Shown here: positions 1 to 64,000 of the stretch, piece by piece
Position numbering within the stretch: the first letter of the stretch is position 1
How the letters are laid out: every line of letters begins with the position of its first letter
Source: Pseudonocardia sp. EC080619-01
GTDB lineage: Bacteria > Actinomycetota > Actinomycetes > Mycobacteriales > Pseudonocardiaceae
Reading direction: 5' to 3'
Assembly: GCF_001420995.1 (NCBI RefSeq)
Contig: NZ_CP012184.1
Location: 4,200,501 to 4,264,500 of the forward strand
Length of the DNA: 64,000 bases
Notes under the pieces: model-generated
The model's database searches: none
Told to the model about the DNA's origin: nothing
What the model saw: only the letters and a program-made list of their open reading frames with translations
Program-made: the position numbers and the translations under genes

Positions 1-729
1 TTCTTCACGGTGGCCTTCGCAGTGTTCTTCGTCCGCTGGATCGACGACGTGCCGCAGAGCCTGATCCCGCTGATCGCCGCTGTCGCGGGTGCGGCCTCGA
101 CAGTGTCTCGCGGTGCACTCGCGGTCGCCTCTGTCGTCGGCGCGGTCGTCACCGTCGTCCGTCTGCCACAGCTGCGTCGCACCCGATCTCCGAAGCCCAT
201 GCGGCTGCTCGCGCTGGCGCCCTTGGCAGTTGCAGCGGTGGCGGCCTCGGGTCTCCTCGGAGCACGGACGAGCACCGGCGAAGCCGCACGATCCAGTGAG
301 GTGCGGGGGGACAACGTGGCCGAGGCCATTGCGTTGGCGCGTTCCTCCGGCTGGACCGGCAGCGGGCCGACCACGGCAGACCCGCTCACCATCGCGCTCT
401 CGCACGGCGCCTACCCGATGGAGAACTCCCTGCTGCAGATTCTCGTCAGCCTGGGTGTTCCCGGCCTGGTGCTGCTCCTGGCGACGCTGGCCCTGGTGGT
501 AGCCGCAGCAGCGCGTTCGGGTGCGCACGCCGGAGCCGCCGGTGTCGTGGCCTTCGCCGCGGTGACGGCCGGCTACAACGGCCTGGAGGGGCTCCTCCCG
601 CTGCACAGCCTCCTTGGTCTGGTCTTCCTGCTCTGCCTGGCCGGTGGGCAGTTGCCGGCTCGGACCGACTCTCCCCGCACAACGTCCCCGGGCCTCCGGG
701 CCCCACGACCTTCGAACGGACCGGTGTGA
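1..729 (+). CDS. O-antigen polymerase/ligase-like membrane protein, 3' part (Wzy type)
   Basis: This is the C-terminal 242 residues of an integral membrane protein whose start lies before the window; the frame is open from base 1. It has several hydrophobic segments and a motif of the type MENSLLQILVSLGVPGL, which resembles the HN..L...ELG.PG signature near the end of O-antigen ligase/polymerase (Wzy_C) proteins. The tail is hydrophilic and Pro/Arg-rich. Such proteins join lipid-linked repeat units at the outer face of the membrane. Its stop overlaps the next GT2 gene by 4 bases (GTGA), and a flippase lies three genes on, which fits a Wzx/Wzy polysaccharide cluster. The exact substrate cannot be read. 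Confidence 0.7.
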   Translation, partial: FFTVAFAVFFVRWIDDVPQSLIPLIAAVAGAASTVSRGALAVASVVGAVVTVVRLPQLRRTRSPKPMRLLALAPLAVAAVAASGLLGARTSTGEAARSSEVRGDNVAEAIALARSSGWTGSGPTTADPLTIALSHGAYPMENSLLQILVSLGVPGLVLLLATLALVVAAAARSGAHAGAAGVVAFAAVTAGYNGLEGLLPLHSLLGLVFLLCLAGGQLPARTDSPRTTSPGLRAPRPSNGPV

Positions 730-1751
730 ACCCCACTCTCTCCACCCTGGTCGTCGTGATCACGTATCGGTCCGGCGCCGCCGTGGCCGACCTTGCCGCG
801 ACCATCAGCGGCTGGCTCATCGGCGGATCAGATCGCGCGGCGGTGTTCCTGGACAACAGTGACGACCACGAGTGCGTCGCGACGGCGCGTGCCGCGGTCG
901 ACCCGTCCGTGTCCGACCGGTTCCTGGCCGAGGTCGCGCCGTGCAACCTCGGGTTCTCCTTCGGCGTCAACCACGCCGTCGAGCTCGGCAGGGCACGATG
1001 GGGCGAGCCGCAGGTCGTCCTGCTGCACAATCCGGACGTCGCGACCTCCGCGCAGGTTCTGGACCGCGTCGTGGCGCTCGCCGAGGAGCCTGGCATCGGC
1101 GTCGCGGCACCGACCCTTCTGGCACCCGACGGGACCGTCGACCGTGGCTCGGCCCGCAGGGTCTGGAACAAGCGCCGGTTGTTCGCGACGCTGGTCGGTC
1201 TGCCTGCGCTACCTGGGCTACTGGGGACCCCACGGCGCTCGATCTCCGTCGACGGCCCGGGCGTGCATGACGTCGACTTCACCTCCGGTGCCTATATGGC
1301 GATCCGCAAGGAGGTGTTCGGCAGGGGGCTGGACACCCGGCTCCCGATGTATCTCGAGGACCAGGAGATCTGTCATCGGTCGCACGCCCTCGGATATCGG
1401 GTCGTGGTGTCCGGTGACCTGTCCGCCGAGCACGTCGGCGGGGTCAGCCGGAAGTCGAACACGGCGCAGCGCCGCCAGCTCCGGCTCATGGAACTGGTCG
1501 TCGCCCCCTGTCTGTCGCTGATGGACACTTCCGGGGTAGGCGAGAGTCCACTGAAGCTGCTGGTGGCGGCCGGTGGCCTGGTCAGGGGAGCACTGGCGGT
1601 CCCGGCGGCGTTCGGGCAGCGGCGGGAGCGCGCCACCTGGTTGCGCGACCAGCTGACGCTCTCGGTGTGGTTCGTCCGGTGGGCGGTGACCCCTGGCCCG
1701 ATCGGGGACGTCGAGTGGAACCGGTCGACGCGGCCGACGGAAGCGGGCTGA
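726..1751 (+). CDS. Family 2 glycosyltransferase
   Basis: This 341-residue protein has a GT-A fold of the rhamnosyltransferase-like GT2 type. The nucleotide-binding start LVVVITYRSG, the metal-site region LLHNPDV and the acceptor-side motif LEDQEICHRS are in the usual order. The last third carries hydrophobic stretches and may associate with the membrane. It probably adds one sugar of a polysaccharide repeat unit at the cytoplasmic face. The GTG start overlaps the upstream polymerase stop (GTGA), so the two are translationally coupled, and a GT4 gene begins 6 bases after its stop. Donor and linkage are unknown. dTDP-rhamnose is a reasonable guess given rmlABC nearby, but that is inference. 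Confidence 0.85.
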   Translation: MNPTLSTLVVVITYRSGAAVADLAATISGWLIGGSDRAAVFLDNSDDHECVATARAAVDPSVSDRFLAEVAPCNLGFSFGVNHAVELGRARWGEPQVVLLHNPDVATSAQVLDRVVALAEEPGIGVAAPTLLAPDGTVDRGSARRVWNKRRLFATLVGLPALPGLLGTPRRSISVDGPGVHDVDFTSGAYMAIRKEVFGRGLDTRLPMYLEDQEICHRSHALGYRVVVSGDLSAEHVGGVSRKSNTAQRRQLRLMELVVAPCLSLMDTSGVGESPLKLLVAAGGLVRGALAVPAAFGQRRERATWLRDQLTLSVWFVRWAVTPGPIGDVEWNRSTRPTEAG

Positions 1752-1757
1752 TCGACG

Positions 1758-3023
1758 ATGCGTGTACTCCTGGCCAGCAAGTTCTTGCACCGGGTGGGCG
1801 GCGTGGAGACGTACCTGGAATGGCTCGCGGGCGAGCTCACAACCCGCGGTCACGAGGTGGCCTTGTTCGGGATGGAGGCACCGAGTGGATCGTCGCCCAT
1901 CGCGCCCGGCTCTCCTCGATTCGAGACGCCCGCTCGCAGCTACACATCCGGAAGTCTTCGGGAGCGGCTCGACGACGCGGCGAGCAGCGTCTACTCGGTG
2001 GCGAACGGACGACGGATGACGGCGGCACTGGAGCAGTTCGCGCCGGATGTCGTGCACTTCCACGGCACCTGCTACCAGTTGACGAGCGCCGTCGTCCGGG
2101 CTGCCGGCGGGCGCGGGATCGGTCGCGTCGTGACTGCGCACGAGTACAAGCTCGTGTGCGCGAACCAACGCCTGTGGGCCGACTCCACGTCCGACCTGTG
2201 CCAGGTGTGCGTCGGCGCTTCTCCGGTGCGTCGCGCGATCAACCCGGTGCGGCGCCGGTGCATCAAAGGCAGCCTCGGCGCGTCCGCGGTGGGTGGAGTC
2301 GAGACGATCGTCAGCGACCGGATCATGCGTGGTGCCGGCGACATGATCGTCCACTGCCCGTCGCGATTCATGGAGCAGACGCTGCACGCAGACGGATGGT
2401 CGTCGGCACGGACTGAGGTGCTCGATCTTCCCTGGCGAGAGACTCCCCACCGTCGGGATGCCGAGGCGACCGGTCTGCTCTACATGGGCCGGCTCGCACC
2501 GGAGAAGGACGTACTGACCGTCCTACAGGCATGGAAGGCACTCGGTACGCGCACCGGCGACCGCATACTGACGATCGCCGGCACGGGAGCCGACGAACCG
2601 CAGCTGCACCGCTACGTGGCGGAGCACGCGGTGGACCGCGTCTGCTTCGTCGGACACCTCACTCCCGACCAGATCGGTGCGACCCTGCGGACCACCGCCG
2701 CGACGCTGCACCCTGCGATCTGGTTCGAGAACAGCCCGTTCAGCGTGCGGGAGAGCCTCATGGCTCGCGTGCCCGCTCTGGTGGCGGACCGTGGGGGCAT
2801 GCCGGAGCTGGTCACCGACGGGGTGACCGGGATGGTGTCCGAACACTCGGTCGCGGGATGGAGCGGGACGATCGAGCGGTTCCTCGGCGGTGAGATCGCT
2901 TCACCACAGGCGTTCGAGGAGGAGTTGGCCGATCGGGTGACGAGTGGGGATCAGCACTTCCGCGCGCTCACGGGGCTGTACGGGCGGGCACAGGCTGCCG
3001 CCGCGATCCGGACCTCTCGATGA
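1758..3023 (+). CDS. Family 4 glycosyltransferase
   Basis: This 421-residue protein begins MRVLLASKFLHRVGGVETYL, the typical N-terminal Rossmann start of GT4 (GT-B) enzymes. The C-terminal half has the donor-site pattern LLYMGRLAPEKDVLTVLQAW and the ENSPFSVRESLMARVPALVADRGG region that corresponds to the EX7E motif. A cysteine cluster in the middle (YKLVCANQ, DLCQVCVG, RRRCIKG) is common in GT4 proteins that have a small metal-binding insert. It is expected to act in the cytoplasm on an undecaprenyl-linked acceptor. It sits 6 bases after the GT2 gene and just before the flippase. Donor specificity is not predictable here. Confidence 0.87.
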   Translation: MRVLLASKFLHRVGGVETYLEWLAGELTTRGHEVALFGMEAPSGSSPIAPGSPRFETPARSYTSGSLRERLDDAASSVYSVANGRRMTAALEQFAPDVVHFHGTCYQLTSAVVRAAGGRGIGRVVTAHEYKLVCANQRLWADSTSDLCQVCVGASPVRRAINPVRRRCIKGSLGASAVGGVETIVSDRIMRGAGDMIVHCPSRFMEQTLHADGWSSARTEVLDLPWRETPHRRDAEATGLLYMGRLAPEKDVLTVLQAWKALGTRTGDRILTIAGTGADEPQLHRYVAEHAVDRVCFVGHLTPDQIGATLRTTAATLHPAIWFENSPFSVRESLMARVPALVADRGGMPELVTDGVTGMVSEHSVAGWSGTIERFLGGEIASPQAFEEELADRVTSGDQHFRALTGLYGRAQAAAAIRTSR

Positions 3024-3054
3024 CATCCCCCGCCTACCCGGACTGTCGTCACCG

Positions 3055-4278
3055 ATGAGGAAGACATTCCTCTCCGCCTCGATCGCCCGAGTGGCGGGTG
3101 CCGTCGCGCAGGCGGCGATGGGCATCGCGCTTGCGCGCTCAGTGGCACCGTCCGAGTACGGCGTCGTGACCGCACTGATCGGCGTGTTCCTGGTGTGGTT
3201 CATCGTCGCCGACGTCGGCATGTCCAGCTTCGCCGGCCGCTCGTACGCCGTAGGCAAGATCGACGAGGTCCGCACGATCCTCTGGTTCAGCGGACGGGCG
3301 GCTCTCGGCGGCACCATCGGCGGTGTCGCCCTCCTGGCGCTGGTCGTCCCCGGAGTCCCCAGGACGCTGCTCGCTGCACTGTCGCTGCTGGTCATCGCCC
3401 AAGGGCTGGAGAAGTACTGCGAGACCAGGCTCGCGGTCGTCATCGCCGCCGACCTCGCCACGGCGGTCGCTACGTCGATCCTGCTCCGCCGTCTCGTGAG
3501 TTGCGCGGTGTTCCTGCTCCTGCTCGTCGCCGACGCGGGTCCGGGCACGATGCTGTACGCGATCGGTATGGCTTCGGGCGCCGCAATCGGATCGGTACAC
3601 ATCAGACAGCTGCTGCGGCGACATGGCGTCGTCGCTCGGCGAGCGACTGCCGTCGTAGACGTCTTGCGCAGATCGGTGCCCTTTGCGATCAATGACCTGT
3701 CCGTCCAGAGCCGTGCCCTGGACGTGTTTCTCGTGGCCGCACTGACCTCACCGGCCGGTGCCGGGTTCTACTCGGCCGCGTCGAAGCTGACGTCTCCGTT
3801 CCAACTCCTGTCCTCCACCTTGGCCGCGGTGGTGCTCCCGGCAACAGCGCGGGCGGACTACGGTGCTCGCCGCCGGCTGCTGCGCGCTGTCGTGGGACTC
3901 ACCGCTGTGCTGACCATCCTGGCGGCACCTGTCGGATGGTTCGGCACCGAGGTGAGTGTCCTGCTGCTCGGCGATGCCTACGCCTCGGCCGGACCCCTCG
4001 TCGCGGTGTTCGTCGTGACCTTCCCCGTCGTCGCCCTGGCCACTCCACTTGCAGCCTTGCTGCAGGGGATGGGGCGTGAACGATTCGTCGGGCTCCAGAG
4101 CCTTGTCAGCTCGGTCCTGCTCCTCGGCGCTGTCGCCGCTGGTGGATGGTGGTGGGACGAGATGGGCGCCGCGACGGGGTTCGCCGTCGCGGCGGTGGGG
4201 AAGTACTTGAGTCTCGCTCTGGCGGCCTTCGTCGGGACCCGTCGGGAGCGGTCCGTCGCCACACAGGCACGGGAATGA
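3055..4278 (+). CDS. Polysaccharide flippase (Wzx/MATE-like)
   Basis: This protein of about 407 residues has a dozen or so hydrophobic segments and belongs to the polysaccharide-transporter (MVF/Wzx) superfamily. The start MRKTFLSASIARVAGAVAQAAMGIALAR is the usual first helix, in which an amphipathic beginning leads into the transporter core. I chose the ATG at 3055 because the longer open frame (from 2944) would overlap the upstream GT4 gene by 80 bases and adds a non-hydrophobic, low-information leader. It would carry lipid-linked repeat units across the membrane for the polymerase encoded at the start of the window. It ends 16 bases before a convergent glycosyltransferase gene. Confidence 0.85.
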   Translation: MRKTFLSASIARVAGAVAQAAMGIALARSVAPSEYGVVTALIGVFLVWFIVADVGMSSFAGRSYAVGKIDEVRTILWFSGRAALGGTIGGVALLALVVPGVPRTLLAALSLLVIAQGLEKYCETRLAVVIAADLATAVATSILLRRLVSCAVFLLLLVADAGPGTMLYAIGMASGAAIGSVHIRQLLRRHGVVARRATAVVDVLRRSVPFAINDLSVQSRALDVFLVAALTSPAGAGFYSAASKLTSPFQLLSSTLAAVVLPATARADYGARRRLLRAVVGLTAVLTILAAPVGWFGTEVSVLLLGDAYASAGPLVAVFVVTFPVVALATPLAALLQGMGRERFVGLQSLVSSVLLLGAVAAGGWWWDEMGAATGFAVAAVGKYLSLALAAFVGTRRERSVATQARE

Positions 4279-4294
4279 CGTCGTTCGCTCGGAA

Positions 4295-5419
4295 CTACCG
4301 GAGGCGCTCCCGTGCCAGAGCATCCCGCAGGCGCGACCACTGGCGGTCCGCATCGCCGACGCCTGCGCGGCTCCTCGCACGCTCTGCCGCGGATGAGCGC
4401 AGGCCGCGGAGCGCGGCCGGATCGCGGGCGAGCCGGCCCAGGATGCTCGCCATCGCGGCCGGCGCCGGCTCGATCAGGATCCCGCCGCCGTCGCGGAGGA
4501 TCTCCCGCGTTCCCCCGAGGTCGTAACCGACGACTGGTGTCCCCACCAGGACCGATTCGATCGTCACCCTGCCGTATGCCTCGTTGCGTGAGCAGACCAG
4601 GCTGACGTCCGCGCCGGCGAGAACACCGATCGGGTTGCTGCTCGCTCCCCGGTAGCGGAGCACGGACTCGACATCGGCATCCCAGATCATGTCGTGCAGT
4701 CGTGCAAGGTCGTCGGGGGCTGCGTCGCCGTACAACTCGATCCGCACCGGTGCACCGCTCGCGACGATTCGCCTCGCAGCCTCGACGAGATCGAACTGGC
4801 CTTTCTCCGTGGAGAGGGTGCCCAGCAGGACGGCCACCAGCATGTGCGGGGGCTCGTCGCGGACCTCGCTGACCGTCTCCGGGATCTCGATGGGCGGGTA
4901 CTCGATCAACGTCGGCCGCCGGTACTGGGAGGCCGCATACTCCGAAACGGCGATACTGACGTCGGACCACGCATCGAGAGCGCGCACGATCAGAGCTTTC
5001 GGGATCGGCGAACGCAAGGTCGGGTTCGAGCGGATGCTCTCGCCGAGAATGATCGATCGGGGTGTGCCTGCGAGTACCGCAGCCAAGAGCGGCGCGGGGG
5101 TGACCGTCGACCCGATGACGACGGCGTCGGGTCTCGTCCGACGTAACAGCATGAGCCAGGGAACGAGCTGGGCTAGCGACTGGAGGGTTCGCAACGCCCC
5201 CGTAAAGGTCCGATGCCGGACTCCCATCCACCACTGGCAGGGCTGGACGATCACTTCCGCCCCCGGCAGCCGGTCACGGATCAACCGCTCGATGGGCCCC
5301 TTGCGTGGAATCGACACGGTGACCTGGTCTCCACATCGGACCGCGGCGGAGGCAAGGGCGACGAGTGTGCGTTCGGCTCCCGCCGTCGTCGACGAGTGAG
5401 CGACGAAGAGGACGTGCAT
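4295..5419 (-). CDS. Family 4 glycosyltransferase
   Basis: This 374-residue GT-B enzyme begins MHVLFVAHSSTTAGAERTLV. The donor half shows VLLGTLSTEKGQFDLVEAAR and SRNEAYGRVTIESVLVGTPVVG, the GT4 EX7E region, followed by GGTREIL. It probably builds the same polysaccharide as the plus-strand cluster it faces. On the minus strand it lies 65 bases downstream of rmlA, so rmlA and this gene may be one transcript. The pairing with rmlA hints at a rhamnosyl transfer role, but this is context only. Confidence 0.85.
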   Translation of the reverse strand: MHVLFVAHSSTTAGAERTLVALASAAVRCGDQVTVSIPRKGPIERLIRDRLPGAEVIVQPCQWWMGVRHRTFTGALRTLQSLAQLVPWLMLLRRTRPDAVVIGSTVTPAPLLAAVLAGTPRSIILGESIRSNPTLRSPIPKALIVRALDAWSDVSIAVSEYAASQYRRPTLIEYPPIEIPETVSEVRDEPPHMLVAVLLGTLSTEKGQFDLVEAARRIVASGAPVRIELYGDAAPDDLARLHDMIWDADVESVLRYRGASSNPIGVLAGADVSLVCSRNEAYGRVTIESVLVGTPVVGYDLGGTREILRDGGGILIEPAPAAMASILGRLARDPAALRGLRSSAAERARSRAGVGDADRQWSRLRDALARERLR

Positions 5420-5484
5420 GGGTGGTCCCTAGCCTGAGCTGATCTAGTCGGGCGGGCCGGACTGCGTGGGCGGCTCCGTGCATC

Positions 5485-6366
5485 TCATATCTGGTCGGCG
5501 ACAGCCATGACGTATTCACCGTATCCGGATCCGGATTGTGCTCGGCCGAGGGCACGGCACTGTTCGGAGGTGATCCAACCCATGCGCAGGGCGACCTCTT
5601 CGACGCAGGCGATCCGGATGCCCTGGCGGTTTTCCAGGACCCGGACGTACTGGCCCGCCTCCATGAGGGACTCGTGGGTCCCGGTATCCAGCCATGCGAA
5701 CCCACGGCCGAGGTCGTGCAGGTGGGCACGACCCTGCTCGAGGTAGGCGCGGTTGACGTCGGTGATCTCAAGCTCGCCGCGGGCCGAGGGACCGATGCCG
5801 GCGGCGATGTCGACGACCTGGTCGTCGTAGAGGTAGAGCCCCGTGATGGCTCGGTCGGAGCGTGGCTCGACCGGCTTCTCCTCGATCGAGATCAGTGTGC
5901 CGTCGATGTCCGCCTCGCCGACGCCATAGCGTTGCGGATCCTTCACGGGATACCCGAACAGGACGCATCCGTACTCACCGGTCGCAACGCTGCGCGCAGC
6001 GCTCTGCAGGGTCGAGGAGAAGGACGGACCGTGGAAGATGTTGTCGCCGAGTACGAGTGCCGACGGGCCGCCGCGGACGTGGTCGGCGCCGATCACGAAG
6101 GCCTCGGCCAGGCCGTTCGGAGCGCGCTGCTCCGCATAGTCGATCTCGAGGCCGAACTGGCTCCCGTCGCCGAGGAGCCGCTGGAAGCCGGGCAGGTCGT
6201 GCGGGGTGGAGATGAGCAGGATCTCGCGGATGCCGGCCAGCATGAGAGTGGCCAGAGGGTGGTAGATCATCGGCTTGTCGTAGACCGGCAGAAGCTGCTT
6301 GGACACGGCCCGCGTGATCGGAAACAGTCGGCTGCCGGTCCCCCCGGCCAGGATGATGCCCTTCAC
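5485..6366 (-). CDS. rmlA: Glucose-1-phosphate thymidylyltransferase (copy 1)
   Basis: This 293-residue protein makes dTDP-glucose from glucose-1-phosphate and dTTP, the first step to dTDP-L-rhamnose. It has the N-terminal LAGGTGSRLFPIT signature, the uridine/thymidine-site KQLLPVYDKPMIYHPL, LVLGDNIFHG and the EEKP motif, and it is full length for RmlA. It starts with GTG. It is divergent from rmlB across a 246-base region and is followed by a GT4 gene. A close paralogue lies at 36746-37639; the two proteins are nearly collinear but differ in many third codon positions, this copy being richer in A/T. Confidence 0.96.
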   Translation of the reverse strand: MKGIILAGGTGSRLFPITRAVSKQLLPVYDKPMIYHPLATLMLAGIREILLISTPHDLPGFQRLLGDGSQFGLEIDYAEQRAPNGLAEAFVIGADHVRGGPSALVLGDNIFHGPSFSSTLQSAARSVATGEYGCVLFGYPVKDPQRYGVGEADIDGTLISIEEKPVEPRSDRAITGLYLYDDQVVDIAAGIGPSARGELEITDVNRAYLEQGRAHLHDLGRGFAWLDTGTHESLMEAGQYVRVLENRQGIRIACVEEVALRMGWITSEQCRALGRAQSGSGYGEYVMAVADQI

Positions 6367-6612
6367 GGTCGCGCGTTCCCTTCGAGTTCGTCCGAGGCTT
6401 CGGCGCGCTGCAGTCGAGACGGGACGTGTCTCGATGAGGTGGCGCGGAAGGGTCGTGGCTCAGCACGACCGGCTTCCCTCGTGTTCTGGCGACGAGTGTG
6501 CACAGGAGTGATGGTGTCGGGGCTCCCTAGAGCAAGTCGTCGATTGAGTCATGGAAAACTATCAGTAGTTCACCCGGCCGGGTGGATGAGCTCCACGATC
6601 GGCGAGGTGTGC
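6367..6612. promoter_or_regulatory. Divergent intergenic region between rmlA and rmlB, with inverted repeat
   Basis: This 246-base gap must hold the promoters of both rml arms. It contains a 7-base inverted repeat TCGAGAC (6414-6420) and GTCTCGA (6428-6434) with a 7-base spacer, a plausible operator. Near the rmlB end there is an A/T-rich stretch (6540-6570, around gaaaactatcag) that could hold a -10 element. No canonical -35/-10 pair can be assigned with confidence. Confidence 0.4.
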
Positions 6613-7596
6613 ATGCGACTGGTGGTCACAGGTGGTGCCGGGTTCATCGGCTCCCATTTCGTGCGAACCCTCGTGAATGGCGGCTATGAGCCGTTCACGG
6701 GTGCGGACGTGACGGTCCTGGATGCCTTCACCTACGCAGGTCGGGAGGAGAACCTCGACTCCGTCAGCGACTCTCCGCAGCTGCACCTTCAGCGAGCCGA
6801 CATCCGTGACTCGGTCCGGGTCGCCGAGGTACTGGCGGGAGCGGACGTCGTCGTACACTTCGCGGCCGAGACCCACGTTGATCGATCGATCACCGGTGCC
6901 GCAGACTTCGTGACGACGAACGTCGTCGGGACTCAGGTGCTGCTACAGGCGGCGCTCGACCTGGGAGTGGGGCGTTTCGTGCACGTCTCGACCGACGAGG
7001 TCTATGGGTCGATCGACGAAGGGTCGTGGCCCGAGAACCATCCGCTGGAGCCGAACTCGCCGTACTCGGCGGCGAAGGCTGGAAGCGATCTCCTGGCGCG
7101 TTCGTACCACCGGACGCACGGACTGGATGTCGTCATCACCCGGTGCTCCAACAACTACGGGCCTTACCAGTTCCCCGAGAAGGTCATCCCGCTCTTCGTG
7201 ACGAACCTGCTCGATGGGCAGAGGGTGCCGCTCTACGGCGATGGGCTGAACGTCCGGGACTGGCTACACGTCGACGACCACTGTCACGGGATCGCTCTCG
7301 CCGCAGCGAAGGGAGGGGCGGGCGAGATCTACAACATCGGCGGCGGCACGGAGCTCCAAAACCGCGAGCTCACTGCCCGACTGCTCACTGCTGTCGGCGT
7401 CGGCGAAGAGATGATCGAGCGAGTGCCGGATCGGAAGGGACACGATCGGCGGTACTCGGTGGACTGGTCCAAGATCCACGACGAGCTGGGCTACGAGCCG
7501 CGACGCTCTTTCGATGATGGGCTCGCCGAGACGGTCGCCTGGTACCGGGAGAATCGCGGCTGGTGGGAGCCGCTGAAGAACGGAGTGGTCCGGTGA
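6613..7596 (+). CDS. rmlB: dTDP-glucose 4,6-dehydratase (copy 1)
   Basis: This 327-residue SDR-family enzyme converts dTDP-glucose to dTDP-4-keto-6-deoxyglucose. The Rossmann motif GGAGFIGSHFVR, the AETHVDRSI segment, the STDEVYG substrate motif and the YSAAKAG catalytic YxxxK are all present. The start is placed at ATG 6613; the frame stays open far upstream, but that part is antisense to rmlA. An in-frame GTG lies two codons earlier. The stop overlaps the rmlC start (GTGA), so rmlBC are coupled. A paralogue is at 38547-39512. Confidence 0.96.
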   Translation: MRLVVTGGAGFIGSHFVRTLVNGGYEPFTGADVTVLDAFTYAGREENLDSVSDSPQLHLQRADIRDSVRVAEVLAGADVVVHFAAETHVDRSITGAADFVTTNVVGTQVLLQAALDLGVGRFVHVSTDEVYGSIDEGSWPENHPLEPNSPYSAAKAGSDLLARSYHRTHGLDVVITRCSNNYGPYQFPEKVIPLFVTNLLDGQRVPLYGDGLNVRDWLHVDDHCHGIALAAAKGGAGEIYNIGGGTELQNRELTARLLTAVGVGEEMIERVPDRKGHDRRYSVDWSKIHDELGYEPRRSFDDGLAETVAWYRENRGWWEPLKNGVVR

Positions 7597-8198
7597 AGGC
7601 CACCGAGCTCGGTATTTCGGGAGCGTGGCTGTTCGAGCCGACCGTCTTTCCTGACCCACGTGGCAGGTTCACCGCACCGTTCCAGGGACCGGTGTTTCGC
7701 GAAGCTCTCGGCTTCGACCTCTCCGTCATGCAGTCCAACCAGTCGGTGTCGTCTCGCGGAGTCGTACGCGGCGTTCACTATGCCGACGTGCCTCCGGGTC
7801 AGGCGAAGTACCTTTACATCGCGGCCGGCGCTGTGCGGGACGTCATCGTCGACATCCGTGTCGGGTCACCGACATTCGGACAGTTCGAAGTCGTCGATCT
7901 GGACGCCGACTCGATGCGAGCCGTGTACCTGTCCGAGGGGCTCGGACACGCGTTCCAGGCGATGACCGACGGCACCGTTGTGGGATACCTGTGTTCCACG
8001 TCGTACGCGCCGGAACGAGAGCACGGGATCACTCCGATCGACCCGCAACTCGCTATCCCATGGGTGGCCGGTGTCGAGCCGGTGCTGTCGGAGAAGGACC
8101 GCGAAGCACCCACGCTGGCCGAGGCTGAGGCGGCCGGATCGCTGCCGACCTGGGACGCCTGTCAGGACTGGTACGCCAGCCTCCGAGCGCCTCACTGA
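7593..8198 (+). CDS. rmlC: dTDP-4-dehydrorhamnose 3,5-epimerase (copy 1)
   Basis: This 201-residue cupin epimerises C3 and C5 of dTDP-4-keto-6-deoxyglucose. The catalytic-His motif RGVHYADVPPGQAKY and the late SEGLGHAFQA block are typical of actinobacterial RmlC. The GTG at 7593 overlaps the rmlB stop. No rmlD follows; the reductase for this set is probably supplied by the gene at 37636-38472. Its paralogue at 39509-40114 has the same length and very similar sequence but higher GC at third positions. Confidence 0.95.
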   Translation: MKATELGISGAWLFEPTVFPDPRGRFTAPFQGPVFREALGFDLSVMQSNQSVSSRGVVRGVHYADVPPGQAKYLYIAAGAVRDVIVDIRVGSPTFGQFEVVDLDADSMRAVYLSEGLGHAFQAMTDGTVVGYLCSTSYAPEREHGITPIDPQLAIPWVAGVEPVLSEKDREAPTLAEAEAAGSLPTWDACQDWYASLRAPH

Positions 8199-8623
8199 AT
8201 CAGGGTCGCGCCAGAGTCTGGTTGGTCCTGGAGTGACGGCCGGCATCGGTCGTTGAACTCGGGCGACGTGGTGGTCGGGTACCTGGACCGCCGCCGTACG
8301 GAATTCGGCGGCATGGAGGCCGGTCCGGGCCTGATCGTCGTGGCGCCGAGGGTGTCGTGGGTCGCGATTCGGGACGGCTCCCGAGGGCGAGATCGGTCTT
8401 GCCTCCCATGCTGGTCGCCATGCCGTCGTCGAGGGAGGAACTAGGCGGCTCGGGCGCCTGGTCGAGCAGACTCACGCCACCCGGGCGGGAGATCGGGACC
8501 GGTTCCGGCTGCTCGTGGCGCGCTACGGGCAGTACGTGTGGCTCGGCAGCTCCGGGAGTGGCGACGTCTGGCGGTCGGCGGGTCGGTGAGCATCCCGGGG
8601 AGTGGTGCTCCCGACGTTCCGGC
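8199..8623. other. Gap without a convincing gene; possible decayed coding remnant
   Basis: No intact gene is supported here. Two protein-like readings exist. One is frame 3, from a TTG at 8253, containing NSGDVVVGYLDRRR and PGLIVVAPRVSWVAIRDG. The other is frame 1, roughly 8383-8589, containing DRFRLLVARYGQYVWLGSSG and ending TGA at 8587-8589. Neither has a ribosome site, and they would need a frameshift to join. I treat it as intergenic or a remnant of unknown origin. Confidence 0.3.
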
Positions 8624-8884
8624 TCAGGGCGACTCGTCGCGGTCGATGTACGGCCGGGCGAGCCCGTGTGCCGTCCCGAACGGGATGCCTGTCTGCTCTC
8701 CGAGCCGGGGCCAGGACATGCCTTCCCGCTGGTAGAGCGCCGCGAGCAGGCGCCCCAGCCGCTCCCGCGCCGCGTCCCTATCGGTGTCGGCGAGACGGAC
8801 GGCCTGAATCAGTTCGTCGTCGCTCAGCTCGTCGGTCGGACGGGCGAGCAGGCTCGCGAGCTCGGCGAGCTGGTCCGGATCCAC
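8624..8884 (-). CDS. Small helix-turn-helix protein, divergent partner of 8952-9200
   Basis: This 86-residue protein is not recognised by name. Its first half is acidic/leucine-rich (LAELASLLARPTDELSDDELI). Its second half reads like a helix-turn-helix (ALYQREGMSWPRLGEQTG then IPFGTAHGLARPYID), similar to sigma region-4 or MarR/XRE-type recognition helices. The GTG at 8884 is chosen because the open frame upstream (to GTG 8947) would run through a 20-base palindrome and into the divergent promoter. The ribosome site is weak. It may repress itself and its divergent neighbour through that palindrome (inference). Confidence 0.6.
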   Translation of the reverse strand: MDPDQLAELASLLARPTDELSDDELIQAVRLADTDRDAARERLGRLLAALYQREGMSWPRLGEQTGIPFGTAHGLARPYIDRDESP

Positions 8885-8906
8885 ACCCCGAGTGTTTGCC
8901 GTGCTA

Positions 8907-8926
8907 GCTTTCGAGTACTCGAAAGC
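8907..8926. promoter_or_regulatory. 20-base perfect palindrome, candidate operator
   Basis: GCTTTCGAGTACTCGAAAGC is a perfect inverted repeat with no spacer. It is centred between two divergent small genes, about 22 bases from the GTG of the minus-strand HTH gene and 25 bases from the GTG of the plus-strand gene. The position fits a shared operator bound by a dimeric regulator. Confidence 0.6.
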
Positions 8927-8951
8927 CGCATGGACGAGGAGTGCCACAGCA

Positions 8952-9200
8952 GTGACGGATGAGGTCTTTGCGGTTCACACAGCCCGACAGGGTTCGGTCG
9001 GCGCGGTCGAGGTCGTGTTCCGCTGCGAGCAGGAAGCGAGGAGGTACGCCGCAGACCGGTCGTGTGACCATCGGGTCCTGTCGGCGTCGGTGACGTCCTT
9101 CAAGGTCGGGGTGCTCGGAACACGCTGGCCGGTGTGCTGGTTCCAGCTCGGCGAGGAGCAGGACATCAAGTTCGACCGGCCGGGGATGTTCGGCCGTTGA
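8952..9200 (+). CDS. Small hypothetical protein (82 residues), divergent from HTH gene
   Basis: This short soluble protein contains DEVFAVHTARQGSVGAVEVV, REC-like or antitoxin motifs are absent, and it includes the two segments DHRVLSASVTSF and RWPVCWFQLGEEQD. The GTG at 8952 follows a gagga ribosome site at 8936-8940. I do not recognise a family with a known function. Its location, divergent from a small HTH gene across a 20-base palindrome, suggests a two-gene regulatory or stress module. A 19-codon TTG frame overlaps its stop (9197-9256) but is not called. Confidence 0.6.
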   Translation: MTDEVFAVHTARQGSVGAVEVVFRCEQEARRYAADRSCDHRVLSASVTSFKVGVLGTRWPVCWFQLGEEQDIKFDRPGMFGR

Positions 9201-9284
9201 CCGACCGCGCGCACGCCGCGTCGCTGCCGTTGCACGAGTTCCTCGCCGGCCGATGACCCCTTTCGCCCGGTGGCGGTCGTGTCG

Positions 9285-10052
9285 TCAGTACGCGCCGCCG
9301 CCGCGCAGGACGGCGCCGACGGTGCGGAAGAGGATCTGCAGGTCGAACAGCGGGGACCAGCGGTCGACGTATTCGGCGTCGAGGCGGATCGACTCGTCCC
9401 AGCTCAGGTCGCTGCGGCCGGAGACCTGCCAGAGGCCGGTGAGGCCCGGCTTCACCGAGAGCCGGCGGCGGGCGACGGCGCAGTACTGCTCGACCTCCCG
9501 GCGGAGCGCCGGGCGCGGCCCGACCAGGGCCATCGTGCCGCCGACGACGTTGAACAGCTGGGGCAGCTCGTCGAGGGAGAAGGTGCGGATGATCCGGCCG
9601 ACCGGAGTGATCCGCGGGTCGTGCGCCATCTTGAACAGGGGGCCGGCGCCCTCGTTGCTCGCGGCCAGGGCGGCGAGGCGGGCCTCGGCGTCGACACACA
9701 TCGAGCGGAACTTGAGCATCCGGAAGTCCTGGCCGTCACGGCCGACGCGGGTCTGCCGGAAGAGGACCGGGCCTCCGTCGAGCCTGACCGCGAGGGCGAC
9801 CGCCAGCATGACCGGCGCCAGCAGCACGATCAGCACCAGCGCGGCGACCGCGTTGAGGACCGCGTACCCGGTGCCTGCACGCCGGACCGCACGCGCGTCG
9901 TCCGCGGCGACGGTCTCCACCTGGACGCGCCCCTCGGCCTCGACGACGGTCGAGACGGCGTCGGCGACGACGGCGGCGGCAGCGGCGGTGGCGCGAACGG
10001 CCTCGTCCACCGGGCCGGATGCCGTAGACGTCGTGCGCTGGGGAGCGGTCAT
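9285..10052 (-). CDS. Short polyprenyl-phosphate sugar-1-phosphate transferase
   Basis: This 255-residue phosphoglycosyl transferase of the monotopic bacterial sugar transferase family (PF02397) starts lipid-linked oligosaccharide assembly by moving a sugar-1-phosphate from its nucleotide to undecaprenyl phosphate. An N-terminal cytoplasmic tail of about 60 residues is followed by one hydrophobic segment (residues about 66-90). The catalytic core has FRMLKFRSM, DPRITPVGRIIR, SLDELPQL (Asp-Glu dyad), LVGPRP and LTGLWQVSGRSDLSWDE. It lacks the four-helix and CoA-binding-like N-terminal domains found in the 497-residue paralogue at 18127-19620, to which its core is very similar. It is divergent from the tyrosine phosphatase gene. 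Confidence 0.88.
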   Translation of the reverse strand: MTAPQRTTSTASGPVDEAVRATAAAAAVVADAVSTVVEAEGRVQVETVAADDARAVRRAGTGYAVLNAVAALVLIVLLAPVMLAVALAVRLDGGPVLFRQTRVGRDGQDFRMLKFRSMCVDAEARLAALAASNEGAGPLFKMAHDPRITPVGRIIRTFSLDELPQLFNVVGGTMALVGPRPALRREVEQYCAVARRRLSVKPGLTGLWQVSGRSDLSWDESIRLDAEYVDRWSPLFDLQILFRTVGAVLRGGGAY

Positions 10053-10113
10053 GTCCTCTTCGTCGACGCCGCCGAACGGCCCATTAACGGGGCCGCGGGC
10101 GGATCGCCAAACC

Positions 10114-10148
10114 TGATGATCGGCCCGCCCCGGCCGGTTCGATCATCA
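10114..10148. promoter_or_regulatory. Inverted repeat between sugar transferase and phosphatase genes
   Basis: TGATGATCG (10114-10122) and CGATCATCA (10140-10148) form a perfect 9-base inverted repeat with a 17-base, GC-rich spacer. It lies in the 193-base divergent region, about 62 bases before the sugar transferase start and 98 before the phosphatase start. It could be a two-site operator or a hairpin. Confidence 0.4.
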
Positions 10149-10245
10149 ACATTGGGGATGTGACGCGGTCGAGGCCGTTCGGCGGAAATGACGGCGCCTC
10201 CCGGTGCGACTGAACGGACGAGAGTCCGTGGTCGGGGAGGTTCGT

Positions 10246-10956
10246 GTGACGTCGTTGGTGGAGCGTGCGGTGCCGCAGCAGCGGGTGCAGCCGGTGCACG
10301 TCCCGGACCGGGCCGGGGTGCAGGCCCGCGGGCCACGCCACGCCCGCCGGCCGGGACCGGACGACCGGTTCCGCGTGCTCGTCGTCTGCACGGGCAACAT
10401 CTGCCGGTCCCCGGCCGGTGAGCTGCTGATGCGCCACCTGCTCGTCGGGCGTCTGGGCGGTCGTGCGGCCGGCCGCGTCGAGGTGTCGAGCGCCGGTGTC
10501 CGCGCCGTCGTCGGGCACGGGATGCACCCGCTGTCCCGGGCGCAGCTGGCGCCGTGGGGACTGGACTCCCGGGCGGACGGGTTCGTCGCGCGGCAGCTGG
10601 ACGACGCCGTCGTCGACGGGGTGGATCTCGTCCTGGGTGCGAACGTCCGGCACCGCTCGGCCGTGCTGGAGCGTCACCCGGAGCTGCTGGACCGGACGTT
10701 CGCGCTGCGGGAGTTCGCCCGGCTCTCCGCCGCGGTGGACGCCGCGTCGCTCCCGTCCGACCTGGTCGGGCGCGGCCGGGCACTGGTCGAGGCCGCCCGT
10801 GCGCTGCGGGGCACCGTCCCGCCGGCGGACGACACCGTCCCGGACCCGATGGGGGAGCCGGAGCAGGCGCACCGCGACGCCGTCGGGCTGATCTTCGGGG
10901 CGATGCACGGGATCGTGGACGTCCTCGCGCCGCGGCAGCGGGTCGCCACCGGCTGA
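10246..10956 (+). CDS. Low-molecular-weight protein tyrosine phosphatase
   Basis: This 236-residue protein carries the LMW-PTP P-loop VVCTGNICRSPAGE (C-X5-R-S) after an N-terminal extension of about 45 residues. The late DPMGEP motif supplies the general-acid Asp. Wzb-like members of this family dephosphorylate bacterial tyrosine kinases that control polysaccharide export. It is longer than the usual 150-190 residues, through the N-terminal tail and a mid-protein extension. The GTG at 10246 is chosen for the ggggagg site 5 bases upstream (10234-10240). It is divergent from a priming sugar transferase, which supports a role in exopolysaccharide control. No intact tyrosine kinase is visible in the window. 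Confidence 0.87.
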   Translation: MTSLVERAVPQQRVQPVHVPDRAGVQARGPRHARRPGPDDRFRVLVVCTGNICRSPAGELLMRHLLVGRLGGRAAGRVEVSSAGVRAVVGHGMHPLSRAQLAPWGLDSRADGFVARQLDDAVVDGVDLVLGANVRHRSAVLERHPELLDRTFALREFARLSAAVDAASLPSDLVGRGRALVEAARALRGTVPPADDTVPDPMGEPEQAHRDAVGLIFGAMHGIVDVLAPRQRVATG

Positions 10957-11040
10957 CGACGCCGCCGGGCCTTCGTTGGACGGGGGTTGGACCTTCGCGT
11001 CCGATGCTGGGCCCGAATCGGACGTCGGGAGGACACCGGC

Positions 11041-12798
11041 ATGGGCATCCCCCTCAAGCCCTCGACCAGCGGCCGGCAGTACGCGGGCTGGGAGCCGCGG
11101 ACGGTCGCGATGGAGGGGCTGGGAAACCGGATCCTGCCGGACCAGGCGATCCCGGTCCCCGGCGACGACGGCGCCGGGGTGACGCTGCACGCCGACGTCT
11201 ACCTGCCGACGGCGCCCGGCCGGTACCCGGCGGTCCTGTCGTTCGGGGGCTACAACACCGACCTCGACACCGCGGGCGTCCCGTCCGGCGCCAACGAGAT
11301 CGGTTCGCCGCCGGTGTTCACCGACCGCGGGTATGCACCCGTCGTCGTCGAGCGGCGGGGGGTGGGCCGGTCCACCGGTGAGCGGACCGACCTGTTCTCC
11401 GCCGCCGACGTCGACGACCACGAGCGGGCCATCGCCTGGGCCGCCGAGCAGCCCTGGTGCACCGGGGAGGTCGTGCTCTTCGGGACCTCGTACTACGCGA
11501 TGACGCAGCTGATGGTCGCGGCACGCCGCCCGCCGGCACTGCGGGCGTTCTTCGCCAACGAGGTGACGACCGACCTGTTCCGGCACGTCCTCCGGTTCGG
11601 CGGGGTGCCGGGGAGCTTCTTCCTCGGGGTCTGGGTCGGCGCGAACTTCACCGACGCGGCGCTGGCCCGGCGGATGTCGCCGAACGCGCGGGCGGTCGCC
11701 AGCCACCTGACCAACGGCCCGCTGCACACGCTCCTGGAGAAGGCGGTGCACGGGAACGTCTCGCGGATGTTCGCGTCGTTCCTCCGCAACACCCCGGCCG
11801 CCGACGCCGCGCGGCAGTACTCGCGCTGGACGTACGACGACACGACCCGCGACGAGGCGGGCGTCTGGGAGACGACGCGGGAGATGCTCGGCGCGATCGA
11901 GGTCCCGTTCGTGACCGTGCAGAACCTCGGCTACCTCAACCTGCACCAGTTCGGCGCCTACGACCTGTTCGAGCACGCCGGTACGGTGGACGGGCGGAAG
12001 TGGCTGATCCTCGCGCCGCCGGCGTACGACCTGCCCGTGTACTCGTGGCAGGGCGAGGCGCTCGCGTTCTTCGACCACGTCCTGCGCGGCAGCGACAACG
12101 GCTACGACGGGCAGCCGCCCGTCCGCTACTGGGTCGACGGCGACGACGGCTTCGCGACGTCGGCGACGTTCCCGCCGCCGGGCGAGCCGCGCCGGCTGTA
12201 CCTCGGTGACGGCACGCTCGGGCCGGAACCGGCGGGGCCGGGCGTCGTCAGGTGGGCGGCGGTGCCGTTCGGGGTGCCGGTCCTGCCGGGCACGGGGGAC
12301 CCGCAGGTCGTGACGTTCGACCACCCGGTCACCGAGGACGTCACCCTCGCCGGGCCGGTGACGGCGCGCCTCACGTTCTCCTGCAACGAGATCGACAGCT
12401 ACGTGCTGGCCCGGCTGTCCCGGGTGGACGCCGGCGGCACCGTCCACCCGGTGTCCCTCGGTGCGCTGCGGCCGGTCGCCCGCACCGAGGACGCGACGCG
12501 CGGCAGCGCCGTGGAGATCGCGATCGACTCCGGGGTCCGGGAGCCGCTCACGCCGGGCGAACCCGTCGTCCTGCGGTTCAGCCTGACGCCCGGGCCGGTG
12601 CGGCTGCGTGCGGGCGAGACGTTCCGGCTCGACGTCGGCAGCCGCACCGATCTGCTGCGCAGGGACCCGGGCGAGGGCTACGTGCAGTTCGACATGCCGG
12701 TGCCGCCGTACCTGAGCCGGAACACGCTGCACGTGGGGGACGGGAGCTGGGTCGACGTCACCGTCGTCGCTGGTCACCGGGGTGCCACCCCGGGGTGA
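11041..12798 (+). CDS. CocE/NonD-family hydrolase, possibly lacking part of its triad
   Basis: This 585-residue protein is of the X-Pro dipeptidyl-peptidase/cocaine esterase type: an alpha/beta-hydrolase core followed by a C-terminal jelly-roll (PepX_C) domain. The nucleophile elbow FGTSYYAM places Ser near residue 150. In typical CocE proteins the acid is in a GGWYD-like motif and the His in GPWxH. Here the matching places read VQNLGYLNLHQFG and LAPPAYDLPVY, so neither Asp nor His is evident. Activity is therefore uncertain. The ATG at 11041 has a gggagg site 8 bases upstream. A longer frame from 10987 exists but has no ribosome site. Confidence 0.85.
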   Translation: MGIPLKPSTSGRQYAGWEPRTVAMEGLGNRILPDQAIPVPGDDGAGVTLHADVYLPTAPGRYPAVLSFGGYNTDLDTAGVPSGANEIGSPPVFTDRGYAPVVVERRGVGRSTGERTDLFSAADVDDHERAIAWAAEQPWCTGEVVLFGTSYYAMTQLMVAARRPPALRAFFANEVTTDLFRHVLRFGGVPGSFFLGVWVGANFTDAALARRMSPNARAVASHLTNGPLHTLLEKAVHGNVSRMFASFLRNTPAADAARQYSRWTYDDTTRDEAGVWETTREMLGAIEVPFVTVQNLGYLNLHQFGAYDLFEHAGTVDGRKWLILAPPAYDLPVYSWQGEALAFFDHVLRGSDNGYDGQPPVRYWVDGDDGFATSATFPPPGEPRRLYLGDGTLGPEPAGPGVVRWAAVPFGVPVLPGTGDPQVVTFDHPVTEDVTLAGPVTARLTFSCNEIDSYVLARLSRVDAGGTVHPVSLGALRPVARTEDATRGSAVEIAIDSGVREPLTPGEPVVLRFSLTPGPVRLRAGETFRLDVGSRTDLLRRDPGEGYVQFDMPVPPYLSRNTLHVGDGSWVDVTVVAGHRGATPG

Positions 12799-12813
12799 CG
12801 CGCGGGGCCCGGC

Positions 12814-13659
12814 TCAGCCGACGCCCGTCGGGAACTCCTGGGTGCCCAGCACCCGGAGCAGTTCGAGGCGCTCCCGCGTCGCGTCGTCGGCGGGGGTGAG
12901 GACCAGCAGCTGCTGCCCCAGGTCGGGGGTCACGAGCGTCTCGCAGTCCATCAGCAGCACGCCCACGCGGGGATGCCGGAGCGTCTTGCGGTCGGCACGG
13001 CGGACCGCGACCTCGTGCTCGTCCCACAGCGTCCGGAACTCGGGGCTCGCGGCCGCCAGACGGTCGACGAGGCCCTCGACCTCCGGGTCACCGGCCCGGC
13101 GGCCGGTCACGGCGCGCAGGTCCGCGACGAGCAGGCGGGCGTGCCGCTCCTGCTCCTCCGGAGGGTGGCTCGCCCGCGTCGCGGGCTCGGTGAACCAGCG
13201 GTAGGCGAGGTGGCGACGGTCGCCGGTGAAGCCGGTCTGGTCCCCCGCCATCAGCACCGACAACCGGTTCTGGGCGAGGACCTCGCCCAGGTCCGAGATC
13301 ACCATCGCCGCCGCGTCGTGGAGCAGTCCGAGCATCCGGACCAGCCCGGCACGGGCCAGGCGGGCCACCCCGTCGGCGGGTGACGGCTGATGTCCCGCCA
13401 GGTGGAAGAGGTGGTCACGTTCGTCGTCGGTCAGCGCGAGTGCCCGGGCGAGCGCGCCGAGCAGCTGGACCGACGGCCGGCTGCTGCGCCCCTGCTCGAG
13501 GCGGACGACGTAGTCGGTCGACATCCCGGCGAGCATCGCGACCTCCTCCCGGCGCAGGCCGGCGGTGCGGCGCCGGGGTCCTGCCGCGACACCGACCTCG
13601 GCGGGCCGGACCGACTCGCGGCGGCGGCGCAGGAAGTCGGCGAGCTGCTCGCGTTGCAT
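12814..13659 (-). CDS. XRE-family regulator with MmyB-like ligand domain
   Basis: This 281-residue protein has an N-terminal Cro/C1-type helix-turn-helix (LRREEVAMLAGMSTDYVVRL, then EQGRSSRPSVQLLGALARAL). It is followed by an MmyB-like PAS/ligand-binding region with the usual VISDLGEVLAQNRLSVLMAG and AYRWFTEPATRA segments. Regulators of this family commonly sit divergent from an oxidoreductase they control, and here the aldo/keto reductase starts 100 bases away on the other strand. The ATG at 13659 is used; the open frame upstream of it overlaps the divergent gene. It ends 15 bases from the convergent CocE-like gene. Confidence 0.9.
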   Translation of the reverse strand: MQREQLADFLRRRRESVRPAEVGVAAGPRRRTAGLRREEVAMLAGMSTDYVVRLEQGRSSRPSVQLLGALARALALTDDERDHLFHLAGHQPSPADGVARLARAGLVRMLGLLHDAAAMVISDLGEVLAQNRLSVLMAGDQTGFTGDRRHLAYRWFTEPATRASHPPEEQERHARLLVADLRAVTGRRAGDPEVEGLVDRLAAASPEFRTLWDEHEVAVRRADRKTLRHPRVGVLLMDCETLVTPDLGQQLLVLTPADDATRERLELLRVLGTQEFPTGVG

Positions 13660-13759
13660 GCGTCCATGGTGCTCGCGCGGCGGACCGCGAGCCAGGGAGT
13701 GGCTCTCCCACGATCGACGCTCCGTTCCGCCTGCGCCGGTCCCGGCGCAGGGTGGGGTC

Positions 13760-14745
13760 ATGCAGACACGCACACTCGGCAGCACGGGCCCCACCGTCTC
13801 GGCCCTGGGCCTCGGGGCGATGAGCATGTCCGGCTCCTACGGCCACGCCGACCGGGACGAGAGCATCGCGACCGTGCACGCCGCCCTCGACGCCGGCGTC
13901 ACCCTGATCGACACCGGTGACTTCTACGCCATGGGGCACAACGAGCTGCTGCTGGCCGAGGCCCTCCGCGGACGGACCGCGACGGCTACCAGCTGTCCGT
14001 GAAGTTCGGCGGGCTCGCCGGCCCGGGCCTCCCGCCGCTGCAGCAGGACTGCCGGCCCGCGGCGGTCAAGAACTTCCTCGCCTACTCGCTGACCCGGCTC
14101 GGTGTGGACCACGTCGACGTCTACCGCCCGGCCCGCCTGGACCCCGAGGTGCCGGTCGAGGACACCGTCGGTGCGATCAAGGAGATGATCGACGCCGGGT
14201 ACGTGCGTCACCTCGGCCTCTCCGAGGTCGACGCCGCCACCGTCCGCCGTGCCCACGCCGTGCACCCGGTCGCCGACCTGCAGATCGAGTACTCGCTGGT
14301 CTCCCGCGCCGTGGAGGCGGAGGTCCTTCCGACGCTGCGGGAGCTGGGCGTCGGACTCACCGCCTACGGTGTCCTGGCCCGCGGTCTCCTGTCGGGCCAC
14401 TACGTCCCCGGCAGGCCCGGCGACCACCGCGCGCACAGCCCGCGGTTCGCCGGCGGGAACCTGGACCACAACCTCGCCCTGGCCGAGCGGCTGCGTGCGG
14501 TGGCCACGTCGGCGGGCTGCACGGTCGCCCAGCTGGTGATCGCGTGGGTCGCCGCACAGGGTGACGACATCGTGCCGTTGGTCGGCGCCCGCACGCGGGA
14601 GCGGCTGGCCGAGGCGTTGCCCGCCCTCGACGTCGTGCTCGGGCCCGACGCGCTCGCGGCGATCGAGGAGGCGGTCCCTGCGGGCTCGGCCGCGGGTGAC
14701 CGGTACCCCTCGGCGTTCATGGGCGCGCTCGGCGTGGGGAACTGA
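13760..14745 (+). pseudogene. Aldo/keto reductase with one-base frameshift
   Basis: Read in two frames, this is a complete aldo/keto reductase of about 328 residues. Bases 13760-13975 encode MQTRTLGSTGPTVSALGLGA through IDTGDFYAMGHNE to ALRGR. From about 13976 the next frame continues RDGYQLSVKFGG to the stop at 14743-14745. A single missing G near 13975 (cgga where cggga would restore GRDRDGYQ) explains the shift; uncorrected, the first frame stops at 14002. Conserved Asp, Tyr and Lys are present, and the YRPARLDP segment is typical of this subfamily. It is divergent from the XRE regulator. This could be a true pseudogene or a sequence error. Confidence 0.8.
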
Positions 14746-14813
14746 GGCCCGCGGAGGAGCCGGTGCCGCGGCCTGCCGGAGCGGCCGGGACCGTCCCTCG
14801 CTAAGCTCCGGCC

Positions 14814-15653
14814 ATGCGTGACGTGCCGCCGACCTCGCCGTCCATCGACCAGAGCGTGCCGAGCATCGCGCGGTGTTACGACTTCGCCCTCGGGGGCAAG
14901 GACAACTACGACGTCGACCGGTCCGCCGTGGCCGCGGTCGAGAAGCTCGTCCCGCAGGGCGGGGCGCTGGCCAGGGTGAACCGTGCCTGGCACATCCGGG
15001 CGACCCGGTTCCTGGCGACGCAGACCGGCGTCACGCAGTACCTCGACCTGGGCGCCGGCCTGCCCACCGTGGAGAACACCCACGAGGTCGTGCAGGCGAT
15101 CGACGAGAGCGCGCGCGTGGTCTACGTCGACAACGACCCGTCGGCCGTCGCGTACGGGCGGGCACTGCTCGACGACGCCTCCACGGTCCGCTACGTCGAG
15201 GGCGACCTCACGCGGCCGGCGGACGTCCTCGGCGACCCGACGGTCAGCACCCACCTGGACCTGTCCGAGCCGGTCGCGCTCTACCAGAGCGCCACGCTGC
15301 ACCACCAGACCGACGACGTCGACCTGCCCGGGATCATGGGCGCCTACGTCGACGCGCTCGCGCCGGGCTCGTTCGTCGTGCTGAGCCACTTCTGGGACCC
15401 GGGCGGCGAGGACGGGGCGCAGGTGCGCCGGATCCGGGACATCATGCTGGCCCAGGGGCTCGACGGGGAGCACTTCCGCAGCCTCGACGAGATCCGGGCC
15501 ATGCTGCCGGGGCTCGACATCCTCCCCGGGAACCCGGGGGACACCGACGGGCTGATCCCGCTGCTGGACTGGTGGCCGGACGGGCCGGCCACCGACGGCG
15601 CCGTCGACCCGGTGCTGCGATGCATCGTCGGGGCGGTCGGGCGCAAGCCCTGA
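14814..15653 (+). CDS. S-adenosyl-methionine-dependent methyltransferase, PF04672 (SAV2177-like)
   Basis: This 279-residue protein belongs to the actinobacterial S-adenosyl methyltransferase family. The N-terminal signature PSIARCYDFALGGKDNYDVDR, the glycine-rich SAM site QYLDLGAGLPTVENTHEV, the acidic strand VVYVDNDP and SHFWDPGG are all in place. The family is widespread in actinomycetes, usually in many paralogues, and its substrates are mostly unknown. It stands alone between the aldo/keto reductase and the secreted repeat gene. Nothing in the sequence reveals the substrate. Confidence 0.9.
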   Translation: MRDVPPTSPSIDQSVPSIARCYDFALGGKDNYDVDRSAVAAVEKLVPQGGALARVNRAWHIRATRFLATQTGVTQYLDLGAGLPTVENTHEVVQAIDESARVVYVDNDPSAVAYGRALLDDASTVRYVEGDLTRPADVLGDPTVSTHLDLSEPVALYQSATLHHQTDDVDLPGIMGAYVDALAPGSFVVLSHFWDPGGEDGAQVRRIRDIMLAQGLDGEHFRSLDEIRAMLPGLDILPGNPGDTDGLIPLLDWWPDGPATDGAVDPVLRCIVGAVGRKP

Positions 15654-15922
15654 CCCAGGCCGCCGCCGCGCCTCAGCCGAACGGCTGGACCTTCTCCACC
15701 CGCGGACGGACGCGGCGCCATGTCGATGTCCGACCGTCCGTCGATGTGCCGGACCGGTCCGTACGTGCAGGGTCATGGTCGTGAACGAACAGGCGGACGG
15801 GTCGCGGCGCACCGCCGGACGGCCGGATGTCTGTGCAGCGCAAGGTGTCGCGCCGGTCGCCGTGGTGGAGGTCCTCCGCTACGTTGCGCCGTGCACGCCT
15901 GCCGACCAGTGAGAGGATCTGT

Positions 15923-16315
15923 ATGTCGATCGCGCGTTCCGTCGCCCGGGTCGTCGTCCCTGCGATGAGTGCCGTCGCGGTGGCCGGCGCCATGATCGCC
16001 GGGCCGGGAGTCGCCCTCGCCGAGTCCCCGGTCCCGCCGGGGAGCCCGGGCGACAGCAACGGCAACGGGATCCTGGACTCCAGCGAGCAGCCCGACAACC
16101 CGGACCTGCTGCCGGAGCGGCCGGGTTCGCCGGTCCTGCCCGGGAGCCCGGGGGACACCAACGGCAACGGGCTGCTGGACTCCAGCGAGCGCCCGGACAA
16201 CCCCGACGCGCAGCCGGAGCGGCTCGGCTCGCCGGTCGAGCCCGGGAGCCCGGGGGACACCAACGGGAACGGGCTGCTCGACTCGAGCGAGCGCCCGGAC
16301 AACCCCGACCTCTGA
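15923..16315 (+). CDS. Small secreted protein with three 34-residue calcium-loop repeats
   Basis: This 130-residue protein has a signal peptide (residues 1-33, ending near GVALAES). After it come three near-identical repeats of about 34 residues built on PGSPGDTNGNGLLDSSERPD. The GDxNGNGxLDSSE core has the spacing of Ca-binding loops in dockerin, thrombospondin type 3 and EF-hand-like repeats (D-x-N-x-N-G-x-x-D-x-x-E). The third repeat ends the protein. The ATG at 15923 follows gagagga (15911-15917). A 62-residue paralogue with one loop follows in tandem. Cell-surface or matrix calcium binding is the natural guess; no function is known to me. Confidence 0.82.
   Translation: MSIARSVARVVVPAMSAVAVAGAMIAGPGVALAESPVPPGSPGDSNGNGILDSSEQPDNPDLLPERPGSPVLPGSPGDTNGNGLLDSSERPDNPDAQPERLGSPVEPGSPGDTNGNGLLDSSERPDNPDL
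16035..16311 (+). repeat. 102-base in-frame tandem repeat (2.7 copies)
   Basis: Three copies of a roughly 102-base unit start near 16027, 16129 and 16231 within the secreted-protein gene, the last without its spacer. Copies two and three are almost identical in bases (cccgggagcccgggggacac at 16140 and 16241), which points to recent duplication. Copy number could vary between strains. Confidence 0.75.
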
Positions 16316-16319
16316 GGGT

Positions 16320-16363
16320 CGACGACGCGCCCCGGACCGGTCCGCCGGTCCGGGGCGTCGTCG
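16320..16363 (+). terminator. Strong hairpin after the repeat gene
   Basis: Arms 16320-16340 and 16345-16363 (ccggtccggggcgtcgtcg on the right) form a stem of about 19 pairs with a 2-base bulge and a TCCG loop. It lies immediately after the stop at 16315. There is no long T run, which is usual in high-GC actinobacteria. Confidence 0.7.
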
Positions 16364-16579
16364 TGTGTTCTGCGGATCGGCCGTCCGGCTGGTCCGGGCT
16401 CGTTCTTCGGGAGGAGGACGACGGGCCGGATATCGATCCGTACGGCGATGTGCGGGGCCGGGTGGCGCGGGCACGGTGATGGTCGTGGACGCACAGGCAG
16501 CCGGGTCGCTCCAGGGATTCCCGACGTCCGTCCGCTCCGCCGAGCCGTGCACGATTCCCGATCAGGAGAGAGGGCCAGC

Positions 16580-16768
16580 ATGTCGATCTCGCGTTCCGTC
16601 ACCCGGACCGTCGTTCCCGCGATGAGCGCCGTGGCGGTGGTGGGGGCCATGATCGCCGGACCGGCCGTGGCGAACGCCGCGACGCCGGTCCCGCCGGGAG
16701 GTCCCGGCGACGTCGACGGCAACGGGATCCCCGACCCGGGCGAGCGACCGGACACCCCCGACCTCTGA
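16580..16768 (+). CDS. Small secreted protein with one calcium-loop motif (tandem paralogue)
   Basis: This 62-residue precursor is paralogous to the 15923 gene. The signal peptide MSISRSVTRTVVPAMSAVAV differs at few positions, and the mature part holds a single GDVDGNGIPDPGERPDTPD loop. After signal cleavage only about 28 residues remain. It is preceded by a gagagag site. The upstream region also matches that of the first gene (tgatggtcgtggacgcacag near 16477 against tcatggtcgtgaacgaacag near 15773), so the duplication included the control region. Confidence 0.75.
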   Translation: MSISRSVTRTVVPAMSAVAVVGAMIAGPAVANAATPVPPGGPGDVDGNGIPDPGERPDTPDL

Positions 16769-16843
16769 GATCGACTTTCCGCTGGTCGCACCCTTGTGGC
16801 CGGTCGTCGACGACTCCACCGTTCGAATTGATGTTCGGATACT

Positions 16844-18133
16844 GTGGACCTCGTGGACGACGCCTGGACGCACACCGACGAGGAGCTGCTGCTCACCGTC
16901 GGCTCGCTCCAGCGCGCGATCGACGAGGCGTCCGCGGCGCTGGTCCCGCTCGTCGCGGAGGTCGCGTCGCGCGGCCTGGCCGAGGCCCAGGGGTACCGCG
17001 ACGTCGCGCACCTCCTGCGGTCGGTGCAGAACGTGTCGCTGCGGACGGGGCGGGCGCGGGTCCGCGCCGCCGAGCAGCTCGCGCCGACCGTGCTGATCAC
17101 CGGGCAGCAGGTCGATCCGCGGCTGCCCGCGCTGGCGGCGGCCTTCGGGCGGGCGGAGGTGTCCGCCGAGCACGTGGACGTGATCCAGCGGGTGCTGGCG
17201 GCGCTGCCGCCGCACCTCGACGAGCACCGCGCGCCGCTCGAGGCCGATCTCGTCGAGCACGCGCGGGGACTGGACCCCGACGGCGTCGAGAAGCTCGGCA
17301 GGCGCGCACTCGCCCTGCTCGATCCCGACGGCCCCCGGCCGCGCGAGCCGCACCCGACCCGCAACCGGCTGACCCTCCGGCCGCAGGGGAGCGGGTTCGC
17401 GGCGCGTGGCTGGTTCGACACGGAGTCCGCGGCCGTGCTGCGGACCGCACTGTCACCGCTGAGCGCGCCGGTCCCGCCGGTCGAGGCCGGGTGCGACGAC
17501 GCGGGCGAGCCGATCGGGCGCGACGAGCGCTCGGCCGCCGAGCGCAACGGCGACGGCCTGGTCGAGCTCGCCCGGATGACGATCGCGACCGGCGCGCTCG
17601 GCTCGGAGCGCGGGCAGGAGGTGCGGGTGACCGTCACCGTGCCGCTGGAGGCGCTGACCACCGGCCGCGGGGCCGCGCAGCTCGGGTTCGGCGACGGGCT
17701 CCTCACCGGAGCGGTCGACGCGGGCGCCGCGCTGCGGCTCGCCTGCGACGCGGAGGTCGTCCCGGTCGTGCTCGGCACGCACGGGGAGCCGCTGTTCGTC
17801 GGGCGGGGGAACCGGCTCGCGAACCGGGGCCAGCGCCGGGCGCTCGCCCAGCGCGACGGGGGATGCGCCTTCCCCGGTTGCGACCGGCCGCCGCAGTGGT
17901 GCTCCGCGCACCACGTCGAGCACTGGGCCGACGGCGGTCCGACCGATCTGGACAATCTGGTGCTCTTGTGCGGGCACCACCACTCGATGATCCACAAGGG
18001 CGACTGGACGGTCACGATGGACGGTGGGTTCCCGCTGTTCCATCCGCCGCCGTGGGTGGCGGGTGGATCGCGACGGAACCCGGTGCACCGGGCGGAGCTG
18101 GTCGGGAGGGTGGCGGAGCTGTGTCCTCAGTAG
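16844..18133 (+). CDS. DUF222/HNH endonuclease family protein (13E12-like)
   Basis: This 429-residue protein has an N-terminal DUF222 domain (residues about 10-250) and a C-terminal HNH nuclease domain. The HNH part shows CAFPGCDRPPQWCSAHHVEH followed by WADGGPTDLDNLVLLCGHHH, with two CxxC-like metal sites and the catalytic His pair. The family is abundant in actinobacteria, often in many dispersed copies, as with the mycobacterial 13E12 repeats. The GTG at 16844 starts it; a ttcgaatt motif lies 15 bases upstream. Its 3' end overlaps the convergent sugar transferase by 7 bases. Function in the cell is unknown. Confidence 0.88.
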   Translation: MDLVDDAWTHTDEELLLTVGSLQRAIDEASAALVPLVAEVASRGLAEAQGYRDVAHLLRSVQNVSLRTGRARVRAAEQLAPTVLITGQQVDPRLPALAAAFGRAEVSAEHVDVIQRVLAALPPHLDEHRAPLEADLVEHARGLDPDGVEKLGRRALALLDPDGPRPREPHPTRNRLTLRPQGSGFAARGWFDTESAAVLRTALSPLSAPVPPVEAGCDDAGEPIGRDERSAAERNGDGLVELARMTIATGALGSERGQEVRVTVTVPLEALTTGRGAAQLGFGDGLLTGAVDAGAALRLACDAEVVPVVLGTHGEPLFVGRGNRLANRGQRRALAQRDGGCAFPGCDRPPQWCSAHHVEHWADGGPTDLDNLVLLCGHHHSMIHKGDWTVTMDGGFPLFHPPPWVAGGSRRNPVHRAELVGRVAELCPQ

Positions 18134-19620
18134 GCGCCGCGGCCGCGCAGCACCGCGCCGAACGTCTTCCAGACGATCAGCAGGTCCAGCGCCACCGACC
18201 AGTTCTCCACGTAGCGCAGGTCGAGCCGGACCGACTCCTCCCAGGTGAGCGAGCTGCGGCCGCTGACCTGCCACAGACCCGTCATGCCGGGACGGACCAG
18301 CAGGCGGCGGCGGGCGTCGTCGGCGTAGGCGGCGACCTCGCGCGGCAGCGGCGGGCGCGGGCCGACCAGGCTCATCGAGCCGTTCAGCACGTTCAGCAGC
18401 TGCGGCAGCTCGTCGAGCGAGTACTTCCGCAGGAGGGCGCCCACGGGTGTGACGCGCGGGTCGCGGCGCATCTTGAACAGCGGGCCGGCGCCGTCGTTCT
18501 GCCGGGCCAGGTCGGTCAGCCGGGCCTCGGCGTCGGTGACCATGGAGCGGAACTTGACCATCCGGAAGGTCCGGCCGTGGGTGCCCACCCGTTCCTGCGT
18601 GAAGAACACCGGACCGCGGTCGTGCAGCTTCACCAGCAGCGCGACCGTGAGGAACACCGGGGCGACGAGCAGCAGGATCAGCCCGGCCGCGACCTTGTCC
18701 GTCGTGTGCTTGACCGCCTTCGCGATCCCGGAGAACCGCGGCTCGGACAGCCGCAGCAGAGGCAGCCCGTCGACCGGGCTGATGTGCATCCGCGGGCCGG
18801 CGATCTCCATCAGGCCCGGGTCGACGGCCAGCTCCGTCCGGCTGCCCTCCAGGTCCCAGGCGAGCCGGTGCAGCCGGGCCGGGCCCCAGCCGGGCGCCCG
18901 GCAGACGGCGACGACGCCGTGCTCCCCGGTCGTGGCCAGCGCGGGCACCGAGTCCAGGTCGCCCACCACCGGGGCGCCCTCGACGTCGTGACCGCCGCCG
19001 GTCCCGGTACCGGTCGGCGTGCAGACGCCGGTGACGCGCCAGCCGAAGTACGGGTCCCGCCGGGTGCGGCGGATCAGGTCGGAGACGGCGTCGTCCGAGC
19101 CGACGGCGAGCACCGGCAGCAGTCCGCGGCCGCGTCCGCGCTGGTGGTGCAGGCACTTGCGCAGCACGAACCGGGACGCGAGCAGCGCCACCCCGGTGAG
19201 GGGGACGAGCAGGAAGACCCACTCCCGCGACGACTGCACCATCATCGACAGCCCGCCGAGGGCGAGGACCACGTCGGCCAGGACCACCGCGCGTCCCAGC
19301 CGGACGAACTCGGCCGAGCCCTGGCCGAGCACCCGGCCGTCCCACGCGCGGCAGACCGGCAGGGCCACCGCGAGCAGGCCCGCGGCGATCACCCCGCTCC
19401 ACAGCCGGGCGCGGTCGGCCGCGTCGAGGCCGGTGAGCCCGGCGAGCACGCTGAGTGTGACCGTCAGGGCGATCACCGCCAGGTCGCCGGACGCGACGGC
19501 GAGCGAGAACCGGCGCTGCCACCGCGGGGCGCCCGGCAGCACGGACGGGCGGCGCCGCTGCTGCGGCACCGTGATCCGGGTGACCCCGGGCCCGTGGGAG
19601 ACGTCCGGAATCGCGCTCAC
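18127..19620 (-). CDS. Polyprenyl-phosphate glycosyl-1-phosphate transferase (full length)
   Basis: This 497-residue WbaP/CpsE-type priming enzyme has four N-terminal membrane segments (residues about 38-165), a nucleotide-binding-like middle domain and a C-terminal catalytic sugar transferase domain after a fifth hydrophobic helix. Core motifs are FRMVKFRSM, DPRVTPVGALLRKYSLDELPQL, LVGPRPPLPREV, MTGLWQVSGRSSLTWEE and the end FGAVLRGRGAY. It begins synthesis of a lipid-linked repeat unit. Its core is very close to the short enzyme at 9285-10052. The ATG at 19620 is the only good start. No dedicated operon partner lies next to it. Confidence 0.92.
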   Translation of the reverse strand: MSAIPDVSHGPGVTRITVPQQRRRPSVLPGAPRWQRRFSLAVASGDLAVIALTVTLSVLAGLTGLDAADRARLWSGVIAAGLLAVALPVCRAWDGRVLGQGSAEFVRLGRAVVLADVVLALGGLSMMVQSSREWVFLLVPLTGVALLASRFVLRKCLHHQRGRGRGLLPVLAVGSDDAVSDLIRRTRRDPYFGWRVTGVCTPTGTGTGGGHDVEGAPVVGDLDSVPALATTGEHGVVAVCRAPGWGPARLHRLAWDLEGSRTELAVDPGLMEIAGPRMHISPVDGLPLLRLSEPRFSGIAKAVKHTTDKVAAGLILLLVAPVFLTVALLVKLHDRGPVFFTQERVGTHGRTFRMVKFRSMVTDAEARLTDLARQNDGAGPLFKMRRDPRVTPVGALLRKYSLDELPQLLNVLNGSMSLVGPRPPLPREVAAYADDARRRLLVRPGMTGLWQVSGRSSLTWEESVRLDLRYVENWSVALDLLIVWKTFGAVLRGRGAY

Positions 19621-19824
19621 GAGAGTCGGCTCCTCAGGGGCAGGGCCGGCGGCGCCGCTGGGGTCGGGCCGTCCGGCGGGCGCCCGTCCGCGGGCACCGT
19701 GACAGCCGGTCCATCGGCGTCCGGGATCTTCGCGTTACCCGGTCGGGTGATGACCGCGCGTTGCGCTCGTCACGATGCGGAGGGCGGATGCAACGGGTGG
19801 GTCCGGATGGGCGACGCTGAGGGT

Positions 19825-20391
19825 ATGGACATCCACCCGACCCCGCTCCCCGGATCGGCGTTGATCGACCTCAAGCGCCTCGAGGACGACCGCGGGTTCT
19901 TCGCTCGCGCGTTCTGCGAGCAGGAGTTCCTCGACGCCGGGCTGGACCCGACGATCACCCAGTGCAACCTCTCGTACAACCACGAGGCGGGCACCCTGCG
20001 CGGCTTCCACTACCAGCTGGAGCCCAACGCCGAGGTCAAGGTCATCCGCTGCGTCCGCGGCGCGATCTTCGACGTGATCGTCGACCTGCGCCCGGACTCC
20101 GACACCTACCTGCAGTGGTTCGGGGCGGAGCTGTCCCAGGACAACTACAAGGCCATGTACGTGCCGCGGAACTTCGCGCACGCCTACCTGACCCTCACCC
20201 CGGACGCGACGACGATCTACCAGGTCTCGACGCCCTACACCCCGGGCGCCGAGCGGGGCCTGCGCTGGAGAGACCCGACGATCGGCGTCGAGTGGCCCGT
20301 CGAGGTCGCGCACATCTCCGACAAGGACGCCGCCTGGCCGCTCGTGTCCGAGAACCCGGACTTCGCCGGCACCCTGGCGGAGGCCCGCTGA
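19825..20391 (+). CDS. RmlC-like sugar 3,5-epimerase family protein
   Basis: This 188-residue cupin has the features of dTDP-4-dehydrorhamnose 3,5-epimerases: LEDDRGFFARAFCEQEF, the catalytic LRGFHYQ, the FDVIVDLRPDS strand and the NFAHAYLTL segment. It is only distantly related to the two RmlC copies in this window and is closer to the epimerases found in CDP- or other NDP-sugar clusters. The ATG at 19825 is chosen by homology; the frame is open for a long way upstream but antisense to the sugar transferase. Its stop overlaps the next oxidoreductase (ATGA). Together they probably act on one sugar nucleotide. Confidence 0.87.
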   Translation: MDIHPTPLPGSALIDLKRLEDDRGFFARAFCEQEFLDAGLDPTITQCNLSYNHEAGTLRGFHYQLEPNAEVKVIRCVRGAIFDVIVDLRPDSDTYLQWFGAELSQDNYKAMYVPRNFAHAYLTLTPDATTIYQVSTPYTPGAERGLRWRDPTIGVEWPVEVAHISDKDAAWPLVSENPDFAGTLAEAR

Positions 20392-21674
20392 TGCTGATCC
20401 TCGACACCGCGCTCGCCCGCCGTGCCGCCGAGAACCGGCCGATCCGGGTCGGGCTGGTCGGCGCCGGGTTCATGGGCCGTGGCCTGGTCAACCAGATCGT
20501 CAACTCGACGCCCGGGATGGACGTCGTCGCGATCGCCAACCGGACCGTGCCGACCGCCGTCCGCGCCTACACCGAGGCCGGGCTGGAGCCGGTGGAGGTC
20601 TCGACGACCGCGCAGGTCGAGGCCGCGGTCGCGGCCGGGACCCCGGCGGTGCTGGGCGACGCGTTCGCGCTGCTCGCCGCGGAGAACATCGACGTGCTCG
20701 TCGACGTCACCGGCGCGGTCGAGTTCGGCGCGCACGTCACCGTCGCCGCCATCGAGCGCGGACTCCCGGTCGTCACCATGAACGCGGAGCTCGACGGCAC
20801 CGTCGGGCCGCTCCTCGCGCACCGGGCGCGGGCCGCCGGCGTCGTCCTGACCGGGGCCGACGGCGACCAGCCGGGCGTCCAGGGGAACCTGCTGCGGTTC
20901 GTGAAGGGCATCGGCGTCACGCCGCTCGTCGCGGGCAACATCAAGGGCCTGCAGGACGAGTACCGCACCCCGACCACGCAGCAGGCGTTCGCCGAGAAGT
21001 GGGGCCAGGACCCCTACATGGTCACCAGCTTCGCCGACGGCACCAAGGTGTCGTTCGAGCAGGCGATCGTCGCGAACGCGCACGGCTTCACCGTCGGGCA
21101 GCGCGGGATGTACGGCCGCGACCACGCCGGCCACGTCGACGAGCTGACGCAGGTCTACGACGTCGACGAGCTGCGCGAGCTGGGTGGCGTCGTCGACTAC
21201 GTGGTCGGCGCCAAGCCGGGCCCGGGCATCTACGTCCTCGGCACGCACGACGACCCGAAGCAGCGGCACTACCTGAACCTGTACAAGCTGGGCGAGGGCC
21301 CGCTGTACAGCTTCTACACGCCCTACCACCTGTGCCACTTCGAGGTCCCGAACACGATCGTGCGGGCGGTGGACTTCGCGGACGCCGCGCTGGCACCGAC
21401 CGGTGGGCAGCGGGTCGACGTCGTCGCCACCGCCAAGCAGGACCTGAAGGCCGGGCACACCGTCGACGGGCTGGGTGGCTACGACACCTACGGCGTCGCG
21501 GAGTCCTCGCCGGTGACGCGGTCGGAGCGGCTGCTGCCGATGGGCGTCGCCGAGGGGTGCGTGCTCACCCGGGACGTCGCAAAGGACGCGGTGCTCACCT
21601 ACGACGACGTGACGCTGCCGCCGGGGCGGTTGATCGACTCGTTGCGGGAGGAGCAGGAGAAGCTCTTCTCCTGA
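20391..21674 (+). CDS. NAD(P)-dependent oxidoreductase with SAF domain (DRL-like family)
   Basis: This 427-residue protein has an N-terminal Rossmann domain (VGLVGAGFMGRGLVNQI), a middle catalytic domain and a C-terminal SAF domain (MGVAEGCVLTRDVAKDAV). The architecture is that of homoserine-dehydrogenase-like proteins related to DRL, the DXR-like reductoisomerase described from Brucella; members are also often labelled FlgA-like because of SAF. Whether this one is a DXR substitute or a sugar enzyme cannot be told, but its coupling to an RmlC-like epimerase favours a sugar-nucleotide or branched-sugar step. Its 3' end overlaps a convergent gene by 80 bases. Confidence 0.8.
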   Translation: MLILDTALARRAAENRPIRVGLVGAGFMGRGLVNQIVNSTPGMDVVAIANRTVPTAVRAYTEAGLEPVEVSTTAQVEAAVAAGTPAVLGDAFALLAAENIDVLVDVTGAVEFGAHVTVAAIERGLPVVTMNAELDGTVGPLLAHRARAAGVVLTGADGDQPGVQGNLLRFVKGIGVTPLVAGNIKGLQDEYRTPTTQQAFAEKWGQDPYMVTSFADGTKVSFEQAIVANAHGFTVGQRGMYGRDHAGHVDELTQVYDVDELRELGGVVDYVVGAKPGPGIYVLGTHDDPKQRHYLNLYKLGEGPLYSFYTPYHLCHFEVPNTIVRAVDFADAALAPTGGQRVDVVATAKQDLKAGHTVDGLGGYDTYGVAESSPVTRSERLLPMGVAEGCVLTRDVAKDAVLTYDDVTLPPGRLIDSLREEQEKLFS

Positions 21675-23145
21675 GTGCACGGTCGGTGGGTCCCCGGCCC
21701 GGCGCCGGGGACCTGACCAGCCGTCCCAGGGTCCTGGCGATGATCGTCATGTCGCCGCGGACCGACCAGGAGCGGACGTAGCCGAGCTCGAGATCGAGCT
21801 TCGCCGGCAGCAGCTCGCCGAGGTAGTAGGCCTCGACGTCGTCCGGCCGGGCCCGTTCGATGAAGACCTGTTCGTCGCCGAAGTCGAGGTAGGCGACACT
21901 CGTCATGCCGGGGCGCACGGACCAGACGGCTCGTTGCCGCTCGGTGTAGGACCGCGCGTACCGCGGATCCTCCGGGCGCGGCCCGACGATGCTCATGTCG
22001 CCGCGCAGCACGTTGAGGACCTGCGGGAGCTCGTTGAGCTTCGTCGAGCGCAGGACGCGCCCGACCGGCGTGATCCGGGGGTCGCCCTCCCTCGTCACCC
22101 GTGGCCCCGAGTCGCCCGGCCGCATCGTGGCGAACTTGAACATGGTGAACCGGCGTCCGTGCAGCCCGACCCGTTGCGCACGGTAGAACACCTCGCTCCC
22201 GCTGACCGTCAGGACCACGGCGACCGTCAGCAGGACCGGCAGGACGAGTGGCAGCGCGACCACACAGAGCAGGACGTCCAGTGCGCGTTTGGCCGCTGCC
22301 CTGCACCGGTGGCGGAGCCCGGGGCCGCGGTGCCCCGGGACGTCGTGCGACCGGTCGGGCAGGTCGGCCGGGGCGAGCGAACGGACCAGCTCGGCGAGTG
22401 GCGGGACGACGAGGACGGACAGGCCTGCCGCGTCGGCGTCCGCGGAGACGGCCTGCACCGCGGTGTCGTCGGAGGTGGCCACGACCAGGAGATCGGCGCC
22501 GTAGCGCTCGGCCAGTGCCGTGGCGCCCTCACCCGAGCGAGCGGTGCCGAGGCCGGCGATCCGACGCCGCGTCCCGTCCCCACCGAGCGTGGCGACGGGG
22601 AGGATTCCCCAGCTCGAGTCGCGCAGCATCGACCGCACGAGGTAGTCGGCGTCGTCCCCGGATCCCACCACCACGGCTCGGCGCGTCCGGCGCGGATCGG
22701 TGGGATCGGGACGGTCGATCCGCGCGTGCAGCGCCGCCCTCGCCCCCACGAGTAGCAACGCCGCGATCGGGATCGCGATCAACGGTGTCGAGCGTGGCAC
22801 GGGGGGTGGGTCCTGCAGCACCGTCAGGGCGAACACCACGAGACCGACCGCGAACACCGAGAGGATCAGCCTGCCGCCGTCGCCGGCGGCGGCGCGCCCG
22901 GCCGTGTACGACCTGCGGCAGACACCGACCAGCACCTGCACGCCGGCGGCCACCACCGACATCCACAGCAGACCCGAGAGGTCGATCTCCGCCAGCGCCA
23001 GCTCGTAGCGGAGGAGCACCGCGACCACGAGCGCCGCGCACCACCCGATCACGTCCGTGGCGACCGCCACCCCGACGTAGGCACGATCACCGGCGACGCC
23101 CCGGCGGGCGGGCGCGAGCGGTCCGATCAGGAGCTCGTTCGACAT
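21595..23145 (-). CDS. Polyprenyl-phosphate glycosyl-1-phosphate transferase (third copy)
   Basis: This 516-residue priming transferase has N-terminal membrane helices (residues about 22-135), a CoA-binding-like middle domain (VVVGSGDDADYLVRSML) and a C-terminal sugar transferase core. The core differs clearly from the other two: FTMFKFATMRPGD, DPRITPVGRVLRSTKLNELPQVL, DMSIVGPRPEDPRY and VRPGMTSVAYLDFGDEQVF, which may reflect another sugar. The last 30 or so residues are low-complexity (Ala/Pro/Arg/Ser) and are encoded antisense to the end of the DRL-like gene. The ATG at 23145 faces an A/T-rich divergent region before the nucleotidyltransferase trio. Confidence 0.9.
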   Translation of the reverse strand: MSNELLIGPLAPARRGVAGDRAYVGVAVATDVIGWCAALVVAVLLRYELALAEIDLSGLLWMSVVAAGVQVLVGVCRRSYTAGRAAAGDGGRLILSVFAVGLVVFALTVLQDPPPVPRSTPLIAIPIAALLLVGARAALHARIDRPDPTDPRRTRRAVVVGSGDDADYLVRSMLRDSSWGILPVATLGGDGTRRRIAGLGTARSGEGATALAERYGADLLVVATSDDTAVQAVSADADAAGLSVLVVPPLAELVRSLAPADLPDRSHDVPGHRGPGLRHRCRAAAKRALDVLLCVVALPLVLPVLLTVAVVLTVSGSEVFYRAQRVGLHGRRFTMFKFATMRPGDSGPRVTREGDPRITPVGRVLRSTKLNELPQVLNVLRGDMSIVGPRPEDPRYARSYTERQRAVWSVRPGMTSVAYLDFGDEQVFIERARPDDVEAYYLGELLPAKLDLELGYVRSWSVRGDMTIIARTLGRLVRSPAPGRGPTDRALRRRASPAPPATSRSTAPAAASRRRR

Positions 23146-23340
23146 GACACCTCACGTACGGGCGTGCGATCTGCGTGACGGGAGGCGACTCGCTTCCCAC
23201 GCATTCGTGTTACACAGTGGCCGGATCTGGATCGAAAAACCTCTCTCCCATGTCGACGAAAAGTAGTTGATCGACACTCGTAACACCTGCCGGTCGACTT
23301 TCGAGTGCCCCGTCGTCCGAGGATCCCCAGGGGAGGAAAG
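23146..23340. promoter_or_regulatory. Divergent A/T-rich control region of the second polysaccharide locus
   Basis: This 195-base region separates the third priming transferase from the nucleotidyltransferase operon and is much less GC-rich than its surroundings. It holds inverted repeats GTGTTAC (23207-23213)/GTAACAC (23280-23286) and TGTCGA (23251-23256)/TCGACA (23271-23276). These are candidate operator half-sites for divergent promoters. A clear -10/-35 pair was not assigned. A ggggaggaaag ribosome site ends it. Confidence 0.4.
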
Positions 23341-24051
23341 ATGTCGAATCTCAGCGCCGTGATCCAGGCCGGTGGCCGCGGCACTCGTCTCGCTCCGTAT
23401 TCGACCGTTCTGCCCAAGGCATTGATGCCGGTGGGGGACGGTTGTGTCATCGACAATCTGCTCGCGCAGTTCGCGGCTGCCGGGGTGAAGAGGGTGTCGA
23501 TCACCGTCAGCGCCTTCGGGCCGCTGATCCGCAGCTACTGCGGCGACGGTGAGCGGTGGGGGCTGGACATCGAGTACATCTCCGAGGACGAGCCACTCGG
23601 GACCATCGGCCCGCTCAACGCATTGCGCCACACGGTCCAGGACCCCTTCTTCGTCACGAACTCGGACGTCTTCACCGACGTGGACCTCGATTCCGTGCTC
23701 ACCGAGCACCAGAAGCAGGAATCCCCACTCACCGTGGTCGTGACGCGGCAGAGTGTGAACATCGCCTACGGGGTTCTCGAACACCGCGGCGGACTGGTCA
23801 CCGACTTCCGGGAGAAGCCGACCGAGCAGTTCTCCGTCAGTACCGGCATCTACCTGATGGAGCCCTCCATCTTCGACTTCATCCCGGAGAGCGGACCGTT
23901 CGGCTTCGACGAGCTGATGCGGACCATGCTGACCATGGACATGCCGGTGCACGTCTACGAGCACTCCGGCTCGTGGATCGACATCGGACGGGTCGAGGAC
24001 CTGCGCCGGGCGCAGGAGCACGCCGAGCTGATGATGCGGGCGCCCGCGTGA
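23341..24051 (+). CDS. Nucleotidyltransferase (NDP-sugar pyrophosphorylase family)
   Basis: This 236-residue protein has the NTP_transferase signature AVIQAGGRGTRLAPYSTVLPKA, the VTNSDVFTDVDLD metal site and DFREKPTEQFSVSTGIY. It forms a nucleotide sugar from a sugar-1-phosphate. It is short and lacks the left-handed helix domain of GlmU- or GDP-mannose-type enzymes. Base preference is not clear. It heads a three-gene operon with a DegT aminotransferase and an SDR enzyme, each overlapping by 4 bases, so the product is probably an amino- or deoxy-sugar nucleotide for the adjacent Wzx/Wzy operon. A strong ggggaggaaag site precedes the ATG. Confidence 0.88.
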   Translation: MSNLSAVIQAGGRGTRLAPYSTVLPKALMPVGDGCVIDNLLAQFAAAGVKRVSITVSAFGPLIRSYCGDGERWGLDIEYISEDEPLGTIGPLNALRHTVQDPFFVTNSDVFTDVDLDSVLTEHQKQESPLTVVVTRQSVNIAYGVLEHRGGLVTDFREKPTEQFSVSTGIYLMEPSIFDFIPESGPFGFDELMRTMLTMDMPVHVYEHSGSWIDIGRVEDLRRAQEHAELMMRAPA

Positions 24052-25250
24052 CGTCCGTCGCCGACCTCCCGATGATCGAGCTCGGAGCACCGGTCCTGGG
24101 GGACGCCGAGAAGCAGGCGCTGCACGAGGTGATCGACGACGGCTGGCTCACGATGGGCGGCCGGGTCCGCAGGTTCGAGCAGGCGTTCGCCGAGATGCAC
24201 GGCACGGACGACGCGATCGCCGTCCACTCCGCGACGTCGGCACTGCAGCTGGCACTGGCCGCGGTCGGCGTCGGCCCGGGGGACGAGGTGCTCCTCCCGT
24301 CGCTGACCTTCGTGGCGACGGCGAGCGTGGTGCTGCACGCCGGCGCGACGCCGGTCTTCGTCGACATCGACTCGCCGGAGCGGCCGCACCTGTCGATCGA
24401 GGACGCGCGGCGGCGGATGACGGCCCGCACCCGGGCCGTGATCGTCATGCCGTACGGCGGGTACGCGGTCGACGCCCCGGTGTGGCGCCGGTTCGCGGAC
24501 GAGCACGGGGTGGCACTGGTCGAGGACGCGGCGCACGCGGCGGGTCTTCCCGGCCACGTCGCCCGCGTCGCCGACGCCTCGGCGTTCAGCTTCTTCTCGA
24601 ACAAGAACATGACGACCGCCGAGGGTGGGATGCTCGTCGTCGCCGACCCCGACGCACGGGAGCACGTGCGCCTGCTGCGCGCCCACGCGATGACGGCGAG
24701 CACCCTGGACCGGGACAAGGGTCATCGGACCGGCTACGACGTCGTCGACTGCGGTCACAACTTCCGGATGGACGAGCTGCGTGCTGCCCTGGGGCTCGTA
24801 CAGCTCCCGCGGCTCCTCGGGTGGAACGCCACCCGGCGGGAGCTGACCGGGCGGTACCGCTCCGTCCTGGCCGAGGTCCTCCCGCAGTGCCGGGTCCCGT
24901 TCGAGCCGGACCATCCGACCGCCGCGCACCTGCTGCCGGTGCTGCTGCCACCTGGCACCGACCGGGCCGAGGTGGCCGCGGCGATGCGGGTGGCCCGGGT
25001 GCAGACCAGTGCGCACTACCCGCCCGTGCACCGGTTCTCGTACTACCGCGACCGCTACGGGGACGTGGTGCTGCCGAAGACCGAGGAGTTCCACGACCGG
25101 GAGCTGACGCTCCCGCTCCACCCGCGACTCACCCCGGGCGACGTCGAACGGGTCGTGGCGGCCCTCGCCGGGGCGCTCGACCCGGCGGAAACACCCGAGA
25201 CACCCGGGACACCCGACCTGATCGGCACGACAGAGAGGAAGGCCGGATGA
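24048..25250 (+). CDS. DegT/DnrJ/EryC1/StrS-family aminotransferase
   Basis: This 400-residue PLP enzyme transfers an amino group to a keto-sugar nucleotide. It has the substrate-binding ATSALQLALAAVGVGPGDEV, the PLP Asp region ALVEDAAHAAG and the PLP lysine in SFFSNKNMTTAEGG. The lysine means it is a true aminotransferase and not a ColD/RfbH-type dehydratase, in which the lysine is replaced by His. The late region QTSAHYPPVHRFSYY is typical. The GTG at 24048 overlaps the upstream stop (GTGA). The C-terminus ends in a Pro/Thr-rich tail. Confidence 0.92.
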   Translation: MTSVADLPMIELGAPVLGDAEKQALHEVIDDGWLTMGGRVRRFEQAFAEMHGTDDAIAVHSATSALQLALAAVGVGPGDEVLLPSLTFVATASVVLHAGATPVFVDIDSPERPHLSIEDARRRMTARTRAVIVMPYGGYAVDAPVWRRFADEHGVALVEDAAHAAGLPGHVARVADASAFSFFSNKNMTTAEGGMLVVADPDAREHVRLLRAHAMTASTLDRDKGHRTGYDVVDCGHNFRMDELRAALGLVQLPRLLGWNATRRELTGRYRSVLAEVLPQCRVPFEPDHPTAAHLLPVLLPPGTDRAEVAAAMRVARVQTSAHYPPVHRFSYYRDRYGDVVLPKTEEFHDRELTLPLHPRLTPGDVERVVAALAGALDPAETPETPGTPDLIGTTERKAG

Positions 25251-26263
25251 CACCGGACCTCCACGACCGCACCGTCCTCGTCGTCGGCGGTGCCGGCTAC
25301 GTCGGATCCGTCCTGAGCTCCCGGCTCCTGGACGCGGGTGCGCGGGTACGGGTACTCGACCAGCTGGTCTACGACAACGGGTTCGCCCTGCACCACCTGC
25401 TCGACCACCCCCGGTTCGCCTTCACCCGGGGGGACGTGCGGGACCGGGGAGCGGTGACCGCTGCCGCGACCGGGGCCACCGACGTGGTGCTGCTCGCGGC
25501 GCTCGTCGGGGACCCGGTCTGCAAGCGCTACCCCGAGCTGGCGGAGCAGGTGAACCACGACGCGGCGGTGCGGCTGCACGACTCGCTGTCCGATCTCGGG
25601 GTCCAGCGGTTCGTCTTCACCTCCACGTGCAGCAACTACGGGATCCACGACACGTCCACGTTCGCCGACGAGACCAGCGACCTCAATCCCCAGTCGCTCT
25701 ACGCCGAGACGAAGATCGCGGTCGAGAAGCACGTCCTCGCGCGGGCGTCGCAGACGGCGACGACCGGCACGGTCCTGCGGGTCGCCACCGCGTACGGCCT
25801 CTCACCGCGGGCCCGGTTCGATCTGACGGTGTCCCAGTTCACCCGCGAGCTCGCCGCCGGGGGCGAGCTCGTCGTCTACGACGCCGACACGTGGCGCCCC
25901 TACTGCCACGTCCAGGACCTGTCGTCGGCGGTCCTGACGGTCCTCGACGCACCCCGGGACCTGGTGCACGGCGAGGTCTTCAACGTCGGGGACGCCGACC
26001 AGCAGTTCACCAAGAGGATGATCGTCGACGAGGTGCTCAAGCACGTCGACGGCGCGACGGTCACCTACCGCGAGGGCGACACCGATCCGCGCAACTACCG
26101 GGTCGCGTTCGACAAGATCTCCTCGACGCTGGGGTTCCGGACCCGGCACACCGTCCAGGACTACGTGGGTGCCCTCACGTCCGCGGTCCAGGCGGGCATC
26201 TTCACGGACGTGCGTGCCGGCGACCCGCGGTACGGCAACTACGCCGTCGCGCACCTCGAGTAG
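25247..26263 (+). CDS. NAD-dependent sugar epimerase/dehydratase (extended SDR)
   Basis: This 338-residue protein has the Rossmann motif VVGGAGYVGSVLSSRLL, then LLAALVGDPVCKRYPE, the STCSNYG serine region and SLYAETKIAVEK with the YxxxK pair. It is an NDP-sugar epimerase, dehydratase or reductase and is the third gene of the nucleotidyltransferase-aminotransferase-SDR trio. The ATG overlaps the upstream stop (ATGA). The exact reaction cannot be read. A hairpin that can serve both directions follows its stop. Confidence 0.9.
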   Translation: MTPDLHDRTVLVVGGAGYVGSVLSSRLLDAGARVRVLDQLVYDNGFALHHLLDHPRFAFTRGDVRDRGAVTAAATGATDVVLLAALVGDPVCKRYPELAEQVNHDAAVRLHDSLSDLGVQRFVFTSTCSNYGIHDTSTFADETSDLNPQSLYAETKIAVEKHVLARASQTATTGTVLRVATAYGLSPRARFDLTVSQFTRELAAGGELVVYDADTWRPYCHVQDLSSAVLTVLDAPRDLVHGEVFNVGDADQQFTKRMIVDEVLKHVDGATVTYREGDTDPRNYRVAFDKISSTLGFRTRHTVQDYVGALTSAVQAGIFTDVRAGDPRYGNYAVAHLE

Positions 26264-26283
26264 CAGATCGCCGGCAGGGGAAC

Positions 26284-26318
26284 GCGATGGGCGGGCGGGG
26301 TCACCGTCCGCCCATCGC
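26284..26318. terminator. Bidirectional hairpin between convergent genes
   Basis: GCGATGGGCGG (26284-26294) and CCGCCCATCGC (26308-26318) form a perfect 11-pair stem with a 13-base loop between the SDR stop (26263) and the convergent DUF4091 gene. The right arm overlaps the last codons of the minus-strand gene. A terminator for both strands is likely. Confidence 0.6.
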
Positions 26319-27881
26319 CAGCTCCGCGAGGTCCGCGCGGGCCGCGTCCAGCGCCGCCGGGTCCCGGCTCCAGTTCCGCCAGTCCGGCGCCACGCGGCGT
26401 ACGACGGCGTCCACCGCGGCGTCCCCGGCGACGCTGCGGGCCAGCTCGGCGTACCCGTAGTCCTCGATGCCGTCACGGATCCACTTGAGCCGCAACGACG
26501 GTGCGGCGCCGTCCGGGAGCCCGACCGGACCGCCGGGGTAGACCAGCATCCCGTCGCCGGGGTAGCGGCCGTCGTACATGACGGCCGTCTCCCACGGATC
26601 GCCGTCGCCCCAGTCGTCGACCCGCCAGTAGAGCGACCCCGTGTAGCCGAGGCCCTGGTTGAGGAACCCCGGCATCGCGCGGAAGCCGACGGGGTCCGCA
26701 CCGATCAGCCACTTCGGCGAGTAGTCGTCCTGGGCGAGAGCGGTGTAGGACCAGACCTGCATGCCGCGGGCGACCGCCTCCGCGGCCGTCGCGGGGTCGT
26801 GGTCCATCGGCAGCGACGCCCACACGTCGACCACCGGTGAACCGGTGCCGTCGTCGAACAGGAGCGGGTCCGGCGCCATGGTGACCAGCTGACGGACACC
26901 CGCCCGGTGCACGGCCCGCGCCCAGTCGCGTAGCGCCGGGTACAGCGCCGCGACGTCGTCGCAGTCGTCGATCTCGTCCGCGGTGTAGTTGTAGAGCAGC
27001 GCCCCGGCGGGAGCCCGCCGTACGGTCTCGGCGATCTCCTCCGGCGGGGGCGGTGGCCGCATCGTGCACGTCTCGCGGTCGGCGCCGCTGTAGAACCCGG
27101 TGTTGGCGGCGTTGATCCGGCCCCCGTCACGCAGCGAAGGGTCCAGTTCGGTCACCGGGACTCCCGGCATGGCGCCGTGACGGAGCAGCTCCGCGTCGAC
27201 CGACGCCAGCCCGCCGGCGCTGAGGAAGGCTCCCGCGAGCGCGGGCCGGGCGGGCAGAGTCAGGTCGAGGACGGTGAGCTCGACGTCACCGGTGACGGTG
27301 CCACCGTCGGTCCGCAGCGTGTATCCGGTCCGGTAGACGCCCGGGGCCGCATCGCGGGGGACGGTGATGTCCACCCAGTACGGCTGGCTGCGGTGTGGCG
27401 GGACGGACACCCCCCGGGCGGGGACGTCCCCGCTCAGGGCCTCTCCGGTGACGGGATCGGTGAAGGGGACCAGACCGTCCGGGTACTCGCCGGGACCGTC
27501 GGTGCCGGACACCGGCAACGTGGCCGGGACGGACACGAACTGCTCCCGGTACAGCGAGACCGACGTGTCCGGGAGCCTGGCACCGCCGGGGCCCGCCGGC
27601 GGTGCCAGCTCCAGATCGACCCCGTGCAGCGGCCGGCTCCCACCGGTGACGACGATCTGGAACGACTCGGTCTCACCGCGGGCCGCGGTCACCTCTGCCG
27701 AGGTCGAGGCGCCGGGAGGAGCATCGCCCGGCACCCGGGTGAGTGCGTCCTCCACCCAGGCCGTGGGCGGTCCGGGTGGCGTCGGCGGTCCGGACGGGAG
27801 GGCCGTGACGAGTAGGACGCCGACGGCGCCCGCCGCGACCACTCCGGCACCGGCGATCAGTGACCGGCGCCGGACCGTCAC
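26301..27881 (-). CDS. Secreted DUF4091 (GH123-like) protein
   Basis: This 526-residue exported protein has a basic start and hydrophobic stretch (MTVRRRSLIAGAGVVAAGAV) consistent with a Sec or weak Tat signal/anchor. A beta-rich N-terminal half (residues about 45-210) is followed by a TIM-barrel-like region. The end carries the DUF4091 signature SLRLKWIRDGIEDYGYAELA. DUF4091 proteins resemble glycoside hydrolase family 123; conserved acidic residues lie in YTADEIDDCDD. It is the last gene of a five-gene operon (GTGA overlap with the Wzz gene), so it probably trims or modifies the polysaccharide outside the cell. Confidence 0.82.
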   Translation of the reverse strand: MTVRRRSLIAGAGVVAAGAVGVLLVTALPSGPPTPPGPPTAWVEDALTRVPGDAPPGASTSAEVTAARGETESFQIVVTGGSRPLHGVDLELAPPAGPGGARLPDTSVSLYREQFVSVPATLPVSGTDGPGEYPDGLVPFTDPVTGEALSGDVPARGVSVPPHRSQPYWVDITVPRDAAPGVYRTGYTLRTDGGTVTGDVELTVLDLTLPARPALAGAFLSAGGLASVDAELLRHGAMPGVPVTELDPSLRDGGRINAANTGFYSGADRETCTMRPPPPPEEIAETVRRAPAGALLYNYTADEIDDCDDVAALYPALRDWARAVHRAGVRQLVTMAPDPLLFDDGTGSPVVDVWASLPMDHDPATAAEAVARGMQVWSYTALAQDDYSPKWLIGADPVGFRAMPGFLNQGLGYTGSLYWRVDDWGDGDPWETAVMYDGRYPGDGMLVYPGGPVGLPDGAAPSLRLKWIRDGIEDYGYAELARSVAGDAAVDAVVRRVAPDWRNWSRDPAALDAARADLAELAMGGR

Positions 27882-29296
27882 CGGTCGGTCTCACCGATGT
27901 AGACGATGCCCTCGGTCCGGCCGCCGGTCGCCCGCAAGGTCTCGTCCGCGCGCTGCAGCTCGTCGCGCCGGCTCCGCTCCGACACGACCAGGATGGTCGC
28001 GTCGGCCGACCGTGAGACCAGGGCGGCGCCCGGGTCCTCGCCGAGCGGGTCGCAGAGCAGGACCACCACGTCGACGGTCTTCTCGAGCTCCTCGAGCAGG
28101 CGGCCGAACGCCCGGCCGGACAGGAGGTCGACCGTCGAACCCGGGGCCTCGCCGGGGGAGAGGACCGACAGGCCCGGGGTGCCGTCCACCGGGACGAGAG
28201 CGTCCGCCAGGGTCGCCTGCCCCGCCAGCACGGTGGTGAGCCCCGGGGAGGATCCCTCCGTGCCGTCGAACTCGGCCCGCACCACGGTTGCCGTCGCGCC
28301 GGTGCGGGCGAAGCTGGTCGCGAGCCCGGTCGCCACCGCCCGCGCCTCGCTCCGATCGGCGGACCCGGTGGCGCAGACCAGCACGCTGCCACGGACCTTG
28401 TCCCGGTCGCCGGGCAACACGAGGGCGCGGATCATGGCGATGGACTCCCCACCGTCGGCCCGCCGGGGGCGCCGCCGACGCGCCCACCACCGGCCCGGCC
28501 GCCGTCCCGCGCCGGAGCCGGGGCCGGACGGCGGGACCGTCCCGAACAACGGGGCCCGCAGGCTGTGCGCGGCGTACGCCGCGGACGGCACGTGCGGGTC
28601 GAGGCCCGCCACCGCTCCGGCCAGACCGGCCCCTGCGACGAGACCGATCGCAGCAGCAGCGGCGGCGTACAGCCACACCATGGACGACGCAGGTGCATCC
28701 GCGACCACCGTGTCGAGCACGACCGGGCGGGGTCCGGACTGGATCGACGTCGACGTCGTCGCGGTCAGCGCGTCCTGATAGGTCGAGAGATCCTCCTGCA
28801 GCCGGGTCGCGGCCTGCGGAGGGGCTTGCGGGGAGAGGGAGTCCAGTGCGCTCCTGACCCCGGCGATCGACTGTTCCAGCTCCGCCTCGCTCGCCCGGCG
28901 AGCCGCCGACCCGGCCTGCTCACGCAGGCGCACGTAGGCGCCTGCATAGGTCGTCGCGACCCGCTCCGCCTCCTCGGGTGTCGGCGCCGACGCGGACACG
29001 GCGAGGACCCAGGTCGACTCGTCCGCCTCGACCGTGACGTCGGGCTGGTAGCCCAGCTCCGCCGCCACCGCCTCCTGGACGTAGCGGCTCTGGACGAACT
29101 GGACCTCGGGGCCGACGTCGGCTCCGGACACGAAGACCTCGGTCGAGGCCGAGTAGGCCGGTGGCCGCAGCAGGACGGCCGCGACCGTGACGACGACGAA
29201 CAGGACCACCACGGCGGCGACGAGCCGGCCGTGCCTGACGAGCGCCCTGCGCCAGAAGGTGATCTCCAGCTCGTCGGGCGATGAGGTCGGGTTCAT
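27878..29296 (-). CDS. Wzz-type chain-length protein with degenerate tyrosine-kinase domain
   Basis: This 472-residue protein has an N-terminal Wzz domain between two membrane segments (residues about 24-44 and 205-232). A cytoplasmic C-terminal domain resembles bacterial tyrosine (BY) kinases such as CpsD/Wzc. The kinase signature is lost: the Walker A GEGKS is replaced by ATGSADRSEAR, and the Walker A' motif of the IDxDxR type by VVRAEFDG. No Tyr-rich tail is present. It would control chain length as a scaffold without ATP-driven phosphorylation. The ATG at 29296 overlaps the flippase stop (ATGA). Confidence 0.85.
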   Translation of the reverse strand: MNPTSSPDELEITFWRRALVRHGRLVAAVVVLFVVVTVAAVLLRPPAYSASTEVFVSGADVGPEVQFVQSRYVQEAVAAELGYQPDVTVEADESTWVLAVSASAPTPEEAERVATTYAGAYVRLREQAGSAARRASEAELEQSIAGVRSALDSLSPQAPPQAATRLQEDLSTYQDALTATTSTSIQSGPRPVVLDTVVADAPASSMVWLYAAAAAAIGLVAGAGLAGAVAGLDPHVPSAAYAAHSLRAPLFGTVPPSGPGSGAGRRPGRWWARRRRPRRADGGESIAMIRALVLPGDRDKVRGSVLVCATGSADRSEARAVATGLATSFARTGATATVVRAEFDGTEGSSPGLTTVLAGQATLADALVPVDGTPGLSVLSPGEAPGSTVDLLSGRAFGRLLEELEKTVDVVVLLCDPLGEDPGAALVSRSADATILVVSERSRRDELQRADETLRATGGRTEGIVYIGETDR

Positions 29297-30555
29297 GCTG
29301 ATCCGGATTCTGTGCGGTGGGTGGTGAGGATCTCGGTCGAGCGGCGCCGGCCGTTTCGGGTCAGGAGCAGTGACCAGGCGAGAACGCCACCGACCAGGTA
29401 GCCGCCGGCCAGGACGGCGGCGGTCCCGGTGGCGCCGTGTCCCGCGGCCACGACGAGCACCAGGACGAGGACGATCGGCACGGTCGTGGCCTGGACGAGC
29501 AGGGCCCGGCGCAGCAGGCCCAGCGCGGACGCGGCGACGACGGCCCCGACGAGTACCGCCTCGGCGACCAGCATCATCGCGAGGAAGAACCGCGGGCCGT
29601 ACGTGCCGTCCCAGTTCGCCCCCAGGAGCCACCGCCCCACCGGGTCGGGCAACAGGACGATCCCGGTGCCCCAGGCCGCGGCGAGTGCGGCCTGGACAGC
29701 GGTGACACGGCCGACGAGCCTGCGGACCTCCCCGGCGGAGCCGAGCCGCGTCGCGTCGGGCAGCAGCATCGAGCGGGTACCGAGGATCAGCACACCGAGT
29801 GGCCCGAAGAACAGGAACGCCGCTCGCAGCGCGCCGACCTCGGGGAGGGTCGTCACCAGGGGCATCAGGAGGAACGACGCGTCCACCGGCAGACCCGTGA
29901 GCATGTGGGTGGCGAGCAACGGCGCGGCGACCGCGCGGTGGATCGCGAACCACCGGTGCGCCACACGGATCCGGAGCCGGACCCGGAGCCGGAACAACGC
30001 CATCAGCGCGGCGATGCTGCCGCCGGCACACCATCCGGCCACGGCCGCGATCTCGGACGGCCCACCGGACGCGGCGGCGGCGATCCCGATCGTGCCGAGC
30101 TGCAGCACCGCCCACAGGACGTCCGAGAGCGCGGCCTCCTTGGGGACGGCTCGCACCATCGCGATGCCGCGCAGCCCCTCCTGGAGCATGAGCAGCGGCA
30201 TGGCGAGTGCCATGAGGAGGAACGGGCCCGTCCCGTGCCCGATGAGGAGCACGACCCCTGCGGCGACGAGTCCGAGCACCGTTCCGAACACGAGCGTGTG
30301 CGCGAGGGCTTCGCCCTCCTCCCTGCGACGGTCCGCGCTCCGGCGTCCACGCAGGACCGCGAGGACGTCGCTCGACGTGGCGCGCACGACGCCGACGCCG
30401 ATCGTGTAGAGCACCATGACCACCGCGAACGCGCCGAAGTCGTCCGGCTCGGTCTCGCGGGCCACGAGCAGGGTCAGCAGGAAGTTCGTGCCGGTGTTGA
30501 CCGCCTGCGACAGGAAACCCCAGTGGGCCTGGCGCAGGTTCGACGTGCCGCTCAC
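29293..30555 (-). CDS. Polysaccharide flippase (Wzx-like, second)
   Basis: This 420-residue protein is almost entirely hydrophobic helices and begins NLRQAHWGFLSQAVNTGTNFLL, the usual first helix of polysaccharide transporter/MATE-like Wzx proteins. Positively charged residues lie between helices. The GTG at 30555 overlaps the upstream polymerase stop (GTGA); the open frame continues far upstream but is antisense-free shadow of the polymerase gene. It should flip lipid-linked repeat units to the outer face. Confidence 0.85.
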   Translation of the reverse strand: MSGTSNLRQAHWGFLSQAVNTGTNFLLTLLVARETEPDDFGAFAVVMVLYTIGVGVVRATSSDVLAVLRGRRSADRRREEGEALAHTLVFGTVLGLVAAGVVLLIGHGTGPFLLMALAMPLLMLQEGLRGIAMVRAVPKEAALSDVLWAVLQLGTIGIAAAASGGPSEIAAVAGWCAGGSIAALMALFRLRVRLRIRVAHRWFAIHRAVAAPLLATHMLTGLPVDASFLLMPLVTTLPEVGALRAAFLFFGPLGVLILGTRSMLLPDATRLGSAGEVRRLVGRVTAVQAALAAAWGTGIVLLPDPVGRWLLGANWDGTYGPRFFLAMMLVAEAVLVGAVVAASALGLLRRALLVQATTVPIVLVLVLVVAAGHGATGTAAVLAGGYLVGGVLAWSLLLTRNGRRRSTEILTTHRTESGSA

Positions 30556-31820
30556 CTGGCGGGAACCTCCACGGTCGCGGGCGCTGCGATGGGCGCGGTC
30601 GCCGCGGAACCGGTGGTCCGGGACCGCCGGGCGAGCACCGTCGCGACGCCCGCCGCGGCGAAGACCACCCACCAGTGCCGCTGGTAGAACGCCTCGATCC
30701 CGAGCGAGACGCCGACCATCACGGCATGCCCGCACAACAGCGCGAGCAGGATCGGCCGCAGCTCGACCGACGCGACGGGCACTGCCGAGTACAGCCGCAG
30801 TGCCACCGAGACGATCAGCGCGAGGAACACCGCGAGGCCGATCATCCCGAGGTCGGACAGGAACCACAGCGCCGTGTTGTGCACGACGATGCCGTAGTCG
30901 GAGACGTACACGCCGAGACCGATCCCGAACACGGGGCTCTGGACGTAGTCGTGCAGGGCCTCCGCACCGATCACCAGCCGGGAGGAGATCTCGCTCGGCC
31001 GGGTCACCAGGGCACCGGCGTCGGGGATCTGCAGCAGCACCAGTGGCGCGAGCGCAGCGACCGGCAACACACCGAGTGCCAGCGTCCGGCCACCGAGACC
31101 CGGCCGGACCACGAGCAGGGTCAGCAGACCGAAGGTCAGCCCGATCCAGGACGAGCGCGAGAACGTCAGCAGCAACGTGGCCGGGAGGACCACGTACCCG
31201 ACCGCCGCCCACCGGCCCGGCAGCAGGGCCGAGGGCGTCCGGGCCGTCAGATGGTGCAGCACCAGCGCCAGCGCGACGAGACCGCCGAAGGCGTTCGCGT
31301 CGAGCACCAGACCGGAGATCCGGTCGGCGGGCCACGGATCGTTCATCAGCGGGAGCACCGGCCCGCCGACCATGTTCAGCAGCCGTGCCCCGAGCGCGAG
31401 CGTCGCGTGCAGGAGCACGGCGGACACGAACAGCCGGAGGATCCGGTGGAGCCGCTCGGTGTCACGCATGTAGTCGATGAAGCAGGCTCCGGTGACGAGC
31501 AGGGCGATCAGCCCGACGTACTTCTGGAGCAGGGCGTACGAGGTCAGCTCACCGGTCCGGACGACGGCGACGAGGCAGCCGAGCCCGAGCAGCGGGACCA
31601 ACGCCATGTGCCAGACGGTCCAGGCACCGCCCAGGTGCCGGAGCCGGCACGAACGCAGCACCACGTAGAGGGCGATGAACAGGTCGGCCGGAGCGATCTG
31701 GCGGTAGTCACCGACCTCGATCTGGATCGGCATCGTGAACAGGTAGGCCCCGAGCAGGATCAGGTCGGGGGACCACACCCGCCGTGTCGCCTGCGTGCTC
31801 CGGGCTCCGGCCTCATCCAT
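30552..31820 (-). CDS. O-antigen polymerase/ligase family protein (Wzy-like, second)
   Basis: This protein of about 422 residues has roughly 10-12 membrane helices. The Wzy_C-type core is visible: LLLTFSRSSWIGLTFGLLTLL, followed by an outer loop with SSRLVIGAEALHDYVQSPVFG and VVHNTALWFLSDLGMIGL, which contains the HN...L..LG polymerase/ligase motif. The ATG at 31820 is chosen because it overlaps the upstream stop in an ATGGATGA arrangement; a frame from 31871 would add 17 residues. It polymerises the repeat unit exported by the flippase next to it. Confidence 0.87.
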   Translation of the reverse strand: MDEAGARSTQATRRVWSPDLILLGAYLFTMPIQIEVGDYRQIAPADLFIALYVVLRSCRLRHLGGAWTVWHMALVPLLGLGCLVAVVRTGELTSYALLQKYVGLIALLVTGACFIDYMRDTERLHRILRLFVSAVLLHATLALGARLLNMVGGPVLPLMNDPWPADRISGLVLDANAFGGLVALALVLHHLTARTPSALLPGRWAAVGYVVLPATLLLTFSRSSWIGLTFGLLTLLVVRPGLGGRTLALGVLPVAALAPLVLLQIPDAGALVTRPSEISSRLVIGAEALHDYVQSPVFGIGLGVYVSDYGIVVHNTALWFLSDLGMIGLAVFLALIVSVALRLYSAVPVASVELRPILLALLCGHAVMVGVSLGIEAFYQRHWWVVFAAAGVATVLARRSRTTGSAATAPIAAPATVEVPAR

Positions 31821-33885
31821 GGACGTCGACGAATCGCAGCCATCCACCGGGGATCCGGTGGATGTCGGCATGGTGGCCCGTCCCGTCCGACCTGCCGGAC
31901 GGATGGAGCTGGATCTCGTCGGGCGACTCGCGGTACTCCAGCGGGCTCAGTGTCAGGATCGGCCGGGCCCGGACGCCTGCGCCGTACACCTGCTCGCACG
32001 ACTGGGTCAGGCGGACCAGCCGTCCGTCCACCTCGACGACGCGGCCTGCCGGCCGGGCCGCGCCCGCGTCGTCCAGCACGATCGGGTTCGAGGGGTGCGG
32101 CCGCCAGGGGCCGCGCACCGACGGCGCGACGAACAGGTCCAGCCGGTCGTGGGTGTGGCTCACGCTGCTCTCGGTGAACAGGTAGTACCGGCCGTCGTGG
32201 AGCAGCACGGTGCTGTCCTTGTAGGGCTTTCCCTGCAGCAGGATCCGGTCGAGCTCCCAGGCGTGTGGGGTCCCCATGGCCCGGTAGAGCCGCACCGTCC
32301 CGTCGAGGCTGGTCTCCGGGATCATGACGATGTCGTCGCCATCGGCGAGGACGTGGGGATAGGACAGATGGAAGTCCTCGCTGAGCACCACACCCCGGTA
32401 GCGCCAGTCGGCGAGGTCGTCACTCGTGGCGAGCCCGATCTCCCCGCGCGCCTCGCCCCGCCGGACCTGTTCGAAGAAGAGGTGCCACGTGCCGTCCCGC
32501 TCGATCGCGAACGGGTCGGCGACCATGGTGATACCGAGCCGGTCGAGCTCCTCCTCGGAGAAGACCGGGTGCCTGTCCCGGCCGACCGGCGACAGCGGGT
32601 CGGTGGTGCGTTCCACGGCGATCCGCCAGGGTGGGAGCCGGGTCGCCGGCCCGCTCAGCGCCGGGGGCACGACGCGCCTGGCGGTGGAGCGCAGCCGCGC
32701 CCTGGCGCTGCGCGGGCGCCCCGTGTTCGAGGCCTCGATCCTGCGGTAGAGCGCGACGAGCGGGGCGACGGCGATCGAGGTCGCGTAGTGGTCCTCGACC
32801 CGGGCGCGTCCGGCGGCGCCGAGCCGGGCCCGCTCCTCGGGATCCGCGGCGAGCTTCCGGACGGCGGTGCTGAGCGCGGCCGCGTCCCGCGGAGAGACCA
32901 GGACGCCGGCCGCTCCACCCGCCACGGCCTCCCTGCTGCCCCGGATGTCCGTCGTCACCAGCGGGACCCCTGCCGACATGGCCTCCAGCACCGAGACCGG
33001 CATCCCCTCCCGGTAGGACGGCTGGACGACCAGATCGGCGGCCGCGAGAAGGTCCGGGACGTCGCGGCGCTGCCCGAGCAGCAGGGTCCGCGCGGCCGCC
33101 TCCGGGTCGCGCCGGTGCTCCTGTTCGATCCTCGCCAGGACGGACTGGTCCCGTTCGCTCGGCGACACGTCGCCGACGAGCACCAGCCACGCAGGTTGCT
33201 CCGCGAGCAGTTCGGAGAACGCGGTCAGGAGCTCCTGGACACCCTTCTCCGCGACCAGCCTGCCGACGAAGACGACGAGGAGCTCTCCGTCGGGGACACC
33301 GAGTTCGCGACGGACCGCGTGCCTCCGGGCGGACCCCGGGGCGAACCGTTCGGTGTCGATCCCGACGCCGGGGGTGGCGACGATCCGGGCGGGATCCCTG
33401 GCGAACCCGTTCCGGCGCGCGTGCTCGAGATCCTCCGAGTTGACGGTGACGACGTGGTCGGCGAGGTGCCGGTTCAGCAGGCGCTCCGCGGTCTGGTGCA
33501 CCACCCGGGACGGTCGTGCCATGCCCTCGTGGAAGTAGAAGCCGTGCACGTGGTTGATGACGCACGGGACCGCCGCGAGACGGGCCGCGAGTCGTCCTTG
33601 GATCGACGCGAGCGGACCGTGCAGATGGACCACGTCGAAACGCTCTCGCCGCAGGTAGCGGGCCAGTGCGACGATCTCGGTGGTCAGGGCGCGCGCCGTG
33701 ACCTTGCGGCTGACGCCGATCCTGTGGAGTTCGTGTGCGGTGCCGAGGTGGTGCCGTAGTACGTCGCCGTCGTGGTCCATGATGCTGGCCGCGACCACCT
33801 CGTGCCCGTCGCGGTCCAGGGCGTCGAACAGCGGGACCAGGAAGCCGAACGCGGACTCCACACTGGACAGCTGACAGATGCGCAC
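31813..33885 (-). CDS. GT4 glycosyltransferase fused to a GINT1-like beta-propeller domain
   Basis: This protein of about 690 residues has two parts. The first 400 residues are a GT4 enzyme: ESAFGFLVPLFDALDRDGH, VVHLHGPLASIQGR, VFVGRLVAEKGVQELLTAF and REGMPVSVLEAMSAGVPLV. The last 260 residues match the bladed domain seen at the N-terminus of plant glucosamine inositolphosphorylceramide transferases and in bacterial sugar-modifying proteins: MVADPFAIERDGTWHLFFEQ, SEDFHLSYPHVLADGDDIVM and IPETSLDG. The two are joined by an Arg-rich linker. The GTG at 33885 is chosen for the aaggag site 8 bases upstream. It leads the five-gene operon. Confidence 0.83.
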   Translation of the reverse strand: MRICQLSSVESAFGFLVPLFDALDRDGHEVVAASIMDHDGDVLRHHLGTAHELHRIGVSRKVTARALTTEIVALARYLRRERFDVVHLHGPLASIQGRLAARLAAVPCVINHVHGFYFHEGMARPSRVVHQTAERLLNRHLADHVVTVNSEDLEHARRNGFARDPARIVATPGVGIDTERFAPGSARRHAVRRELGVPDGELLVVFVGRLVAEKGVQELLTAFSELLAEQPAWLVLVGDVSPSERDQSVLARIEQEHRRDPEAAARTLLLGQRRDVPDLLAAADLVVQPSYREGMPVSVLEAMSAGVPLVTTDIRGSREAVAGGAAGVLVSPRDAAALSTAVRKLAADPEERARLGAAGRARVEDHYATSIAVAPLVALYRRIEASNTGRPRSARARLRSTARRVVPPALSGPATRLPPWRIAVERTTDPLSPVGRDRHPVFSEEELDRLGITMVADPFAIERDGTWHLFFEQVRRGEARGEIGLATSDDLADWRYRGVVLSEDFHLSYPHVLADGDDIVMIPETSLDGTVRLYRAMGTPHAWELDRILLQGKPYKDSTVLLHDGRYYLFTESSVSHTHDRLDLFVAPSVRGPWRPHPSNPIVLDDAGAARPAGRVVEVDGRLVRLTQSCEQVYGAGVRARPILTLSPLEYRESPDEIQLHPSGRSDGTGHHADIHRIPGGWLRFVDVHG

Positions 33886-33959
33886 CGGGACAGCTCCTTC
33901 GCTCCGGTTTCCGGGCCTGGACACCGGAGCGGCCCGTGCGCGGGCCGCGGCGTCGCCGG

Positions 33960-33987
33960 AACACTCGTCCCCCGGTGATCGGGTGTT
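33960..33987 (-). terminator. Weak hairpin downstream of the GPP34 gene
   Basis: AACACTCG (33960-33967) and CGGGTGTT (33980-33987) pair over 8 bases with one mismatch around a 12-base loop. The hairpin lies 30 bases beyond the GPP34 stop on the minus strand and could end that transcript before the polysaccharide operon starts. Confidence 0.35.
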
Positions 33988-34017
33988 AGCGACGGAGCGG
34001 TACGAAGCGGTCGGGGG

Positions 34018-34698
34018 TCAGCCCGAACCCGAGGTCGTCACCACCGTCGTCGCGGCGACCGTCGTCACCATCGCGATGACCGCCGCGTCGTACTGGGCCT
34101 TGACGACCGGATCGTCCTTCAGCCCCTTCGCGATCTCCTTCGCGCGCCGCTGCCCCTCCTTCCGCTGCTGCTTGTCCACCCCGGACAGCGCCGCCGCTGT
34201 CTGCGACGTCGTGTGCAGGAGCGTGACCAGCAGCGCGTCGTGGGCGTCCGGGGTGCGGCCGGCGACGAGGATCCCTGCGAGCCGCTCCCGCAGTGCCCGC
34301 TCCGGGCCCGGGTCCGCCTCGGGCAGCCGGGTGGTGCGGAACAGCCCGAGGACCCGGCCCTCCTCACTGGTGAGGACGCCGTCGTCCACCAGTCTCGTGG
34401 CGACGAGCTCGCTGGGCTTCGTGTGCTTCCACGGCAGGGTGCTCACCCAGTGCGAGACGCTGCGCGGCTTCGCGTCGGCGGTGACCGTCTCCAGGACCGC
34501 CTGCAGGGCGGGGTGGTCGGACCGCTCGCCGGTCGGGACGACCTTCTTCGTCCCGTCGACGGTGACGAGGCCTCGCTCGATCAGGTCGCAGAGCAGCGCG
34601 CCGTGCAGCCGTCCGGGGTCGAACCACCCGTCGGGCTTGCCGGTCCCGTCGTGCAGGCCGATGAGCAGCAGTTCCTCGCTGAGCAGCAGATCCCCCAT
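34018..34698 (-). CDS. GPP34 (GOLPH3-like) family protein
   Basis: This 226-residue protein matches the bacterial GPP34/GOLPH3 fold. It begins MGDLLLSEELLLIGLHDGTG, contains GALLCDLIERGLVTVDG, and the helical region ends in a Val/Thr-rich tail (AVIAMVTTVAATTVVTT). Eukaryotic GOLPH3 binds phosphoinositide on Golgi membranes; the bacterial role is unknown, and the family is common in actinomycetes. It lies 58 bases downstream of the PhoD gene on the same strand. Its product is probably cytoplasmic and may touch the membrane. Confidence 0.87.
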   Translation of the reverse strand: MGDLLLSEELLLIGLHDGTGKPDGWFDPGRLHGALLCDLIERGLVTVDGTKKVVPTGERSDHPALQAVLETVTADAKPRSVSHWVSTLPWKHTKPSELVATRLVDDGVLTSEEGRVLGLFRTTRLPEADPGPERALRERLAGILVAGRTPDAHDALLVTLLHTTSQTAAALSGVDKQQRKEGQRRAKEIAKGLKDDPVVKAQYDAAVIAMVTTVAATTVVTTSGSG

Positions 34699-34756
34699 AC
34701 CGGACGACCGTAGCGGGACCGGGCCTCCGGTACCTCCCGTGGCGGGGACGATCTCC

Positions 34757-36733
34757 TCAGGGCAGGGGCGGACCGACCTCCGGGCGCCCCATCGCCTCGG
34801 GGCCCCGCCGGTCGGTCCGGAGCTCCACGCGCACCCGTCGGGCGCCGTCGGTGTTCCCGGCCGCCAACGACGCGCGCAGGTGCAGCGACGCGGTCAGCTC
34901 GAAACGGTGCTCGCCGGTCCGGGCCAGCGACAGCAGCCCGATGCCCTCGGGGTTGCCGCGCCCCAGCCCGGTCAGTGACACCGCGACCGGCTCGTCGCCC
35001 GGTTCCGGCGCGCGGACGGCCCGGCTGCGCAGGTCCGGGATCCGGGCGAGCGGCGCGCCCGGCGCGTACGGGTCCCGGTGGGCCGAGCCCCCGGACATCG
35101 CGCGGAGCAGCTTCGCCGGCGCCGCGAACACCGTCTCGAACAGGGTCGAGCCGGCGACCAGCGACATCGGCGACGACACCACCTCCAGCAGCGGCAGCGA
35201 CGGCGCGTGCCCCACGTAGCTGGAGTGGATGTCGCCGCCGACGGTGACGGTGGGGCGGCCGTCCCGGGCGGCGACGAGGCCGTCCCAGAACCGGGCGTAC
35301 TGGTCGGGGTAGTCGGCTACCTGCAGGTCGATCGCCTTCTCCACCCGGGCGCCGAGCGGGCGCTCGCGCAGCCGCGTCCGGTACGGCGGCACCAGCATCG
35401 GCTGCGGGGTGACGAGCACGAGGACCGCGGCGTCGGCGGCGATCGCCAGCACCCGGTCGAGGTACTCGGCGTCGACGAACCCGGAGTGGCGGGGGTCGTC
35501 CGTGCGCCGGGTCCGGCGGGTGCGGGTGTCGAGCAGGACGATCTGCACCTCGTCGAGGTCGATGCGTTGCACGAGCTGGTTGAGCGGGCGGTGGACCTCG
35601 CCGGGCGGACCGTGCCGGGGCGGGCGGAGCGGGTCGGCGGCCGGGTCGTCGTCGAGCTCGCCGCGGGTGATCCGGCCGGTGTCGCGGTCGCGCACGCTGG
35701 GGGTCTGGAACGAGCCGTAGAGGTCGAACGCGGCGCGCCCCCAGGTGTCCCACTCGTCGGGGTGCACCGGGTGGTAGCTCTGCACCAGCGGATCCGTGGG
35801 CGGCGGGCCGGGATCGGCCGGGCAGGGCACCGGGGCGTCCGGTCCGGCGCGGCGGTGCCGCCACACGGCGAGCCTGCGGAGCAGCCCGCCGCGACCGGCC
35901 CGGCCGATGTTGGAGTAGGAGTGCCGCGCGGTGACCGACGCGTGCGGCCAGTTGTTCCAGAACTCGTGGTCGTCGGGCAGGAACCAGTGCGGGCCGTGTC
36001 CCAGCAGCTCCCGCATGCCGAGGTGGCGGCGCTCGCCGTAGCGCTGCATGCCCCAGGACGTCCAGTACTCCAGCAGGCCGTAGGTGCGTGGCGTGCTGCG
36101 GGCCATCGTCGCGTAGAACTTCGCGGGCGCGTCGGCGTAGACCTGGTCGCCGGTGAGCAGCGCGAGGTCCGGCGCGGCGACGTGGTCGCGCAGGTGCCGG
36201 AACGCCGCGTCGAGGGCGTTCGTCGTGTCGGTGTCGGCGTCGTAGCAGGACCCGACGAGCGCGGTCAGCGACCCGCCGACGGCGATCCGCGACGGCAGCG
36301 TCCGCACCCGGCAGGACGCCCGGCGGTGCTCCTCGCGCAGCCCCGGCACCGGGGCCAGTTCGACGGCGGCCTCGCCCCACGCGTCGGGCGCCAGCCGGTC
36401 GACGACGACGTGGCCGTGGAAGAACCGGGTGCCCGCCCGCCAGCCGGAGACGGCGCGCTCGTCGTCGAAGCCGAAGCGCAGCAGCGTCGTCGTGACCCTG
36501 GCGTCGCCGGCCGCTCCGGAGACGGTGACCGTCGCGTCGAGCGTCTCGGCGTCGCAGCCGTGCACCAGTGCGCCGATCCACAGCCGGACCTGCCGGGTCC
36601 CGGCGTCCTTGCCGACGACCGAGAGCCCCGGCTCGATGTCGTGTTCCGGGCCGCCGCGGTGCCCGAGCACCCACTGCCCGGCCCGGAACAGGGCGTGCTG
36701 GAAGCGCCGTACGGGCGCGGGGGCACCGCTCAC
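34757..36733 (-). CDS. PhoD-like metallophosphatase
   Basis: This 658-residue member of the alkaline phosphatase D family has a Fn3-like/beta N-terminal portion (residues about 1-145) and a calcineurin-like core. Metal-site motifs are VGSCYDADTD, LLTGDQVYADAPAKF, PDDHEFWNNWP and VGGDIHSSYVGH. No signal peptide is visible, so it may be intracellular, unlike Tat-exported PhoD. It starts 12 bases downstream of the second rmlA on the same strand and may share its transcript. Substrate is not known; phosphodiesters or nucleotide/lipid phosphates are possible. Confidence 0.87.
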   Translation of the reverse strand: MSGAPAPVRRFQHALFRAGQWVLGHRGGPEHDIEPGLSVVGKDAGTRQVRLWIGALVHGCDAETLDATVTVSGAAGDARVTTTLLRFGFDDERAVSGWRAGTRFFHGHVVVDRLAPDAWGEAAVELAPVPGLREEHRRASCRVRTLPSRIAVGGSLTALVGSCYDADTDTTNALDAAFRHLRDHVAAPDLALLTGDQVYADAPAKFYATMARSTPRTYGLLEYWTSWGMQRYGERRHLGMRELLGHGPHWFLPDDHEFWNNWPHASVTARHSYSNIGRAGRGGLLRRLAVWRHRRAGPDAPVPCPADPGPPPTDPLVQSYHPVHPDEWDTWGRAAFDLYGSFQTPSVRDRDTGRITRGELDDDPAADPLRPPRHGPPGEVHRPLNQLVQRIDLDEVQIVLLDTRTRRTRRTDDPRHSGFVDAEYLDRVLAIAADAAVLVLVTPQPMLVPPYRTRLRERPLGARVEKAIDLQVADYPDQYARFWDGLVAARDGRPTVTVGGDIHSSYVGHAPSLPLLEVVSSPMSLVAGSTLFETVFAAPAKLLRAMSGGSAHRDPYAPGAPLARIPDLRSRAVRAPEPGDEPVAVSLTGLGRGNPEGIGLLSLARTGEHRFELTASLHLRASLAAGNTDGARRVRVELRTDRRGPEAMGRPEVGPPLP

Positions 36734-36745
36734 ACCCCCACCCTG

Positions 36746-37639
36746 TCAGCCCCGGCGGTCGAACTGCTCCGCCACGCCCACGACGTACTCGCCGTATCCG
36801 GAGCCGAGCTGGGCCTCGCCGAGCCGCCGGGCCTGCGCGGCGCCGATGTAGCCCATGCGGAGGGCGACCTCCTCGATGCAGGCGATGCGGACGCCCTGGC
36901 GGTTCTCGAGGACGCGGACGTACTGGCCGGCCTCCATGAGGGACTCGTGGGTGCCGGTGTCGAGCCAGGCGAAGCCGCGGCCGAGGTCCTGGAGGTGGGC
37001 GCGGCCCTGGTCGAGGTAGGCGCGGTTGACGTCGGTGATCTCGAGCTCGCCGCGGGGGGAGGGCTCGACCGCGGCGGCGATGTCGGCGACGTGCTCGTCG
37101 TAGAGGTAGAGGCCGGTGATGGCCCGGTCGGAGCGGGGGTGCTCGGGCTTCTCCTCGAGGGAGACGAGCCGCCCGTCCGGGTCGGCCTCGCCGACGCCGT
37201 AGCGGCGGGGGTCGCGGACGGGGTAGCCGAACAGGACGCAGCCGGCCTCGCCGGTGGTCACCTGGGCGACGCGGCGGCGCAGCAGGTCGCCGAAGGACGC
37301 CCCGTGGAAGATGTTGTCACCGAGGACGAGTGCCGACGGGCCGCCGCGGACGTGGTCGGCGCCGATGACGAACGCCTCGGCGAGGCCGTTGGGGTGCTCC
37401 TGCGGGGCGTAGGTGATCTCCAGGCCGAGCTGCGTGCCGTCGCCGAGGAGCCGCTGGAAGCCGGGCAGGTCGTGCGGGGTGGAGATCAGCAGGATCTCCC
37501 GCACGCCGGCCAGCATGAGCGTGGTCAGCGGGTGGTAGATCATCGGCTTGTCGTAGACCGGCAGCAGCTGCTTCGAGACGGCCCGGGTGATCGGCGACAG
37601 CCGGCTGCCGGTCCCGCCGGCCAGGACGATCCCCTTCAC
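36746..37639 (-). CDS. rmlA: Glucose-1-phosphate thymidylyltransferase (copy 2)
   Basis: This 297-residue RmlA has LAGGTGSRLSPITRAVSKQL, VYDKPMIYHPL, LVLGDNIFHGASF and SLEEKPEHPRSDRA. It is full length and very similar to copy 1 at 5485-6366, with higher GC in third positions. The GTG at 37639 overlaps the rmlD stop (GTGA), so rmlD and rmlA are translationally coupled. It provides dTDP-glucose for dTDP-rhamnose. Confidence 0.96.
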   Translation of the reverse strand: MKGIVLAGGTGSRLSPITRAVSKQLLPVYDKPMIYHPLTTLMLAGVREILLISTPHDLPGFQRLLGDGTQLGLEITYAPQEHPNGLAEAFVIGADHVRGGPSALVLGDNIFHGASFGDLLRRRVAQVTTGEAGCVLFGYPVRDPRRYGVGEADPDGRLVSLEEKPEHPRSDRAITGLYLYDEHVADIAAAVEPSPRGELEITDVNRAYLDQGRAHLQDLGRGFAWLDTGTHESLMEAGQYVRVLENRQGVRIACIEEVALRMGYIGAAQARRLGEAQLGSGYGEYVVGVAEQFDRRG

Positions 37640-38472
37640 CGCGGCACCCCGAGGTACCGGTCCAGTCCGTCCCGCCAGGCCGGCATCGAGATCCCGGCTC
37701 CGGTCGCCCGGCTCAGGTCCAGCACCGAGTTCGCCGGGCGGCGGGCCAGGTGCGGCTTGTCCGCGGCGTACTCGGCGGTCGACACGGCGCGGACGTCGGC
37801 GGGGTCCCGGCCGCACCGGGCGAACACCTCGCCGGCCACCCCGTGCCAGCTGACCGGCTCGCCGTCGCCGGTGACGTGGTAGACGCCCTGCCCGCTCCCG
37901 GCCAGCGCGACCAGTGCGGCGGCGAGGTCGGGGGCGAAGGTCGGACGGCCGACCTGGTCGTCGACGACGGCGGGGGAGACGCCGTCGCGGGCCAGCCGGG
38001 CCATCGTCGCGACGAAGTTGCCGCCGTCGCCGGCCACCCAGCTGGTGCGGACGACGACGTGCTGCGGGGCGCCCGCCCGCACGGCCAGCTCGCCGGCGGC
38101 CTTGGAGGCGCCGTAGACACCCAGCGGCGCGAGCGGGGTGTCCTCGGGCATCGGGCCGGGCGCGGTGCCGTCGAAGACGTACTCGGTGGAGACGTGCACC
38201 AGCGTGAACCCGTACTGGGCGGCCGCCGCGGCGAGGTACGCCGGGCCGAGCGCGTTCACCCGCCACGCCGCCGCGGGATCGGTCTCCGCCCGGTCGACGG
38301 CGGTGTACGCGGCGGCGTCGAACACGACGTCGACGCCCGAGAAGTCGAACGCGGCGACGGCGGCGGCGTCGCCGACGTCCAGCCCGTCCCTGGTGAGGGC
38401 CACGGCATCGGGCAGCGCCGCCGTCAGTGCCCGTCCGAGCTGCCCGTTGGCACCCAGCACGCACGCGCGCAC
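37636..38472 (-). CDS. rmlD: dTDP-4-dehydrorhamnose reductase
   Basis: This 278-residue SDR enzyme reduces dTDP-4-keto-L-rhamnose to dTDP-L-rhamnose with NAD(P)H. It has LGANGQLGRAL, the FDAAAYTAVDRAE segment, HVSTEYVFDG and the catalytic YGASKAAGE (YxxxK), plus the RTSWVAGDGGNFV and VVDDQVGRPTFAPDLA blocks diagnostic of RmlD. It is the only rmlD in the window and probably serves both rml sets. It is divergent from rmlB across 74 bases. Confidence 0.95.
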   Translation of the reverse strand: MRACVLGANGQLGRALTAALPDAVALTRDGLDVGDAAAVAAFDFSGVDVVFDAAAYTAVDRAETDPAAAWRVNALGPAYLAAAAAQYGFTLVHVSTEYVFDGTAPGPMPEDTPLAPLGVYGASKAAGELAVRAGAPQHVVVRTSWVAGDGGNFVATMARLARDGVSPAVVDDQVGRPTFAPDLAAALVALAGSGQGVYHVTGDGEPVSWHGVAGEVFARCGRDPADVRAVSTAEYAADKPHLARRPANSVLDLSRATGAGISMPAWRDGLDRYLGVPR

Positions 38473-38546
38473 GCGCCCACCTCCTCGCCGTCCGACGGGG
38501 CGACTCTGACACGCTGACCGGGGCCGACGACGAGCGGGGAGGGCGT

Positions 38547-39512
38547 GTGCGGGTCGTGGTGACCGGCGGAGCCGGGTTCATCGGTTCCCATTTCGTGCGG
38601 AGCGCCGCCGCCGGGGCCTACCCGGCGCTCGCGGGCGCGGAGATCGTGGTGCTGGACGCCTTCACCTACGCCGGGCGGATCGAGAACCTGGCACCGGTGG
38701 CGGACCGGGTCACCGTCGAGCGCGGCGACGTCCGGGACCCGCAGCGGGTCGCCGGGGTGCTGACCGGCGCGGACCTGGTCGTGCACCTCGCCGCGGAGAC
38801 GCACGTGGACCGCTCGATCACCGGCGCCGCGGACTTCGTGACGACCAACGTCGTCGGGACGCAGGTCCTGCTGCAGGCGGCGCTGGACCGGGGCGTGGGG
38901 CGCTTCGTGCACGTCTCGACCGACGAGGTGTACGGGTCGATCGAGCAGGGGGCGTGGCCGGAGAGCCACCCGCTGGAGCCCAACTCGCCGTACTCGGCGG
39001 CGAAGGCCGGGTCGGACCTGCTGGCGCGCAGCTACCACCGCACGCACGGCCTGGACGTCGTGGTGACCCGGTGCTCGAACAACTACGGGCCCTACCAGTT
39101 CCCGGAGAAGCTGATCCCGCTGTTCGTCACCCGCCTGCTCGACGGGAGGCGGGTCCCGCTCTACGGCGACGGGCTCAACGTGCGGGACTGGCTGCACGTC
39201 GACGACCACTGCCGCGGGATCGCGCTGGTCGCGGAGAAGGGCCGGGCCGGGGAGGTCTACAACATCGGCGGCGGCACCGAGCTGACCAACGCCGACCTGA
39301 CGCGGCGGCTGCTCGCCGCGGTCGGCGCGGGCGAGGACATGATCGAGAACGTCGAGGACCGCAAGGGCCACGACCGCCGGTACTCGGTGGACTGGTCGCG
39401 GATCCGCGACGAGCTCGGCTACACGCCGCGGTGGTCGTTCGACGAGGGCCTCGCGGAGACCGTCGCCTGGTACCGGGACCACCGGTCGTGGTGGGAGGCG
39501 GTGCGGACGTGA
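38547..39512 (+). CDS. rmlB: dTDP-glucose 4,6-dehydratase (copy 2)
   Basis: This 321-residue SDR protein has GGAGFIGSHFVRS, LAAETHVDRSITG, HVSTDEVYGSI and YSAAKAGSDLLAR. The GTG at 38547 follows ggggaggg (38536-38543). The stop overlaps rmlC (GTGA). It is a close paralogue of 6613-7596; the proteins share long identical stretches while the DNA differs mainly at third positions. Confidence 0.96.
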   Translation: MRVVVTGGAGFIGSHFVRSAAAGAYPALAGAEIVVLDAFTYAGRIENLAPVADRVTVERGDVRDPQRVAGVLTGADLVVHLAAETHVDRSITGAADFVTTNVVGTQVLLQAALDRGVGRFVHVSTDEVYGSIEQGAWPESHPLEPNSPYSAAKAGSDLLARSYHRTHGLDVVVTRCSNNYGPYQFPEKLIPLFVTRLLDGRRVPLYGDGLNVRDWLHVDDHCRGIALVAEKGRAGEVYNIGGGTELTNADLTRRLLAAVGAGEDMIENVEDRKGHDRRYSVDWSRIRDELGYTPRWSFDEGLAETVAWYRDHRSWWEAVRT

Positions 39513-40114
39513 AGGCCACCGAGCTGGGCATCGACGGCGCCTGGACGTTCGAGCCGGCGACGTTCCCCGACCACCGCGGGTCCTTCACCGCACCGTTCCA
39601 GGGGCCCGCGTTCCGCGAGGCACTCGGCTTCGACCTGACCGTGGCGCAGACCAACCGGTCGGTGTCGCACCGCGGCGTGATCCGCGGGGTGCACTTCGCC
39701 GACGTCCCCCCGGGCCAGGCGAAGTACCTGCACGTCGCCGCCGGCGCGGTCCGGGACGTGATCGTCGACCTGCGGGTCGGGTCGCCGACGTTCGGCCGGT
39801 ACGAGGTCGTCGAGCTCGACGCGGCCGTGCCGAGGGCCGTCTACCTGGCCGAGGGGCTCGGGCACGCCTTCCAGGCGCTGGCCGACGGCACCGTCGTCGA
39901 GTACCTGTGCTCGACGCCGTACGCCCCGGACCGCGAGCACGGCATCAGCCCGCTCGACCCGGAGCTGGCGCTGCCGTGGGCCGACGGGCTCGAACCGGTG
40001 CTGTCGGACAAGGACCGGGACGCACCGACGCTGGCGCACGCGTCGGACACCGGTCTGTTGCCCTCCCGCAATCTGTGCGATGCCCGGTACGTCCAGCTCC
40101 GCACCACGGGTTAG
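39509..40114 (+). CDS. rmlC: dTDP-4-dehydrorhamnose 3,5-epimerase (copy 2)
   Basis: This 201-residue cupin has the motifs RGVIRGVHFADVPPGQAKYL and AEGLGHAFQALADGTV. The GTG at 39509 overlaps the rmlB stop, as in the first set. It completes a divergent rmlDA/rmlBC unit. The UDP-glucose dehydrogenase gene starts 9 bases after its stop and is probably on the same transcript. Confidence 0.95.
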   Translation: MKATELGIDGAWTFEPATFPDHRGSFTAPFQGPAFREALGFDLTVAQTNRSVSHRGVIRGVHFADVPPGQAKYLHVAAGAVRDVIVDLRVGSPTFGRYEVVELDAAVPRAVYLAEGLGHAFQALADGTVVEYLCSTPYAPDREHGISPLDPELALPWADGLEPVLSDKDRDAPTLAHASDTGLLPSRNLCDARYVQLRTTG

Positions 40115-40123
40115 CCTCCGCCC

Positions 40124-41473
40124 ATGGCGGAGAGCGACCAGCCCCTGAAGATCTCGGTGATCGGCTGCGGGTACCTGGGTGCGGTGCACGCGGCGTCGAT
40201 GGCCGAGCTGGGCCACGAGGTCGTCGGCGTGGAGGTCGACGCGGAGAAGGCGGAGGCGCTGGCCGCGGGCCGGGTGCCGTTCTACGAACCGGGATTCTCC
40301 GAGCTGCTGCGGCGGTCGCTGGACTCGGGCCGGCTGTCGTTCTCCTCGGACATGGCGACGGCCGCGGGTGCGGCGGTGCACTTCGTCTGCGTGGGCACCC
40401 CGCAGCGGCGCGGCGAGTACGCGGCGGACCTGACCTACGTGGAGGCGGCGACGGCGTCGCTGCTGGACGTGCTCGGCCCCGGTGAGCTGGTGGTGGGCAA
40501 GTCCACGGTTCCCGTGGGGACGGCGGCGCGGCTCGCGGAGCTGGTGGCCGAGCGGGTGCCGGGCGCGGGGCTGGCGTGGAACCCGGAGTTCCTCCGGGAG
40601 GGGTTCGCGGTGCAGGACACGCTGCACCCCGACCGCCTGGTCTACGGCGTACCGGGACTGTCCGGGGTGGAGACGGCCGTCGACGCCGAGGCGGTGCTGG
40701 ACACCGTGTACGCGCGGATCGTCGCCGAGGACACCCCGAAGGTCGTGACCGACTACGCGACCGCGGAGATGGTCAAGACCGCCGCGAACTCGTTCCTGGC
40801 CACGAAGATCTCCTTCATCAACGCGATGGCCGAGCTGTGCGAGGCCACCGGTGCGGACGTGAAGCAGCTGGCCGACGCGATCGGGCACGACGACCGGATC
40901 GGCCGGAAGTTCCTCAACGCCGGGCTGGGCTTCGGCGGAGGATGCCTGCCGAAGGACATCCGGGCGTTCATGGCGCGGGCCGGTGAGCTGGGGGCCGACC
41001 AGGCACTGACCTTCCTGCGGGAGGTCGACAACATCAACATGCGGCGGCGGATCCGGATGGTGGAGCTGGCGCGGCAGGTATGCGACGACTCGCTGCTGGG
41101 CAAGCGGATCGCGGTGCTGGGTGCGGCGTTCAAGCCCGACTCCGACGACATCCGGGACTCGCCGGCACTGAACGTGGCGGCGCAGCTGCAGCTGCAGGGC
41201 GCGAACGTCCGGGTGACCGACCCGCAGGCCGGGGACAACGTGCGCAAGCACTGGGCGCAGCTCGACTTCGTCGAGACCCCGGAGGAGGCGGCGGAGAACG
41301 CCGACGCCGTGCTGCTGCTGACCGAGTGGCGCCAGTACAAGCAGCTCGACCCGGCGGCGTTCGGGAAGGTCGTGCGCACCCGCCGCGTCCTCGACGGCCG
41401 CAACGCGCTGGACCGCGAGACCTGGGAGGCGGCGGGCTGGACCTACCGCGCGCTGGGGCGACGGAACGTCTGA
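40124..41473 (+). CDS. ugd: UDP-glucose 6-dehydrogenase
   Basis: This 449-residue enzyme oxidises UDP-glucose to UDP-glucuronate using NAD. The N-terminal Rossmann domain begins ISVIGCGYLGAVHAASMAEL, the central helix follows WNPEFLREGFAVQD, and the catalytic cysteine is in LGFGGGCLPKDIRAF. The C-terminal domain has VLGAAFKPDSDDIRDSPAL. It is close behind rmlBC, so glucuronate may be part of the same polysaccharide. A GDP-mannose dehydrogenase is the main alternative, but the substrate loop fits Ugd better. Confidence 0.93.
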   Translation: MAESDQPLKISVIGCGYLGAVHAASMAELGHEVVGVEVDAEKAEALAAGRVPFYEPGFSELLRRSLDSGRLSFSSDMATAAGAAVHFVCVGTPQRRGEYAADLTYVEAATASLLDVLGPGELVVGKSTVPVGTAARLAELVAERVPGAGLAWNPEFLREGFAVQDTLHPDRLVYGVPGLSGVETAVDAEAVLDTVYARIVAEDTPKVVTDYATAEMVKTAANSFLATKISFINAMAELCEATGADVKQLADAIGHDDRIGRKFLNAGLGFGGGCLPKDIRAFMARAGELGADQALTFLREVDNINMRRRIRMVELARQVCDDSLLGKRIAVLGAAFKPDSDDIRDSPALNVAAQLQLQGANVRVTDPQAGDNVRKHWAQLDFVETPEEAAENADAVLLLTEWRQYKQLDPAAFGKVVRTRRVLDGRNALDRETWEAAGWTYRALGRRNV

Positions 41474-41483
41474 GGCCGGCGCG

Positions 41484-42812
41484 ATGAGCACCGACCTGCG
41501 GTCCCTGATCGACGACGCCCCGATGCGCCGCTTCCAGTGGCGCGCGGTGACCGTCTGCCTGGTCCTGAACCTGATCGACGGCTTCGACGTGCTCGTCATG
41601 GCCTTCACCGGCCGCGCGGTCGCCGCCGAGTGGGGGCTCGGCGGCGCCGAGCTGGGGCTGCTGCTGTCCGCCGGGCTGGTCGGCATGGCGCTGGGCTCGA
41701 TCTTCCTCGCGCCTGCCGCGGACCGGATCGGCCGGCGCCCCGTCATCGTCGCCGGGCTCGTGGTGGCGGGCATCGGGATGCTGCTGTCGGCGGCCGCGCC
41801 GTCGGTGGTCGTCCTCGGTGCGTTGCGGCTGCTCACCGGCGTCGGTGTCGGCGGGGTGCTCGCCTGCAGCAGCACGATCGCCACCGAGTACGCCTCGCGC
41901 CGCTGGCGGCCGATGGCGGTGGGCCTGCAGGGGATCGGCTACGCCGGCGGTGCGACGCTCGGCGGGTTGCTGGCCGTCGCGCTGATCGAGGCGCACGGCT
42001 GGCGGACGGTGTTCCTGATCGGTGGCGTCGCCACCCTGCTCGCGGTCCCGCTCGTGCTCGGCGCGCTGCCCGAGTCGCTCGGGTTCCTGCTGACCCGGCG
42101 GCCCGCGGGCGCCCTGGACCGGGTCAACGCCCTGCTGCGCCGCCTGGACGCGCCCACCGTCACCGAGCTGCCGGATCCCGAGCCCGGCACCGATCCCGGC
42201 ACCGTGGCCGGCGGGCCGCGGGCCCTGCTGGCACCCGCACTGCGCCGCACGACGGTCGGCCTCTGGGCGATGTTCGTGCTGGTGATGGCGGGGTTCTACT
42301 TCGTCACGAGCTGGACGCCGACGCTGCTGATCGAGGCCGGACTGTCGCCGTCGCAGGGGTTGACCGGCGGGACCCTGCTGAACGTCGGCGGGATCTTCGG
42401 GACGGTCGTGCTGGGCGCCCTGGCCGCCCGGTGGCCGCTGCGCGGCGTTCTGACCGGCTACCTGCTGGCGAGCGGCGCGCTGCTCGCGCTCCTGCTGCCC
42501 GCCCTGTCGGTGCTCGCCGTCGCGTTCGCCGTCGGGATGCTGGTCGGGGTCGTCGTGAACGGCTGCGTCGGCGGCCTGTACGCGCTCGCCGCGACGTCGT
42601 ACCCGGACCGGATCCGGGCGACCGGGGTCGGCACGGCGATCGGCGTCGGCCGGATCGGGGCGGTGGCCGCGCCGGTCGCGGCGGGGGCGCTGCTCGACGC
42701 GGGGGCGTCCCCGCAGGCCCTCTACCTCGGCTCGGCGGTGATCTTCGTGCTGAGCGCGGTCGTGCTGCTGACCCTGCACCGCACGCCCGCGGCCCCCACG
42801 ACGGCCCGTTAG
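41484..42812 (+). CDS. MFS transporter, aromatic acid/H+ symporter-like
   Basis: This 442-residue protein has 12 membrane helices. The first helix LIDGFDVLVMAFTGRAVA has the DGxD motif of the AAHS subfamily (PcaK-like), and the loop 2-3 motif GSIFLAPAADRIGRRPV is the MFS A-motif. A central cytoplasmic loop follows helix 6 (PESLGFLLTRRP). It begins 10 bases after ugd, although the function is unrelated to sugars. Uptake of an aromatic or organic acid is likely; the substrate is not known. Confidence 0.88.
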   Translation: MSTDLRSLIDDAPMRRFQWRAVTVCLVLNLIDGFDVLVMAFTGRAVAAEWGLGGAELGLLLSAGLVGMALGSIFLAPAADRIGRRPVIVAGLVVAGIGMLLSAAAPSVVVLGALRLLTGVGVGGVLACSSTIATEYASRRWRPMAVGLQGIGYAGGATLGGLLAVALIEAHGWRTVFLIGGVATLLAVPLVLGALPESLGFLLTRRPAGALDRVNALLRRLDAPTVTELPDPEPGTDPGTVAGGPRALLAPALRRTTVGLWAMFVLVMAGFYFVTSWTPTLLIEAGLSPSQGLTGGTLLNVGGIFGTVVLGALAARWPLRGVLTGYLLASGALLALLLPALSVLAVAFAVGMLVGVVVNGCVGGLYALAATSYPDRIRATGVGTAIGVGRIGAVAAPVAAGALLDAGASPQALYLGSAVIFVLSAVVLLTLHRTPAAPTTAR

Positions 42813-42828
42813 CGGGTACAACACCGGG

Positions 42829-44259
42829 GTGACCTCGCATCCCGTGCTGGCCGGATCGGACCGGGAGTCCTTCGGCTCCCTGCACCGCCGCTCCACCCCG
42901 CGCGACGAGCGCTACCGGATCGGCAAGGGGCGGCGGGAGGCCGCGCCCCGGTCCACGCTCGCGTCGTGGTCGTCGGCGCTGCGGCGGGTCGACCCGGTCG
43001 ATCTCGTCGAGATCACCAACTCCGGCCGGGTGCCCGAGCTCGTCCCGCTGCGCGTGCAGCGGATGAGCGCGTCGCCGCACGCGTTCCTGCGCGGTGCCGC
43101 GGCGCTGCACGCCGCCGACTTCGCGGTGCTGCCCGCCACCGGGATCCACCCGGTGATCTGCGGCGACGCCCATCTCGGCAACTTCGGCTTCTACGCCTCA
43201 CCGGAGCGCGAGCTCGTCTTCGACCTCAACGACTTCGACGAGGCCCATCCCGGGGCCTGGGAGTGGGACCTGCGCCGGCTGGTCGCCTCCACCTGGGTGG
43301 CCGGGCGGGACTCGGGGGCGTCGGAGCGGCAGTGCGCCGAGGCCGTCGCCCGCTGCGTGCACGCCTACGCCGAGCACCTGCGCGCGCTGGCCGAGCAGCC
43401 GCTGCTGGCGCGCTCGTTCGACGTCATGGACGTCGAGACGCTGCGCGACGACGCCGACCACAAGACCGCCCGGCGGGCCATCGACAAGGCCGCCGAGCGC
43501 GCCCGCAAGCGGACCAGCGACCGGGCCCTGCCCCGGTTCGTGAGCGAGGACGGTGGCGAGCGCCGGATCGTCACCGAGCCGCCGCTGATCACCCACCCCG
43601 ACGACGAGCACACCGACCGGATCCTCGCCGCGCTCGACGACTACCTCGCCACGCTCCCGCCGCACTGGGCGCGGATCCTCGGCGGCTACCACGCCACCGA
43701 CGTCGCCCACAAGGTCGTCGGGGTCGGCTCGGTCGGGCTGCGCGCCTACCTGGTGCTGTGCGAGGGCTCCAGCCCGGACGACGTGCTGTTCCTCCAGCTC
43801 AAGCAGGCGCGGCGGTCGGTCGTCGGCCCGTACGTGCACGGCCACGAGGCGTGGCACTCGCACCAGGGACAGCGCGTCGTCGAGTACCAGCAGGCGCTGC
43901 AGACCGTCTCCGACCCGCTGCTCGGCTGGACGACGGTCGGCGGCCGCCAGTACTACGTCCGCCAGTTCCGCGACATGAAGGGCGCGATCGTGCCGGACAC
44001 GCTGTCCGCGCCCGCGTTGGCGGACTACGCCGACATCTGCGGGAAGCTGCTCGCGAAGGGGCACGCCCGGACCTCCGGTGCGTCCATGATCGCCGGTTAC
44101 CTGGGCAAGGGCGGCAAGGTCGCGGACGCGCTGTGCACCTTCGCCCGCGCCTACGCCGACCAGACCGAGGCCGACCACGACGCGTTGCTGCGCGCAATCC
44201 GGTCGGGGCGCCTGTCGGATCGGACACCTGAGCAGGTGCCCGGTGGGGCCATCGGCTAA
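42829..44259 (+). CDS. DUF2252 family protein
   Basis: This 476-residue protein matches DUF2252, a family with a kinase-like (APH/HipA-like) core. Recognisable pieces are RYRIGKGRREAAPRSTLASW, MSASPHAFLRGAAALHAADF, CGDAHLGNFGFYASPERELV, FDLNDFDEAHPGAWEWDLRR, and later YYVRQFRDMKGAIV. The GDAHLGNFG and FDLNDFDE motifs resemble the catalytic and metal loops of aminoglycoside-phosphotransferase-like enzymes. Substrate is unknown. It begins 16 bases after the MFS gene. Confidence 0.9.
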   Translation: MTSHPVLAGSDRESFGSLHRRSTPRDERYRIGKGRREAAPRSTLASWSSALRRVDPVDLVEITNSGRVPELVPLRVQRMSASPHAFLRGAAALHAADFAVLPATGIHPVICGDAHLGNFGFYASPERELVFDLNDFDEAHPGAWEWDLRRLVASTWVAGRDSGASERQCAEAVARCVHAYAEHLRALAEQPLLARSFDVMDVETLRDDADHKTARRAIDKAAERARKRTSDRALPRFVSEDGGERRIVTEPPLITHPDDEHTDRILAALDDYLATLPPHWARILGGYHATDVAHKVVGVGSVGLRAYLVLCEGSSPDDVLFLQLKQARRSVVGPYVHGHEAWHSHQGQRVVEYQQALQTVSDPLLGWTTVGGRQYYVRQFRDMKGAIVPDTLSAPALADYADICGKLLAKGHARTSGASMIAGYLGKGGKVADALCTFARAYADQTEADHDALLRAIRSGRLSDRTPEQVPGGAIG

Positions 44260-44270
44260 ATTCTGCCCCC

Positions 44271-44507
44271 GTGACCGTCGTCGAAACCCTGCTGGTCTTC
44301 GTGGTCGCGCCGGTGGTTCTGTACTTCGCGATCTGGACGTGGATCGCGCTGCGCAACCGGAGCGCCCGCCCCCGCTACGACGTGGGGGACCCGTGGACGT
44401 ACGAGCCCCTGTTCTGGATCGCCAACCCGGCCGGCGCCGCGCACCACGCGGCACACGCCCCGGCCGCCGGCAGTGACGCACGAGGAGGTACCGGTGGCAA
44501 GTGGTAG
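44271..44507 (+). CDS. CtaJ-like small respiratory membrane protein
   Basis: This 78-residue protein has one N-terminal membrane helix (VETLLVFVVAPVVLYFAIW) and a cytoplasmic tail with RPRYDVGDPWTYEPLFWIAN, matching the actinobacterial family named CtaJ, an accessory subunit of aa3-type cytochrome oxidase supercomplexes. No other oxidase genes are nearby, so the assignment rests on this short pattern. Its end overlaps the start of the next gene by 14 bases. Confidence 0.6.
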   Translation: MTVVETLLVFVVAPVVLYFAIWTWIALRNRSARPRYDVGDPWTYEPLFWIANPAGAAHHAAHAPAAGSDARGGTGGKW

Positions 44508-44976
44508 CGGCGTCGCCGTCTTCCAGGGCAACGAGGAGGACCTGCCGGAGGGGTCGGTGGTCACGGCCTCCGGCCGGGTCTCCGTGGCCGAGCAGTTCCG
44601 CGAGCCCGACCGGTCCGACCTCCCGTTCTCCCCGGTGCAGCTCACGCGTCTCGACGACGCGCTGACCCTCACCAGCCGGGAGACCGGCCTGCGGTTCGCC
44701 CTGTACCTGGGTGACCTCGGGTCCGACGCGCGGGCGACCGCCGTCGACCTGCACGGCCGGATCGAGGGCTACGACGACGCCGTCCTGGTCGCCGTGAGTC
44801 CCGGGCAGCGGCTGCTGGAGATCGTCACCGGCGCCGAGGCCGCGGTCCGGCTGACCGACCGCGGTGCCAAGCTCGCCCTGATGAGCATGGTGGCGTCCTT
44901 CAAGGAGGGCGATCTCTTCGGTGGCCTGCTCTCCGGGCTGCGCATGCTGGCCGACCAGGCCGGTACCCGGGGCTGA
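44494..44976 (+). CDS. DUF5130/TPM-like small protein
   Basis: This 160-residue protein has a core of about 130 residues (LTSRETGLRFALYLGDLGSD, VAVSPGQRLLEIVTGAEAAV, LMSMVASFKEGDLFGGLLSG) that resembles DUF5130, a TPM-domain relative found beside CtaJ in mycobacteria. There is no signal peptide. The GTG at 44494 has a gaggagg site (44482-44488) and is preferred over GTG 44473. Coupling with the CtaJ-like gene suggests a shared role in respiratory complex assembly or stability (inference). Confidence 0.7.
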   Translation: MASGSGVAVFQGNEEDLPEGSVVTASGRVSVAEQFREPDRSDLPFSPVQLTRLDDALTLTSRETGLRFALYLGDLGSDARATAVDLHGRIEGYDDAVLVAVSPGQRLLEIVTGAEAAVRLTDRGAKLALMSMVASFKEGDLFGGLLSGLRMLADQAGTRG

Positions 44977-45098
44977 CCGGCCCCGACCGGGCGCGCGGCC
45001 GAACGGACCAGCCGCGTGTCCGGTAAGTGCACGACACCACGAACAGCCGAACGGTTTTAAGGTGTCACTATGGTGCATTCCCGCGAGGCGGTCCCGGA

Positions 45099-45764
45099 AT
45101 GACCGGGGCGAGCCCGATCCTGATCGTCGACGACCACGAGCTGGTCGGTTCGGCCCTGGCGCTGAACCTGCGCGCCGAGGGTGAGGACGCGACGTTCCAG
45201 CCCGTGCGGTCGGCGGCCGGCGTCCTCGACCACGCCCGCCGCGGCGAGCCCGGGCTGATCGTGCTCGACCTGGACCTCGGCCGGGACCCGGACGGCAACC
45301 GGATCGACGGGGTGCGCCTGGTCGCGCCGCTGGTCGACCTCGGATGGCGGGTCGTGGTCCTGTCCGGCAGCTCCGACGCGGGCCGGGTCGGCGCCGCGCT
45401 CGACGCCGGGGGGTTCGTCTTCGTCCCGAAGAACGCCCCGTTCCCGGCTCTGCTCAACGCCATCCGCGAGGCCAGGGCGGGGCGGTCGGTGATGCCGCCC
45501 GGCCGCCGGGAGCAGTTCATCAAGCTGCACCGCGACCGCGAGAGCGAGCGCCGCGACCTGCACGAGAAGCTGAACAAGCTCACGCAGCGCGAGCGCGAGG
45601 TGCTGGCGCTGCTCGCCGGCGGGAAGCGGGCCCAGGCCGTCGCGGACCATTTCGTCGTGTCGCTGGCGACCGTCCGGACCCAGATCCGCGCCGTCCTCAC
45701 CAAGCTCGAGGTCGGGTCCCAGCTCGAGGCCGTGGCGCTCTACCGGAAGGCAGCAGGGCTCTGA
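45099..45764 (+). CDS. NarL/FixJ-type response regulator
   Basis: This 221-residue regulator has a receiver domain (residues about 5-125; ILIVDDHELVG, phospho-acceptor Asp in LIVLDLDLG, VVVLSGSSDAG). A basic coiled linker follows (REQFIKLHRDRESERRDLHE), then a LuxR-type helix-turn-helix (LTQREREVLALLAGGKRAQA and VADHFVVSLATVRTQIRAVL). The ATG at 45099 is chosen because it opens directly into the receiver. It is followed by a histidine kinase gene (173-base gap), its likely partner. Confidence 0.9.
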   Translation: MTGASPILIVDDHELVGSALALNLRAEGEDATFQPVRSAAGVLDHARRGEPGLIVLDLDLGRDPDGNRIDGVRLVAPLVDLGWRVVVLSGSSDAGRVGAALDAGGFVFVPKNAPFPALLNAIREARAGRSVMPPGRREQFIKLHRDRESERRDLHEKLNKLTQREREVLALLAGGKRAQAVADHFVVSLATVRTQIRAVLTKLEVGSQLEAVALYRKAAGL

Positions 45765-45936
45765 GCCGTCCGGACCTGTCCCGCTGGGCCGTCCGTCCCT
45801 GCGCCTCCACCTGCGGTGATGGCCCGGGCGCGCTGCGTCGAAGGGCCGTTCGTCTGCAAGGGTGACCCTGTCTCCTGAGGTGTGGATCTCGGCCTATCAT
45901 CCCTCCTCATCAGTTCCGATGACCCGGGAGGACAGC

Positions 45937-47494
45937 GTGGCGGCGGGCAGCTTCAGCGGCGTGCTCGGGCGGCATCTTCGCGCTCGCGGGGCACCTGGCC
46001 GACGCACTCGTCGTCGTCACCCTCTGTGTGGTCGTCGTGGCGGTCACCCGGCCCGCGGTCGTCACCGGCTGGCTCGACGTCGCCTCCTCGACCTCGGTCC
46101 TGACCCTGGTCGCCGCCGCGGTCGGCTCGGCGGCGGCGATCGTCGCCCTCGTCACCGGGCGGCTGTCGGGGGACCCGCGGCCGTCCTGGTTCGGGGCGGC
46201 GCTGCTGCTCTACGGCGTGGTCGTGCTGCCGCTGTCGGCGCTCGTCGTCCAGGGGCAGCCGGCCGGGGTGTCCCGGCTCGCGGTGCTGTCGATGCTCGCG
46301 GTGGGCATGTGCATCCTGATCGCCGCCCTGCGCCCGCCGGCCCGGCTCGGGGCCTGGGGCGGCTGGGCGCTGTTCGTGGTCGCGATGGCGCTCGGCGGCG
46401 TGGTCGCGCTCCAGGAGGAGACGCCGTTCAGCACGGTGCTGGCCACCAGCCCGCTGCCGTCGATCCTGATCCAGGCCGGCTGGTCCGCCGTCGCGGTGCT
46501 GTTCCTGTTCGACGGCTACCGGCGGCAGAGCCGGGTCCGGTCCCGGCTCGGCCTGGGGCTGCTGGTCATCGCGGTGTCGCAGCTGTACCGGGCCGTCGTC
46601 CCCAGCGAGCCGGTGACCGGCCTGGTGTACCCGTCGCTGCGGATCCTCGGGATGGCCGTCGTGCTGTCGGCGCTGCTCAGCATGGCGCTGCGCGCGGTGA
46701 CCCGGCTGCAGGACGAGTACGACCGGCTGCAGGAGACCCTGGGCGACGCGACCCGGCTGCTCGAGCGCGCCGCCGGGCAGGCCGCCGAGCGCGACCACGA
46801 GCTGCGCAACGGCCTCGCCGGCCTCGCGGGTGCGGCCTACCTGCTCTCGCACACCGACGGCGACGACCGCACCGACCAGCTCCGTGAGGCCGTGCTGTCC
46901 GAGCTCGGCCGGCTGCGCGTGATGCTGGAGAGCCCGGTGCTGGCCACCGGCGGGCCCGCGGAGGAGCCCGATCCGCTCGTCGACGAGCGGGACGCGGCAC
47001 TGCTCGACCTGGGCCCGGCGTTCGCGCCCGTCACCCCGGCGCCGCTCGCCGCGAACGGGCACGTGCACGGCGTCGGACCGGTGCTGCACCAGCTGGTCGA
47101 CCTGCGAGCCGACCAGCAGGGGATCACCCTCCGGGTCGACGACGGGCTGCCCGCCGTCGCGGCGCCGGAGTCGGTCACGCGCCAGGTCGTGACCAACCTG
47201 CTCGCCAACTGCGCCCGGCACGCCCCCGGGGCGTCGGTGACGGTGCGGGGCCGCGACGCCGACGTCCCCGGATTCGTGGCCGTCGAGGTCCGCGACACCG
47301 GGCCCGGTCTCCCCGGCGGGCAGGACACCATGGTGATCCGACGCGGGGTGCACGACGAGTCGGCGGGCGGATCCGGGCTCGGCCTCCACATCAGCGCCCG
47401 GTTGGCGCACGAGCACGGCGGCGATCTGGTGCTCCACACGGCGCACGACCCGCTGGGCTGTCTGGCAGTACTCACTCTTCCGGTTGCCCACTGA
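45937..47494 (+). pseudogene. Membrane histidine kinase with apparent N-terminal frameshift
   Basis: The kinase reads in one frame from 46028 to 47494 (488 residues): six or more membrane helices, an H-box (ERDHELRNGLAGLAGAAYLL), then an ATPase domain with N-box VTNLLANCARHAPGAS, G1 VRDTGPGL and G2 GGSGLGLHIS. The first helix lacks a start in that frame. A GTG at 45937 behind gggagga (45926-45932) begins VAAGSFSGVLG, and skipping one base near 45970 joins it to GIFALAGHLADALVVVTLCV, a clean helix. An extra C at 45967-45970 is therefore likely. If the shift is real, translation might still begin at GTG 46028. Confidence 0.75.
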
Positions 47495-47655
47495 TCGGGT
47501 CAGCTCGGCGTTCTGACCTGCGGATCTGTCACCGCGGGCAACGTTGTTCGCGCTGGGTCATTCCCCCGGAGCCCTTGGTGATCCCATACTGGGTGCCGTG
47601 ACGGCGTGGTTCGGTGACGACTCCGGCCTCCGCCGTCCGCACGAAGGAGGTCACC

Positions 47656-48027
47656 ATGGCGCAATCGCACGACGGCGCAGCCGCCCCGGGCCCGAGCGGG
47701 CGCCGGGCCACGCCTGATTCCTCGACCCCCTCGGCAGCGGTGCTCACACCGCCGACCGGCCTGCCCTCCGTCACACCGTCGGCGCCGCCACGCATCCCGC
47801 AGCAGCGGACCGCGGCCGAGCCCGTCGCCCCGGCCCCGCCGGCGCAGCCCGGCGTGGCGATGTGCACCTGCGGGCACCCGGAGGAGATGCACGAGCACTA
47901 CCGGTCCGGCAGCGACTGCGGTGCCTGCGGCGCCCGGGCCTGCGGGGCGTTCCGCTCCGCCGACGAGACCGGGTCGCGCGCACGGCCGCGCAACCCGCTG
48001 CGGACGCTGCTGCGCCGCCGCGGCTGA
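47656..48027 (+). CDS. Small protein with Cys/His-rich zinc-ribbon-like end
   Basis: This 123-residue protein begins with a disordered Pro/Ala/Ser-rich half (residues 1-75). A compact domain follows with CTCGHPEEMHEHYRSGSDCG and then ACGARACGAF, where three CxC/CxxC pairs and His residues could bind zinc. It ends in a basic tail (RPRNPLRTLLRRRG). It has a strong aaggagg site (47644-47650). I know no function for this family. The basic tail would suit nucleic-acid or membrane contact. Confidence 0.7.
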   Translation: MAQSHDGAAAPGPSGRRATPDSSTPSAAVLTPPTGLPSVTPSAPPRIPQQRTAAEPVAPAPPAQPGVAMCTCGHPEEMHEHYRSGSDCGACGARACGAFRSADETGSRARPRNPLRTLLRRRG

Positions 48028-48048
48028 ACGTCCACCCACCGCACGCAC

Positions 48049-48080
48049 GAGGGCCCCGGGAGCACGCTCCCGGGGCCCTC
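48049..48080. terminator. Strong bidirectional hairpin
   Basis: A perfect 15-pair stem (GAGGGCCCCGGGAGC at 48049-48063 with GCTCCCGGGGCCCTC at 48066-48080) lies between the convergent 47656-48027 and pepN genes. It should terminate transcription from both sides. Confidence 0.8.
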
Positions 48081-48097
48081 GCTCTGCGTCCTCCTGA

Positions 48098-50695
<2,598 letters not shown>

Positions 50696-50800
50696 GTCGT
50701 TCGAGGTCCTCTCCCGGGAGTGGGGTCGACCGGCATCCAATCACGGTGCCCGGTCCACGGCCCGCGGAATCCCCGGAGCGGCACCGGCGTTGCGCCCGAC

Positions 50801-51427
50801 ATGACGACTGCTGCTGCCGACGGCCGTGCCCGCGTCGACGTCTGGTTCGACCCGCTGTGTCCCTGGGCCTGGCTGACCTCCCGGTGGGTGCTCGAGGTGG
50901 AGAAGGTCCGCGAGGTCGACGTGACCTGGCACGTGATGAGCCTCGCGGTGCTCAACGAGGGCCGTGACCTCCCCGAGAAGTACCGCGACCTGATGGACCG
51001 CGCGTGGGGCCCGGTCCGGGTCTGCATCGCCGCCGCCGAGGCGCACGGGCCGGAGATCCTCGGTCCGCTCTACACCGCGATGGGCGAGCGGATCCACAAC
51101 CAGCAGAACAAGGACTTCGACGACGTGATCGCCGGGGCCCTCAAGGAGCTGGACCTGCCCGGGTCGCTGGCCGACGCCGCGCACTCGACCGAGTGGGACG
51201 AGAAGCTGAAGGTCAGCCACCACGAGGGCATGGACCCGGTGGGGCTGGACGTCGGTACCCCGACCATCCACGTCGACGGCGTCGCGTTCTTCGGGCCCGT
51301 CATCTCCCGGGTGCCGAAGGGCGAGGACGCCGGACGGCTGTTCGACGGCGCCCGGCTGATGGCGGAGAACCCGCACTTCTTCGAGCTGAAGCGGACCCGC
51401 ACCGAGGACCCGTCGTTCGACTACTGA
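50801..51427 (+). CDS. Mycothiol-dependent nitroreductase, Rv2466c family
   Basis: This 208-residue DsbA-fold protein carries the Rv2466c-like active site [20 protein letters not shown] and the later conserved [20 protein letters not shown] and [15 protein letters not shown]. In mycobacteria this family reduces substrates with mycothiol and activates some nitro compounds. It has a single CPWAW-type Cys motif. The gene is alone between pepN (divergent) and an aldehyde dehydrogenase. It supports an actinobacterial, mycothiol-producing host. Confidence 0.88.
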
Positions 51428-51471
51428 GCGACTGGTGAGCCTGCCCTTGCCCCGCGTGTGAGGATCAGGGC

Positions 51472-52890
51472 ATGAGCGAGACGACGCTGTCCCACGTCAT
51501 CGGCGGCACCTCCCGCGAGTCCGCGGGCACCGACCGGATCGAGGTGGTGGACCCGGCGACCGGGGCGCCCGTCGGGTCGGTGCCCGCCGGGACCGCCGCC
51601 GACGTCGACGCCGCGGTCGCGGCCGCCCGTGCCGCGTTCCCGGGATGGTCGGAGACGCCGGTCGGGCAGCGCGCGGCCGTGGTGAAGGCGATCTCCGCCG
51701 GGCTGAAGGAGCGGGCGGGCGAGATCGCCGACACGATCACCGCCGAGATGGGCTCGCCGATCACCTTCTCGCAGAAGGTGCAGGTCGCGATGCCGATCGG
51801 GTCGTCGGCGACGGTCGCGGGGCTGGCCGACGGCTTCGCCTGGACCGAGGAGATCGGCAACTCGCTGGTCGTCCGGGAGCCGATCGGCGTGGTCGGCGCG
51901 ATCACGCCGTGGAACTACCCGCTGCACCAGATCGTCGCGAAGGTCGCGCCCGCGCTGCTGGCCGGGAACACGGTCGTCCTGAAGCCGACCGAGGTCGCGC
52001 CGCTGACCGCGCAGATCCTCGCCGAGGTCGCGGCGGCGGCCGGGCTGCCCGCGGGCGCGTTCAACGTCGTGCACGGCACCGGGCCCGTCGTCGGCGAGGC
52101 GATCGCGGCGCACCCGGACGTCGACATGGTGTCCTTCACCGGCTCCACCCGGGCCGGCAAGCGGGTCTCGGTGGTCGCCGCCGACACCGTCAAGCGGGTC
52201 GCGCTGGAGCTGGGCGGCAAGTCGGCGAACGTGGTCCTCGAGGACGCCGACCTGGCCAGGGCGGTCAAGGTGGGCCTCGGCAACGCCTGGATCAACGGCG
52301 GCCAGACCTGCACCGCGTGGACCCGGATGCTCGTGCCCGCCTCGAAGCAGGACGAGATCGTCGCCCAGCTCGTGGCGGCGGCGGAGAAGTACAGCGTCGG
52401 CGACCCGACCGACCCGTCGACCCGGATCGGTCCGATGTCGTCGGCGGCCCAGCAGGAGCGGGTGCGCGGCTACGTCGAGCGCGGTGTCGCCGACGGTGCC
52501 CGGGTCGTCTTCGGCGGCCCGGGGCCGGTCGAGGGCCTCGACGGCGGTGCCTACGTCCGCCCGACGATCTTCGCCGACGTCGAGCCGGACGCCGTCATCG
52601 CGCAGGAGGAGATCTTCGGCCCGGTGCTGTCGGTGATCCCCTACGCCGACGAGGAGCAGGCCGTCGAGATCGCCAACAGCACCGTCTACGGCCTGGCCGG
52701 GGCGGTGTTCGGCGAGCAGGAGCACGCGATGGCCGTCGCGCGCCGGCTGCGGACGGGGCAGGTGGACGTGAACGGCGGCGCCTTCAACATCCAGGCGCCG
52801 TTCGGCGGGTACAAGCAGTCCGGCAACGGCCGGGAGCTGGGCCGGTACGGGCTGGAGGAGTTCCTGGAGACCAAGTCGATCCAGCAGTAG
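51472..52890 (+). CDS. NAD(P)-dependent aldehyde dehydrogenase
   Basis: This 472-residue ALDH has the motifs [36 protein letters not shown], the catalytic Glu in [16 protein letters not shown] and the catalytic Cys in [33 protein letters not shown] and the end [20 protein letters not shown] are complete. The length is normal. It follows the Rv2466c-like gene by 44 bases. Substrate is unknown. Confidence 0.93.
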
Positions 52891-52996
52891 GTCCTGCGGC
52901 GGACGGCCCCGCCCCGGCGGGCCCGGTGGGTGCGATCGCGAACGTCCGGGCCGCTTCGGCCGTGGCCGGGGCGCCGGACGTACAGGGTGCCCCGCC

Positions 52997-53848
52997 GTGG
53001 ACACCTGGAACTCACGACGGTCGGCCCCGGTACTCGGCAGTGTTTTCGGCACTGTGGTCGGCACTGTGCTCGTGCTCGCCGGTGCGCTCGCCGGGACACA
53101 CCTGGCCGTCGCCGCGGCGGTCACACCGGCGGGGCCCGGCGCCGACCGTGTCGCCCGCACGGCGCTGAGCCCGTACCGCGACGGCGCGTTCACGGTCCGC
53201 GCGGCGGCCGTCGACCGGCGGGTCGGAGTCGCGAGCGCCGAGGACGGGTCCTACGTGCTGGGCCACACGCCCGCCGGGGGCGACGTCGTCCTCGACCTGG
53301 ACCTCCTCGCCGGTGACACGGCCCGGCCGTGGTGGGTGGAGCCCGCCACCGGCCGGACGCTGGAGCTGGCCGTGCTCGCGAGCGTCGGCGTCGCCCGGTT
53401 CCCCGTGCCCGACGGCGGCGGACGGGAGTGGGTGCTGGTCGTCGACGATGCCGCGGCCGGGTACGGCGCCCCCGACGCGGACGCCGTCGCCGACACCGTC
53501 GCCGGGACGGCCGGGGAGACGGCGCGTCCGGCCCCGGGGTCCGGCGATCCGGCCTCCGGCGAGACGGGTTCCGGCGACCCGGACCGTGCCGGGGACGGCC
53601 CCACCTCCGGCACCGACCCCGAGCACCGCCGTTTCCCGGGCGACCCGGCCCCCACGCGCGCTCCCGAGCCCGCTCCCGCGAAGCGCGCTCCGGCGAAGCC
53701 CGCTCCCGCGGAGCCTGCTCCGGCCGCGAAGCCCGGACCGGCCGCCGAGCAGAAGCCGGACACCCCGGACGCCGCCGTCTGGGACCGCCTCAGCCGGTGC
53801 GAGTCCTCCGGCGACTGGCAGATCTCGACCGGCAACGGTTACTACGGC
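52997..53848 (+). pseudogene. Rpf (resuscitation-promoting factor) gene, 5' part, interrupted
   Basis: This encodes the first 284 residues of an Rpf-type secreted muralytic protein: a hydrophobic signal/anchor (residues about 13-41), a globular region, a Pro/Ala/Lys-rich linker, and the first half of the transglycosylase-like Rpf domain, VWDRLSRCESSGDWQISTGN then GYYG. The conserved Glu is in RCESSGDW. After GGC at 53846-53848 the sequence leaves the family and enters the mobile element; read on, it stops at 53956 after 35 foreign residues. The missing domain half is at 57306-57479. In Mycobacterium the same place reads NGYYGGVQFDQGTW. Confidence 0.88.
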
Positions 53849-53849
53849 G

Positions 53850-53860
53850 TTATCCGAACA
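53850..53860. repeat. Left terminal inverted repeat of the rpf insertion
   Basis: TTATCCGAACA matches 9 of 11 bases with the reverse complement of the right end (57290-57300). Just inside are two copies of CAGATC (53859-53864 and 53880-53885) and a CAGGG...CCCTG stem, possible recombinase or accessory sites. Confidence 0.6.
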
Positions 53861-53985
53861 GATCCACTACAGGGTGATGCAGATCACTGCCCTGCGAGTG
53901 GGAGGAGTTGGGGCGCGCGGATGATGTCGTGGCTCGGTCTGGAGGGTTCGTCGTGACGCCCGGGCGCGCGGATTCGGCTGGGCGG

Positions 53986-56079
53986 TCAGATGTGCGGTGT
54001 CGGGGGCTGGCCGAGCTCGTCGAGGAGGGCGCGGAGCTTGGCAGCGATCCGTTGGTGTCGTTCGACTTCGCGGTCCCAGCCGCGGGTCCGGGCGTCGTCG
54101 ATGAGTTGCTGTTCGACGTCGAGGCGGGCGTGCAGTCGGGGTGCGTAGTCGGGTGTGGTGAGGAACTTCGAGCAGGTCAGGTAGAGGTCGCATTCGCAGG
54201 GGCCCTCTTGGGGCAGGCGCAGGCAGCGGCCGAGTTCGAGTTCGGTCTTGTAGAAGTTCGTCGACAGCCAGTTCACCGCCTCGTCGGTGAGTTCGCCGCT
54301 GCGGATGGCCTCGGCCTGCGGGCCGGCCAGCACCGCGCCGGGAGTGAGGACGGCCTGGTAGTCGGCGAGCACGACCGGGTCGGACAGGCTGGTGTAGGTC
54401 ATCGACATGCCGGCCGAGCTGTGCCCGAGGACCTTCATGATGGTCTGGATCTTCGCGCCGCGTTCGCCGAGCTGGGTGCCGATGGTGTGCCGGAACCGGT
54501 GTGGGTGGATCAGGGCCCGGCCCTTGTCGTCGACGAACCCGAGCTGTTCGCAGACCCGTTCCAGGCCGCGTTTGAACAGGTAGTCCGGGCTGGCCAGGCG
54601 TCCGTTGCGCAGGAACAGGTAGCGGATCTCGCGGCCGAGGTCCGGGTCGAACAGCGACCGGTCGGTCTGGGCGCGACGCTGCGCGATCAGTGCGCGGAGC
54701 GCGTCGGCGGCTTCAGGGTGGATCGGCGCTACTCGTTCCTTGCCGGACTTGCCGGCGGCCAACCGGAGCCGATGGGTCCCGTCGGGGTAGGTGTCGAGGC
54801 AATCCAGATCGAGCTTGTGGATCTCACCGCTGCGAGCGCCGCTCCAGCGGGCGAGCAGCAGCGCGCAGCGCTGCAGCTGGCAATCCAGCTCGCGGATGCC
54901 GTCCATCAGCGGTTCGAGCTGCTCGGCCGGGATGAATCGCGGGACCCGGTCGATGTTGCGCGGGACGTCAGCGGTGGTCAGCGGGGCCCGTGCAGGCATG
55001 GCGTCCCAGCCGTGGTTGGCGGCGTGTCGGAAGAACGCGACGACGTGTCTGATCACGTGCTGGCGATAGATGGCCGAGAGTGGCTGGTCGGGGTGTTTCC
55101 ACTTGCGCTGGTGCGGCAGCCAAGCCAGGAACCCCAGCAGCGCCGGACGATCCAGCCCGGCCAAGCTGGTTTCCTCCGGCCGGGTCTCGATGTGCCAGGC
55201 GGCCAGGCGCAACAGCGCCGAGCGGGCCTGGGCGACGGTGCCGGGGCGGCGGGTGACCGCGAGCTCATCGACATAGCGGTCCATCACCGCGCCGACCCCG
55301 GGGACGGTGCTCAGCGCGCGGCGGCGTCGGGGGTGTTTGCGCAGTGGCAGGGTCTCGATGACCCCGGTGTGGAACAGCAGGACCCCGGTCTGGGTGGCGT
55401 GAGTCATCCAGTTCATCGGGAACCCGGAGCGCTGGTCGGTCGGCATATCGATCTGATCGTTCTCAGGCAGCGAGTGGATGTGGCGGATGCTGTCTCGCAG
55501 CTCGTCGATGTCGGCTGCGGTCAGGGTGTGCAGGTCCGGGTCAGCGCGGTGGAGCAGCAGCCGGGGGATGGCCCAGGAATGCTGCCAGTGCACTCCGCTC
55601 TTCTTTGCACCGAGCGCGACTGCCCGGTCCAGCAGCTCGGCCATCTGGGCGCGCAGCGCCAACCCGAGCCCGTCGGCGATCGGAAGGATCCGCAGGACCT
55701 TGACCCCGAACAGCCAGGTCCAGTCCAGCGGAAGCCGCCCGGTCAGGCTCAGATAGATCAGGTAGGGCCGCGCGTTCAGGCTGGCCCGCGCCGCCGCCGG
55801 GTCCACCAGCGCGCCGTGCGCTCGGCGGGGGATGTTGCCGGTCGGCCCCAGGCGTTCAGCGATCGGTCGGCGCATCCAGCGGGCCAGGCTCGGGTAGTGC
55901 GCGACGAACTCCGTGCGCGCATCGCGCAATGCCGGGCCCCAGTTCCTCGAGGCCCGCAGCCCGTCCCGGACGAACCGCTCGTACTCCTGCGCCGAGGCGT
56001 GCCACGGTTCCGAGAAATCACGGGGCCGGCGCGATGAGCCGCCCGGATCAGCAGCGCCGCTCGGCCCCGACCCGCTCAC
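53986..56079 (-). CDS. Tyrosine recombinase, long (TnpB-like)
   Basis: This 697-residue integrase has an N-terminal helical extension (about 330 residues), a SAM-like core-binding domain and a C-terminal catalytic domain. Catalytic residues are Arg in RWSGARSGEIHKL, His-x-x-Arg in LIHPHRFRHTIGTQL, His in KVLGHSSAGMS and Tyr in MSMTYTSLSD. A Cys-rich tail (GPCECDLYLTCSKF) may bind metal. Size and position match TnpB of Tn554-type elements (about 630 residues). The GTG at 56079 overlaps the upstream recombinase stop (GTGA). Confidence 0.88.
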   Translation of the reverse strand: MSGSGPSGAADPGGSSRRPRDFSEPWHASAQEYERFVRDGLRASRNWGPALRDARTEFVAHYPSLARWMRRPIAERLGPTGNIPRRAHGALVDPAAARASLNARPYLIYLSLTGRLPLDWTWLFGVKVLRILPIADGLGLALRAQMAELLDRAVALGAKKSGVHWQHSWAIPRLLLHRADPDLHTLTAADIDELRDSIRHIHSLPENDQIDMPTDQRSGFPMNWMTHATQTGVLLFHTGVIETLPLRKHPRRRRALSTVPGVGAVMDRYVDELAVTRRPGTVAQARSALLRLAAWHIETRPEETSLAGLDRPALLGFLAWLPHQRKWKHPDQPLSAIYRQHVIRHVVAFFRHAANHGWDAMPARAPLTTADVPRNIDRVPRFIPAEQLEPLMDGIRELDCQLQRCALLLARWSGARSGEIHKLDLDCLDTYPDGTHRLRLAAGKSGKERVAPIHPEAADALRALIAQRRAQTDRSLFDPDLGREIRYLFLRNGRLASPDYLFKRGLERVCEQLGFVDDKGRALIHPHRFRHTIGTQLGERGAKIQTIMKVLGHSSAGMSMTYTSLSDPVVLADYQAVLTPGAVLAGPQAEAIRSGELTDEAVNWLSTNFYKTELELGRCLRLPQEGPCECDLYLTCSKFLTTPDYAPRLHARLDVEQQLIDDARTRGWDREVERHQRIAAKLRALLDELGQPPTPHI

Positions 56080-57224
56080 CGGCGGTCTCCCAGCTCCACG
56101 CCGATCTCGAGCGCCGCGCGGTACTCGTCTCGGACCTGGTGGTCAGTGACGCGGGTGTAGACCCTTGTCGAGTCCGGGCTCGCGTGCCCGAGCCGGCGCA
56201 TCAACGTCAGTTCGCCCATCCCAAGTTCGAACATCCGTGTGGCGTGGGTGTGACGCAGGCTGTGTGGAGTCAGCCAGCTCTCCCGCAGTTCGGCCCGGAC
56301 TGCGGCGCGCTGGAACATCCGCACCAGCCCGTCGTAGCTCAACGCCTCGCCCCGGCGCTGGCCGCGGCCGCCGACCAGGAACACCACCGAGGACTCGACG
56401 TCCGGTGGGCGTTCGAGCAGCAGATAGCGGTTCAGCACCGGCAACGCCCGGTCCTCGAGCAGATCCACCACCCGGTCGCGGCGGCTCTTCTGCCGCGCCC
56501 CTGCGGGGTGATCGCCGCGGTGACGGATGGTGACCCGCTTGCGACCGTAGGAGACGTCGTCCAGATGCAAGCCGAGCACCTCACCGGGGCGGAAACCGCC
56601 CTCTCGCATCAGCTCGACCAGCGCCCGGTCACGCAGCTTGGTCAGCTGTCCGAGCAGCGCGGTGAACGTCTCGTCCGGTACCGGGCGCGGAAGCGTGTCG
56701 ACCGTCCGGACTCGCAGCGTGCGGCGGATAGGCCGTTGATCGGCGCTGGTCACCAGCGGCGCCCGGTGCCGCCCCAAGACTTGGGCCGAGACGTGGTCGG
56801 CCTCGCGCAAGATCGGATTACTTACACCGATATAGCCACCGCAGCTGATCAGGAACTCATAGAACGACGACACCGCTGCCAACGTGCGGTTGCACGTCCG
56901 CGCGGACAGACGCCGTCCCTGCGCGGTCACCAACCCCAGCTGGCTGCGCTGTGCACGGCCAGCCGAGGACTGCTGGCGAAGCCAGGCCAGAAAATCTGTG
57001 GCCAGCACCGGCGAGAAGTCGGCCAGCGGGCACCCTCGACCGTCGAGGAACATCAGCAGCTTCAACAGGTCGTAGGCATAGGCCCGCACCGTGTTCGGCG
57101 AGTACTCCCGCACCGCCAGCGACCGCAGGAACGCCGACACCTCCGGCACCGGCGAGCCCACGTCGTCGACCACAGCCAAAGCCGGTTCGCCTACTCGTTC
57201 TGGAACGCACTTCGCTACTCGCAT
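56076..57224 (-). CDS. Tyrosine recombinase, short (TnpA-like)
   Basis: This 382-residue integrase has a core-binding domain (EYSPNTVRAYAYDLLKLLMF) and a catalytic domain with Arg in MREGGFRPGEVLGL, His-x-x-Arg in LTPHSLRHTHATRM, His in RRLGHASPDS and Tyr in TRVYTRVTDHQV. It corresponds to TnpA of Tn554-type elements (about 360 residues) and is first in the operon. Its start lies 66 bases from the right end, behind an inverted repeat GTCTCTG/CAGAGAC (57252-57270). No third, TnpC-like gene is seen. Confidence 0.88.
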   Translation of the reverse strand: MRVAKCVPERVGEPALAVVDDVGSPVPEVSAFLRSLAVREYSPNTVRAYAYDLLKLLMFLDGRGCPLADFSPVLATDFLAWLRQQSSAGRAQRSQLGLVTAQGRRLSARTCNRTLAAVSSFYEFLISCGGYIGVSNPILREADHVSAQVLGRHRAPLVTSADQRPIRRTLRVRTVDTLPRPVPDETFTALLGQLTKLRDRALVELMREGGFRPGEVLGLHLDDVSYGRKRVTIRHRGDHPAGARQKSRRDRVVDLLEDRALPVLNRYLLLERPPDVESSVVFLVGGRGQRRGEALSYDGLVRMFQRAAVRAELRESWLTPHSLRHTHATRMFELGMGELTLMRRLGHASPDSTRVYTRVTDHQVRDEYRAALEIGVELGDRR

Positions 57225-57251
57225 GGCCCGGCACTAGATCACAAACCACAA

Positions 57252-57270
57252 GTCTCTGACCTGCAGAGAC
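57252..57270. repeat. Subterminal inverted repeat near the right end of the element
   Basis: GTCTCTG (57252-57258) and CAGAGAC (57264-57270) pair perfectly around a 5-base spacer. It sits between the right end and the short recombinase gene, so it could be a recombinase accessory site or an operator of the recombinase promoter. Confidence 0.5.
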
Positions 57271-57289
57271 ACCGCGGTCAGAAGTCAGG

Positions 57290-57300
57290 TGTCCAGATAA
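57290..57300. repeat. Right terminal inverted repeat of the rpf insertion
   Basis: TGTCCAGATAA is the imperfect inverse of the left end. The chromosome resumes at GGTGGCCTCCAG (from 57303), encoding GGLQ of the Rpf domain. Confidence 0.6.
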
Positions 57301-57305
57301 AAGGT

Positions 57306-57479
57306 GGCCTCCAGTTCGACAAGGGCACCTGGAGCGACTTCGGCGGCACCCGGTACGCCCCCACCGCGGACGGCGCGTCCCGCGAGCAGCAGATCGAGAT
57401 CGCCACGAAGGTCCGGGACGCCCGCGGCGGTTACGGATCGTGGCCGGCATGCGCACGCAGGCTCGACCTGCCGAGGTGA
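57306..57479 (+). pseudogene. Rpf gene, 3' part, separated by the element
   Basis: The sequence encodes GLQFDKGTWSDFGGTRYAPT and REQQIEIATKVRDARGGYGS followed by WPACARRLDLPR and a TGA, the second half of an Rpf domain including the partner Cys in WPAC. Joined to 52997-53848 it gives an intact protein of about 341 residues with no frame change. By itself it has no start or signal. A 14-base palindrome (CCACTCCGGAGTGG, 57486-57499) follows the stop. Confidence 0.88.
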
Positions 57480-57618
57480 CGGTCTCCACTCCGGAGTGGC
57501 CGCCGGACGCTGGATGCGCCGACGGTCGACGCGTAGTCTCGAACGTCCCCCGCCCGGTCGTCCGGACTCGGTGCCCTGCTGGCGTCGGCTCCGGCCCGAT
57601 TCCCTACCCTTGGACCCC

Positions 57619-59166
57619 ATGAGCTCGCCCACCCCCGAGGCCCACCGGATCGGGAATCGCTACCGGCTCGACGAGCGGGTCGGCGCCGGTGCGATGGGTG
57701 CCGTGTGGCGTGGCACGGACGAGTTGCTGAACCGCACGGTCGCCGTCAAGGAGCTTCTCGCGGCCGCCCTGCCGTCGCCCGACCAGCTCGAGGAGTCGCG
57801 GCAGCGGATCCTGCGCGAGGGCCGGATCGGTGCCCGTCTGCAGCACGCGCACGTGATCAGCATGTTCGACGTCGTCGTGCACGACGACCGTCCGTGGCTG
57901 GTCATGGAGTACCTCCCGTCCCGTTCGCTGGCCGCCGTGCTCGCCGAGAAGGGGCCGATCCCGCCGCGGGAGGCCGCCGCGATCGGCCGCCAGGTCGCCG
58001 ACGGCCTGGCCGCCGCGCACACCGCGGGCGTCGTGCACCGTGACATCAAGCCGGGCAACGTCCTGATCGCCGAGGACGGCCGGGCCAAGATCACCGACTT
58101 CGGCGTGTCCCGCGCGGTCGACGACGTCCAGCTCACCCGGACCGGCGTGATCGCCGGCACACCGGCGTTCCTCGCGCCCGAGGTCGCCCGCGGCCAGGAG
58201 CCGACCGCCGCGTCCGACGTCTTCGCGCTCGGCGCCATGCTCTACGCCTCGGTCGAGGGCGAGCCCCCGTTCGGTCTGGACGACAACGCCTACGCGCTGC
58301 TCCACAAGGTCGCGACCGGCGCGATCACCCCGCCGTCCGAGGCCGGTCCGGTCACGGCGCTGCTCATGCGCCTGCTCGCCAACGACCCGGCCGAGCGGCC
58401 CAGCGCCGCGCAGGCGCGCGAGGCCCTCGGGCGGATCGCCGCGGGCCGGTCGATCGCCGGGCTGGCGACGCCGTCGTCCGCGACGGCCACGATGGACAGC
58501 CACGACGCCGGCGACCACGCGGGCGAGTTCGCCGAGGCGCAGGGCGGCGGCACCGTCGTCGACTCCCCGGCCGTGCCGGCCCCGCAGGTCATCCCGGGCG
58601 GCGGCAACGGCGGCCGCAAGCGCGGTGCCGCCGCGGCCTCCGGTGGGAACGGCGGGCGCGCCCGGCTCCCGGTCGTGCTGGCCGTCGTCGCCGCGCTGCT
58701 CGTCGTCGGCGGGGGTGTGGCCTTCGGGGTCTACAGCAACCAGTCGCAGCAGCAGGTTCCTCCGGTGGCGGCCCCGACGAGCGAGGCGCCGCCGCCTGCC
58801 GCGCCGACCACCACCCCGGCGCCGACGACGACTCCCGGCCCGACCACCGGCAACGGCGAGGTGCAGGACCCGGTCTCGTTCGTCCAGAACTACTACCGGA
58901 TGCTGCCCGAGAACATCGACGGTGCGTTCGCGCGGCTCAGCCCGCAGGCGCAGGCACAGTCGCAGGGCATCGACGGGTTCCGCGAGTTCTACAGCGGGAT
59001 GCGCACCGTCTACGCCGAGAACCTGCGCAACGCGGGCCCGAACACCGTCACCGCGACCGTGGTGTTCATGCGGGCCGACGGCAGCACGACCCGGGAGAAC
59101 TACCGGTTCGTCGTCGGCACCGACGACCAGGGCCAGGAGATCATGCAGTCGTTCAGCTCGGCCTGA
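57619..59166 (+). CDS. Membrane Ser/Thr protein kinase with NTF2-like outer domain
   Basis: This 515-residue PknB-type kinase has a cytoplasmic kinase domain (residues about 14-275): glycine loop VGAGAMGAVWRG, Lys in VAVKELL, catalytic loop VVHRDIKPGNVL, DFGVSRA and the APEVARGQEPT activation end. A Gly/Lys juxtamembrane part is followed by one membrane helix (VVLAVVAALLVVGGGVAFGV). Outside, a Thr/Pro linker leads to a 100-residue NTF2/SnoaL-like domain (SFVQNYYRMLPENIDGAFAR) instead of PASTA repeats. It is next to the interrupted rpf gene. The ligand is unknown. Its 3' end overlaps the convergent peptidase by 14 bases. Confidence 0.9.
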   Translation: MSSPTPEAHRIGNRYRLDERVGAGAMGAVWRGTDELLNRTVAVKELLAAALPSPDQLEESRQRILREGRIGARLQHAHVISMFDVVVHDDRPWLVMEYLPSRSLAAVLAEKGPIPPREAAAIGRQVADGLAAAHTAGVVHRDIKPGNVLIAEDGRAKITDFGVSRAVDDVQLTRTGVIAGTPAFLAPEVARGQEPTAASDVFALGAMLYASVEGEPPFGLDDNAYALLHKVATGAITPPSEAGPVTALLMRLLANDPAERPSAAQAREALGRIAAGRSIAGLATPSSATATMDSHDAGDHAGEFAEAQGGGTVVDSPAVPAPQVIPGGGNGGRKRGAAAASGGNGGRARLPVVLAVVAALLVVGGGVAFGVYSNQSQQQVPPVAAPTSEAPPPAAPTTTPAPTTTPGPTTGNGEVQDPVSFVQNYYRMLPENIDGAFARLSPQAQAQSQGIDGFREFYSGMRTVYAENLRNAGPNTVTATVVFMRADGSTTRENYRFVVGTDDQGQEIMQSFSSA

Positions 59167-61033
59167 TCCGGTCACGCTCCGCCACCCCGGTCACCCAGGA
59201 CACGATCCTGGCGGTCAGCCGCGCACGGGTGTGCCGGTCGTGCACCTCGTGACCCTCGTCCGGGATGCGGATCAGCTCGACCGGGGCCCCGCGGGCGTCC
59301 AGCGCGTCGTGGACGGCGACGGCCTGCCCGATCGGGACGTTGCCGTCCTGCTCGCCGTGCACGACCAGCAGCGGCACGCCGATCCGGTCGGTCTCGCGCA
59401 GCGGTGAGATCGTCTCCAGCAGCGGCGCGTCGGTGCGCGGGTCGCCGTACTCGGTGACGGCGGGCCCGGCGATCCACGGCTCGGTGTCGGCGTAGAAGGC
59501 GACCATGTCGGACATCCCGCACACGTCGACCCCGCCCGCGAACAGGTCGGGATACCGGGTGAGCGCCGCGAGGGTCAGGAACCCGCCGTAGGACCGCCCG
59601 CCGACGACGATCCGGTCCGGGCCGACGTCCGGCACCCCCGCGAGCAGCCGGGTCGCCGCCCGCACGTCACCGACCGACGACGGCCGCAGCTCGCCGTCGT
59701 CCAGCCGGGCGAACGCCCGGCCCCGCCCGGAGGACCCCCGGACGTTCGGGGTCAGGACGGTGACGCCCGCGGCGACGAGTGCGTGCAGCAGCGGTGCCCA
59801 GCCGGGCCGCTCCTCGGACTCCGGGCCGCCGTGCAGCCAGACGAACCCGGTCCCGTTCGGAGCGACGGGCCGGTGCAGCCACCCGGCGATCCGCAGCCCG
59901 TCCTCGGCCGGGAACAGCACGCGCTCGGGCCGCGGCGGCACCGGCGGGACCGGTGCACCGCCGATCAGTGCGGTCGCGTGCCCGCCGCCCACCGGCATCC
60001 GGACGACGTGCGGCGGGATCCCGGGGCCGTGCCCCGCGACCAGGAGCTCCGCGCCGTCGCGGCCGAACGAGACCGTGGTGACGACGTCGCACGGCGCGAC
60101 CAGGCGCTGCGGCCGCCCACCCCGCAGGTCGGCGATCTCCAGCTCGCTGCGCCCGCCGGCGTTCCACACCAGCGCGGCCCGCGCACCGGACCGGTCCAGC
60201 GCGACGACGTCGAGATCCGCTCCGGGCCGGACGGCGACCGGCCGGGCGGGGGCGATCCGGTGGTCGGCGGCCGGGCCGAGCGCGACGGCGAGCAGGGCGG
60301 AGTGCTCCCGGTCGGCGTCGGTGTGCACCCACAGCGTGCCCGGCGCGCTGCCGAACCGGGCGGTGGCGGTGAGCGCCCCGCCGGGGCCGCCGATCAGCCG
60401 GTCGCGCGCACCGGTCCGCAGGTCGACCAGGTCCAGGCCCCGCTCGCCGCGGCGCCCGGTGCGGAGCACGACCCGACGGCCGTCGGCGGAGATCGCCTGG
60501 ACGGCGGCGGCCTGGCCGGTCCCGAGCACGACCGAGGACCCGTCACGGACGTCGACCAGGCAGGCGGTGCCGGTGCCGTAGTCGTCGGAGCCGGGGTCGC
60601 CGGTGTCGGTGAGGATCGTGACGCCGAGCCAGCGTCCGGTGGGAGCCCAGGCGCCGAGCGTGACCGCCGTCGCCGCCGGGGCGATCTCGACCGGCGGGCC
60701 GCCGTCGGGATCGAGCAGCGCGACCCGGGTGCGGTCGCTCCCGGACGGGGCGATCTCGACGGCGATCCGGCCGCCGTCCGGCGACCACGCCAGGGTCGTG
60801 ACGTCGGGGTGCTCGCCGTCGGCGACGAGGACGGTGCTCCCGGCGGGATCGACCGGGCCGTGTTCGGGGAGCGGCGCGATGTGCACCCGTGGACGGCCGG
60901 ACAGGTCGGAGATCCAGGCGATCCGGGTGCCGTCCGGCGAGACCACGGGGGAGTGGTGCCCGGCGGCGGCCGCCGCGGGCTCGGCAGCGGGGACCGCCGG
61001 TCCGGTCGTCGGTTCCGCGCGCACCGCGTCCAC
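59153..61033 (-). CDS. S9-family prolyl oligopeptidase-like peptidase
   Basis: This 626-residue protein has an N-terminal WD/TolB-like propeller (SPVVSPDGTRIAWISDLSG and later blades) and a C-terminal alpha/beta-hydrolase domain. The catalytic Ser is in VVGGRSYGGFLTLAAL, Asp in VVHGEQDGNVPIGQA and His in IPDEGHEVHDRH; GFVWLHGGPESEERPGW gives the oxyanion region. It cleaves small peptides, probably in the cytoplasm, since no signal is seen. It is convergent with the kinase gene and overlaps it by 14 bases. Confidence 0.92.
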   Translation of the reverse strand: MDAVRAEPTTGPAVPAAEPAAAAAGHHSPVVSPDGTRIAWISDLSGRPRVHIAPLPEHGPVDPAGSTVLVADGEHPDVTTLAWSPDGGRIAVEIAPSGSDRTRVALLDPDGGPPVEIAPAATAVTLGAWAPTGRWLGVTILTDTGDPGSDDYGTGTACLVDVRDGSSVVLGTGQAAAVQAISADGRRVVLRTGRRGERGLDLVDLRTGARDRLIGGPGGALTATARFGSAPGTLWVHTDADREHSALLAVALGPAADHRIAPARPVAVRPGADLDVVALDRSGARAALVWNAGGRSELEIADLRGGRPQRLVAPCDVVTTVSFGRDGAELLVAGHGPGIPPHVVRMPVGGGHATALIGGAPVPPVPPRPERVLFPAEDGLRIAGWLHRPVAPNGTGFVWLHGGPESEERPGWAPLLHALVAAGVTVLTPNVRGSSGRGRAFARLDDGELRPSSVGDVRAATRLLAGVPDVGPDRIVVGGRSYGGFLTLAALTRYPDLFAGGVDVCGMSDMVAFYADTEPWIAGPAVTEYGDPRTDAPLLETISPLRETDRIGVPLLVVHGEQDGNVPIGQAVAVHDALDARGAPVELIRIPDEGHEVHDRHTRARLTARIVSWVTGVAERDRIRPS

Positions 61034-61115
61034 CGGTGATCACCCCGTTCCTGCATCACATCCCATCGGCCGGCCGTCGCCGCAGACCGGAACGTACCCG
61101 GTCGCGGCGCGGGAG

Positions 61116-63692
61116 TCAGGCCATGATCCAGGTGTCCTTCGCGCCCCCGCCCCGGGACGAGTTGACGATCATCCCGCCCGGCGGGGCGACCCGGGACAGC
61201 GCCGACGGCAGGACGTCGATCTCGGGCGTCGCGCCGCGGCCGGAGGACTGGACGGCGAACACCCGGAGATCGACGGCCTGCGGCTGCAGGAGACCGTCGG
61301 TGAAGGTCGGGTGCGTCGAGATCCGCACCATGTCCTGGGCCACCCAGGACGCCGGGTGCGCGCGGATCCCGGCGGCCACCCGGTCCAGCTCGTCCGGCGT
61401 CGCGTGCGGGCCGATCACGATGCCCGCACCGCCGTAGCCGTCGACCGGCTTGAGGACGAGCTCGCCGAGCCGGTCGAGCACCTCGTCCCGGGCGACCGGG
61501 TCGGCGCAGGGCAAGGTCGGGACCGAGGCGAGCACCGGCTCCTCGCCCAGGTAGTAGCGGATCATGGCGGGCACGTAGGCGTAGACGAGCTTGTCGTCGG
61601 CGACGCCGTTGCCGGGCGCGTTGCGCAGCGTGGTCCGGCCGCGGGCCATCGACGCGAGCAGCGCCCGCCCGATCGGCCGGTGGTCGGCGCCGCGGGCCGT
61701 CGCGAGCCCGGTCTCGTCCATCCGCCGGTACAGCGTGGTCAGCCGGCGACGGCGCCCGCCGCCCACCAGGAACACCGCGCCGTCGGTGACCTGCAGCCGC
61801 GACGGGGTGACCAGCGGGATCTCGAGGGCCTCGGCGAGCAGCCGGTGCTCGAAGAACGCCGGGTCGGACTCGCCCGCGGTGAGCAGCGCGGTCTCGCCGT
61901 CCGGGTCCGACGGGTCGTCCACGAGAGCGGTACGCAGCCGGGCGGGGACGTCGTCGAGCCCCAGCACCTCCGACGGTGACTCCAGGTCCGGCAGCACGCT
62001 GCGGATCAGGCGCCTGCTCATCATCGAGAAGCCGATCCCGGACGGGACGCGCAGGTTGTCCTCGAGCACGACCCAGCCGTCGTCGGAGTCGCGGACCAGG
62101 TCGATCCCGGCGACGGCGATCCGCACCGCGTCCGGCGGGACGAGCGTGCCCGACCGCGTCCGGCCGGGCGCCCCGTCGACGACGGCGGCCGGCACGATCC
62201 GGTCGCGGACGATCTCGCGCCGGCCGTAGACGTCGCGGACGAAGTGCTCCAGCGCCCGGACCCGCTGGGCGAGCCCTGCCGACAGGTGCGCCCAGTCGTC
62301 CGCGGCCACGATCCGCGGGACGAGGTCCAGCGGGAACAGCCGCTCGCCGTCGTCACCGGGCACGACGCCGGGGACCGGGAAGGTGACGCCGCGTGCGCGC
62401 TGCTCGGTCCGCAGCGCGGACTCGGCGGCGGTGAGCCCGCGGGTGCCGAGCCGCTCGAGGGAGCGGAACAGCCAGCCGTACGCCGGGCGGATCGTCAGGT
62501 CGTCGTCGACGGCCTCGTCGTGCCGGGGCGGGACGTAGCCGGACAGCAGGTCCGGCGCGACCGGGACGGTCACCGGCAGGGTGCCGGGCACCTCCTCGCC
62601 CTGGGTGCGGGCGAGGAGGTCGTCGACGACGTCGACCAGCGACCCGCGGTGGCCGAACGCCCTGCGCTGCGCGGCCGCACCCGAGCCGCGGGCCAGCACG
62701 GCCTCGGCGAGCTCCTCGACCTGCTCGGCGTCGCCGGTGTCCTCGAGCCACGGCCGCAGCTCGGCGACCAGCGTGCGCAGCTGCACCGCGGGCGGGGAGA
62801 GGACCGGTGCCGCGGGCTCGGACACGTCGACGAGGTCGCCCTCCAGGCCGGAGCGGGCGGCCCGCCACCCGGCGGCCCGCAGCAGCTCGTGCCGGACCCG
62901 GGGGAGCGGTCGTCCGGCCTCGGTGTCGGCGCGCGCCCGGGCGACCAGCGCCCGGAACAGGCCGGCGACAAGGACGACGTCGTCGACCTCGGGGCAGGCG
63001 TCGCAGACCCGGAGCTCGACGGTCGGCAGGTGTGCGCTGGGCCGGACGTCGAAGTAGAGCATCCCGGCGTCGCTGATCGTCCCGGACGTGATCAGCTCGT
63101 CGATCATCGCGTCGTACTCCGCGGCGGTGGTGACGTCACCGGGCGGACCGGCGGTGGGCCAGCGCTGCCAGATCATGCTGCGGTAGCTGGCGTAGCCGGT
63201 GTCGTGGCCGCGCCAGTACGGCGAGCTGGCGGTGATCGCGAGCAGGGCGGGGAGGGCGGGCGCGACCCGGCGGGAGACCTGCACCGCGGTGTCCCGGTCG
63301 GGGACGTCGGCGTGTACCTGCAGCCCGCAGATGTGCTGCTCGCGGACGAGCATCTGGTACTCGTGCTGCATCCGCTCGTACCGGGCGCCCGCGGAGACGT
63401 CGTCGCCGGACAGGTCGACCAGCGGGACGGTCCCCGCCGCGACCACGCCCAGCCCGAGCGGCTCGGCGGCCTCCCGGAGCCGGGCCCGCAGCCGTCGCAC
63501 GTGCCGGCGCAGGTCGTCGAGCGACTCCGTCGCCGGGGTGTTCGTCTCGACCAGCGAGCGTTGCAGCTCGGGGAAGAACTCGGCGCCGTCCAGATGTTCC
63601 AGCAGCCGGTCCGCGTCGGGTGCGGCCCGGCGGTCGGTCAGGCCGACCACGTGGAACTCCTCCTCGACCCCCACCAGCGACACGTCCCCCAC
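61116..63692 (-). CDS. Carboxylate-amine ligase (GCS2/YbdK) fused to circularly permuted ATP-grasp protein
   Basis: This 858-residue fusion has an N-terminal (about 1-365) glutamate-cysteine ligase 2 domain (LVGVEEEFHVVGL, ICGLQVHADVPDRDTAVQVS, LRVCDACPEVDD). Its C-terminal (about 385-858) type 2 circularly permuted ATP-grasp domain includes WVVLEDNLRVPSGIGFSMMS, VLKPVDGYGGAGIVIGP and DLRVFAVQSSG. Each half forms amide bonds from a carboxylate and an amine. Fused forms are known in actinobacteria; products are unknown. The GTG at 63692 starts it. Confidence 0.87.
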   Translation of the reverse strand: MGDVSLVGVEEEFHVVGLTDRRAAPDADRLLEHLDGAEFFPELQRSLVETNTPATESLDDLRRHVRRLRARLREAAEPLGLGVVAAGTVPLVDLSGDDVSAGARYERMQHEYQMLVREQHICGLQVHADVPDRDTAVQVSRRVAPALPALLAITASSPYWRGHDTGYASYRSMIWQRWPTAGPPGDVTTAAEYDAMIDELITSGTISDAGMLYFDVRPSAHLPTVELRVCDACPEVDDVVLVAGLFRALVARARADTEAGRPLPRVRHELLRAAGWRAARSGLEGDLVDVSEPAAPVLSPPAVQLRTLVAELRPWLEDTGDAEQVEELAEAVLARGSGAAAQRRAFGHRGSLVDVVDDLLARTQGEEVPGTLPVTVPVAPDLLSGYVPPRHDEAVDDDLTIRPAYGWLFRSLERLGTRGLTAAESALRTEQRARGVTFPVPGVVPGDDGERLFPLDLVPRIVAADDWAHLSAGLAQRVRALEHFVRDVYGRREIVRDRIVPAAVVDGAPGRTRSGTLVPPDAVRIAVAGIDLVRDSDDGWVVLEDNLRVPSGIGFSMMSRRLIRSVLPDLESPSEVLGLDDVPARLRTALVDDPSDPDGETALLTAGESDPAFFEHRLLAEALEIPLVTPSRLQVTDGAVFLVGGGRRRRLTTLYRRMDETGLATARGADHRPIGRALLASMARGRTTLRNAPGNGVADDKLVYAYVPAMIRYYLGEEPVLASVPTLPCADPVARDEVLDRLGELVLKPVDGYGGAGIVIGPHATPDELDRVAAGIRAHPASWVAQDMVRISTHPTFTDGLLQPQAVDLRVFAVQSSGRGATPEIDVLPSALSRVAPPGGMIVNSSRGGGAKDTWIMA

Positions 63693-63838
63693 GGCGGTGA
63701 CGCTAGGTCGCCGCTGTTACCGGCAGGTGTCGGGAGATGATCGGCAGGCTGCGGTCGCCCGCCCGCTGCGCCGATCGGAGCAGTGACGCTGAGCTGTACG
63801 GACCAGTTCCCAGCAGGTGCCCTCGGTACCTTCCGTCG

Positions 63839-64000
63839 ATGGTCACCCGTACCGGCCGGCACCGCCGCCGCGCCGATGGCGCGCCCACCGGCACCGGCCA
63901 GCGTGCGCTCGTCGCGGTCGTCCAGGTGCTCGGGCTGGCGGTGTGGTTCTCGGCGTCGGCCGTCCTGCCCGAGCTACGCGCCGAGTGGGGGATCGGGACG
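63839..64000 (+). CDS. MFS transporter, 5' part
   Basis: Only the first 54 codons are present. A basic N-terminus (TRTGRHRRRADG) is followed by the start of helix 1, ALVAVVQVLGLAVWFSASAV, then LPELRAEWGIG, typical of MFS drug/sugar transporters of actinobacteria. The gene continues beyond the window, so substrate and length are unknown. Confidence 0.7.
   Translation, partial: MVTRTGRHRRRADGAPTGTGQRALVAVVQVLGLAVWFSASAVLPELRAEWGIGT

Follow-up and report, generated by a model that had tools for sequence, protein, structure and literature searches.

What do two very short neighbouring genes encode when each offers little more than a signal peptide and one or a few calcium-type loops, and do the loops matter to the proteins that carry them? 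The question is raised by a tandem pair in a 64,000-nucleotide stretch of the Pseudonocardia sp. EC080619-01 genome (hereafter the window), described in a first-pass annotation as secreted mini-proteins with D-x-N-G-N-G loops, three in one and one in the other. That description holds: both genes are real, and their coordinates in the window are exact. The features are as follows.

15923..16315, + strand: gene A, exported mini-protein of 130 aa with three EF-like loop units at a 34-aa period; homologues in 4 further Pseudonocardia genomes
15923..16021, + strand: predicted Sec-type signal peptide of gene A, 33 aa, ending ALA/ES
16028..16310, + strand: 102-bp tandem array in gene A (TRF, 2.8 copies, 88% matches), coding for the three loop units
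16052..16087, + strand: gene A loop 1, DSNGNGILDSSE, ligand-pattern match
16154..16189, + strand: gene A loop 2, DTNGNGLLDSSE, ligand-pattern match
16256..16291, + strand: gene A loop 3, DTNGNGLLDSSE, ligand-pattern match
16315..16371, + strand: hairpin 3' of gene A (fold -44.1 kcal/mol, z -5.4), a likely transcription terminator separating gene A from gene B
16580..16768, + strand: gene B, exported mini-protein of 62 aa with one loop; predicted signal end ANA/AT
16709..16744, + strand: gene B loop, DVDGNGIPDPGE, with Pro at loop position 8 as a departure from the EF-hand pattern

Both precursors appear to begin with a signal peptide, as previously proposed, whose A-x-A end stands just before [E/A][S/T]PVPPG and is followed by loops of the form GDxNxNGxxDxxE-x-PDNPD, three in gene A and one in gene B. 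In all six Pseudonocardia precursors (6/6) a basic n-region and a hydrophobic core lead up to an A-x-A that immediately precedes [EAD][TS]PVPPG, and export by way of a cleavable signal peptide is well supported from these sequence signals. Cut at the A-x-A site, the mature products would have 97 and 29 residues, the former as first estimated and the latter in place of the 28 given before. Within the window, such loops are confined to the pair: a strict pattern of the ligands, D.[DN].[DN]G..D..E, has 4 matches in all six frames of the whole window, every one of them inside genes A and B, against a chance expectation of mean 0.02 and maximum 1 in simulated sequence of the window's dinucleotide composition.

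The unit GD(T/V)(N/D)GNG(L/I)xD proposed earlier captures the loop but stops short of the full conserved unit, which also includes DSSExPDNPD and has the consensus PGSPGDxNxNGxLDSSExPDNPD. Nor are the gene A repeats nearly identical in DNA, as had been stated; their pairwise identity is 81-90%, with differences that are mostly synonymous, and this synonymous divergence indicates that they are not recent copies. Measured on 19-residue units, pN/pS stands at 0.07 within genes and 0.18 between them, which shows that it is the protein itself that is conserved. Comparisons that involve gene B give a pN/pS of 0.47, and in its product the loop shows changes to D3, P8, P10 and G11, while the tail has T for N; gene B is therefore a diverging paralogue, whose product may bind Ca2+ weakly or not at all.

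Across the family, the 12-residue EF-hand loop pattern (PROSITE PS00018) fits 25 of the 26 loops in 10 proteins, the gene B loop failing at position 8. D1, N/D3, N5, G6, D9 and E12 are kept. A hydrophobic residue at position 13, directly after E12, occurs in 0/26 loops and a Pro at position 14, two residues past E12, in 26/26; the loops are therefore helix-less and EF-like. An AlphaFold model, of low confidence and built on a shallow alignment, likewise has no helix (mean pLDDT 58, slightly higher over the loops). Mature Pseudonocardia chains have net charges of -5 to -29 and low hydrophobicity; the products of genes A and B are acidic, Pro/Gly-rich and probably disordered.

Precursor-profile searches found nine true carriers among 390 Pseudonocardiaceae genomes: five Pseudonocardia (of 62 in the genus), two members of genus g36 (the Saccharopolyspora group) and two of genus g37. 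Four further borderline rows of the family search have no such unit where inspected, and weak matches elsewhere in this genome and in the genus lack the loop. Profile searches gave no further carrier in 399 genomes of the order, 395 of the class and 396 of the phylum, samples that overlap and for which the initial pass scored a restricted set of candidates; viral contigs and plasmid and phage collections held no family member. Contigs that match the family include those of P. parietis, Pseudonocardia sp. KRD291 and a MAG. The repeat does have relatives but is rare (9/390 genomes of the bacterial family), and placing it "in actinobacteria" at large was too broad. An rpoB tree covering 30 genomes, from which G007, G012, G017 and G044 were disregarded as evidently in the wrong frame (about 44% identity), places the five Pseudonocardia carriers in one clade with support 1.0, together with six sampled non-carriers; this fits acquisition in that clade and subsequent losses or transfers. 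In Pfam and NCBIfam scans neither P0001 nor P0002 reached the cut-off of any known family, and a small number of keyword searches of the open-licence literature found no paper describing the present one. Judged by sequence, the units appear to be a small, unnamed family of exported EF-loop repeats that, among the genomes sampled, only few relatives carry.

The units are displayed in three architectures: Sec-exported mini-proteins with 1-6 loops, lipoproteins, and the C-terminus of DUF4232 proteins. In g36 they follow a short lipoprotein start, MRKALITG..LSGAAC, in which LSGAAC is lipobox-like. In g37, a DUF4232 protein (PF14016, E 3e-7) carries one or two units close to its C-terminal end:

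L077 (G372) and L078 (G373), about 9850-10590: DUF4232 proteins with units

The occurrence of mini-protein, lipoprotein and DUF4232 forms indicates that the loop module is portable and always rides on proteins with export signals; for the soluble forms, a location at the surface is presumed.

Copy number varies throughout. The Pseudonocardia genomes have 3+1 (this genome), 2 (G026), 6 (G031), 3 (G041) and 1 (G054) loops, and the two g36 lipoproteins have two units in G366 (corresponding to Saccharopolyspora sp. HNM0986) and five in G367. As the genes around these last two are 95-100% identical in protein, even very closely related genomes differ in their number of units. A compact 18-residue unit, DVNGNGVLDSSETPDNPD, is present in G031 and G041 without the PGSPGD part; in G031 (L064, about 9609-10301) it forms four tandem copies after two long units, and three of the four are identical across 54 bp, a sign of recent duplication there. 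The suggestion of a recently expanding family is thus sound in kind, the family both expanding and contracting, with the exception of the gene A repeats to which it was applied.

Upstream of the pair, alignment and a genus-wide pattern search point to a shared 37-bp element.

15742..15778, + strand (G000:C1:4216242-4216278): conserved 37-bp element upstream of gene A, a candidate promoter or regulatory site
16446..16482, + strand (G000:C1:4216946-4216982): conserved 37-bp element upstream of gene B

The element aligns among Pseudonocardia family genes and begins about 115-180 bp 5' of the start codon. With up to 2 mismatches, its pattern occurs 5 times in 62 Pseudonocardia genomes, each time preceding a family gene; since the pattern was derived from these genes, their recovery is by construction, and the informative part is its absence everywhere else. 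A reversed control has no occurrence in the 62 genomes, and the G031 copy is too diverged for a pattern match. Small reading frames upstream of family genes are not conserved in amino acids (as judged by eye from the alignment), and Rfam gave sub-threshold matches only. Given the common signal peptide and upstream element, and the strong hairpin between them, genes A and B look like duplicated, separately transcribed units.

Directly 5' of gene A lies a Methyltransf_19 gene (window 14814-15653, +) and directly 3' of gene B a DUF222 plus HNH endonuclease gene (window 16844-18133, +), neither of which accompanies the family elsewhere as a conserved neighbour. One stretch contains three bacterial sugar transferases (PF02397) (window 9285-10052, 18127-19620 and 21595-23145, -), with a low-molecular-weight phosphatase gene nearby (10204-10956); together these probably represent an exopolysaccharide cluster around the pair. 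The carriers have no gene neighbours in common: comparison of the five Pseudonocardia sites gave no conserved neighbour hinting at a pathway, and the regions flanking the pair have no synteny with the sites of its homologues in relatives. The polysaccharide genes are therefore local context only.

How does the unit compare with known calcium-binding repeats? TSP3_bac (PF18884) places D-x-D/N-x-D/N-G loops in short repeats arranged in tandem on exported proteins, and dockerin (PF00404) brings EF-like calcium loops to exported proteins in units duplicated at the C-terminus; neither profile has a match at any family locus at E 10, and dockerin has flanking helices whereas the family units do not. 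The EF-hand (PF00036, PF13202, PF13405 and the PROSITE loop pattern) shares the 12-residue calcium loop with ligands at 1, 3, 5, 9 and 12 and G6, but the family units have no hydrophobic residue after E12 and no predicted flanking helices. Pfam EF-hand scores stay below cut-off throughout, at best 23.5 bits against 25.9 (G031) and 9.6 against 25.4 for P0001. DUF7151 (PF23657) includes a loop DxNxNGxLD; P0001 scores 26.4 bits where the cut-off is 27.2, and the six-loop G031 protein scores 28.3 bits, in an alignment limited to the loop (profile positions 27-39 of 46) that leaves the rest of the domain unmatched. Sequence relatives in the PDB, the engineered Z-Ca (6fgo) and diacylglycerol kinase alpha (6iie), match weakly and solely via their EF-hand calcium loops. 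Excalibur and Excalibur-like motifs (DxDxDGxxCE) offer an extracellular bacterial, helix-independent EF-like loop, and Excalibur-like, EF-loop-like sequences have been reported to bind calcium at about 100 uM when they occur in disordered proteins (PMC8391695). Excalibur is, however, a ten-residue motif with a Cys, whereas no family unit has a Cys and the spacing to E12 is 12 residues; no Pfam Excalibur match is among those listed at E 10. By the tests made, the family falls outside EF-hand, TSP3_bac, dockerin, Excalibur and DUF7151; by analogy, its unit may work like a helix-less EF or Excalibur-like motif. Lanthanide binding was also considered, lanmodulin having EF loops, and the position-2 Pro reported for lanmodulin is absent from the family loops. 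A multi-core RiPP precursor was rejected on account of ordinary Sec and lipoprotein signals and the absence of a modifying enzyme nearby.

We consider the best explanation, with a probability of roughly 0.6, to be that the family proteins are acidic, probably disordered modules that bind calcium at the envelope after export. Each exported unit would take up a single Ca2+ with modest affinity and become locally compact, and the protein would bind or bridge calcium within the cell envelope or close to it; the number of units, changing by tandem duplication, would set the capacity. Beyond the ligands, the conservation of DSSE and PDNPD suggests a second contact, and as S10-S11 and the PDNPD tail are conserved beyond the needs of calcium, another selected function such as partner docking may exist. 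On a rival reading, the unit would be a docking tag: calcium would give the loop its shape, and a partner protein or wall polymer would recognise DSSExPDNPD, as in dockerin-cohesin, with repeats giving avidity. Near-invariance of S10, S11, P14, D15, N16, P17 and D18 in three genera and three architectures fits such a tag, as do units that reach the C-terminus, or end a few residues short of it, in every family protein; yet no partner gene is conserved nearby, the dockerin profile finds nothing at the loci, and the compact repeats of G031 and G041 dispense with the PGSPGD part. We regard docking as possible though unlikely. Its more specific form, a lineage-specific, portable Pseudonocardiaceae surface module that joins a helix-less EF loop to the docking tail for Ca-dependent attachment to a wall receptor, tuned by copy number, on a dockerin-like principle with an unrelated tag, is more doubtful still.

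The remaining alternatives fare worse. Selection merely for an acidic, Pro-rich chain would make these proteins non-specific polyanions with their loop geometry unused, and the strong negative charge and low hydrophobicity would suit this; ligand spacing and identity are nevertheless kept while synonymous sites change (pN/pS 0.07-0.18), which renders it improbable. We would give slightly less credence to the idea that these are bioactive peptides secreted as bacteriocin-like agents or signals, in which the loop serves a structural purpose: the 29-residue mature products of gene B and G054 and the patchy presence inside one clade are what one might expect of them, but the chains are very acidic and hydrophilic, the family includes lipoproteins and DUF4232 fusions, the surroundings show no conserved gene for immunity, transport or modification, and bacteriocin profile matches fall in the signal region, far under cut-off. 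That the region is a GC-rich repeat with chance open frames can hardly be entertained. An antisense frame of 780 codons (window 15673-18015, -) is indeed open across genes A and B and the HNH gene, but as the selection pattern sits on the + strand it is a high-GC artefact; furthermore, homologues at unrelated sites keep the coding frame, their changes are biased towards synonymous ones, and they have signal peptides and purine-rich sequences resembling ribosome-binding sites.

The family defined here thus comes in three displays (soluble, lipoprotein and DUF4232-fused) and in natural variants of 1-6 loops, the smallest being a mature protein of 29 residues with a single loop. Its loop-number variants offer a convenient natural series for the calcium affinity of an EF loop without helices, and the family should be useful for asking what role extracellular calcium binding has in these actinobacteria. 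If the tail were indeed a docking tag, it would represent a new calcium-dependent attachment system.
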